Assembly: GCA_947380945.1 (NCBI GenBank)
Contig: CANCTD010000002.1
Span: 1 to 50,280, forward strand
Direction of reading: 5' to 3'
DNA length: 50,280 nucleotides
DNA from: Comamonadaceae bacterium
GTDB taxonomy: Bacteria; Pseudomonadota; Gammaproteobacteria; Burkholderiales; Burkholderiaceae_C
Part shown: positions 1 to 50,280 of the stretch, one piece after another
Position numbering within the stretch: position 1 is the stretch's first letter
Layout of the letters: each line of letters begins with the position of its first letter
Translations under genes and position numbers: made by a program
The notes under the pieces: generated by a model
Databases searched by the model: none
Told to the model about the DNA's origin: nothing
The model's input: only the letters and a program-made list of their open reading frames with translations

Positions 1-540
1 ACCGCTGACTGGGATTTTTTCTACCGCTGCTACGAGCGCACCTATCTGGAACACGGCAACGCGCCCTACCTGAGCCGGGATTTTTTCCAGCGCATGCAAG
101 ACAGCATGGCCGACAACTGGTTGCTGTTTATTGGCTTGCGCGGCGAACAGCCGATTGCCTGCAGCCTGATCGCACTCAACGATGCGGGTGGCCCGCAGCG
201 TGTGGCCTACGGTCGCTACTGGGGCGCGCTGGAGCGGGTTGACTGCCTGCATTTCGAGGCCTGCTACTACCAGCCGCTGGAATGGTGCATTGCCCACGGC
301 TACCACCGTTTTGAAGGCGGCGCGCAAGGCGAACACAAAATGGCGCGCGCCTTGCTACCCGTCAAAACCAGCAGCGCGCACTGGCTGTCGCACCCGGCAT
401 TTGCGGATGCAGTCGCCCGCTATTTGGAGCGCGAAGGGGCAGGTGTGGAGGATTACCTGGAACAGCTCGAATCACGCAGCCCGCTGCGCCCCGCCGTGCG
501 CCAAGCCGCCCTAGAGGGCGGCGACGCACCGGCGGGCTGA
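1..540 (+). CDS. DUF482/COG3146-type GNAT-like acetyltransferase, C-terminal part (5' truncated by window)
   Basis: Frame open from base 1; motifs HFEACYYQPLEWCIAHGYHRFEGGAQGEHKMARALLPV typical of the DUF482 family. Confidence 0.8.
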   Translation, partial: TADWDFFYRCYERTYLEHGNAPYLSRDFFQRMQDSMADNWLLFIGLRGEQPIACSLIALNDAGGPQRVAYGRYWGALERVDCLHFEACYYQPLEWCIAHGYHRFEGGAQGEHKMARALLPVKTSSAHWLSHPAFADAVARYLEREGAGVEDYLEQLESRSPLRPAVRQAALEGGDAPAG

Positions 541-575
541 TACCGCTTCAGATCGAACCGCGTCCGGGGCTCTCA

Positions 576-1112
576 TCAGCCCTGGGCCTTTTGGTAGTTC
601 GCAATGCCGTCGAGAATTTCCTGGTGCGCGGACTCGGGGCCTTCCCAGCCCAGAATCTTGACCCACTTGTTGGGCTCCAGGTCTTTGTAGTGCTCAAAGA
701 AATGGGCGATAGTTTTGAGCCGCATCGGGTTCAGGTCTTCGGGCTTTTGCCACTGGGTATAAATCGACAGTATCTTGTCGGTCGGCACAGCCAGGATCTT
801 GCCGTCCTGCCCGGCCTCGTCTTCCATCTTCAAAATGCCGATGGCGCGGCAGGTCACGACAACGCCCGGAATCAGCGGCACCGGAGTGATCACCAGCACG
901 TCAACCGGGTCGCCGTCGCCAGAAATGGTTTTGGGCACATAACCGTAATTGGTCGGGTAGTGCATGGATGTGCTCATGAAGCGGTCCACAAAAATCGCAC
1001 CGGTTTCCTTATCGACCTCGTATTTCACCGGGTCGGCGTTCATGGGGATTTCGATGATGACGTTGAAGGCCTGGGGAGCGTTCTTTCCGGGGGAGACTTT
1101 GTCGAGTGCCAT
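576..1112 (-). CDS. ppa: Inorganic pyrophosphatase, soluble family I
   Basis: 178 aa; motifs [22 protein letters not shown] and [14 protein letters not shown]. Confidence 0.95.
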
Positions 1113-1354
1113 AAATGATCTGGAAGTTATCGGGGTGCAGGCCCGGGTTGCGGGTGCGACCTAGGATTAACCCCTAGTTTACTGACTCGGCACTTGCACA
1201 CAGGCTGTGGCGCCATGGAATGGCGCTACAGTGCACCGGTTGGCCAATCGGCGCTACCTGCATACCCATGCACCTGCGCGCGAGGAAGCAACGCAAGCGG
1301 GGGTCTCGCAAGCGTTGCCCCCACCATCGCGCAACAAATGCAGGAGTGTTTTTT

Positions 1355-3433
1355 ATGTCAGCAATTAACGCGGTCAACTTGGCCGTCGGATGCGGTTTGA
1401 TTGCCGTCATCTACGGCGTATGGGCCCGCAGTTGGATTCTTTCGCAGGACGCGGGTAACGCGCGTATGCAAGAAATCGCAGCAGCCATCCAAACCGGCGC
1501 TTCGGCCTATCTGGCCCGCCAGTACAAAACCATCGCCATGGTCGGCGTGGTTTTGGCCATTCTCATCGCGGCATTCCTCGACCAGCTCAGCGCGGTCGGC
1601 TTTGTCCTGGGCGCGGTGCTCTCGGGCGCCTGCGGCTTTATCGGCATGAATGTGTCGGTGCGCGCCAATGTGCGCACCGCCCAAGCCGCCACCCGCGGCA
1701 TTGGCCCGGCGTTGGACGTGGCCTTTCGCGGCGGCGCAATCACCGGCATGCTGGTGGTCGGCCTCGGGCTGCTGGGTGTGACCGGCTTTTATGCCTACCT
1801 GACCGCAGGCGGCATTCCCGCAGACGGCAAGGCTTTTGCGGGCCTGCTGAATCCGCTGGTGGGTTTTGCCTTCGGCTCGTCGCTGATTTCCATTTTTGCC
1901 CGCCTGGGCGGCGGCATTTTCACCAAGGGCGCGGACGTGGGCGCGGACCTGGTCGGCAAGGTTGAAGCCGGCATTCCGGAAGACGACCCCCGCAACCCGG
2001 CGGTGATTGCCGACAACGTGGGCGACAACGTGGGCGACTGCGCCGGCATGGCCGCCGACCTGTTTGAGACCTATGCGGTAACCCTGATTGCCACCATGGT
2101 GCTGGGTGCGCTGATGGCCGGTGCCGCCGGTCCCAACGCGGTGCTGTATCCGCTGGCGCTGGGCGGCGTGTCCATCGTCGCATCCATCATTGGTTGTTTC
2201 TTTGTTAAAGCCGAGCCCGACATGAAAAACGTCATGCCGGCTTTGTACAAAGGCCTGGCAGTGGCCGGGGTGCTTTCCTTGGTCGCGTTTTACTTTGTGA
2301 CCGAGTCCATGTTTCCGGCACCGGTCGCACTGGCCGACGGCGGCTCGCTCAGCGCCGGGGGACTGTTTGGCGCATGTGCCATCGGCCTGATCCTGACCGG
2401 CGCCCTGGTCTGGATCACCGAGTACTACACCGGCACCCAGTACGCGCCGGTACAGCACATTGCCCAGGCCTCCACCACCGGCCACGGCACCAACATCATC
2501 GCCGGCCTGGGCGTTTCCATGCGCTCCACCGCCTGGCCGGTCTTGTTTGTCTGCGCCGCCATTTACAGCGCATTCAACCTGGGTGGCTTGTACGGCATTG
2601 CGATTGCCGCCACCTCCATGCTCAGCATGGCCGGCATCGTGGTCGCCCTGGACGCCTACGGACCCATCACCGACAACGCGGGCGGCATCGCCGAAATGGC
2701 CGAACTGCCAGCCAGCGTGCGCGACATCACCGACCCGCTGGACGCGGTAGGCAACACCACCAAAGCAGTGACCAAGGGCTATGCCATCGGCTCGGCCGGT
2801 TTGGCCGCACTGGTCTTGTTTGCCGATTACACGCACAAGCTCGAAGGCCTGGGCGCGCATGTCAAGTTCGACCTGAGCGACCCCAAAGTCATCATCGGCC
2901 TGTTCATAGGCGGCCTGATCCCCTACCTCTTCGGGGCGATGGCGATGGAAGCCGTGGGCCGCGCCGCAGGTGCGGTGGTGGTCGAGGTGCGGCGTCAGTT
3001 CCGCGACATCAAGGGCATCATGGACGGCAGCGGCAAACCGGAATACGACACAGCGGTTGACATGCTGACCACGGCGGCAATCAAGGAAATGATGATCCCC
3101 AGCCTGCTGCCGGTGGTCGCACCCATCGTGGTCGGTCTGGTGCTGGGGCCAGCGGCGCTGGGTGGTTTGCTGATGGGCACCATCGTCACCGGTTTGTTCG
3201 TGGCCATTTCCATGTGTACCGGCGGCGGCGCCTGGGACAACGCCAAGAAATACATCGAAGACGGCCACCACGGCGGCAAAGGGTCTGAGACCCACAAAGC
3301 CGCGGTCACCGGCGATACCGTGGGCGACCCGTACAAGGACACCGCGGGTCCGGCGATCAACCCCTTGATCAAGATCATCAACATCGTGGCACTCCTGATC
3401 GTGCCGGTGATGATGTCCATCCACGGCATCTGA
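1355..3433 (+). CDS. hppA: Membrane proton-translocating pyrophosphatase, predicted K+-independent
   Basis: ORF 1220..3433 with a better ATG at 1355 ([14 protein letters not shown]) after AGGAG; motifs [41 protein letters not shown] (Lys variant associated with K+ independence). Confidence 0.95.
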
Positions 3434-3445
3434 CACTGCCGCAAC

Positions 3446-3479
3446 CGTAAAAAAGCCCGCTTAAGCGGGCTTTTTTACG
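3446..3479. terminator. Bidirectional Rho-independent terminator after hppA
   Basis: Perfect 34-nt palindrome CGTAAAAAAGCCCGCTTAAGCGGGCTTTTTTACG. Confidence 0.9.
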
Positions 3480-3526
3480 AGCGTGCGCCGGCCGGCGGCG
3501 CCCTGCGATGCCGTTAATATGCGCCA

Positions 3527-4159
3527 ATGAAAATTTTGGTGATTGATGACCACGAACTGGTCCGCGAAGGGCTGCAGCAGGTCTTGCGCGGACTGGACCA
3601 GGACATCGACATCGTGCAGGCCGACAACGCGCAGGAATCACTGGCGCTGCTGGTCTCGCACCGTGACCTGGACCTGATTCTGCTGGACTACCACCTGCCT
3701 GATATGACGGGGCTGGAAATGCTGCAGCAACTCGGACGGCGCGCGCCTGAAGTACCGGTTCTGATGATCTCGGGCATGGCCAACGCCCACCTGATGCGCC
3801 AGGTACTGCACGCCGGTGCCGCCGGTTTTATCAGCAAGTCCAGCTCCAGCCGCGCCCTGCTCAAGGCGATCAAGGTGGTGCTCGACGGCGACATCTACAC
3901 GCCGGAGGACCTGCGCGACCTGGCTGGGCAGATCGTGGATGGGAGCATGCCCAAGCGGCCTTCGCTCTCGCGCACCCAGGAGCGGGTGTTCCGCTGCATG
4001 ATCGACGGCTTGAGCAACCGCGACATTGCGCTCAAGCTCGAGGTCGGGGAAGAAACCATCAAATCCCATGTCACATCCATACTGCGGCATTTCGATGTGC
4101 AAAACCGCACGCAGGCGGTGCTGGCTGGCGTGAACTACGGCTTTCGGCCCGGCATCTAA
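3527..4159 (+). CDS. NarL/LuxR-family response regulator
   Basis: REC domain (VIDDHELVREGL, LILLDYHLPDMTG) plus LuxR HTH (LSRTQERVFRCMIDGLSNRDIALKLEVGEETIKSHVTSIL). Confidence 0.93.
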   Translation: MKILVIDDHELVREGLQQVLRGLDQDIDIVQADNAQESLALLVSHRDLDLILLDYHLPDMTGLEMLQQLGRRAPEVPVLMISGMANAHLMRQVLHAGAAGFISKSSSSRALLKAIKVVLDGDIYTPEDLRDLAGQIVDGSMPKRPSLSRTQERVFRCMIDGLSNRDIALKLEVGEETIKSHVTSILRHFDVQNRTQAVLAGVNYGFRPGI

Positions 4160-4178
4160 GGCGGCGCACAGCCGGTCC

Positions 4179-5642
4179 TCAGTCTGCGGCCGCGTCCTCC
4201 GCGCGTAAACGGCGCAACCAGGCCCGCAACTTGGCCGGGCGAACGGGCTTGTCGAGCACCACCACGCCCTGCTCCTGCCATTGCGCGCGCAACGCAAGCT
4301 CGCCCGGTCCGCCAAACAAACAAGCTGGAATTTGCGCGCCCACGCAGCGGCGCAGCACGCTGACCGCACCCAAATCCGGCAGTGCAAGCGGCCCGTCCTG
4401 AACCGCGTCCATGCCGGACGGCCTGGTCAATGCAATGTCGCACACGATGGCACCGGGCGCGAAACCACCGTCCTGCAAGCGCCGAAGCGCCGGCTCCAGC
4501 GCCGCTGCCGCAAACACCGCGCAACCCCAGGACAGCAGCAGGCCTTCCAGTGCCGCGCGGACCTGCTCGTCGGGCTCCAGAACCACCACATGGATGCCCT
4601 GCAAGTCGGCGTAGCGCGCACCCACCCCCTGCGCCCGTTCAGGCTGCGCAGCGGCGGGGCGGGGCCGGGCAATCGGCAAGGTCACCGAAAAGCGGGCACC
4701 ACAGCCGAGGGCGGAGCGGACCGCCAGGCTGGCACCCAGCACCTCGGTTGTCCGGGCCACGATGTGCAGCCCCAGGCCCATGCCTTTGGACACATCCGCG
4801 CTCTCGCCATCGACGCGGTAGAACTCCTGGAAGATATGTTGCTGATGCGCCGGGTCTATCCCACGCCCGCTGTCCATCACATCAATGCGCACGCCCATCC
4901 CGTTTTGCACCTTGCGGCACACAATCATCACCGCGCCCTGGCTGGTGTAGCGCAGGGCGTTGTGGCCCAAATTCATCACAACCCTTTGCAGCAAGGCCGG
5001 ATCGGTCAAAGCCCACAAGCCGGTGGGCCGGACCCGGAAGCGCAAACCCTGTGCGCGGGCCTGCGCCGACAAGGCCGTGCGCACGGCCTGAAAGGTCTGC
5101 TCGATCGGATGCGCCTGGAAATTGGCTTTGACCGCCCCCGCCTCCAGCTTGGACAAATCCAGCAAGCCGTCCAGCAAATCCTGCATGGACTGCACCGCCG
5201 ACTCCAGGTTGTCCACCAAACCGTCGGCCCCGCGCCCCAGCGGCAGCTGCCCCAGCCGGGCGATGAACAAGCCCATGGCGTGCATGGGTTGGCGCAGGTC
5301 GTGGCTGGCCGCAGCGATGAAGCGGGATTTGGCCTGGGTGGCGCTTTCTGCCTCTTCTTTGCGCAGGCGCAGCTCGCGGGTGACATCCGCCACCAGGGCC
5401 TCCAGTTCTTCCTTGCCCCACTGGACCCGCTTGCCAATGGCGCTCAAGGTGCGGTAGCTGGGTGCCAGCGGCCCGTTGGCCTGGGCCAGCGCCGCAATTT
5501 CCGAAAAATCATTGCTTTCGATGCGCTGAATCGCCGCGTTCAGGCGCGCCACGTTGCTGCGCTCCCGCCGCAGGGTGCGCCAGGCGACCAGGCCGCTCAT
5601 GCCGCAGGCCAGAGCCAATAAAGCAATTAACCATTCCCGCAC
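4179..5642 (-). CDS. Hybrid sensor histidine kinase (one N-terminal TM, HisKA, HATPase, C-terminal receiver)
   Basis: [46 protein letters not shown]; receiver-like C-terminus [14 protein letters not shown]...VCDIAL. Confidence 0.9.
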
Positions 5643-5732
5643 CCGCGACCCTCCTTTGAAAAACCGGCCGACGCCCGCGGCACCGGATGTACGCCTTCAA
5701 CGGCACCTACCCACCCGGTACACAATCAGGCC

Positions 5733-6893
5733 ATGGCCGAAAACTCCACCCCCCGCATTGTCCCCCTGCGCGACGCGCGCCCGAGGCACATTCCGATTCC
5801 GGCTGCGGCAATGGATGCATCCAGCCGGATTTCTGCGGACGGCAGCCTGCGCGACCGCTTGCAACGTCCGCTGCGCGACCTGCGCATCAGCGTCACTGAC
5901 CGCTGCAACTTCCGCTGCAGCTACTGCATGCCCAAGGAGGTTTTCGACAAAGATTATGTCTACCTGCCGCATTCAGAATTGCTGAGTTTTGAGGAAATCA
6001 CCCGGATTGCCACCCAGTTTGTTGCCCATGGTGTGGAAAAAATCCGCCTCACCGGCGGGGAGCCGCTGCTGCGCAAAAACCTGGAACTGCTGGTGGCCCA
6101 ACTGGCCGCTTTGCGCACCCCGCAGGGCAAGCCGCTGGATTTGACGCTGACCACCAACGGCTCCTTGCTGGCGCGCAAAGCGCATGATTTGAAGGCCGCA
6201 GGCTTGCAGCGCGTCACCGTCAGCCTGGACGGCCTGGACGATGCGGTCTTCCAACGCATGAACGATGTGGACTTCCCCGTTGCGGATGTACTCGACGGCA
6301 TTGCTGCGGCACAGGCTGCGGGCTTGGGGCCTATCAAGGTGAATATGGTGGTCAAACGCGGCACCAACGACCAGGAAATTCTGCCCATGGCGCGGCATTT
6401 CCGCGGCAGTGGCGTGGTGCTGCGCTTTATTGAATACATGGACGTGGGCGCAACCAACGGCTGGCGCATGGACGATGTGCTGCCCTCTAGTGCGGTCATC
6501 GCACGCCTACAGTCCGCCATGCCGCTGGTGGCGCTGGAGCCCGCGCAAGCGGGCGAGACCGCGCAGCGCTGGGGCTATGCCGACGCTGGCGGACGCTACG
6601 ACCCGGCGCTGGGCGAAGTCGGCGTGATCAGCAGCGTCACCCAGGCCTTTTGCGGCAGCTGCAACCGGGCGCGGCTTTCCACCGAGGGCCAGTTGTTCTT
6701 GTGCCTTTTTGCCAGCCAGGGCTACGACTTGCGCAGCCTGGTGCGGGGGCACTTGGACGACGCGGATCTGGCCAGCGCCATCGGCCATATCTGGCAGGGC
6801 CGTAGCGACCGCTATTCCGCACTGCGCGCGGGCATGCCCCCAGACCATGCGCAGGGCGCCAAGCGGGTGGAAATGAGTTACATCGGGGGCTGA
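5733..6893 (+). CDS. moaA: GTP 3',8-cyclase (molybdenum cofactor biosynthesis)
   Basis: Radical-SAM [20 protein letters not shown]-terminal Fe-S Cys [11 protein letters not shown]. Confidence 0.96.
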
Positions 6894-6899
6894 GCGGCG

Positions 6900-7565
6900 A
6901 TGGTGCAAGCAACAGCGATACGCGCAGACCAGGTTTGTGCCGTGGTGCTGGCCGGGGGCGAGGGGCGGCGCATGGGCGGCGTGGACAAAGGCTTGCAAAT
7001 GCTCGGCGCCAAGCCCCTGGCACTGCACGCCATCGAACGCCTGCAAGCGCAAACCCTGGGCGCACCGCGCACCCTGGCGCTCAATGCCAACCGCAACCTG
7101 GAGGCTTATGCCGCTTGGGGTTTTGCGGTCTGGCCCGACACGGTCGGCGGTTTTGCCGGACCGCTGGCAGGTTTCCACACAGCCTTGGCGCGCTGCGGCT
7201 CCGACCATGGCTACCTGCTGACCGTGCCCTGCGACTCGCCCCTGTTTCCGCTGGACCTGCTGGCGCGCCTGGCCCAGGCGCTGCAAAGCGGGACACAGCC
7301 CATCGCCATGGCCTGCGCCGCCGACGGCCCGCAGGACCGCAGCCTGCGTCGGCAACCGGTTTTTTGCCTGATCAAGACCAGCCTGCGCCCCAGCCTGGCG
7401 CAATTTTTGGAAAGCGGCGGGCGCAAGATCGACGCCTGGACACAGGCGCAGGGCCAAATCGATGTACCCTTTGACCAGCCGCATGACGATCCGCGCGGAT
7501 TTTTCAATGCCAATACCCTGGCCGAGTTGCAGACCCTGCAAACCGCGGCGCCGCACTCTCTATGA
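6900..7565 (+). CDS. mobA: Molybdenum cofactor guanylyltransferase
   Basis: LAGGEGRRMGGVDKGLQ, PCDSPLFP; between moaA and moeA. Confidence 0.93.
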   Translation: MVQATAIRADQVCAVVLAGGEGRRMGGVDKGLQMLGAKPLALHAIERLQAQTLGAPRTLALNANRNLEAYAAWGFAVWPDTVGGFAGPLAGFHTALARCGSDHGYLLTVPCDSPLFPLDLLARLAQALQSGTQPIAMACAADGPQDRSLRRQPVFCLIKTSLRPSLAQFLESGGRKIDAWTQAQGQIDVPFDQPHDDPRGFFNANTLAELQTLQTAAPHSL

Positions 7566-8851
7566 AAAGCCTGGACGCGATTGCTGCCGCGCTGCAGGGC
7601 TATGACCCGCAGGCCCTCCCGGCGCACACGGTCAACGCCTTTTTGGCCGAGCTGGTACCCGCTCCCACCCGCAGTGAGCGCGTGGACCTGCTGCAAGCGC
7701 TAGGGCGGGTGCTGGCCGAAGATGTGATCTGCCCCATCGATGTACCCGCGCACGACAACGCGGCCATGGACGGCTACGCCTTCGATAGCGCGCAATTGCG
7801 CCCCGGGCTGCCGCTCACGCTGCGGGTCGCGGGCACCGCCCGCGCCGGAGCCGCTTACACCGGGGCGGTGGCGCAAGGCGCGTGCGTCAAGATCATGACC
7901 GGGGCGGTCATGCCTGCCGGCTTGGACACGGTGGTGCCACAAGAACTGGTGCACGCTGCAGAGGGCGCGGTAGAGATTGCCGCCGGCCTCATACGCCCGG
8001 GCGACAACCGGCGTCTGGCGGGCGAAGATCTGCGACGGGGCAGCACCGCGCTGGCGCGCGGCACCCGCATCACCCCTGCCGCCCTGGGCCTGGTTGCCAG
8101 CCTGGGGATCGCGCAGGTGCCGGTCTACGCCCGGCTGCGGGTGGCGTATTTCAGTACCGGGGACGAAATTTTGAGCCTGGGGGATGCACCGCGCGAAGGT
8201 GCGGTGTTTGACAGCAACCGCTACACAGTTCTGGGGATGTTGCAGCGCATGGGCATCGAGGTGCTGGACCTGGGCGTGGTGCCGGACCAGCCCGCTGCCT
8301 TGCAAGCCGCGTTCAGCCGCGCTGCGCGCGAGGCCGACGCCACCATCACCAGCGGCGGCGTGAGCGTAGGCGAGGCCGACCACACCAAAGCGATGATGCG
8401 GCAACTGGCGCAGGCCACGCCCGATGGCGGCGGCGGGGTGGTTTTCTGGCGCATTGCCATGCGCCCGGGCCGGCCCATGGCCGTGGGGCGCATAGGCCAC
8501 AAACCGCTGTTTGGCCTGCCCGGAAATCCGGTGGCGGTCATGGTCACCTTTTTGGCCTTTGTGCGGCCTGCGCTGTGGCAGATGATGGGAGCCCGGGTCA
8601 GCGAGCCGCCCATGCTGCAGGCGCGCAGCAGCGAAGCCATCCGCAAAAAGCCCGGGCGCACCGAATACCAGCGGGCCATTGTCAGTACCGACGCAGCGGG
8701 CGGACTCACCGTTCGCACCACCGGTCAACAGGGTTCGGGCGTGCTGAGCTCCATGGTGCAGGCCAATGGCCTGCTGGTACTGTCCCACGCGCAGGCCGAT
8801 GTGCAGGTGGGTGACACCGTGCGCGTGATGCTGTTTGACGGCGTGATCTAG
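7562..8851 (+). CDS. moeA: Molybdopterin molybdenumtransferase
   Basis: DVPAHDNAAMDGYAF, STGDEI, TSGGVSVGEAD, GLPGNPVAVMV; start overlaps mobA stop (ATGA). Confidence 0.95.
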   Translation: MKSLDAIAAALQGYDPQALPAHTVNAFLAELVPAPTRSERVDLLQALGRVLAEDVICPIDVPAHDNAAMDGYAFDSAQLRPGLPLTLRVAGTARAGAAYTGAVAQGACVKIMTGAVMPAGLDTVVPQELVHAAEGAVEIAAGLIRPGDNRRLAGEDLRRGSTALARGTRITPAALGLVASLGIAQVPVYARLRVAYFSTGDEILSLGDAPREGAVFDSNRYTVLGMLQRMGIEVLDLGVVPDQPAALQAAFSRAAREADATITSGGVSVGEADHTKAMMRQLAQATPDGGGGVVFWRIAMRPGRPMAVGRIGHKPLFGLPGNPVAVMVTFLAFVRPALWQMMGARVSEPPMLQARSSEAIRKKPGRTEYQRAIVSTDAAGGLTVRTTGQQGSGVLSSMVQANGLLVLSHAQADVQVGDTVRVMLFDGVI

Positions 8852-8860
8852 GGCCTGCGC

Positions 8861-9313
8861 TCAGGCCACGCCCATGGCCAGCGTGACGCCCTGGTTGGCC
8901 AGCGCGTCGGCGCGCTCATTGCCCGGATCACCGGCATGGCCCTTGACCCAGCGCCAATCGATGCGGTGGCCGCCCGTGGCAACCAGTTCGTCGAGCCGCT
9001 GCCACAGGTCCACGTTTTTGACCGGCTGCTTGGCTGCGGTTTTCCAGCCCTTGGCTTTCCAGCCGGGCAGCCATTCGGTAATGCCCTTGAGCACGTACTG
9101 ACTGTCCAGATGCAGCGTCACGGCGCAGGGTCGCTTGAGCGCGCCCAGGGCCTGGATCACGGCCATCATTTCCATGCGGTTGTTGGTGGTGCCCAACTCA
9201 CCGCCGCACAACTCCTTGCGGGTGCCGTCGCCGGCGCACAGCAACACGCCCCAGCCCCCGGGGCCGGGATTGCCTTTGCAGGCGCCATCGGTGTAAATCA
9301 CGACTTCATTCAT
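8861..9313 (-). CDS. rnhA: Ribonuclease HI
   Basis: [46 protein letters not shown]. Confidence 0.96.
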
Positions 9314-10100
9314 GGGGTACGCTGTGCTTTCCGGCCTCCGAATGGCTGGCCACGGGTGCCGTTTGCGCGGCGCGCTTGGGCTTGGGTTTCCAGGCCGGTG
9401 CCAACAGGCGCATTCCGCGCACCCGTTTGACGCCGACCACCATGTAGGACGCGCCCAGAATCGGCCACCAGCGCGCGCCCAAACGTTCCATAAAGCCCCA
9501 GCGGGCTATCCATTTCTGGCTGCGCACCGGCGGCACATAGCAGCCGAATTGGACCCGCTCGGTCTCGAAACTGAGCAAGCGCAACCAATCCCGCAAGCGC
9601 CAGTAGCCTATGGTTTCGCCCGGCTGCGGCAGATACAAAGGGCCCAGCTGTCCGCGCAAACCAAAGCGGCGCAGCACCCGCCCCAGGGCCTGGCGCAGGG
9701 TCCACCAACTCAGCGGGTTCAAGCCACAAATAACCACCCGGCCTTCGGGCACCAGCACCCGCTCCACCTCACGCAGCGTGGCGTGCGGGTCGGCGCTGCA
9801 CTCCAGCGTGTGGGGCAGGACCAGCAAATCCAGGCTGGCGGCGGCAAAAGGCAGGGCCGCAAAATCGGTCACCAAGGCACAGCGCAAAGCCGGCGCGCAG
9901 GCCAGCGGCTGTTCGGCCAGCCACTGGTGCGGCATGCGGTTGCTGCGCAAGGCGTCTAATGCGGGTATTCCCAATTGCAGGGCATGAAAGCCAAACGCAT
10001 CGGCAACGACAGCGTCTATCTGCACTTGTTCCCAGTCCAACAGGTAGCTGCCCACGGGTGTGGCCAGCCAATCCTGCAAACCTATAATTTGTTCGTCCAT
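9306..10100 (-). CDS. Class I SAM-dependent methyltransferase (YafS-like by neighbourhood)
   Basis: [44 protein letters not shown]; adjacent to rnhA and divergent to mltD. Confidence 0.85.
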
Positions 10101-11565
10101 GAAACCTATTTATTCGCCCGTTCGGGAACCCAGCCCATCCCAGCGTGCGGGCATTCTATGCACCCGCTGGCAGGCGACCATGGTGTGGGCCCTGGCGCTG
10201 GGTGTGTACTGCGCGACGGCAGCCGCCCAGACCGAAGCCGAGCTGCAAACGCCGATGACCACGCTGGAGTCCGGCAGCCGCAAGGTTGCCACGCTCCAAG
10301 CGCCCGCCGAAATCTGGGACCGCATCCGCACCGGTTTTTCGATTCCCGATCTGGATACCGACCAGGTGCGCGACCGCGAAACCTGGTACGCCAGCCGCCC
10401 GGATTACCTCTACCGCATGACCGAGCGCTCGCGCAAATACCTGTTCCACATTGTTGAAGAACTGGAGCTGCGCGGCATGCCTACCGAATTGGCCTTGCTG
10501 CCCTTTGTGGAAAGCGCTTTCAACCCGCAGGCAGTGTCCTCGGCCAAAGCGGCCGGGATGTGGCAATTCATGCCGGCCACCGGCAAATCGTTTGAACTCA
10601 AGCAAAACGTGTTCCGTGACGACCGCCGGGACGTGCTGGCCAGTACGCGGGCGGCGCTGGATTACCTGCAAAGACTGCACGGCATGTTCGGCGATTGGCA
10701 CCTGGCGCTGGCCGCTTACAACTGGGGCGAAGGCAATGTGGGCCGCGCCATCGCCCGCAACCAGCAACGCGGGCTGGGAACCACCTACCTGGACTTGCCC
10801 ATGCCGGCGGAAACCCGGCTCTATGTGCCCAAACTGCAGGCCATCAAAAACATTGTTGCGCAACCGCAGGTTTTCAATTCGCAGCTTCCCGCCATCGGCA
10901 ACCACCCGTATTTCGCCAGCGTACCCATCAGCCGTGATATGGATGTGACGCTGGCAGCCAAACTGGCGCAGATACCGCTGGATGATTTCAAGGCGCTCAA
11001 CCCCTCGGCCAGCAAGCCCGTCATCCTGGCCGCCGGCATGCCGTACATCCTGCTTCCCTGGGACAACGCCGAAGTGTTTCAGGACAATCTGAACGGCTTT
11101 GCAGGTGCCCGTCTGGCGAGCTGGACGGTGTGGGTTGTTCCCCAAACCATGACCGTGGCGGCGGCGGCCAAACGTGCGGCCATGGGCGAGCAGCAGTTGC
11201 GCGAAATCAACGGCATCCCGGCGCGTATGTTGATCAAGGCGGGTTCGTCCCTGCTGGTGCCGCGCGGAGCGAAGCTGGAGCAGGATGTCACGGTCAAGGT
11301 GGCCGACAACGGGCAGTTGTCGCTGGCACCCGAAATCGTGCTCAAACGCATACTGGTCAAGGTCGGCAAGAAGGACACCATCGCCGCCATCGCCAGCCGC
11401 TACAAAACCACACCCGCCAACGTGGCGCAGTGGAACAAGTTCAGCGCCACAGCCAGCTTGAAGACCGGTCAGAAAATTGTGCTGTTTGTCCCGCTCAGCG
11501 CGGACAAGAAAAGCGGCAAGGAAAGAAAAACCGCCACCGCCCGGCGCGACAAAAAAGTGGGCTGA
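10099..11565 (+). CDS. mltD: MltD-like membrane-bound lytic murein transglycosylase with LysM region
   Basis: LPFVESAFNPQAVSSAKAAGMWQFMPATGKSF...LALAAYNWGEGNVGRAI; C-terminal LysM-like segments; start site uncertain (ORF open to 10060). Confidence 0.9.
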   Translation: MKPIYSPVREPSPSQRAGILCTRWQATMVWALALGVYCATAAAQTEAELQTPMTTLESGSRKVATLQAPAEIWDRIRTGFSIPDLDTDQVRDRETWYASRPDYLYRMTERSRKYLFHIVEELELRGMPTELALLPFVESAFNPQAVSSAKAAGMWQFMPATGKSFELKQNVFRDDRRDVLASTRAALDYLQRLHGMFGDWHLALAAYNWGEGNVGRAIARNQQRGLGTTYLDLPMPAETRLYVPKLQAIKNIVAQPQVFNSQLPAIGNHPYFASVPISRDMDVTLAAKLAQIPLDDFKALNPSASKPVILAAGMPYILLPWDNAEVFQDNLNGFAGARLASWTVWVVPQTMTVAAAAKRAAMGEQQLREINGIPARMLIKAGSSLLVPRGAKLEQDVTVKVADNGQLSLAPEIVLKRILVKVGKKDTIAAIASRYKTTPANVAQWNKFSATASLKTGQKIVLFVPLSADKKSGKERKTATARRDKKVG

Positions 11566-11579
11566 ACCCTGCGCGGCGC

Positions 11580-11990
11580 TCAGCCGCCGTTGTAGCCAAT
11601 AAGCAAGATCGCGATATTGGTCGCCAGCGCGCCCGTCCACACCAGGCTGCGGGCATTGGCCAGACCGCCCAGATACAAACCGATGTAGACCACCCGCAGG
11701 GTGATAAACAGCGCCGCCAGCAAATCAAGCCAGTTCTGGTTTGCGCCAAGTTGGTGGGCGATGATGACCGCGCCTATGAAAAATGGCAGGGCCTCAAAAC
11801 TATTGGCCTGCGCCGCATTGGCCCGTGCGCGCCAAGCGGTTTGCTGTGCGAGCCACGCGCGCGGGTTGCGGTTGTCATAGCCGCCTTCGCTGACTGCGGT
11901 AAAGCGACCCGACTTGGCAATACCGGCGCACACGATGGGCAGAAGCGCTGCGGCCAGCACGCACCAATAGGCCAAAGAAAAATGGGCCAT
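11580..11990 (-). CDS. MAPEG family membrane protein
   Basis: 136 aa, four predicted TMs; NRNPRAWLAQQTAWRARANAAQANSFEALPFF; GGAGG SD upstream. Confidence 0.85.
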   Translation of the reverse strand: MAHFSLAYWCVLAAALLPIVCAGIAKSGRFTAVSEGGYDNRNPRAWLAQQTAWRARANAAQANSFEALPFFIGAVIIAHQLGANQNWLDLLAALFITLRVVYIGLYLGGLANARSLVWTGALATNIAILLIGYNGG

Positions 11991-12013
11991 GTTTTTTTTC
12001 CTCCGGGTATGTA

Positions 12014-12622
12014 TCAGCGCCGGTCTACCAGCGCATGCGCAATGGTACCGAGATCCACATATTCGAGCTCGCTTCCCACCGGAACCCCGCGCGCCAGCCG
12101 TGTCGGGCGCAGGCCCCGTGCCTTCAAACCCTCGCTGATGACATGGGCGGTGGCCTCGCCCTCGGCGGTGAAGTTGGTTGCCAGAATCACCTCGCGCACG
12201 ACGCCGTCGCCCGCACGTGCAAACAAGGCTTCAATCCCAATGTCTTTGGGGCCTATGCCGTCCAGCGGACTGAGCTTGCCCATCAGCACAAAATACAAGC
12301 CCCGGTAGGCCTTGGTACGCTCCAGCGCCGCCTGGTCAGCCGGTGTTTCCACCACGCACAACAGCGTGGCGTCGCGCTGCGGATTGGCGCAGACCTCGCA
12401 CAGGCCCGATTGGGCAAAGGTGTTGCAACGCTGGCAATGCTGCACATGGTCCACCGCGTGGAGGAGCGCACGCCCGAGTTGCTGGGCCGCGCCACGGTCA
12501 TGCTGCAACAGGTGAAACGCCATGCGCTGCGCCGACTTCTGCCCTACGCCGGGCAGGCGGCGCAATGCGGCGATCAGTACCTCCAGCGCTGCGCCGTCGC
12601 CAGCCCCCGCGTGTGGCTCCAC
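12014..12622 (-). CDS. recR: Recombination protein RecR
   Basis: [20 protein letters not shown], CxxC zinc motif (CQRC..CEVC), Toprim region; dnaX-ybaB-recR order. Confidence 0.96.
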
Positions 12623-12623
12623 G

Positions 12624-12977
12624 TCAGAACGGCAGCTTCATGCCGCCCGGCAGGCTGGGCATACCGGCAGTGACCTTGCCCATCTTGGCGTTGCTGGTTT
12701 CCTCGACGGCGCGGGCGGCGGCATTGAATGCGGCTGCGACCAGGTCTTCGAGCATGTCCTTGTCATCAGCCAGCAGGCTGGGGTCAATCTGCACCCGCCG
12801 GACCTCGTGTTTGCAGGTCATGGTCACTTTGACCAGACCGGAGCCCGCTTCGCCGCTGACCTCGATGCTGCCCAACTCCTCCTGCGCGCGCTTCATGTTT
12901 TCCTGCATGGCCTGCGCCTGTTTCATGAGGCCGGCGAGTTGTCCTTTGTTGAACATGGAATTTTCCTTAGAGGTCAA
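12624..12977 (-). CDS. ybaB: YbaB/EbfC family nucleoid-associated protein
   Basis: [28 protein letters not shown]; first 6 residues possibly extra (Met at 12959). Confidence 0.94.
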
Positions 12978-12989
12978 TAAAACGATAGG

Positions 12990-14939
12990 TCACAAGGGCT
13001 GGATGGAGCCGGGGACAATTTTCGCCCCAAACTCCTGCACCATGCGCTGCACAAACGGGTCGGACTCGATCAGGCGGCGTGCCGCGTCCAGACGGTTTTG
13101 GCTGGCGGCCTGGCTGCGGCGCACCGGGCAATCGCTGACGCGCCCGATTTCCACCACCAGGTCCACCGGGTAACCGGCCGCGCGCACGGCGGCCGTCAGC
13201 CGCTCGCGGCTGGAAGCCTGGTTAAGCGATTCGCGCTCCACCCGCAGCAGCCATTGGCCTTCGTCCCGGGCCATCAACTGCGACTGCAAGGCGAGCTCGC
13301 GCACCATGGCATTCACCGACCCGCTGTCCACCAGTGCTTGCACAACCCCAAACCAGAAAGCGCCCTCTTCGGTAGGCACCAGGGGTGCTGCGGCCGCCGG
13401 CTCGGGCGCTGCCGGGCTGGCGCTGCGCACCGGAATACCAATCAAGCGGGTGGGCGGCGCGGGTGCATGCGGCGCGGCAGTCACGGTCGCGGCGTCCGCT
13501 TCAGCGGCCGGCATGTCGGCAAACAGGTGCGCATCGCCTGCGGGGAGGGCCTCCAGCGCCTCCTCAGCCGGCCATGCCGCCTGCGGCCCGGCGTGCTTGT
13601 CGCGCTCCAGGTTCATTTCCTGCACTACCGGGTCGGCATCGTGCGCCGGATCAGGCGCGGCGGCAGCCCGGGCGGCCGGCGCGGTGTGCGGGGTGCCGGC
13701 TTGGTTTGCGGCGGCCGCATCCACGCCCGGCGCGCTGTCGCGCACCGGCACATGCCGCCCGGGCGGCGTAGGCGCTGCGCCGGGGGAACTATTCAGGCTT
13801 TTTTTTTCCTGCAAGGCGGCAGGCACGGCGCGCGCGGTAGCCGGCTTGAAGGCCAGAAGCCGCAGCAAGACCATGGTCAATGCGGCGTATTCATCCGGGG
13901 CCAGGCCCAAATCGGCACGCCCGTGCAGACACAGGCTGTACAGCAACTGCGTTTCATCGGCGGGCAGCAGTGCGGCGAGCTGGGCAATCCGCGCCGCATC
14001 GGGATCGCTGTCCTCGTCGGTACCGGGGGCGGCCACCTGGTACACCGCCATGCGCTGCAACACCGAGGCCATGTCTTCGAGGGCGGCAGCGGCGCTCAAC
14101 CCGTGTGCGCGCAAGACTTCGCACAGGCCGCACACGGCCGCACCATCGCCCTGGGCCAAAGCATCTAACAGCTGGAACACATAGGACTGGTCCACGCTGC
14201 CCAGCATCTGCCGCACCATCGCCTCTTCGATCCGGCCGGCGCCAAAAGCAATCGCCTGGTCGGTGAGACTGAGGGCGTCGCGCATGGAGCCGCGCGCCGC
14301 GCGCGCGAGCAGGCGCAAAGCCCCGGCATCGGAGTTGATGTGTTCGGCGGCCAAAACCGTCTGCAAATGTTCGCGCACGGTCTGCGGCGCCATAGGCCGC
14401 AGGCTGAACTGCAAACAACGCGAGAGCACGGTAACCGGTACTTTTTGCGGGTCGGTGGTGGCCAGCACAAATTTCAGGTAGTCCGGCGGCTCCTCCAGCG
14501 TCTTGAGCATGGCGTTGAAAGCGTGACCGGTGAGCATGTGCACCTCGTCGATCATGAAGACCTTGAAGCGCCCCTGCACCGGCTTGTACACCGATTGCTC
14601 CAGCAGGGATTGCATTTCGTCAACACTGCGGTTGGAGGCCGCGTCCAACTCGGTGTAGTCCACAAAACGCCCGCTGTCGATGTCCACACAGGCCTGGCAG
14701 ACCCCACAGGGCGTGGCGGTGATGCCGCCCTGCCCGTCAGCGCCTACGCAGTTGAGCGATTTGGCCAGTATCCGCGCCACGGTGGTTTTGCCCACGCCGC
14801 GCGTGCCGGTAAACAGGTAAGCATGGTGCAAACGCCCGGACGAGAGCGCATTGGACAGCGCCTGCACCACATGGCCCTGGCCCACCATTTCCGCGAAATT
14901 GCGCGGGCGGTATTTGCGGGCAAGCACAAGATAAGACAT
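12990..14939 (-). CDS. dnaX: DNA polymerase III subunits gamma/tau
   Basis: MSYLVLARKYRPRNFAEMVGQGHVVQALSNAL, GTRGVGKTTVARILAKSLNC, MLTGHAFNAMLKTLEEPP. Confidence 0.97.
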   Translation of the reverse strand: MSYLVLARKYRPRNFAEMVGQGHVVQALSNALSSGRLHHAYLFTGTRGVGKTTVARILAKSLNCVGADGQGGITATPCGVCQACVDIDSGRFVDYTELDAASNRSVDEMQSLLEQSVYKPVQGRFKVFMIDEVHMLTGHAFNAMLKTLEEPPDYLKFVLATTDPQKVPVTVLSRCLQFSLRPMAPQTVREHLQTVLAAEHINSDAGALRLLARAARGSMRDALSLTDQAIAFGAGRIEEAMVRQMLGSVDQSYVFQLLDALAQGDGAAVCGLCEVLRAHGLSAAAALEDMASVLQRMAVYQVAAPGTDEDSDPDAARIAQLAALLPADETQLLYSLCLHGRADLGLAPDEYAALTMVLLRLLAFKPATARAVPAALQEKKSLNSSPGAAPTPPGRHVPVRDSAPGVDAAAANQAGTPHTAPAARAAAAPDPAHDADPVVQEMNLERDKHAGPQAAWPAEEALEALPAGDAHLFADMPAAEADAATVTAAPHAPAPPTRLIGIPVRSASPAAPEPAAAAPLVPTEEGAFWFGVVQALVDSGSVNAMVRELALQSQLMARDEGQWLLRVERESLNQASSRERLTAAVRAAGYPVDLVVEIGRVSDCPVRRSQAASQNRLDAARRLIESDPFVQRMVQEFGAKIVPGSIQPL

Positions 14940-14991
14940 GGCAGGATTCTAAGAGCCGCACCCGTGCAGGCCGGGGCATACAATCGCCCTC

Positions 14992-15085
14992 GACGGGCCT
15001 TCCCGCATGGTGAAGCGGCCAACCGGGTCAGGTGGGGAACCAAGCAGCCCTAACTGCAGAGCCAGTGCCGGGGTCAAGGCTCGTC
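14992..15085 (+). ncRNA. ffs: SRP RNA (4.5S RNA, small type)
   Basis: Conserved domain-IV segment GGGTCAGGTGGGGAACCAAGCAGCCC; 10-bp terminal helix GACGGGCCTT / AAGGCTCGTC; TACAAT -10 at 14979-14984; T5 run downstream; located upstream of dnaX as in other bacteria. Confidence 0.92.
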
Positions 15086-15146
15086 ACCTTTTTCGCCCCT
15101 CGCCACATTGGTTGCGGGCCTCCACCCCCATCCGAGAGCCTGCGCC

Positions 15147-16064
15147 ATGCCATCCCCCACCGGCCGCCTGACCCCCCGCGCTGCGCTGCTGCTCAGCCTG
15201 GCACCGCTGTTCTGGGCGGGCAATGCGCTGGTCGGGCGCATGGTCCACACGCTGATTTCGCCCATGACGCTGAACTTCTTGCGCTGGACGCTGGCCGGCT
15301 TGCTGCTGCTGCCGCTGGCGCGATGGGTGCTGCGCAGCGACAGCGTTGTGTGGCCGCACTGGCGGCGCTACGCCTTGCTGGGCTTGCTGGGCGTGGGTTG
15401 CTACAACAGCTTCCAGTACCTGGCCCTGCAAACCTCCAGCCCGATCAATGTGACCCTGGTGGCATCGAGCACACCGGTTTTCATGCTCGCCATCGGCGTT
15501 TTGTTTTTCGGCCAACGCCTGCGCAAACAACAACTGGTCGGCGCGGCACTGTCGGTGCTGGGTGTGCTGCTGGTCTTGTGCAGGGGGGATATTTCCGCCC
15601 TGCTTCAGGTGGAACTGGTATGGGGCGATGTTTTTGTTCTGGTCGCTACCGCCTGCTGGGCGGGCTACAGCTGGCTCATCAGCGTGACCAAAGAGCCGGC
15701 TTCGGTGCGGGAGGACTGGGCGGCGTTTTTGCTGGCACAAATTGCCTTCGGCTTGTTCTGGTCGGGCAGCTTCACGGCCACCGAATGGCTGACCGGACAA
15801 GCCCATGTGGAGTGGGGCTTTGCGCTTGTCGCTGCTTTGGTCTACGTGGCCGTGTTTCCCGCTTTGCTGGCCTACCGCTGCTGGGGCTTGGGCATACAGG
15901 CCGCAGGGCCGAATATTGCCGGCTTTTTTGTGAACCTCACGCCGCTGTTTGCCGCCCTTTTGTCGGCGCTGGCGCTGGGCGAATGGCCGCAGTGGTACCA
16001 CATGGCGGCCTTCGGGCTGATCGTGGGAGGCATCGCGGTCTCCTCGCGCGCATCGCCTGCGTAA
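15147..16064 (+). CDS. DMT-superfamily (EamA) transporter
   Basis: Ten-TM-type hydrophobic protein, LAPLFWAGNALVGR...NFLRWTLAGLLLLPLA; Met at 15147 preferred over the upstream ORF start inside ffs. Confidence 0.88.
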   Translation: MPSPTGRLTPRAALLLSLAPLFWAGNALVGRMVHTLISPMTLNFLRWTLAGLLLLPLARWVLRSDSVVWPHWRRYALLGLLGVGCYNSFQYLALQTSSPINVTLVASSTPVFMLAIGVLFFGQRLRKQQLVGAALSVLGVLLVLCRGDISALLQVELVWGDVFVLVATACWAGYSWLISVTKEPASVREDWAAFLLAQIAFGLFWSGSFTATEWLTGQAHVEWGFALVAALVYVAVFPALLAYRCWGLGIQAAGPNIAGFFVNLTPLFAALLSALALGEWPQWYHMAAFGLIVGGIAVSSRASPA

Positions 16065-16103
16065 GCGGGCGCGCGGTTTGCGGGAGCGCGTCGTCCGCGC
16101 GGA

Positions 16104-16123
16104 GTGGGGCTGCGGGGCCCCAC
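16104..16123. other. 7-bp GC hairpin between convergent transcription units
   Basis: GTGGGGC TGCGGG GCCCCAC; no U-tract. Confidence 0.4.
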
Positions 16124-16137
16124 GCCAGCGCAGCAGC

Positions 16138-16224
16138 TTACTTCTTAGGCTTGTTGAACCAGTTCGCCAGCATGAAGAACAGGGCCAGGAACCACAAAAT
16201 CAACAGGATATGGTGAACTTTCAT
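16138..16224 (-). CDS. 28-aa single-TM microprotein downstream of pucC: MKVHHILLILWFLALFFMLANWFNKPKK
   Basis: Start overlaps pucC stop (ATGA); AAGGAGA SD with 6-nt spacing; hydrophobic core and basic C-terminus. Not in ORF track as an independent ORF. Confidence 0.75.
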   Translation of the reverse strand: MKVHHILLILWFLALFFMLANWFNKPKK

Positions 16225-17615
16225 GCAGACTCTCCTTGAAAAAGGGCGGGATGGGAAGGGGAACGTAACAGGGGAAACATGGCCACCATGGTGACCAGCA
16301 GCAGGACAACTTCCAGCGCATACACCGACAGATAACCCGTGACCGAGTTGCTCACGTGGGCAACCAGGTCGCGCATGATACCGCCCCAGGCTACGGCAAC
16401 GCCGGCGGCAGTGGCCTGCACCGCGCCCCAAGCGCCCAAGGCCAAGCCGGCCTGTTCTTTGGGTGCCAGATTCATGGTGGCGGTGAGTGTTCCATGGCCG
16501 AAGATGCCGGCGCCAAAGCCGATCAACAAGGTGCCCACGACAAACATCCAGGTTGCGCCACTCAGCGCCGACCCGATAAGGAGCAAAAAGGCAGGAATAC
16601 CGATGTAGGTGCCCCAGATCGCCATGCGGAATGGATCAAAGCCCCGGCTCAAAATGCGCGAAGCCCAGGCAAAGCCTGCCAAACCGCCCACGGCCAATGT
16701 GGCCGTCAAGGCGGTTGTCATACCCACGGACAAACCCAGAATCTCGCCGCCGAATGGCTCAAGCAGCACATCTTCCATGGTGAAAGCCATGGTCCCCAGC
16801 CCCACGGCGACCAAACGCCGTTTGGCAAGGTCCCCTTCCGTAAAACGTCGCCATGCCTGGGCAAAGTCCTGCTCGGCTTGCGCCGGCGCCGGTCGGGATG
16901 CGCCAATGGTTTCCTGCTTCCAAACGGCAATGCCGTTGAGCACCATGGTGAACACTGCCGCCCCCTGGATTACCTCAATCAGCGCGCCGGGGCTGAATTC
17001 GCGCAGCCAGTAACCAAACAACAAGGCGCTGACAACCATGCCGGCCAGCAGCATGACGTACATCAGGCCCACCACTTTGGGCTGATCTTCCACAGGGGCC
17101 AGGTCGGTCGCCAGCGCCAGGCCGGCTGTTTGTGTGGTGTGCAAACCGGCACCCACGAGCAAAAAGGCCAGGCCAGCAGCCAACTGCCCGACCCAGGCCG
17201 GTACGCTCGCCGACTGGCCGGCACCGGCCAGCACCAGCAGGGCGAAGGGCATGATGGCCAGCCCGCCAAATTGGACCAGACTGCCCATCCAGATATATGG
17301 AACACGCCGCCAGCCGATAGCCGATACATGCCGGTCGGAGCGGAATCCGATGAGCGCGCGAAACGGGGCAAATACCAGCGGCATGGCAACCATCACACCC
17401 ACCAGGGATGCGGGCACCTTCAACTCGACAATCATCACGCGGTTGAGTGTGCCGATCAACAGCACCAGGGCCATGCCGACCGAGACCTGAAACAGGGCCA
17501 GGCGCATCAGGCGACCCAGCGGCAAATCGTCCGACGCGACGTCAGCAAAGGGCAGCAAACGCACCCACCAGGGCGGCTGCGGCTTGAACGAAGCGTCTTG
17601 GGTCAAGGTGCGCAT
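16221..17615 (-). CDS. pucC: PucC-family (BCD) light-harvesting complex assembly / MFS-like protein
   Basis: LPFADVASDDLPLGRLMRLALFQVSVGMALVLLIGTLNRVMIVEL; APFRALIGFRSD; directly downstream of pucBA. Confidence 0.92.
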   Translation of the reverse strand: MRTLTQDASFKPQPPWWVRLLPFADVASDDLPLGRLMRLALFQVSVGMALVLLIGTLNRVMIVELKVPASLVGVMVAMPLVFAPFRALIGFRSDRHVSAIGWRRVPYIWMGSLVQFGGLAIMPFALLVLAGAGQSASVPAWVGQLAAGLAFLLVGAGLHTTQTAGLALATDLAPVEDQPKVVGLMYVMLLAGMVVSALLFGYWLREFSPGALIEVIQGAAVFTMVLNGIAVWKQETIGASRPAPAQAEQDFAQAWRRFTEGDLAKRRLVAVGLGTMAFTMEDVLLEPFGGEILGLSVGMTTALTATLAVGGLAGFAWASRILSRGFDPFRMAIWGTYIGIPAFLLLIGSALSGATWMFVVGTLLIGFGAGIFGHGTLTATMNLAPKEQAGLALGAWGAVQATAAGVAVAWGGIMRDLVAHVSNSVTGYLSVYALEVVLLLVTMVAMFPLLRSPSHPALFQGESA

Positions 17616-17616
17616 A

Positions 17617-17651
17617 CGAAAAATGGACCGGGAACAAGTCCCCGGTCCATT
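17617..17651 (-). terminator. Intercistronic terminator/attenuator-like hairpin between pucA and pucC
   Basis: 11-bp perfect stem AATGGACCGGG / CCCGGTCCATT (arms 17622-17632 and 17641-17651) followed on the minus strand by T5. Confidence 0.75.
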
Positions 17652-17657
17652 AGGAAA

Positions 17658-17679
17658 GGCATAAACCGAAGCTTATGCC
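17658..17679 (-). other. cUUCGg tetraloop hairpin immediately 3' of pucA stop
   Basis: RNA GGCAUAAGC-UUCG-GUUUAUGCC, 9 bp (one G-U). Confidence 0.75.
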
Positions 17680-17681
17680 GT

Positions 17682-17873
17682 TCAGGCCGAATCAATCGGC
17701 ATTTGAACCACGACTGCCGCCGTTGCTCCCTTGCCGTTGAGAAAGCCTTTCACCCACGTGGTGTTCAACGTGATCGCCAGATGCACCGAGAACGATGCAA
17801 TGGCAACAGCAGCGATGAAGATGGGAATTCCAACCGTAGGTTTAACCACGGTCCAAAGTTTTCCATAAATCAT
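17682..17873 (-). CDS. pucA: Light-harvesting complex 2 alpha polypeptide
   Basis: MIYGKLWTVVKPTVGIPIFIAAVAIASFSVHLAITLNTTWVKGFLNGK; TM with BChl-binding His. Confidence 0.96.
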   Translation of the reverse strand: MIYGKLWTVVKPTVGIPIFIAAVAIASFSVHLAITLNTTWVKGFLNGKGATAAVVVQMPIDSA

Positions 17874-17885
17874 GTTGCTCTCCTT

Positions 17886-18032
17886 TTACTTGAGCCAAGG
17901 GGAATAGATGTACGCCAGCAAATGGGCCAAGGCAGCAATCATTCCGAAGATTTGCGTGCCTTGAATCAGGTGCCGGTGTATTTCTTCCGATTGGGCGTCG
18001 GTCAGGCCGGTTGGCCCTACGCTATCTGACAT
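17886..18032 (-). CDS. pucB: Light-harvesting complex 2 beta polypeptide (48 aa)
   Basis: Hand translation MSDSVGPTGLTDAQSEEIHRHLIQGTQIFGMIAALAHLLAYIYSPWLK*; absent from ORF track because short. Confidence 0.96.
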   Translation of the reverse strand: MSDSVGPTGLTDAQSEEIHRHLIQGTQIFGMIAALAHLLAYIYSPWLK

Positions 18033-18061
18033 AGTTCTGACTCCTCAATAGACCTACACGT

Positions 18062-18107
18062 CCGTGCTGTACCCGCACGGGGGGTTTACGGCCCCCATGA
18101 CCGTAAA
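18062..18107 (-). promoter_or_regulatory. Two stem-loops in the predicted puc 5' UTR
   Basis: CCGTGC...GCACGG (18062-18080) and TTTACGG...CCGTAAA (18085-18107). Confidence 0.5.
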
Positions 18108-18125
18108 TCTTTTACCTGGTTTCAG

Positions 18126-18169
18126 TGTAGTCTAATTCTGACAGTCTGTACTGTCAATCGATTGTGACA
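18126..18169 (-). promoter_or_regulatory. puc promoter with tandem PpsR/CrtJ-type sites
   Basis: Two TGT-N12-ACA palindromes (18126-18143, 18152-18169), 8 bp apart; TTGACA (18152-18157) and TAGACT (18129-18134) with 17-bp spacer overlap them. Confidence 0.85.
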
Positions 18170-18231
18170 AATGGGACGGCACCCGAAAACACCCTCAATT
18201 TAAGGGTAAACCCGTATCGCTGTGGTGACGC

Positions 18232-19494
18232 CTACGCCACATAGGCCGCTGCGCCCGCGCCCGCCTGCCGCCCGCTGGCCAGACAGGCGTGCAGCAAATA
18301 GCCACCGGTTGGCGCTTCCCAGTCGAGCATCTCTCCGGCGAAAAAAACACCGGGCAGAGGCCCCATGAGCTGCGGGCTCAGGGCCTCCAGCCGCACGCCG
18401 CCTGCGCTGCTGATCGCCTCATCCAAAGGGCGTGGCGCCGACAGCCGGATCGGCAAGGCTTTGATGGCCGCTGCCAAAGCCGCTGCGTCCTCGAACACCG
18501 CCGGCGGCAGCAACTCGTGCAGCAGCGCGCTTTTGATGCCATCGAGGCGCAAACGGCTCTTGAGATGGCTGCTGAGGGAGCGTGCACCACGGGGATGGCG
18601 CACCGCAGCCAGCACTTTTTCAGCCGGTACGGCGGGCAGCAAATCGAGCAGGAAACCGGCCTGCCCGTCGCGCGCCACCGCATCGCGCAGGGCCGCGCTG
18701 GCCGCGTAGACCAGGCTGCCTTCCAAGCCGCTGGCAGTTGCCACCATTTCGCCCTTGCGCCGCCATGGTGCGGCACCGGCTGCGGCAGGAAGTTCCAGGG
18801 CCACGGTTTTGAGCGCTTGCCCGGCAAAGCGCGAAGCGAAAAACGGGCTCCATCCACCGGCCACATCGAATCCGCAATTTGAAGGCAGCAGCGGCGCGAC
18901 ATCCAGGCCCCTGCCCTGTAGCAGCGGCACCCATGCGCCGTCCGACCCCAGGCGCGCCCAACTGCCGCCGCCCAGCGCCAGCACCACGGCCCGGGCCTGC
19001 ACGCTTACCGGGCCGCCCGGGCTGTCAAACAGCCAGCCTTGCGCACTGTCCCAACCGGTCCAGCGGTGGCGCATGTGCAGCACCAGGGCAGGGCCTTGAG
19101 CCGGGTGGCGCAGCCGGTGCAACCAGGCGCGCAACAAGGGCGCGGACTTCATGTCCACCGGGAAAATCCGCCCCGAACTGCCGACAAAGGTATCCAGCCC
19201 CAGCCCGTGCACCCAGGCGCGCAACGCCTCCCCGTCGAAGTCCTGCAACCAGGGACCAACACGATCAGCACGCGCCGCGTAGCGGCTGGTAAACAGCGTG
19301 GCCGGCTCGGAGTGGCTGATGTTGAGCCCGCCTTTGCCGGCGAGCAAAAACTTGCGCCCCACCGAGGGCATGGCGTCAAACAGGTGGACCGCGTGGCCAG
19401 CGGCCTGCAGCACTTCGGCGGCCATCAGCCCGGCCGGGCCGCCGCCTATGACGGCCACGGGAATCTCAAGAACAGGGGTCGGTAAAGGGTTCAA
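18232..19494 (-). CDS. HI0933/BaiN-type FAD-dependent flavoprotein (TIGR03862-like)
   Basis: VAVIGGGPAGLMAAEVL, GRKFLLAGKGGLNISHSE, GVFFAGEMLDWEAPTGGYLLHACLASGRQAG. Confidence 0.9.
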   Translation of the reverse strand: MNPLPTPVLEIPVAVIGGGPAGLMAAEVLQAAGHAVHLFDAMPSVGRKFLLAGKGGLNISHSEPATLFTSRYAARADRVGPWLQDFDGEALRAWVHGLGLDTFVGSSGRIFPVDMKSAPLLRAWLHRLRHPAQGPALVLHMRHRWTGWDSAQGWLFDSPGGPVSVQARAVVLALGGGSWARLGSDGAWVPLLQGRGLDVAPLLPSNCGFDVAGGWSPFFASRFAGQALKTVALELPAAAGAAPWRRKGEMVATASGLEGSLVYAASAALRDAVARDGQAGFLLDLLPAVPAEKVLAAVRHPRGARSLSSHLKSRLRLDGIKSALLHELLPPAVFEDAAALAAAIKALPIRLSAPRPLDEAISSAGGVRLEALSPQLMGPLPGVFFAGEMLDWEAPTGGYLLHACLASGRQAGAGAAAYVA

Positions 19495-22400
19495 TGCATG
19501 CGCCTTGTGGGGTCAAAAAAGCCGCGCGCACAATGGCCTGCGGGTAAGCGCGCGCCACCGCATCGCGGTAGCTGCGCAGCTGGGACAGCAGTGCGGCGTC
19601 CTGCTCGGGAGCGGCGGCCGATTTGTAGTCCAGCACCCACCAGTGTGCGCTATCGCGGCGCTGCACCAGCCGGTCTATGCGCAAACTGCGCCCGCCGACC
19701 TGAATCGCCACTTCGTTACCCGCCCACATCAGCGCGGCGGGTTCAAAGCACCAGGCCCCCTGGCCCCGCAGAATCCCCAGCGCCATGGCGTGCGCGGCCT
19801 CGGTTTGCGCGGCATCCAGCGCAAATTCGGCCGCCACTGCGGCCAGGTCTTGCGCGCGCCAGGGTGCGGCGGGCGGCGCGTCAACCGAAGCCGTATCCGC
19901 TGGGCCCCCGCCAGCAGCCGCATGGGCAAGGGGCAGCCGCTCCAGCAGCCGGTGCATGGCCTGGCCGGTGCGCGAGGCGGGAGTGGACGGATCGGGCTGC
20001 TGGGCAGCGGCGGCGATGCCTGGCGCCATGGGGACACGCGCCAAGGGCGGCAGCACCGGCAGTTGTACCGTGGTGGCGGGTGCGGCTATCTGGGGTGCGA
20101 CAGCTGCAGTCGGAGCAACCGGCGCGGAAGAATCGACCAAGTCCTGGGCGCGCAACAGCGCCCACCAACTCAGCGGGTTGGCGTTTCTGGGTGCCGTGGC
20201 CGAAAGCAGAATCGTGGATTCGGCGCGGGTCAGCGCCACGTACAGGGCGTTGAGTTCCTCGCGGGCCTGCGCCTGCCGGTCCTCGGCCAGGGCCTGCGCC
20301 GCGCAGGCAGGCGGGCGCGCGCCGCTGGCCATGAACACAAAGCGCGTCGGATGCGCCGCCTCTCCCGGCCACTGCACCAAGGTGCCCATGCTGTCGGCGC
20401 GCGGGGCCTCGCCGTCGGTGTCCAACAAGACCACCACCGGCGCTTCCAAACCCTTGGCTCCGTGGACGGTGAGCAAGCGCACTGCGCCCTCCGCCGCGAC
20501 CACCGGAGCCGGAAAGCCGCCCGCGCGCAGCGCCCGCACCAACGCATAAGCATTCACAAAGCGCCCGGCGTCGACCTGCAAAGCAGCCAGCAAGAGCGCA
20601 CGCAAATGCGCCAGCACCCCCGCGCAGCGCGACGGAGACACCGATTGGGCGTAGCGGCCCAGCACATCGCCCTCGTCAAATATCTGGCTGAGCGCATCGT
20701 GCGGCGGCAGCGCGTGCAAGAGCGTCTGCCAGCGTGTCAGCGTCTGTGCATGCGGCACGAAAAGCTGCAGCGCAGCCGGGGCTTGCGGGCCCAGTTGGTG
20801 CAGCGCCTCCAACCAGCCCGGTGGCCTGTCGCCCGCCGCCCGGGCCGCCTCGCGCAGGCCGCGCATGTGCAAGGCCCAATCGGCCAGGGCCGCGTCTGCG
20901 ACCCCGAACAGCGGCGACTTCAGCGCCTGCGCCAGCGACAAATCGTGACCGGGCGAGACCAGCGCGTCGACCAGCGCCAGCAAGTCCTGCACTTCGGGAA
21001 TGTCGGCGAGTTCGCGTTTCTCCACCTGCTCCGCAGGAATGCCTGCCGCCGCCAAGGCATGCTGCATCACGCCCAGGGTTGCGCGCTTGCGCGACAGCAC
21101 CATGATGTCCTGTGGATGGCAGTGGCGGGCCGGGTCGTGCACCGCCTGCGCAATCCAGTGCGCCGCCTGGGCGCACTCACGCAGCTTGCGGCTTTCTTCC
21201 GGGTCCAGGCGCGGGCTGTCCAGCGAATCACGCCACTGCGCCGGCTCCAACGCATCGGACCCGGCAGCGCCGCGCGGCACGGACGCGTCCCGGGGGATGG
21301 GTGGCAGCGCGAGCACCTGACCCGGCTTCTGCGACTGCGTGGTGTGGGCCCGAAAACCCTGGAAGAGGCCGGCGTCCTGCGCCGCCACAAAAGTGCGATT
21401 GACGCAGTCCAAAACATCGGGTGCATTGCGCCGGGTATGGTCACAGCGCAACACCACGCCTTGCAAGCCCTCGCGCACAAAAGTGATGGCAGCCTGAAAA
21501 ACCTGGGGCTCGGCGCGGCGGAAACGGTAAATGCTTTGCTTGGGGTCGCCCACGATGAACACGCCGGGCGAATGGCCGGCGCCGCTGTAGGCCGCGAGCC
21601 AGCTTTTCAAGGCCTGCCATTGCAAGGGGCTGGTGTCCTGGAATTCGTCGATCAGCACATGGGCCACGCGGACGTCGAGTTTTTCCTGCACCCAGCCGCT
21701 GAGCACAGGGTCGGACATCAGGTGCAGCGCCAGCTGCTCCAGGTCGTTCATGTCGACCCAGCCACGCTCGCGCTTGAGCGCCGCATAGTCCTGCAACAGC
21801 CCCCGGCTCAGACGGGTCAGGCGCTGCTGGTGGTCCCATGCATCCTGCTGGTGTTGCGCCTGGCGCACACGCAGCAGCAGGTCTTGCGCCTGGCGCACCT
21901 GCGCAATGCCGGGCAGGGTTTCGTTGAAGGCCCGGGGCGTGCCCGTCTTGGTCAGCAGGGCAGCAAACAAACTGTCCAAGTCGGCATCGGTCAGGGCCTT
22001 TTCCACCTCAGCCGCGGCCTCGACATAGCTCTTTTGCTTTGCCGCACCCAGCGCCTTGGCCCCGGCCCAGAGCAGGTCCTGGGCATCCGCAGCCTGCAGC
22101 CGCTGGGCGGGTGCGTCCACCCCCGCGAACTCGGGAAACTGCGCGCCCGCTGTGGCAACCGAAGCACCCACCACACCGACAGCGTCCGCCAGCGCAAATT
22201 CCACGCGCTTGGCCAAGGCGGCCTCCAAGGCCTTGCGGGTGCTGCTGCGGCCATGGCTGTGCACCAAAGCGACATAGTCGGCCCGCGCTGCGGCATCGGC
22301 TGCGAGGCGCGAAAAAAAGCGCGGCCAGACCTGCGCCACTGCCAAGCTGTCGTCTTCCAGCAGCTCGTATTGCGTGGGCAGGCCGCGCGCGGCCAGCTCT

Positions 22401-22849
22401 GCCAGCGGCGCGTTCGCAGCGATGCTGGCAAACCAGCTGTGGAAGGTGCGCACCTGCACCGGCCGCCCCGCTTCCAGCAAGTGCCGGTGCAGGCCGCGCA
22501 GCCGTTCCAGGTCCTGCTGTGTGGCCGTGGTCCCCAGACCGCGCGCGGCCAGTTCTTGGCGCAGTTGGGCGTCATCGGCATGGCTGAATTCCTGCAACCA
22601 CTGCTGCAGCCGCGCCCGCATTTCACCGGCGGCTTTTTTGGTGAAGGTGATGGCCAGGATTTCATGCGGCTGCGCGCCTTCCAGCAGCGCGCGCAAGATG
22701 CGCGAAACCAGCATCCAGGTCTTGCCCGCGCCGGCGCAGGCTTCGACCACCACATTGCGGCGCGGGTCGCAGGCGGCGGCATAAAACGCCTCCTGCGCCA
22801 CCGGCTGCCCGTCGCAGGCGTAGGCTGCTGGGGTGTGGGCGCTGCTCAT
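19466..22849 (-). CDS. UvrD/Rep-type ATP-dependent helicase-nuclease, AddA-like
   Basis: Walker A EACAGAGKTWMLVSRILRALL, AITFTKKAAGEM, LIDEFQDTSPLQW, GDPKQSIYRFRRAE, LTVHGAKGLEAPVV; C-terminal nuclease region VLDYKS; ATG 22849 overlaps upstream stop. Confidence 0.92.
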   Translation of the reverse strand: MSSAHTPAAYACDGQPVAQEAFYAAACDPRRNVVVEACAGAGKTWMLVSRILRALLEGAQPHEILAITFTKKAAGEMRARLQQWLQEFSHADDAQLRQELAARGLGTTATQQDLERLRGLHRHLLEAGRPVQVRTFHSWFASIAANAPLAELAARGLPTQYELLEDDSLAVAQVWPRFFSRLAADAAARADYVALVHSHGRSSTRKALEAALAKRVEFALADAVGVVGASVATAGAQFPEFAGVDAPAQRLQAADAQDLLWAGAKALGAAKQKSYVEAAAEVEKALTDADLDSLFAALLTKTGTPRAFNETLPGIAQVRQAQDLLLRVRQAQHQQDAWDHQQRLTRLSRGLLQDYAALKRERGWVDMNDLEQLALHLMSDPVLSGWVQEKLDVRVAHVLIDEFQDTSPLQWQALKSWLAAYSGAGHSPGVFIVGDPKQSIYRFRRAEPQVFQAAITFVREGLQGVVLRCDHTRRNAPDVLDCVNRTFVAAQDAGLFQGFRAHTTQSQKPGQVLALPPIPRDASVPRGAAGSDALEPAQWRDSLDSPRLDPEESRKLRECAQAAHWIAQAVHDPARHCHPQDIMVLSRKRATLGVMQHALAAAGIPAEQVEKRELADIPEVQDLLALVDALVSPGHDLSLAQALKSPLFGVADAALADWALHMRGLREAARAAGDRPPGWLEALHQLGPQAPAALQLFVPHAQTLTRWQTLLHALPPHDALSQIFDEGDVLGRYAQSVSPSRCAGVLAHLRALLLAALQVDAGRFVNAYALVRALRAGGFPAPVVAAEGAVRLLTVHGAKGLEAPVVVLLDTDGEAPRADSMGTLVQWPGEAAHPTRFVFMASGARPPACAAQALAEDRQAQAREELNALYVALTRAESTILLSATAPRNANPLSWWALLRAQDLVDSSAPVAPTAAVAPQIAAPATTVQLPVLPPLARVPMAPGIAAAAQQPDPSTPASRTGQAMHRLLERLPLAHAAAGGGPADTASVDAPPAAPWRAQDLAAVAAEFALDAAQTEAAHAMALGILRGQGAWCFEPAALMWAGNEVAIQVGGRSLRIDRLVQRRDSAHWWVLDYKSAAAPEQDAALLSQLRSYRDAVARAYPQAIVRAAFLTPQGACIEPFTDPCS

Positions 22850-25407
22850 GCGGATACCCAAAAATCTTTGCGGCACAAGCCACGGGCGGCGCAGTAATCG
22901 CAGGCCACGCCCTCGCCCAAAGCCGGCAGCGGCGCGCCTGCGGCAATGCGCGCCATATCGCTGTCAATCCCCTGCAGCAAGGCATCGCGGGCCAGCGCAA
23001 GCGCTTTTTGCGGCACGGCGGTCACACCCTCGCGCTCCGAGAAATTCAGGTACGCACCCTCCACCTGCTCCTCCCCCAGCAGCGCGGCATAAAACGCCAT
23101 TTGCGTGTCCTCCAAGGGATTTTTGACGCGGGCGCGGCTGGCATCCAGCGGCTCCGTTTTGTAGTCCAGCACCAGCGCTGTGCCGCCATCCACGTGATCA
23201 AGCCGGTCCAGCCGCCCCTGCAAGACCGTGGACCCCAAGGGCTGCGTCAGCTCCAGCTCGGCCCGCTCAAAACGGGCTGTGCCTTCATGGCCTTGCAGCC
23301 AATGCAGATAGGCATCGCGCAGCCGGGGCCAGCCCGCGCGAAAGGGCAAAAACTCCGCTTCGCCCAAACCTTTTTCCAACGCAACGGCATCGGCCAGCGC
23401 GTCCAGCCTGGCACTGCGCTCCGGCGGGGGCAGCATATCGGCGGCCTGTGCACTGTGGAAGCGGCTGAGCACCTCGTGCAACCACAGGCCGAACTCACGC
23501 TTGCCCAGATCGCGCTCCAGCTCGTCGCGCGCCGCAAGCCCCAGCTGGCGCAAGGCGAAAAAGCGGTAGGGGCAATTGCGCAAGTCCTCGTACGCGCCCT
23601 GGCTCAGGCGCGCCAGGGGCAGTTGCATGGCGCGCGGCATGGGCGGCGTCACCGGCTGCAGCGCAATGCTTCGCAGGGTCCGCAGGTCAGCACCCGCAGC
23701 CACCGCGTCCGCGCCGTCCAGCTGTAACAACTGCACCAGCGGGCTGGGCAGCTGCGGCTCACCGGCAGCGCTGCTTTTGCGCCAGAACACCGCGCACCCT
23801 GCCTGCGCCAGCAACTGGGTCCAGGCTGTGCGGGTGGCGCGCTCGCCGTCTTCGCGCAGGGGCAGCCCCAGCACGCTGCGCTGGCGCGGGCTGAGGATGC
23901 CCGGCATATCGGGCGCGAGCCGCAGGTTGTCCGCATCACACCCCAGCAGCACCACGGACGCGAACGGGCGGCCCAGGGTCTGGTTCAGGGGCAGGATGCG
24001 CACGTCCTCCCGCTCGGGCAGCGGGGGCATGAAGTTCACATCTTCCAGGCTGGCCTGTACCCAGGCGCTAAAGCCCGCCGCGTCCAGGGCCGTCTGCGCC
24101 CAGGGCGCATCGGCCAGCCCGTCCAACGTGTCGGCCTGCCCCGGGGCGGCGCGCAAGCGCAAAGCCTGCAGAACCAGCTGGCCTGCGCTGTCTGCTTCCA
24201 AGAGGCCCCACATGCCGCTGTCCTGCAGCGCCTGGCGCAAATTGCCCAGCCATTGCGCAAAACGTGCGCTGCCGTTCAAAACGGCGCGCACGCGGTTAAC
24301 CGTCTGCACCGTGTCCGCCACACCGGCAGCTGCGCCACGCCCGGCGTCGCGCCACAAGCGGGCCTGCGCGCTGCGCACATGCGCCTCCAAGGCCGGTACC
24401 AAAAGGGCAAAAGCAGGTGCGAGCTTGAGCCAGGCCAGCACGGCGTCGCTGCTGGCACGCCAGGCGCAGGCTTTGACCAGGGCCATCAGCGCCGCGCCGG
24501 CCTGGCTGGTGGAGAGTTTCCAGCCGGTCTCATCGCGCATCTGCACGCCACGGGTTTGCAACAAGGCCCGCACCCGACGGGTCAGGGCGCGGTCCGAGGA
24601 CACCAGTGCCACCGGCGTCAGGCCGGCCGCGATGCGGTCCAGCACACAGGCCGCCCCGCGCTCGGCCTCGTCGTGGAAATCGCTGCAGGCATGCACGCTG
24701 CACGCCCCGGCGGGCGGCGCTGCGTCGGCGGGCGTGACCAGTGGCAAACGGCTGCAGCGCCCGCCCCATTGCGCGGCTAGCGCGTCCATCAGCGGGTCGG
24801 CATCCAGGCCCTGCACCGTGATCACGCAGTCCCATTCCTGCAGACGCTGGGGCGCAAACAGGATGTCGCTGGCATAGGCGCAGGTGCCCACCCAGGCCAG
24901 CGCCACCTGGGTGGTGTGCAACTCCCAGGCTAGGCGATGGGTGTCCAGTCCCTGGGCCAGCGCCGCGCGCGCCGCATCCGCCCAGGCCTGGCGCTCGGTT
25001 GGCGGGCGCGCTGCGGCCAGGGCAGCCAGGGTCAGCGCTGTTTCCAGCAAAACCGGGGCGAGTGGCTCGGACTGTGCGGCCAGACCGGCCTGGCGCAGGA
25101 GCGCGCGGGCGCTCAGCCCGTCCAGACCGGCATCAAAGCGCAGGTCGTGCCCGCTCGGAGAAAAAGTGCCCAGTGAAGCGGCCCAGGTGCCGGTGGTTTC
25201 AAAGCGCGGCGCAAAGCCATCGGGTGTCGCTTGCGCCCATAGCCCGCGCGCCAAACCCAGGAGTTGCGCGTACGGCAGCAGCACCAGGGTGCGCGCCGGG
25301 TGCGCGCTGTGTTCCTGCAGGGCCGCCGCAATCCGGGCCAGCAGGCCGGTGCCGGGCCGGGTCCACAACAAGGTGGCGGGCATATCGGGAGCCACACTTG
25401 TATTCAT
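22846..25407 (-). CDS. PD-(D/E)XK nuclease family protein, AddB-like
   Basis: C-terminal nuclease signature GRLDRLDHVDGGTALVLDYKTEP and CDYCAARGLCRKD; operonic with AddA-like gene; Met 25407 preferred. Confidence 0.88.
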   Translation of the reverse strand: MNTSVAPDMPATLLWTRPGTGLLARIAAALQEHSAHPARTLVLLPYAQLLGLARGLWAQATPDGFAPRFETTGTWAASLGTFSPSGHDLRFDAGLDGLSARALLRQAGLAAQSEPLAPVLLETALTLAALAAARPPTERQAWADAARAALAQGLDTHRLAWELHTTQVALAWVGTCAYASDILFAPQRLQEWDCVITVQGLDADPLMDALAAQWGGRCSRLPLVTPADAAPPAGACSVHACSDFHDEAERGAACVLDRIAAGLTPVALVSSDRALTRRVRALLQTRGVQMRDETGWKLSTSQAGAALMALVKACAWRASSDAVLAWLKLAPAFALLVPALEAHVRSAQARLWRDAGRGAAAGVADTVQTVNRVRAVLNGSARFAQWLGNLRQALQDSGMWGLLEADSAGQLVLQALRLRAAPGQADTLDGLADAPWAQTALDAAGFSAWVQASLEDVNFMPPLPEREDVRILPLNQTLGRPFASVVLLGCDADNLRLAPDMPGILSPRQRSVLGLPLREDGERATRTAWTQLLAQAGCAVFWRKSSAAGEPQLPSPLVQLLQLDGADAVAAGADLRTLRSIALQPVTPPMPRAMQLPLARLSQGAYEDLRNCPYRFFALRQLGLAARDELERDLGKREFGLWLHEVLSRFHSAQAADMLPPPERSARLDALADAVALEKGLGEAEFLPFRAGWPRLRDAYLHWLQGHEGTARFERAELELTQPLGSTVLQGRLDRLDHVDGGTALVLDYKTEPLDASRARVKNPLEDTQMAFYAALLGEEQVEGAYLNFSEREGVTAVPQKALALARDALLQGIDSDMARIAAGAPLPALGEGVACDYCAARGLCRKDFWVSA

Positions 25408-25523
25408 GGCGGCGATAGCCATATACAAAAGGTGGCAGCGGGTCGCTCCAGCGGCTTTCTGTCACAATCTTCGCAAGCGATTACCGGGCCAAAAGCCCCT
25501 TCCATTCCACTGAGGAAACCCTG

Positions 25524-25859
<336 letters not shown>

Positions 25860-25881
25860 GCGGGCGGGCGGCCCGGCTGTT

Positions 25882-26328
25882 TCAGGGCTTGGCCGACTCG
25901 GCCGCGCGGCGCATGGCGGCCTGGGTCAAGGCCTGGGCAGCTTCGGGCGGCATGTAGTTTTCATCGTGCTTGGCCAGCACTTCGCTGGCTGTGAAGCGGC
26001 CCTGGGCATCGAGCCTGCCCTGCGCCACCACACCACGCCCCTCTTTGAACAGATCCGGCAGCAGGCCCTGGTAGACGACTTCAACCTCGTGGGTGGTGTC
26101 GGTGACGATAAAGCGCGCGTCCATGCCAGCGCGCTGCAGCGACCCGTCTTTGACCAGGCCGCCGACGCGGAACACGCTGGACTTGGGCGCCTCGCCAGCC
26201 GCGATCTGCGTCGGGCTGAAGAAAAACACCAGGTTGCTGTTAAAGGCATTCAGCACAAAAGCCGCCGCCAGCCCCAAACAGACCAAGGCCCCGCCAATCA
26301 GGGCCAGACGCTGATGGCGCGGCTTCAT
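25882..26328 (-). CDS. ccmE: Cytochrome c maturation heme chaperone CcmE
   Basis: [32 protein letters not shown]; heme-binding [12 protein letters not shown]. Confidence 0.95.
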
Positions 26329-26510
26329 GGGGCCTCTCCCGCCAGCGCTTCATCGCGGCTGCGGCGCAGCGTCAGTAGCACCCCGGCACGGTGCGCCACC
26401 GCCAGCCATAGCTCCAGCGCCACGCCGACGGCGACGACCCCGTAGCTGCCCCAGACATAGAAGGCGTAACCACCCATGTCCCAAAATTCTGCCCAGCTGC
26501 TCCAATTCAT
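26325..26510 (-). CDS. ccmD: Heme exporter protein CcmD
   Basis: 61 aa, [32 protein letters not shown] overlaps with neighbours. Confidence 0.9.
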
Positions 26511-27241
26511 GCTGCCATTTCCTTCAGTTCACCAACCCACGCGGCATCGTGCTCGCGCTCCAGTATCGTTTGGCGCACGCGGTAAAAAGCCATACCCACG
26601 GCATAAGCCCAAAAAGCCAGGGTCATCACCAGCATGGCCCACAACATGACCGCTGCCATGCTGGGTGACTTGGTCAGCGAGACGGAGGCACCCTGGTGGA
26701 GGGTGTTCCACCACTTGACCGAAAAATAGATGATGGGTACGTTGACCACGCCCACCAGCGCCACCACAGCGCCGGCCCGGTCGGCGCGGCGCGGATCGTC
26801 GATGGCGCGGGTCAGGGCGATATAGCCCAGGTACAGAAACAGCAATATCAGCTCGGAGGTCAGGCGCGCATCCCAAACCCACCAGGCACCCCACATGGGC
26901 TTGCCCCACAAGGCCCCGGTCCACAGCGACAAAAAGCAAAACAAAGCCCCGGTCGGCGCGAGCGCCTGGGTCATCATGCCGGAGACGCGGGTCTTGAAAC
27001 CCAGGCCCAACCAAGCCCAAAAAGCCATGGCCACGTAAATCACCATGGACATCCAGGACGCGGGAACGTGGATAAAGATGATGCGGTAGGCCTGCCCCTG
27101 CTGAAAGTCAGCCGGCGCGACCCAAAAGCCCAAGTACAGACCCACAGCCGCGAGCAGGGCAGCCAGGGCGAAAGCCAGCGGGTAAACCCGTCCGGCCAAG
27201 GCGTACAGGCGCTGGGGCGCGGCATATTGCAACCAAAACAT
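26507..27241 (-). CDS. ccmC: Heme exporter protein CcmC
   Basis: WGKPMWGAWWVWDARLTSELILLFLYLGY (WWD-type motif); Met 27241 preferred. Confidence 0.95.
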   Translation of the reverse strand: MFWLQYAAPQRLYALAGRVYPLAFALAALLAAVGLYLGFWVAPADFQQGQAYRIIFIHVPASWMSMVIYVAMAFWAWLGLGFKTRVSGMMTQALAPTGALFCFLSLWTGALWGKPMWGAWWVWDARLTSELILLFLYLGYIALTRAIDDPRRADRAGAVVALVGVVNVPIIYFSVKWWNTLHQGASVSLTKSPSMAAVMLWAMLVMTLAFWAYAVGMAFYRVRQTILEREHDAAWVGELKEMAA

Positions 27242-27251
27242 ACGAACTCCG

Positions 27252-27929
27252 TTATTCCAAGGCAATGCGCAAGGCAGCCGAACCCGCCCAGGGACACAGA
27301 AAAACCGCCACTGTCAGCAGCGCCAGCAGCACCGACATATGGGCCTGTGCGCCCAGACCGCCCAGTTGCGCCTGGACGGCGCCGGCACCGAAAACCAGCA
27401 CCGGAATATAGAGGGGCAGAACCAGCAGACACAGCAAAAGCTCCGCCCCGCGCAGTCCCAGGGTCAGCGCTGCGCCCACGGCACCGATCAGCGACAAAAC
27501 CGGCGTGCCGATCAGCAAGGCCAGCATCAGCACGCCGGTAGCGTCCGTGCTGAGGTCAAACTGCAGGGCAATCACAGGGGCAACCAGCACCAGCGGCGCG
27601 CCGGTCAGCAGCCAGTGCGCAAAGACCTTGGCCGCCACCAGCAGGCCCAGCGGCGTGGGCGACAGCGCCAGTTGCTCCAGGCTGCCGTCGGCCATATCGG
27701 CGGCAAACAGACGGTGCATGGCCAGAATGCTGCTCAGCAACGCGCCCACCCAGACAATCCCCGGCCCGATCAGGCGCAAAGTGCCCAGCTCGGGCCCTAT
27801 CGCCAGGGGAAACAGCGCGGATACGACGACGAAAAAAAACAGGGGCGTGGCCACGTCGCCGGGGCGGCGCGCGGCGCTGCCGACGTCGCGGCGCAGCAGG
27901 GCCAGACAGGCACGCAGATGCCCGCTCAT
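27252..27929 (-). CDS. ccmB: Heme exporter protein CcmB
   Basis: PLFFFVVVSALFPLAIGPE, GIVWVGALLSSILAMHRLFAADMADGSLEQL. Confidence 0.94.
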   Translation of the reverse strand: MSGHLRACLALLRRDVGSAARRPGDVATPLFFFVVVSALFPLAIGPELGTLRLIGPGIVWVGALLSSILAMHRLFAADMADGSLEQLALSPTPLGLLVAAKVFAHWLLTGAPLVLVAPVIALQFDLSTDATGVLMLALLIGTPVLSLIGAVGAALTLGLRGAELLLCLLVLPLYIPVLVFGAGAVQAQLGGLGAQAHMSVLLALLTVAVFLCPWAGSAALRIALE

Positions 27930-28534
27930 GCACCCAAGCTCAGGTTCAGGCATTCCACACCCAAGGGCTGGTGGCTGGTGACCAGCGCCAGCCCGCCGGT
28001 ACGCAAGTGCCCGGCCAGCAAATCAGCCACCAGCTGCTGGGCGGGCAGGTCCAATGCGGCAAGCGGCTCGTCCAGCACCCACAGAGGCGCTGCCCGGACG
28101 ATCAGCCGCGCCAAGGCCGCACGGCGCTTCTGGCCCTGGGACAGCCGGCGCAGCGGCAGATCCCGCTGGCGGCCCAGGCCCACGCGCTGCAAGGCGTCCT
28201 CCACCTGTTGCGGGCTGGCTCTGGTGCCATCGAGCTGGCTTTGGAAGCAGAGGTTTTCGAAAGCGCTGAACTCGTCTTTCAAGCCCGGCGTGTGCCCCAG
28301 GTACACCAAATCGGCCCGGAACGCGCCCGGATCCAGGCGCGTGTCCTGGTCACGCCAGTGCACCACGCCGCTGGCCGCTTCGGCCAAGCCGCAGACGATG
28401 CGCAGCAAGGAGGTCTTGCCCGCGCCGTTGGCACCTTGTACGTGCAGGCACTGGCCAGGCTGCAACTGGAAATCCAAGCCGGTAAAAAGCCGCTTGCGGC
28501 CACGCTCGCAGGCGAGCTGCTGCACGCTCAGCAT
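27926..28534 (-). CDS. ccmA: Heme exporter ATP-binding protein CcmA
   Basis: GANGAGKTSLLRIVCGLAEAASGVVHW, LSQGQKRRAALARLIV; Met 28534 preferred. Confidence 0.94.
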   Translation of the reverse strand: MLSVQQLACERGRKRLFTGLDFQLQPGQCLHVQGANGAGKTSLLRIVCGLAEAASGVVHWRDQDTRLDPGAFRADLVYLGHTPGLKDEFSAFENLCFQSQLDGTRASPQQVEDALQRVGLGRQRDLPLRRLSQGQKRRAALARLIVRAAPLWVLDEPLAALDLPAQQLVADLLAGHLRTGGLALVTSHQPLGVECLNLSLGA

Positions 28535-28553
28535 GGCGCACCCCGCCCCGCAG

Positions 28554-29813
28554 TTAACGCCGCCGACCGAGGAAAAAACGCTGCACGCTGCCGCAGGCCT
28601 GTGTGCGGGCCTCGGCTTCGGCGCTGCGCAGTTCGTGCAGGGCACCGTGCAGCATTTTTTGGGTCAGGCCGCGCGACATGGTCTCCAGTACCGCCGCCGC
28701 ATCCTCGCCCCGTTCGAGCTGCTTGAGGGCGCGCGCCAGTTCGGCACGGCGCCACTGGTCGGTCTGCTCCTGCACCTGCTTGATGAGGGGCACGGTGTTG
28801 CGCTGTTCCATCCAGTGGGAGAATGCTTTGACGCCACCGTCGATGATGGTCTCCGCCTGCGCCACCGCCGCGTGGCGCTGCGCCTGCCCGGTTTTGACCA
28901 CATGGGCCAAGTCGTCCACCGTGTACAGGTAGGCATCGTTCAGGGATTTGACTTCCATTTCGATGTCGCGCGGCACGGCCAGATCGACCAGAAACATGGG
29001 CCGGCGTTTGCGCTTTTTCAGCGCCCGCTCGACCGCGCCCAGACCGATGATCGGCAGCGTGCTTGCCGTACAGCTCACCACAATGTCGAACTCGTGCAAA
29101 CGCTCGGGCAGCTCGGCCAGCGCCATGGCCTGCGCGCCGAACTGCGCGGCCAATTGCTCGCCGCGCGCACGGGTGCGGTTGGAGATCACCATGGCAAGCG
29201 GCTTCTTGGCGGCGAAATGGGTGGCGCATAGCGCGATCATCTCACCTGCGCCTACAAACAAAATCCGGGTCCGGTCCAGGTTTTCAAACAATTGCCCCGC
29301 CAGGCGCACGGCCGCAGCAGCCATGCTGATGGAATGGGCACCGATTTCGGTGGCGCTGCGCACCTCCTTGGCGACCGAAAACGAACGCTGGAACAGCTGG
29401 TTGAGCGTGGTTCCCAGCGCCCCGGCGTCCGACGCAGCGCGCACGGCGTCTTTCATCTGACCCAGAATTTGCGGTTCGCCCAGCACCATGGAATTGAGCC
29501 CGCTGGCGACCCGGAAAGCGTGGCGGGCGGCGTGTTCGTCCTGGTGGCTGTAGCTGTATTCGCGCAGCGCCTGGGCTTGCACGCCACCGGCCTGCGCCAG
29601 CCAGTCCAGGGTTTGCGGCATGTGCTCGGGGCCGCCTGAACAGTACATCTCGGTGCGGTTGCAGGTCGAGAGAATCGCCGCCTCCAGGTGCGGGCTGACG
29701 GCGCTGCGCAAATGGTCGAGCTGCTGTCCGATCTGGTCCAGCGCGAACGCAAAGCGCCCGCGCACGTCCACAGGCGCAGTGTGGTGGTTCAGCCCTATGG
29801 CCCAGACCGCCAT
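28554..29813 (-). CDS. hemA: Glutamyl-tRNA reductase
   Basis: GLNHHTAPVDVR, ILSTCNRTEMYC, GEPQILGQMKDAV, VGAGEM. Confidence 0.97.
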   Translation of the reverse strand: MAVWAIGLNHHTAPVDVRGRFAFALDQIGQQLDHLRSAVSPHLEAAILSTCNRTEMYCSGGPEHMPQTLDWLAQAGGVQAQALREYSYSHQDEHAARHAFRVASGLNSMVLGEPQILGQMKDAVRAASDAGALGTTLNQLFQRSFSVAKEVRSATEIGAHSISMAAAAVRLAGQLFENLDRTRILFVGAGEMIALCATHFAAKKPLAMVISNRTRARGEQLAAQFGAQAMALAELPERLHEFDIVVSCTASTLPIIGLGAVERALKKRKRRPMFLVDLAVPRDIEMEVKSLNDAYLYTVDDLAHVVKTGQAQRHAAVAQAETIIDGGVKAFSHWMEQRNTVPLIKQVQEQTDQWRRAELARALKQLERGEDAAAVLETMSRGLTQKMLHGALHELRSAEAEARTQACGSVQRFFLGRRR

Positions 29814-29815
29814 GC

Positions 29816-31720
29816 TCAGGCCACCCGCCGTTTGCTCATGTCATAGACCGCCGGATGGCGCGCGCGCTCCAGCACCTCCGCGAACCGGGCGCGAACAGAG
29901 GCCTCGATGCCAGTGGCATCCAGACCCATTTGCGCCAGCAGCTTGGCCGGGTCACCGTGCTCGGTGAAGCCGTCGCGGATGCCCATGCGCAGTACCGGAA
30001 TGCCCAGGCCGGCGTCGGCCAGGTATTCCAGCACCGCCGATCCCGCACCCCCCATCAGCGCGCCCTCTTCCACGGTCACCAGCGCCATGTGCTCGGCCGC
30101 CATGCGCGCCAGCATGGCGGTATCCAGCGGCTTGGCCCAGCGCATATTGACCACGCTGGCGTCCAGCGCCTCGCCCGCAGCCAGCGCCGGGTACAACAGG
30201 GTGCCGAAGGCCAAAATGGCGATGGTTTTTCCGCTGCGCCGCTGCTCGGCCTGACCAAAGGGCAGGGGCGACAAATCGGCTTGCACCGCCACGCCCGCCC
30301 CCGCACCCCGCGGGTAGCGCACCGCCACCGTGTGGTCCTGCTGGTAGGCGGTGGTGAGCAACTGGCGGCATTCGTTTTCGTCGGCCGGGCAGGCGATGCT
30401 GACATCGGGCACGCAGCGCAAAAAGGGAATATCAAAAACCCCGGCGTGCGTCGCCCCGTCGGCTCCGACGATGCCGGCGCGGTCCAGCGCCAAAACCATG
30501 GGCAGCTTTTGCAAGGCCACGTCATGGATCAGCTGGTCGTAGGCCCGCTGCAAAAAGGTGGAATAAATCGCCACCACCGGGCGCATGCCTTCGCAGGCCA
30601 GCCCGGCGGCAAAGGTCAGCGCGTGCTGCTCGGCAATGCCCACGTCGTAGAAGCGGTCGGGAAAGCGGCGGTCAAACTCCACCATGCCCGAACCCTCGCG
30701 CATGGCCGGGGTGATGGCCACCAGCTTGGGATCGCAGGCCGCCATATCGCACAACCATTGGCCGAAGACATGGGTAAAGGTCGGCTTTTGCGGCGTAGTG
30801 GCGGGTTGAAGGCCCACGGCAGGATCAAACTTGCCCGGCCCGTGGTATGCCACCGGATCGGCCTCGGCCAAGGCGTAACCATGGCCCTTCTGGGTGACCA
30901 CATGCAAAAACTGCGGGCCGCTGGCGTTGCGCACCTTGTGCAAGGCGTTGACCAGTGCGTCGATGTCGTGGCCATCCACCGGACCGACGTAGTTGAAGCC
31001 CAGCTCCTCGAAAATAGTGGGGAAACCGGCTGCGCGGCGCGCCTGCGCCTCAATTTGTTTGGCCAGCTCGCGCAGGGGTGGCGCCACCTGCAAAACCACC
31101 TTGCCGGTTTCGCGCACCGCCGAATAAAAACTGCCGCTGAGCAGCTTGCCCAGATAGCGGTTGAGCGCGCCCACCGGCGGGCTGATGGACATGTCGTTGT
31201 CGTTGAGGATGACCAGCATGCGCGCCTTGCTGATGCCCGCGTTGTTCATGGCCTCGTAGGCCATGCCAGCGGTCATGGAGCCGTCGCCGATGATGGCGAC
31301 CGCGTGGCGGTCGGAGCCCTGGTGCTGGGCCGCCAGCGCCATGCCCAAAGCCGCCGAAATACTGGTGGACGAGTGCGCGGTGCCGAAGGTGTCGAACGCG
31401 CTTTCGCAGCGGCGCGGAAAACCGCTCAGGCCGCCCTGCTGGCGCAGGGTCGACATGCGCTCGCGCCGCCCGGTGAGAATCTTGTGCGCATAGGTCTGGT
31501 GGCCCACGTCCCAGACCAGCCGGTCTTCGGGGGTGTTGTAGACATAGTGCAATGCAACCGTCAGTTCAACGGTTCCCAAATTGGAACTGAGGTGCCCGCC
31601 GGTCCTGGACACGCTGTCCAGCAAAAAGGCGCGCAACTGGTCGGCCAGCGCGCGCAGCTGTCCGCGCGGCAGGCGTCGCAAATCCGCGGGCCCTTGTATC
31701 GATTCAAGTAAATTTTCCAT
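29816..31720 (-). CDS. dxs: 1-deoxy-D-xylulose-5-phosphate synthase
   Basis: [69 protein letters not shown]; Met 31720 (alternative GTG 31741). Confidence 0.97.
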
Positions 31721-31722
31721 GC

Positions 31723-31764
31723 TGTCAATCCTAATTGACACTTATGATGTAAATTACTGTAACA
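31723..31764. promoter_or_regulatory. PpsR/CrtJ-type site(s) in the dxs-bchC divergent promoter
   Basis: TGTCAATCCTAATTGACA (TGT-N12-ACA, 31723-31740) plus degenerate TGT-N11-ACA (31748-31764); overlaps TTGACA-17-TGTAAC towards bchC. Confidence 0.8.
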
Positions 31765-31883
31765 AGAATCTGACGTTCGTCAAGGCGGTTTTCCCCGAAT
31801 TCGGCTGATTGGTAAAAATATTTCCGGGGCAGCCCTGCTGGCGTCGGCTTTTTGCGTGCATTCCCCAACCCGAGGCCCCGCCC

Positions 31884-32855
31884 ATGTCCCACGCCGCTGC
31901 GCGCCACGCCCGCGCCATCGTTTTCGTCAGCCCCCAGGTGCTGGAGTTGCGAACGCTGCAGCTCGCCGAGATGGGCCCGTTCGACGTCGAGGTCGAAGTC
32001 GCCTTCAGCGGCATCAGCACCGGCACCGAACGCCTGCTTTGGGACGGCACCATGCCGCCTTTCCCCGGCCTGTCCTACCCGCTGGTGCCGGGCTACGAAT
32101 CCGTCGGCACCGTGGTGCGCCGGGGCGCTGACGCCAAGCTGGACATTGGTGAGACCGTATTTGTGCCGGGCTCCTACAGCTTCAAGGAGGCGGCCAATGT
32201 CTTTGGCGGCGCAGCCGAGCGCCTGATCCTGGCCGACAGCCGCGCCGTGCGCCTGCCTGCGGGCATAGGCGCACGCGGCGTGCTGCTCGCCCTGGCCGCC
32301 ACCGCCTACCACGCGATGTCCGGCGGACGCCACGACCTGCCCTTGGGCGTGCCCGACCTGGTCATAGGCCACGGCGTGATGGGGCGGCTGCTGGCGCGCC
32401 TCACCTTGGCCCTGGATATGCCGCCGCCCACGGTCTGGGAAACGCAAGCCCAGCGCCGCACAGGCGCGCACGGCTACCCCGTCATCCACCCCGACGAAGA
32501 CAGCCGCAAAAATTACCGCGGCGTCTACGACGTCAGCGGCGACGCCGGCTTGCTCAACACCCTGATCGGGCGGCTGCAGCCCGGCGGCGGTGGCGAGGTG
32601 GTCTTGGCCGGCTTTTACAAAGAGGATCTGCGCTTTGCCTACGCCCCCGCCTTTATGCGCGAGGCACGCATACGCATCGCGGCCCAGTGGTCGCCGGGCG
32701 ATCTGGTGGCGGTGACTGCGCTGGTGCAGCAGGGAAAACTCGATCTGGATGGTCTGATTACCCATACCGAAAGCCCGGATAAGGCGCAGGCGGCCTATGC
32801 CACCGCGTTTGGCGATCCAACTTGCCTGAAAATGGTGCTGGCTTGGCAAACATGA
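31884..32855 (+). CDS. bchC: Bacteriochlorophyllide a dehydrogenase
   Basis: FSGISTGTERLLWDGTMPPFPGLSYPLVPGYESVGTV; Met 31884 preferred. Confidence 0.94.
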   Translation: MSHAAARHARAIVFVSPQVLELRTLQLAEMGPFDVEVEVAFSGISTGTERLLWDGTMPPFPGLSYPLVPGYESVGTVVRRGADAKLDIGETVFVPGSYSFKEAANVFGGAAERLILADSRAVRLPAGIGARGVLLALAATAYHAMSGGRHDLPLGVPDLVIGHGVMGRLLARLTLALDMPPPTVWETQAQRRTGAHGYPVIHPDEDSRKNYRGVYDVSGDAGLLNTLIGRLQPGGGGEVVLAGFYKEDLRFAYAPAFMREARIRIAAQWSPGDLVAVTALVQQGKLDLDGLITHTESPDKAQAAYATAFGDPTCLKMVLAWQT

Positions 32856-32888
32856 TGTCCGTGTTGCGGCCGCCAGCGGGGAGCTGAT

Positions 32889-33494
32889 ATGGAAATGCTG
32901 ATAGGCGGTTTGGTGGTTTTTCTGGGCGTGCACGCCTTGCGCGTGTGGGGCGAGGGCCTGCGCAGTGCGCTGTTGCTGCGCCTGGGGCCTATGGGTTTCA
33001 AGGCTGCCTATTCGCTGGTGTCGCTGGGAGGTTTTTACCTGCTCATCGTCGGTTACGGGCAGGCACGGCTGGAACCAATCCCCCTGTGGACACCGCCGCG
33101 CGGCACGGCGCATGCCACGCTGGCGCTGATGTGGCTGTCCATGGTGCTTTTGGCAGCCGCAGAGGTTCCGCGTAACGCCATCAAGGCGCGCCTGCGCCAC
33201 CCCATGGTCTTGGGCGTCAAAGTCTGGGCCCTGGCCCATATCCTGGCCAACGGCACGCTGCACGATGTGCTGTTGTTCGGTGGCTTTCTGGTGTGGGCGG
33301 TGCTGAGTTTTCGCGCCGCACGCCAGCGCGACCGTGCAGCCCGCGAAGCCGGTGACATGGCTGAGATCCTGCCCGTATCCACCGCCGCCACGGTGGGCAC
33401 CGTGCTGATCGGCACAGCCGCCTGGGCCGCATTCATTCTGGTGGTGCACGTCTGGCTGATTGGCGTGGCCCCTGTTGCCGGCATGGCGCTCTGA
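32889..33494 (+). CDS. NnrU-domain membrane protein (NnrU / Z-ISO family)
   Basis: FLGVHALRVWGEGLR, RHPMVLGVKVWALAHILANGTLHDVLLFGGFLVWAVLSF. Confidence 0.87.
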   Translation: MEMLIGGLVVFLGVHALRVWGEGLRSALLLRLGPMGFKAAYSLVSLGGFYLLIVGYGQARLEPIPLWTPPRGTAHATLALMWLSMVLLAAAEVPRNAIKARLRHPMVLGVKVWALAHILANGTLHDVLLFGGFLVWAVLSFRAARQRDRAAREAGDMAEILPVSTAATVGTVLIGTAAWAAFILVVHVWLIGVAPVAGMAL

Positions 33495-33538
33495 CACTCC
33501 ACGCACTACCGCACCCCCGATCACCCGAGAGCACACCT

Positions 33539-34624
33539 ATGGCACTGACTTTTCCTTTTGCGGCCATTGTTGGACAAGAAGAGATGACGCTGGCCATACA
33601 GGTCGTGGCAGTCGACCCCAGCATCGGCGGCGTCCTGGTCCTGGGCGACAGGGGCACCGGCAAGTCCACTGCCGTGCGCGCCCTGGCCGATTTGCTGCCA
33701 CCGATACAAGTCGTGCAGGCTTGCCCCTACGGCTGTGACCCGGCGGCCAAGAATCCCTGTGCCCATTGCCAGGCCGCGCGCGCGGCCTCCGGCAAGAAGC
33801 TCCCTACCCTGGAGCGGCCGGTCCCGGTGGTTGATCTGCCCCTGGGCGCCACGGAAGACCGGGTGGTCGGCGCACTGGACCTGGAAAAAGCCCTGACCCA
33901 GGGCGTCAAGGAATTTGCGCCCGGCCTGCTGGCCCAGGCCAACCGGGGCTTTTTGTATATCGACGAAGTCAATCTGCTGGAGGACCATCTGGTCGATTTG
34001 CTGATCGACGTGGCCGCATCCGGCGAGAACCTGGTCGAGCGCGAGGGCTTGAGCGTGCGCCACCCCGCCCGCTTTGTGCTGGTGGGCAGCGGCAACCCCG
34101 AAGAGGGCGAGCTGCGCCCGCAGTTGCTGGACCGCTTCGGCCTGTCGGTGGAGGTGCGCACCCCGCAAGACCTGGCTTTGCGGGTGCAGGTGATCAAACG
34201 CCGCGATGCTTTCGAGCGTGATCCGGCGGGTTTTCGCGCCGAGTGGGAAGCGGCCAACCAGAAGCTGCGCAAAAACATCCTCAAAGCCCGCAGCGCGCTG
34301 GAGCGCCTGGAAGTCGGCGACGACTTGCTGCACCTGTGCGCGGCGCTGTGCCAGAAACTGGGCACCGACGGGCTGCGTGCCGAACTCACGCTCTTGCGCA
34401 CCACCCGCGCCATGGCCGCCCTGCGCGGGGCGAAAAAAGTCACCCTGGCCCACCTGCGTGAAATTGCCCCCATGGTGCTGCGCCACCGCTTGCGGCGCAA
34501 CCCCTTGGACGACACCGGATCGAGCGTGCGGGTGCAGCGCGCCATGGACGAGGTGCTGGGTGGCGATGGGGCCAAGCCGGCGCACGCTGTAGCCAGCCCC
34601 CAACCCGGCGCAGCGCGGGGCTGA
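33539..34624 (+). CDS. bchI: Magnesium chelatase ATPase subunit I
   Basis: FPFAAIVGQEEMTLAI, GDRGTGKSTAVRALADLLP, ANRGFLYIDEVNLLEDHLVDLLIDVAASGEN. Confidence 0.97.
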   Translation: MALTFPFAAIVGQEEMTLAIQVVAVDPSIGGVLVLGDRGTGKSTAVRALADLLPPIQVVQACPYGCDPAAKNPCAHCQAARAASGKKLPTLERPVPVVDLPLGATEDRVVGALDLEKALTQGVKEFAPGLLAQANRGFLYIDEVNLLEDHLVDLLIDVAASGENLVEREGLSVRHPARFVLVGSGNPEEGELRPQLLDRFGLSVEVRTPQDLALRVQVIKRRDAFERDPAGFRAEWEAANQKLRKNILKARSALERLEVGDDLLHLCAALCQKLGTDGLRAELTLLRTTRAMAALRGAKKVTLAHLREIAPMVLRHRLRRNPLDDTGSSVRVQRAMDEVLGGDGAKPAHAVASPQPGAARG

Positions 34625-34662
34625 GGCCCGCCCGCTTTCCGCCTACCCGGCATCCTGCGCGT

Positions 34663-36534
34663 ATGACCCAGGACCTTCGCAGCGCCGCACCGCCCGCCGC
34701 CGAACCGCTGCAGGACGCGCCGCCGTCGGCCGTGTGGAGCGACGCGCAGCTGCTGCTCTTGGCCTTGCAGCTCGACCCGCTGGGTTTTGGAGGGGTCTGG
34801 CTGCGCGCCGGGCATGGGCCGGTGCGCGAAGCCTGGCTGGCGCAACTGGCACGCGCCATGGGGCAGCGCCCGCTGGTCAAAGTTCCGCACCACATCGACA
34901 CCGAGCGCTTACTGGGCGGCACCGATCTGACCCATACCCTGCAAACCGGCCGCTTGCAATGGCAGGAAGGCCTGCTGGCCCAGGCCGATGGCGGCATGGT
35001 CATCCTGGCCATGGCGGAGCGCCTGGGCGCGGCCACGGTCGCGCAAATGCTCTACACGCTGGACCGGGGCCGCATCCGCCAACACCACGGTGAAACAGAT
35101 TGCCGCTTCGGCATCGTGGCGCTGGACGAGTCCGGCGAAGACGAGCCGGGCCTGGCACCCGCCCTGGCCGAGCGGCTGGGCGTCTGGCTCAGCCTGGACG
35201 CGGTCAGCCGCTTTGACAGCCTGAACACGCTGGAACTGCTGAGCGCGGACGAGCTGGCCCGCACCCGCTCCGACCTCCACCAGGTGCAAGCGCAGGACCA
35301 GGATCTGGGCGCGCTGTGCCAGGCAGCGCTGGCGCTGGGCATTGACAGCCTGCGCGCGCCTTTGCTGGCCTTGCAGGTCGCGCGCGTGCACGCCGCACTG
35401 CACCAACGCGCGGCTTTGGCACCAGAGGACCTGGCGCTGGCCGCACGCTGGGTGCTCGCGCCGCGGGCTACCGCCGTGCCGCAGCCGGCGCAGGAACCCC
35501 CGCCGGAGCAAAGCGACAGCCAACCGCCACCGCCTGAGGAGCCGCCGCCGGACCAGGCAGAACAGGACGATTCCCCGGCACCGCCGCCGCCCCAGGAGCA
35601 GGGCGAATCCGAAAAGGCCGAAATGCCCACCGCGCAGGATCTTGCCGAGATGCTGCTTGCCGCCGCAGCCGCCGCCCTACCCCCGCATCTGCTGGACCGC
35701 CTGCTGCTGCAGCGCCAGAGTGCACAAAAAGGCGTGCGCGCCGCCCAAAGCGGCAGCAGCGGACAGGCACAAAAGCACACGATGCGCGGCCGCCCTTTGA
35801 GCCCGCGCGCTGGCAAGCCGCATGCCGGTGCGCGCCTGCATTTGCTGGCCACCCTGCGTGCAGCCGCCCCCAAACAAACACTGCGCCGCAAGCCGTCCAA
35901 CGCACACGCTCCATCGCGCAATCGCATCAGCCTGTGGCCGGAGGACTTTCACATCCAGCGCTTTGAGCAGCGCAGCCCGTCCTGCCTGATTTTTGCAATT
36001 GACGCGTCCGGCTCGGCGGCGCTGGAACGGCTGGCCGAAGCCAAAGGCGCGGTGGAAATCCTGTTGCAGCAGTCCTACGCCCGGCGCGATAGCGTGTGCG
36101 TGCTGGCCTTTCGCGGTGCCAAGGCCGAGCTGCTGCTGCCACCCACGCGCTCGCTGGTACGGGCCAAGCGCGCGCTCGCCGGCCTGCCCGGCGGCGGCGG
36201 AACACCCTTGGCGATGGCGCTGCAACTGGGCCTGGAGCAGGCCATACAGGTGCAGCGCGCGGGCATGACGCCCAGCCTGGTGGTGCTCAGCGACGGGCGC
36301 GCCAATATCGATCTGGCCGGCATGGGCGGACGGGCGCAGGCCGGTGCCGACGCGCTGGCGCTGGCGCAGCGCTGGGCGCTGAGCCCCTGGGCCGCCTTGT
36401 GGATTGACACCGCGGCCAAGCCCGAGCCGCTGGCGCAGGCGCTGGCGCGCAGCATGGGCGCGCAGTACCTGCCCATGCCCTATGTGCAGGCGCAGCGCAT
36501 GGCCGCCGCCATGCAAACCCTGCGGGGGGCCTGA
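34663..36534 (+). CDS. bchD: Magnesium chelatase subunit D
   Basis: AAA-like N-terminus, Pro/acidic linker, VWA/integrin-I domain IFAIDASGSAALERLAEAKGAVEILLQQSYARRDSV. Confidence 0.96.
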   Translation: MTQDLRSAAPPAAEPLQDAPPSAVWSDAQLLLLALQLDPLGFGGVWLRAGHGPVREAWLAQLARAMGQRPLVKVPHHIDTERLLGGTDLTHTLQTGRLQWQEGLLAQADGGMVILAMAERLGAATVAQMLYTLDRGRIRQHHGETDCRFGIVALDESGEDEPGLAPALAERLGVWLSLDAVSRFDSLNTLELLSADELARTRSDLHQVQAQDQDLGALCQAALALGIDSLRAPLLALQVARVHAALHQRAALAPEDLALAARWVLAPRATAVPQPAQEPPPEQSDSQPPPPEEPPPDQAEQDDSPAPPPPQEQGESEKAEMPTAQDLAEMLLAAAAAALPPHLLDRLLLQRQSAQKGVRAAQSGSSGQAQKHTMRGRPLSPRAGKPHAGARLHLLATLRAAAPKQTLRRKPSNAHAPSRNRISLWPEDFHIQRFEQRSPSCLIFAIDASGSAALERLAEAKGAVEILLQQSYARRDSVCVLAFRGAKAELLLPPTRSLVRAKRALAGLPGGGGTPLAMALQLGLEQAIQVQRAGMTPSLVVLSDGRANIDLAGMGGRAQAGADALALAQRWALSPWAALWIDTAAKPEPLAQALARSMGAQYLPMPYVQAQRMAAAMQTLRGA

Positions 36535-36537
36535 GCG

Positions 36538-37479
36538 GTGTTCGACTGGTTGTACCCGCCGCTGCAAGCCGCGGACCTGGGGCCGGACTGGCCCCACATG
36601 GATTGCAGCCGCTTTGTGCAGACGCCGGGCGTGCGCTGGCATGTGCAAATCACCGGCAGCGGACCGGTGCTCTTGCTGCTGCATGGTGCGGGTGCGTCCA
36701 CCCATAGCTGGCGCGACCTGCTGGAACCTTTGGGCGCGCATTTCACCGTGGTCTGTCCTGATTTGCCCGGCCATGCACTCAGCCACATCGCCAGCGGATG
36801 GCGGCCGGGGCTGCGCGAAATGGCACAGGCGCTGAACGATTTGCTGGGCGCGCTGGGCCTCATGCCACACGTGGTCGTGGGCCATTCCGCCGGGGGCGCA
36901 GTAGCCGCGCAATGGGTGCTGGACCGGCAGAGCGCTCAGCCCGCGCACGGCCCCACGCTGATCGGCTTGAACCCGGCCTGGCTGCCCATCCCCGGCATGG
37001 CGAGCTGGATGTTCCCGGCGGCGGCCAAATTGCTGGCGCTCAATCCGATGTCCGCGCTGTGGATTGCGCGCCATGGCGCGCGTCCGGGCGTGGTGCAAAA
37101 GCTGGTGGATGAAACAGGCTCGCGGCTGGGCGCGCAAGGCGTGGATTACTACGGCCGGCTGATCCGGCAAGCAAGCCATGTGCGCGGCGTGCTGGCCATG
37201 ATGGCCGCTTGGGACATGGCTGCGCTGGGGCGGCGTATGCCCGATTTGCGCGGCCCGGTTTTTTTGCACCTGGGCGGGCGCGACACCACGGTACCAACCA
37301 GCTGGTCGGGCCGAACCTACGCGCGCGTGTCGCAGGCACAGGGCATCACGGCACCGGAACTGGGCCATTTGGCACACGAGGAAGCGCCGCTTGCCGTGGC
37401 GCAGCATATTTGCGCCTGGGCCGAAGCCAGCCAGGGGCCAGGGGGCCAAGCGGGCGACCAGGGGCAATTACGCAGCTAG
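36538..37479 (+). CDS. bchO: BchO alpha/beta hydrolase associated with Mg-chelatase
   Basis: LLLHGAGASTHSWRDLLEPLG, VVGHSAGGAVAAQW; GTG start; follows bchID. Confidence 0.92.
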   Translation: MFDWLYPPLQAADLGPDWPHMDCSRFVQTPGVRWHVQITGSGPVLLLLHGAGASTHSWRDLLEPLGAHFTVVCPDLPGHALSHIASGWRPGLREMAQALNDLLGALGLMPHVVVGHSAGGAVAAQWVLDRQSAQPAHGPTLIGLNPAWLPIPGMASWMFPAAAKLLALNPMSALWIARHGARPGVVQKLVDETGSRLGAQGVDYYGRLIRQASHVRGVLAMMAAWDMAALGRRMPDLRGPVFLHLGGRDTTVPTSWSGRTYARVSQAQGITAPELGHLAHEEAPLAVAQHICAWAEASQGPGGQAGDQGQLRS

Positions 37480-37513
37480 ACCCCACCTCCCGCCTGCGCT
37501 GCACACTGCGGCA

Positions 37514-38707
37514 TCAGGCCCGCGCCATGCCGAACAGGTGTGCGAGATCTTTGAAGAAGATGCGGATATGGGCCATGGGCTTGCGCCGCACCAGCTCCTT
37601 ATTCATGTAGGCATCGAAGGTGAGTTGCTGCACATCTTTGTCTTCGCAAATTTTCACGAAGCGCTCGCGCCGCTTGTCGTTCTGGTACCAGAAATACTGC
37701 AGGATGCCCAACACCCAGAAGACCTTGCCGTGCAGGCGCATGAACTGTTTGCGGGCCTGCTTGAGCAAGGCCGGGTTGTTATTGAGAATCGCCTGGTTCA
37801 CCGCCTGCGCGGCAACGCGGCCACCGAACATGGCGTAGTAAATACCTTCGCCAGACGCAGGTGCCACCACACCTGCGGCATCGCCGGCGAGCACGACATT
37901 GCGGCCGTTTTCCCAGCGCGGCAGCGGCTTGAGCGGAATCGGTGCGCCTTCGCGGCGCAGTGTTTCCAGATGCGTCAGGCCACCGATTTCCCGCAAGCGT
38001 CCCACAGCCGAACGCAAGGAGTAGCCCTTGTCGGCGCTGCCGGTGCCGATGCTCATGGTGTCGCCGTGGGGGAAAACCCAGCCATAAAAGTCGGGGGACA
38101 AGACGCCGTTGTAGTACACGTCACAGCGGTCGGGGTCGTGGCTGGCATCGCCCTGCGGGGCTTTGACGATCTCGTGGTACGCGAACACGTACTTGGTTTT
38201 TTCATAGCCCTCGATGGTCTGGCGTGCCACCTCGGATTTGGCGCCGTCAGCACCTATGACATAGCGCGCGCGCACGCTGGTCGGCACGTGGTCTTCGTTC
38301 TTGCCTGCGGGCGTGTAATGCACGCGCGCCACGCCGTCGCCGTCCTCGGTGATCTTGTCAAACACGGCGCGGCAGCGTTGCGCGCCGTTGGCCTGTGCCC
38401 GCTCGCGCAACCATTCATCGAACGCGTCGCGGTTGACCATGCCGACAAAGCCGTTGTCGATAGGGATGTCGACTTTTTTGTCGGTGGGTGAAATCATGCG
38501 TGCGCAACGCGCCTTGGCCACCAGCAAGTGATCAGGGATGTGAAAGTCCTTGATCAGGCGCGGCGGGATCGCGCCACCACAGGGCTTGGTGCGGCCTTGG
38601 CGGTCCAGCAGCAGCACGCTGCGGCCTTCACGTGCCAGGTCATCGGCAGCGGTTGCACCAGCGGGGCCACCGCCGACAACGACGACGTCATATTCTTGGG
38701 TTTGCAT
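37514..38707 (-). CDS. bchP: Geranylgeranyl diphosphate/bacteriochlorophyll reductase
   Basis: YDVVVVGGGPAGATAADDLAREGRSVLLLDRQGRTKPCGGAIPPRLIKDF; Met 38707 preferred. Confidence 0.96.
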   Translation of the reverse strand: MQTQEYDVVVVGGGPAGATAADDLAREGRSVLLLDRQGRTKPCGGAIPPRLIKDFHIPDHLLVAKARCARMISPTDKKVDIPIDNGFVGMVNRDAFDEWLRERAQANGAQRCRAVFDKITEDGDGVARVHYTPAGKNEDHVPTSVRARYVIGADGAKSEVARQTIEGYEKTKYVFAYHEIVKAPQGDASHDPDRCDVYYNGVLSPDFYGWVFPHGDTMSIGTGSADKGYSLRSAVGRLREIGGLTHLETLRREGAPIPLKPLPRWENGRNVVLAGDAAGVVAPASGEGIYYAMFGGRVAAQAVNQAILNNNPALLKQARKQFMRLHGKVFWVLGILQYFWYQNDKRRERFVKICEDKDVQQLTFDAYMNKELVRRKPMAHIRIFFKDLAHLFGMARA

Positions 38708-38788
38708 GGTTTGGCTCCTTGCCAGAGGTGAAGAGGTGATAGGGGACACAACGATTTCCAATAGCGGTCCAGGCGGCGGAACACGCGC

Positions 38789-39688
38789 TCATGCGACTGT
38801 CCCGCCCGCAAGGCCGTAACCCAGACGCAAGGCCCAGGCGCTGACCATCATTCCGGTGACATACATGGGCACACCAAAGGCGCTGACCGACAGCGCGCGT
38901 TCCACCGGCGATGCAATAAAGCGGCGCATCAAGGGCCACTGCGCCACCATCAGGGCGGCAACCGCCAGCGCATGCCAGGTCGCACCCCAATGCAGCAGCA
39001 ACCAGGCCACGCAGGCCTGCGGCACCAGCATGACCCAGCAGGCCGCCTTGGCCGCGCCGACAACGCCGAGTTGCACCGGCAAGGAGCGCACGCCCATTTG
39101 CAGATCGCCCTGCACCGCCTTGAAATCATTGAGGGTCATGATGCCGTGCGCACCCACGCTGTAGAGCAGGGCCAGCACCACGATGGACGGCGCGGGCATC
39201 ACACCGCCCACCATCACCGCCGCACCCGTGATCCAGGCCAGGCCTTCGTAACTGAGCGCGCAAGCGGCGTTGCCCAGCCAGCCGTCGTTCTTCAAGCGCA
39301 GCGGCGGCGCGCTGTAGGCCCAGGACAAAAGCAGCGCCAGCGCGCAGGCATAAAAACCCCATTGCCCCAGCGCCTGCGCCCACACCAGCGACAACACAGT
39401 CCAGATGATTGCGATGTAAAGACCCCAGCGCCCGGGCATGCGGCCCGAGGGGATGGGCCGCTGCGGCTCGTTGATGGCGTCGACGTGGCGGTCAAACCAG
39501 TCGTTCACCGCCTGGCTGCTGGCACATACCAGGGGCCCGGTAAGCACCAGTCCGGCCAGTACCAGCGGCCATTGGGCTGCCAAGGGCTGGCCCGAGGAGA
39601 CCGCCCCGCAGGCAAAAGCCCACACCGGCGGGAACCAGGTAACGGGTTTGAGCAGCTCGGCAACCGTGGACAGCTTGGGGTATTCCAT
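38789..39688 (-). CDS. bchG: Bacteriochlorophyll synthase (geranylgeranyl transferase)
   Basis: LLKPVTWFPPVWAFACGAVSSG, NDWFDRHVDAINEPQRPIPSGRMPG; Met 39688 preferred. Confidence 0.95.
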   Translation of the reverse strand: MEYPKLSTVAELLKPVTWFPPVWAFACGAVSSGQPLAAQWPLVLAGLVLTGPLVCASSQAVNDWFDRHVDAINEPQRPIPSGRMPGRWGLYIAIIWTVLSLVWAQALGQWGFYACALALLLSWAYSAPPLRLKNDGWLGNAACALSYEGLAWITGAAVMVGGVMPAPSIVVLALLYSVGAHGIMTLNDFKAVQGDLQMGVRSLPVQLGVVGAAKAACWVMLVPQACVAWLLLHWGATWHALAVAALMVAQWPLMRRFIASPVERALSVSAFGVPMYVTGMMVSAWALRLGYGLAGGTVA

Positions 39689-39716
39689 GCAAAGAGTTTT
39701 GCATGACACTTTGATA

Positions 39717-39734
39717 TGTCAATAGGGATTGACA
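39717..39734 (-). promoter_or_regulatory. PpsR/CrtJ-type site upstream of bchG
   Basis: TGTCAATAGGGATTGACA (TGT-N12-ACA). Confidence 0.8.
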
Positions 39735-39833
39735 CTTAATTGCGACATTTTTATGCCCTTTTGGGGGGCTTGCCAGTTGCCCGTTCTGCGGCCTTAAGCG
39801 CCTAGGGCGGGGCGCAGCCCCGGGTCCGGCGAA

Positions 39834-41222
39834 TCAGTCGGCGTCGCCCTCAGACACCATGCCGTGGCGGCGCAGCTTGACGTACAGGCTTTGGCGCGAC
39901 AAACCGAGCATTTCGGCGGCAGACGCCCGGTTGTTGTGGGTCAGATCCAGCGCCGACTTGATGCACATGCGCTCGATCATGTCCACCGTCTCGCCCACGA
40001 TGTCTTTCATCGGCAAACGCCCGACCAGCCGCGCAAGCTGGGCGACCGAGTCCGACATGCCCGAGCTTTCCCGCACTTCCGGCAGCTGCCGGCGCGTCAT
40101 GTCGCGCACATAAAAAGCGTAGGAAACCTCGCCCTCCGGCGAACCCAGCGTCAGGGCGGCAATCTCGACGGCCACGGCCACGCCACTGAAACCCAGCAAA
40201 TTGGTCGCAAATTCTTTAACTGCCGTTTGCTGGCGCAAATTGGTATTGAGCACGCCCCAATCGATGCCGCCGCGCACAAACCACTGTTCCAGCGCCTGCC
40301 CCAGAAGCTGCGAACTGGCAGTGGCGCCTACGATGGACATGAATTCGGCGTTCACCGCTTTGATGTGGCCGCTGCGGTCGGTCAGAACCAGCCCGTCGGG
40401 CGCGCGCTCCATGGCCTGCGACATCAGCGCCGAGAGACCTTGCGGGCCTTGTTCTTTGGCCGGCTCCTGGGGCAGCAGGCGCAATAAAAACTGGGCTCCG
40501 TTTTCCTGCCGGAACACGGTGGCCGTCACGGTGCAATCAGCCAAAGCGCCGACAAAACGGGCCTTGCGCATCTCCACCCGCCCGGTGGCATAGGCCATGC
40601 GCAACAGCGCTTGCACCTCTTCCCGGTAAGCGGGCTCAAAAGCTTCTATCGCCTCGCGCCCGACCAGGCGCTTGGTGGTGTCTTTGAGCAAAGCCTGGGC
40701 GCTGAGGTTGACCTCGGTGACGCGCAGGGAGTTGGAATCCACCAGCATGACGGCCTCTACCGAGGTGTCAAACAGGATGCGGTAGCGGGTCTCGATGTGG
40801 CGCAGCCGCAGGTAGTCGCGCTCCATGGCCTGCTGCGTTTCCACGAGGCGGCGCTGCAAAACCGCCAAGGCCTCCATGTCCCGGCCCAGCGCCAAAAAGC
40901 GGCCGTCGGACTCAAAACGCACCAAGGCGTATTGCATTGGCACGTCAACCCCTTGGGGCGATGGATGGTTGACATGACGCCAGCGCAACTCGGAACCGTC
41001 GGCCGCCGCTTTGAGCATGTCCTGCACCTTGGGGCGGCTGTCCAGGGTCACGGTATCCACCCAGGCCTGGCCGATCCAGTTGTGGCAACCCAGGCTGGCC
41101 AAATCGTCCTTTTTGACGGAAACATCCTGCACGACCCCGTTTTTGTCGATGACCAAAGCCACGTCCGATGTGACGCCTATGAGCGACGCCAGGGTGTGGG
41201 CTTCAATAGAGGGGAGTTTCAT
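39834..41222 (-). CDS. ppsR: Photosynthesis gene repressor PpsR/CrtJ (PAS-PAS-HTH_8)
   Basis: PAS-like repeats and C-terminal NNRASAAEMLGLSRQSLYVKLRRHGM; Cys in HTH-proximal helix. Confidence 0.95.
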   Translation of the reverse strand: MKLPSIEAHTLASLIGVTSDVALVIDKNGVVQDVSVKKDDLASLGCHNWIGQAWVDTVTLDSRPKVQDMLKAAADGSELRWRHVNHPSPQGVDVPMQYALVRFESDGRFLALGRDMEALAVLQRRLVETQQAMERDYLRLRHIETRYRILFDTSVEAVMLVDSNSLRVTEVNLSAQALLKDTTKRLVGREAIEAFEPAYREEVQALLRMAYATGRVEMRKARFVGALADCTVTATVFRQENGAQFLLRLLPQEPAKEQGPQGLSALMSQAMERAPDGLVLTDRSGHIKAVNAEFMSIVGATASSQLLGQALEQWFVRGGIDWGVLNTNLRQQTAVKEFATNLLGFSGVAVAVEIAALTLGSPEGEVSYAFYVRDMTRRQLPEVRESSGMSDSVAQLARLVGRLPMKDIVGETVDMIERMCIKSALDLTHNNRASAAEMLGLSRQSLYVKLRRHGMVSEGDAD

Positions 41223-41356
41223 AGATCCAGCTTCGATTCAACAAGTCAACTACAACAAATAGTGGTTTATTGTTATTTTTATTATAAGGGTTGTGTCAGA
41301 TAAAACATGCACTTATGTACACTGAAAAGTAGACAGTTGAGGCTGACCGGATGCCA

Positions 41357-42157
41357 TCAAATCCCCACCGCCACCCAGCGGTCGGCCAGGGCGACCGCCT
41401 CATCGGCCGAAGAGGCTGAAAAATCCGCTCTCAAGGCCCGGACCAATTCGGGCCGCTGTTGGAGCAAAGGCCCGCCCAACATAATTTTGATACCAGGGTT
41501 GGCGCTGGCGCTTCGCAGCCGCGGAAGCGCCGCCTGCAGGCTTGGCAACTGCGCCTCTACCGCCAGGCCCAGGCCCAGCACGTCAAACCAGTCCGAGGAC
41601 AGGGCGTCGACCCATTCGCCAGGCTCCAGCCCATGGACCACCTGCACCGCCCAGCCCCCCAGCCGGAAAAACTCAGCCGCCATCAGGCCGCCAAGGGTGT
41701 GCTGGGAACTCAGGTTCACCTGCAACAAGCGCTTGGGCGCGCCGGTGACCGGGCGGGCACTGAGCAGAAACTCAGGGCTCAGCTCGCAAACCGCCACCTG
41801 GAGCCGGGCCACGGCGATGGACACACTGGCAAAGTCCATGCAGTCGGCCTCCCACCAACTGCCTGCCAGCCGCGCCGCCGGGCCAATGCCCTGCAGGTAA
41901 ATGTCCGGCCAGCTGCGACCCTGGTCGTGCCAGGCCCGAAGCAGCGCCATGGTCTCGGTCTGGCTGCGCACCGCCGCATGCGCCAGCTCGGCGCATTGCG
42001 CGGTTCCCAGCGCCGGAACGGCACGCTCACGGCCTGGATGGTCGCCGGAATAGGCATCTTCCACCAGGCGCAAACGCCCCTGCCCGCCTATAAGGCGTTG
42101 AATGGGCGCAATGTCCATCAAGAAACGGGGGAGTCGCTTTACCGCCGCGTCCAACAT
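41357..42157 (-). CDS. aerR: AerR/PpaA-type B12-binding anti-repressor
   Basis: B12-binding-like QVNLSSQHTLGGLMAAEFFRLGGWAVQVV and IKIMLGGPLL; directly upstream of ppsR. Confidence 0.88.
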   Translation of the reverse strand: MLDAAVKRLPRFLMDIAPIQRLIGGQGRLRLVEDAYSGDHPGRERAVPALGTAQCAELAHAAVRSQTETMALLRAWHDQGRSWPDIYLQGIGPAARLAGSWWEADCMDFASVSIAVARLQVAVCELSPEFLLSARPVTGAPKRLLQVNLSSQHTLGGLMAAEFFRLGGWAVQVVHGLEPGEWVDALSSDWFDVLGLGLAVEAQLPSLQAALPRLRSASANPGIKIMLGGPLLQQRPELVRALRADFSASSADEAVALADRWVAVGI

Positions 42158-42256
42158 ACCAAGTTCCTTTTGATCTTCAATTTGGGATGCAAAAGTGTGG
42201 TTTGCCGCCGCGCGCTTGTAATCATGGAAAACCCTAGTTTTGTATTAAAAAAAATA

Positions 42257-42274
42257 CGTCAATTTAGGTTGACA
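42257..42274. promoter_or_regulatory. Degenerate PpsR/CrtJ-type site between aerR and bchF
   Basis: CGTCAATTTAGGTTGACA (CGT-N12-ACA), closely similar to the dxs/bchC site. Confidence 0.6.
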
Positions 42275-42348
42275 CTGGTTTATAGTGGTTCCAATTGAAG
42301 ACGCCAACGCGCCGCACCCAGCGCCCATTTGACAAAAGGAAACCCGCC

Positions 42349-44150
<1,802 letters not shown>

Positions 44151-44164
44151 GGAGTCGAGCCGCC

Positions 44165-45764
44165 ATGCAACTCACACTCTGGACATACGAAGGCCCGCCG
44201 CACATTGGCGCCATGCGCGTAGCCACGGCGCTGACCGACGTGCATTACGTGATGCACGCGCCCCAGGGCGACACCTACGCCGACCTGCTGTTCACCATGA
44301 TCGAGCGCCTGCCCCGCCGCCCGCCGGTGACTTACACCACCTTCCAGGCGCGCGATCTGGGCGGTGACACGGCGGAGTTGTTCAAGACCGCCGTCAAAGA
44401 CGCCTACGACCGTTTTGCGCCCAATGCCATGCTGGTGGGCGCATCCTGCACCGCCGAACTGATCCAAGATGACCCGGGCGGCCTGGCACTCGCGCTGGAC
44501 CTGCCGATTCCCGTGGTGGCACTGGAGTTGCCCGCCTACCAGCGCAAGGAAAACTGGGGCGCGTCCGAGACCTTCTACCACCTGGTACGCCGCCTGGCGC
44601 GCAAGTCCGAAGCGACGCATCCGGCAGACGGCGAACGCCGCCCGCGTTGCAACATCCTGGGCCCCAGCGCCCTGGGCTTTCGCCACCGCGACGATGTCAA
44701 GGAAATCCGCCAACTGCTGACCCGCATGGGCGTGGATGTCGCCGTGACCGCGCCCCTGGGTGCCAGCGCGGCCGATTTGCAAAGCCTGCCGGACGCGGAT
44801 TTCAATGTGGTGCTCTACCCCGAGATCGCCCAGACCACCGCGCAGTGGCTGCAGCGCCAGTTCGGTCAGCCCTTTACCAAAACCGTGCCCATAGGCATGA
44901 GCGCCACCCGCGAATTTGTGCAGGAAGTCGCAACCCTGGCCGGCATCACGGTACCCGCCGACATCGAGGCCGATGCGCATGCGGTCTGGTACGCGCGCTC
45001 AGTCGATTCGACCTACCTGACAGCTAAGCGCGTGTATGTGTTTGGCGACGCCACCCACGTGATCGCCGCAGCCCGTTTTGCGCAAGACGAGATGGGCTTT
45101 GAAGTGGTGGGCATGGGCACCTACAGCCGCGAATTTGCACGCGAAGTGCGCGATGCCGCCAAGCGCTACGGTGTGGAGGCGCTGATCAGCGACGACTACC
45201 TGGCGGTGGAGGCGCAAATCACCCAGCTCCAGCCCGAATTGATTCTGGGCACGCAAATGGAGCGCCATATCGCCAAGCGCCACGCGATTCCCTGCGCCGT
45301 CATTTCGGCCCCGGTCCATGTACAGGATTTCCCCGCGCGCTACGCGCCGCAAATGGGTTTTGAAGGTGCCAACGTGCTGTTTGACACCTGGGTGCATCCG
45401 CTGATGATGGGGCTGGAGGAACACCTACTGGGCATGTTCCGCGAAGACTTTGAATTCCATGACGGCGCGGGCTCCTCGCACCTGGGTGCGGGCAAAGCCG
45501 CCGCGGCGCAGCCTGTGCAGGAATCCCCTGCCGAAGTCGCAGCCCATGCGGATGCAGCCTCCGCCGCAGACGCGCCAATCGCCGCCGTTGCGGCACCCGC
45601 CGCACCCGCAACAGACACCCAACCGGGCATAGCCCTGTGGTCCAAGGATGCCGAAAAAGAGCTAGGAAAAATCCCCTTCTTTGTACGCGGCAAAGCCCGC
45701 CGCAATACCGAACGCTTTGCGACGGAAAAGGGGATTCAGAACATCACCGTGGAGACACTTTACG

Positions 45765-45790
<26 letters not shown>
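44165..45790 (+). CDS. bchB: Dark-operative protochlorophyllide reductase subunit B
   Basis: [24 protein letters not shown]-terminal PCP_red domain after Ala/Pro linker. Confidence 0.97.

Positions 45791-50280
<4,490 letters not shown>

Follow-up and report, generated by a model that had tools for sequence, protein, structure and literature searches.

The A9 run in dnaX of Comamonadaceae as a probable programmed slippage site

The dnaX gene of the Comamonadaceae bacterium considered here contains a run of nine adenines (A9) that is probably a programmed slippage site of the Thermus type, at which slippage by RNA polymerase would lead to the gamma form of DnaX. In the proposed scheme, the polymerase would realign on the A9 run to give dnaX mRNAs with more or fewer adenines; transcripts with nine (or 9+3n) would be translated into full-length tau, and those in either other register would run into a stop a few codons on, to yield gamma, predicted to comprise domains I-III and a short lysine-containing tail, without the polymerase-binding domain V. 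We infer that the rate of slippage is high enough to be useful, that most of it takes place during transcription, and that the cell both makes gamma and uses it. Gamma may or may not matter outside enterobacteria and Thermus; a 2012 review noted that most other bacteria keep no dnaX frameshift signature and may not make gamma (PMC3290774). The sequences described below suggest that a large, mostly environmental family is under strong selection for making it. In the open-access literature we found no report of dnaX slippage in Betaproteobacteria, Comamonadaceae, Acidovorax or Burkholderia; such a report may exist elsewhere.

The run and its place in dnaX

The window, that is, the whole stretch of 50,280 nucleotides that was analysed, carries dnaX on its minus strand, with the following features:

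12990..14939, minus strand: dnaX, full-length tau frame, 649 amino acids (open reading frame; Pfam DNA_pol3_delta2, DNAX_ATPase_lid, DNA_pol3_gamma3, DNA_pol3_tau_5)
13851..14228, minus strand: gamma/tau domain III, residues 238-363, closing the conserved core retained in the predicted gamma (Pfam PF12169)
13799..13807, minus strand: A9 run, putatively slippery, codons 378-381, GAA AAA AAA AGC (sequence; conserved in relatives)
13794..13796, minus strand: TGA in the deletion (A8 / A11) frame, predicted short product of 381 amino acids (sequence; relatives)
13789..13791, minus strand: TAG in the insertion (A10, or ribosomal -1) frame, predicted short product of 383 amino acids (sequence; relatives)
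13005..13337, minus strand: tau domain V, residues 535-645, in the full-length product only (Pfam PF12170)

From codons 378-381 onward the gene reads GAA AAA AAA AGC CTG AAT AGT, i.e. G-A9-GCCTGAATAG. The minus strand of 13789-13808 is GAAAAAAAAAGCCTGAATAG, with the nine adenines at 13807-13799, and this site sequence was matched once in the assembly. An mRNA with ten adenines would continue AAG CCT GAA TAG and end after 383 amino acids, and one with eight would continue GCC TGA and end after 381. A first-pass annotation, made from the sequence before the present analysis, had given the sequence and coordinates of the run within the 649-codon open reading frame (14939-12990) exactly, and its two shifted-frame ends were also correct. 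Its placement of the site just past domains I-III agrees with the Pfam boundaries, since domain III ends at residue 363 and the run starts from codon 378. With the A9 run placed after domain III and ahead of tau domain V, both predicted short products would resemble gamma. The tau frame is unbroken across the run, and domain V is encoded downstream of it. The 50 kb window has no second A9, whichever strand is read, and 0.13 would be expected; five matches occur across the 1.9 Mb assembly.

Some neighbouring features can be mentioned here. The genes ybaB/ebfC and recR lie downstream of dnaX (12014-12977, minus strand), an arrangement resembling the customary dnaX-ybaB-recR operon, and a bacterial small SRP RNA (14992-15088, plus strand; RF00169, 60.5 bits) is divergent from dnaX. 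Further along is a gene for a PUCC-family transporter (16221-17615, minus strand; PF03209, E 5e-148), the family name of which hints at a photosynthetic member of the bacterial family.

The best-known parallel is the dnaX gene of Thermus thermophilus, which is described in PMC5009743 and PMC1088944 (the sources through which Larsen et al. 2000 is cited here) as having an A9 run, tau in a single open reading frame, stops in both other frames and products in a 1:1 ratio. Here, likewise, the A9 is on the sense strand, tau occupies one open frame, stops lie near in both other frames, and the short product would end before the C-terminal tau domain. The two organisms belong to different phyla, and RNA heterogeneity and the 1:1 ratio were demonstrated in Thermus, whereas the present case is described at the level of sequence. 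In its sequence-level features, the gene appears to be a family-wide case of the Thermus kind.

Conservation of the run and of the stops that follow it

Sequences of dnaX were sampled from the same genus, from named public genomes, and from the same family, the order (150 genomes), the phylum and one other family that bears an A9 run. It should be kept in mind that all counts among relatives concern phylogenetically linked sequences and not independent events. A run of at least nine adenines is present in 168 of 206 distinct DnaX sequences of the same family (165 A9 and three A10), and the codon phase xAA AAA AAA Axx is common to 167 of these carriers, amongst which are named members of Rhodoferax, Ramlibacter, Acidovorax, Hydrogenophaga, Delftia, Curvibacter, Caenimonas and Extensimonas. 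In a family tree built from domains I-III of DnaX only, the clade that holds the dnaX of the window, and with it Comamonadaceae, has 173 rows and a support of 98; the run occurs in 167, is absent from five, and one sequence is cut off. One carrier of the 168 falls outside this clade, and the deeper branches of the family lack the run almost wholly. Retention of A9 across the clade is greater than expected by chance. The idea that some other homopolymer takes its place in family members without the run was rejected, as their longest runs are mostly of G or C, 4-6 bases long and inconsistent. In Ottowia beijingensis (L110), dnaX has A6 (GAA AAA ACT CTG AAG) where its kin have A9, along with a shorter open reading frame of 500 codons; either the site has been lost or the assembly is wrong here.

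The start of the run lies 4 to 42 codons past the domain III motif (median 10) and its flanks vary. Among A9 carriers the nine adenines are invariant, and most linker columns upstream and far downstream are 30-60% identical. Elsewhere in these genes lysine is encoded by AAA in 39% of cases and by AAG in 61%; the two core lysine codons of the run are AAA in every carrier, and never AAG.

A stop follows within 10 codons of the run in the deletion frame in 165 of the 168 genes, in the insertion frame in 159, and in both frames in 156; within 15 codons both stops are found in 164, which leaves four genes lacking the pair. Away from the run, stops in both frames within 10 codons are found at 4.1% (domains I-III) or 7.5% (linker) of sites, and within 15 codons at 8-13%. 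When synonymous codons were shuffled with the amino acids kept (200 trials), a mean of 29 of 168 genes, and a maximum of 45, had both stops within 10 codons, and 35 of 168 had them within 15. Translation in the deletion frame would stop at the second codon past the run in 148 of 168 genes (TGA in 121, TAA in 19 and TAG in eight). The codon that follows CTG starts with A in 121 of 124 cases and the codon that follows CTA starts with A or G in 24 of 24, these being the combinations that spell a stop. On the tree, the stop has altered in type or position, without being lost, on at least 31 occasions in the deletion frame and at least 61 in the insertion frame. These counts argue for selection on ending translation in both wrong frames, beyond what the peptide itself would need. 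An alignment of related dnaX genes had been proposed in the first-pass annotation as a check on its suggestion that gamma is made through slippage on A9, and in such an alignment the run and the out-of-frame stops are indeed kept, despite the synonymous AAG; the suggestion is supported to that extent.

It was earlier considered that slippage leading to truncation would be hard to spot by comparative means, there being no new coding sequence to compare (PMC1088944). A two-frame stop trap, tested against synonymous shuffles, may offer a way round this, and other genes could be searched for the same pattern.

Sister genera and the choice between polymerase and ribosome

In two genera of the family (L404-L408 and L409-L425) A9 is missing, and its place at the beginning of the dnaX linker is taken by an in-frame A_AAA_AAG, the heptamer known from E. 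coli. A -1 stop lies 1 to 5 codons on in 22 of 22 of these genes, and all 22 have a G-rich element resembling a Shine–Dalgarno (SD) sequence 15-17 nt upstream, with a spacing wider than the classical one and a function that is putative. A stop in the other frame within 10 codons is found in six of 22, compared with 165 of 168 A9 genes (Fisher p 9e-16, a value to be taken as a guide only because the sequences are related). A tree suggests that the A_AAA_AAG genera are nested inside the A9 clade, but we do not adopt this arrangement as settled, since in AU tests neither a single A9 clade (p 0.42) nor a single A_AAA_AAG clade (p 0.36) is rejected; switches between the two kinds of site may have gone in either direction and may have happened once or several times.

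Signals of the kind that stimulate ribosomal frameshifting were sought around the A9 run. An upstream SD-like element shows no enrichment in the A9 genes (11 of 168, and 11 of 168 at a control position), and downstream structure shows no excess stability, with a mean folding z of -0.38 over the 168 relatives. The corresponding mean for the A_AAA_AAG relatives is -0.55; predicted structure does not tell the two sets apart, and both are unremarkable for GC-rich DNA. For dnaX of the window, the downstream 40-80 nt give folding z values of +0.4 to -1.6. The GC-rich self-complementary sequence to which the first-pass annotation drew attention is thus not borne out as a structural signal, and a downstream hairpin as stimulator finds no support, given the lack of excess stability in the relatives.

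The pattern of stops favours transcription over translation as the level at which slippage would occur at A9. A -1 ribosomal shift needs a stop in the insertion frame only, whereas realignment in both directions, or the addition of two adenines, needs stops in both frames; the stop in the deletion frame (equivalent to that of a +2 insertion) is conserved in the A9 genes, yet weak in the A_AAA_AAG sister genera. The earlier view that transcriptional and translational slippage could not be told apart from sequence was therefore somewhat too pessimistic, although it holds in so far as proof can come only from RNA. Against transcriptional slippage, the RNA polymerase of E. coli showed little of it on about eight adenines, and the poly(A) runs tested with it yielded no deletions (PMC6260861). 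The stop in the deletion frame may therefore be there for +2 insertions, or may rest on other properties of the polymerase.

An alternative is that gamma arises from a homogeneous mRNA by -1 ribosomal frameshifting at A_AAA_AAA within the run, as in E. coli. There are likenesses to E. coli dnaX: the gene and the predicted outcome are the same, the A-rich site comes after domain III, and a -1 stop (TAG, 13789-13791) lies just past it, as does a conserved insertion-frame stop in the relatives (159 of 168 within 10 codons); moreover, the classical A_AAA_AAG is found at the same place in the two sister genera. However, that stop is not exclusive. The deletion-frame stop, for which a -1 shift has no need, is kept as well, and is the closer and more constant of the two (148 of 168 at the second codon). 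Unlike the E. coli gene, that of the window reads A_AAA_AAA_AGC, with no AAG as second codon of a heptamer, and the A9 genes show neither SD enrichment nor, by the folding values above, extra downstream structure. A_AAA_AAA is reported to be a far weaker ribosomal site than A_AAA_AAG (PMC5009743), and the nine adenines are invariant even though two or three of them exceed what the heptamer requires. We regard this route as unlikely. Another translational route, bidirectional in this case, is that ribosomes slide both ways on the adenines and stop in either frame. E. coli ribosomes do slide forwards and backwards on poly(A), ending at out-of-frame stops, but truncated product was scarce with A9 or A10 and robust only from A11 (PMC4363877), and the dnaX run offers only two whole AAA codons in frame, which makes sliding improbable as the source of gamma.

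It could also be argued that nothing is programmed here, that the EKK(T/S) peptide is what the protein needs, and that the stops serve only to limit waste from accidental slippage. Out-of-frame stops would curb damage at any slippery site, and the EKK peptide encoded at the run is itself conserved among carriers. Yet GAG AAG AAG would encode the same peptide free of risk and the core lysines are AAA throughout; KK is absent from the linker in deeper members of the family (0 of 34), and the two sister genera have exchanged the run for another known frameshift site and not for a safe sequence. We give this explanation very little credence. That the run might be a phase-variable contingency tract, slipping at the DNA level during replication, or an artefact of assembly, seems extremely improbable, given that 165 of the 168 distinct genes, which come from many assemblies, have nine adenines and an unbroken frame beyond them, and that tau, as part of DNA polymerase III, is expected to be essential. 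A gene that would fit such an origin is that of L076 (CAIMBE010000032.1), in which A10 breaks the frame to leave an open reading frame of 423 codons, with tau domain V in another frame; this may reflect an indel, be it in the genome or in its assembly, or else a reversed two-ORF layout as in Chlorobium.

Polymerase slippage on A9 thus remains the preferred reading for the carriers of the run, and it has apparently been swapped with ribosomal frameshifting inside one family. On balance we lean towards a broader proposal, in which most genera would make gamma through an A9 on which the polymerase slips, with stops trapping both frames, and two genera by -1 ribosomal frameshifting on A_AAA_AAG with a one-frame stop, the means being exchanged and the product kept, with related A-run sites in other families of the order. 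If so, the mechanism could be read from sequence alone, by whether stops guard two frames or one. The A_AAA_AAG sister genera also provide a natural comparison for the interchangeability of slippage by polymerase and by ribosome.

Other dnaX systems and other families of the order

Short forms of DnaX are obtained in other ways elsewhere. In the two-ORF dnaX genes of Chlorobium and others, a poly(A) run, mostly A10, lies at the tau/gamma junction and transcriptional realignment has been suggested (Antonov et al. 2013, PMC3711429). There, the frame in the DNA is that of gamma and tau needs the shift, whereas here tau is in frame; only the L076 gene resembles that layout. Caulobacter crescentus, as cited in PMC5009743, makes gamma by proteolysis of tau. 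The need for a short DnaX form is the same, but the process is post-translational and involves no slippery run.

Most of the order has no such run in dnaX (150 genomes sampled). In another family (f8; loci L118, L119, L320-L322, L325, L328-L331, L334, L336 and L338), an A9 is found much further downstream, at codons 458-645, in the context GCT (C/G)AA AAA AAA ACT GA; the insertion-frame stop is at the second codon in 13 of 13 genes and a deletion-frame stop lies within 10 codons in nine of 13. Runs are also present in the separate families f50, f48 and f13 (A10), and in others. In five loci from other families (L142, L177, L187, L192 and L224), A8-A9 lies directly before an FDG(D/N)W motif in the C-terminal part of tau, the codons TTT GAC/GAT of which give a TGA in the insertion frame after the run.
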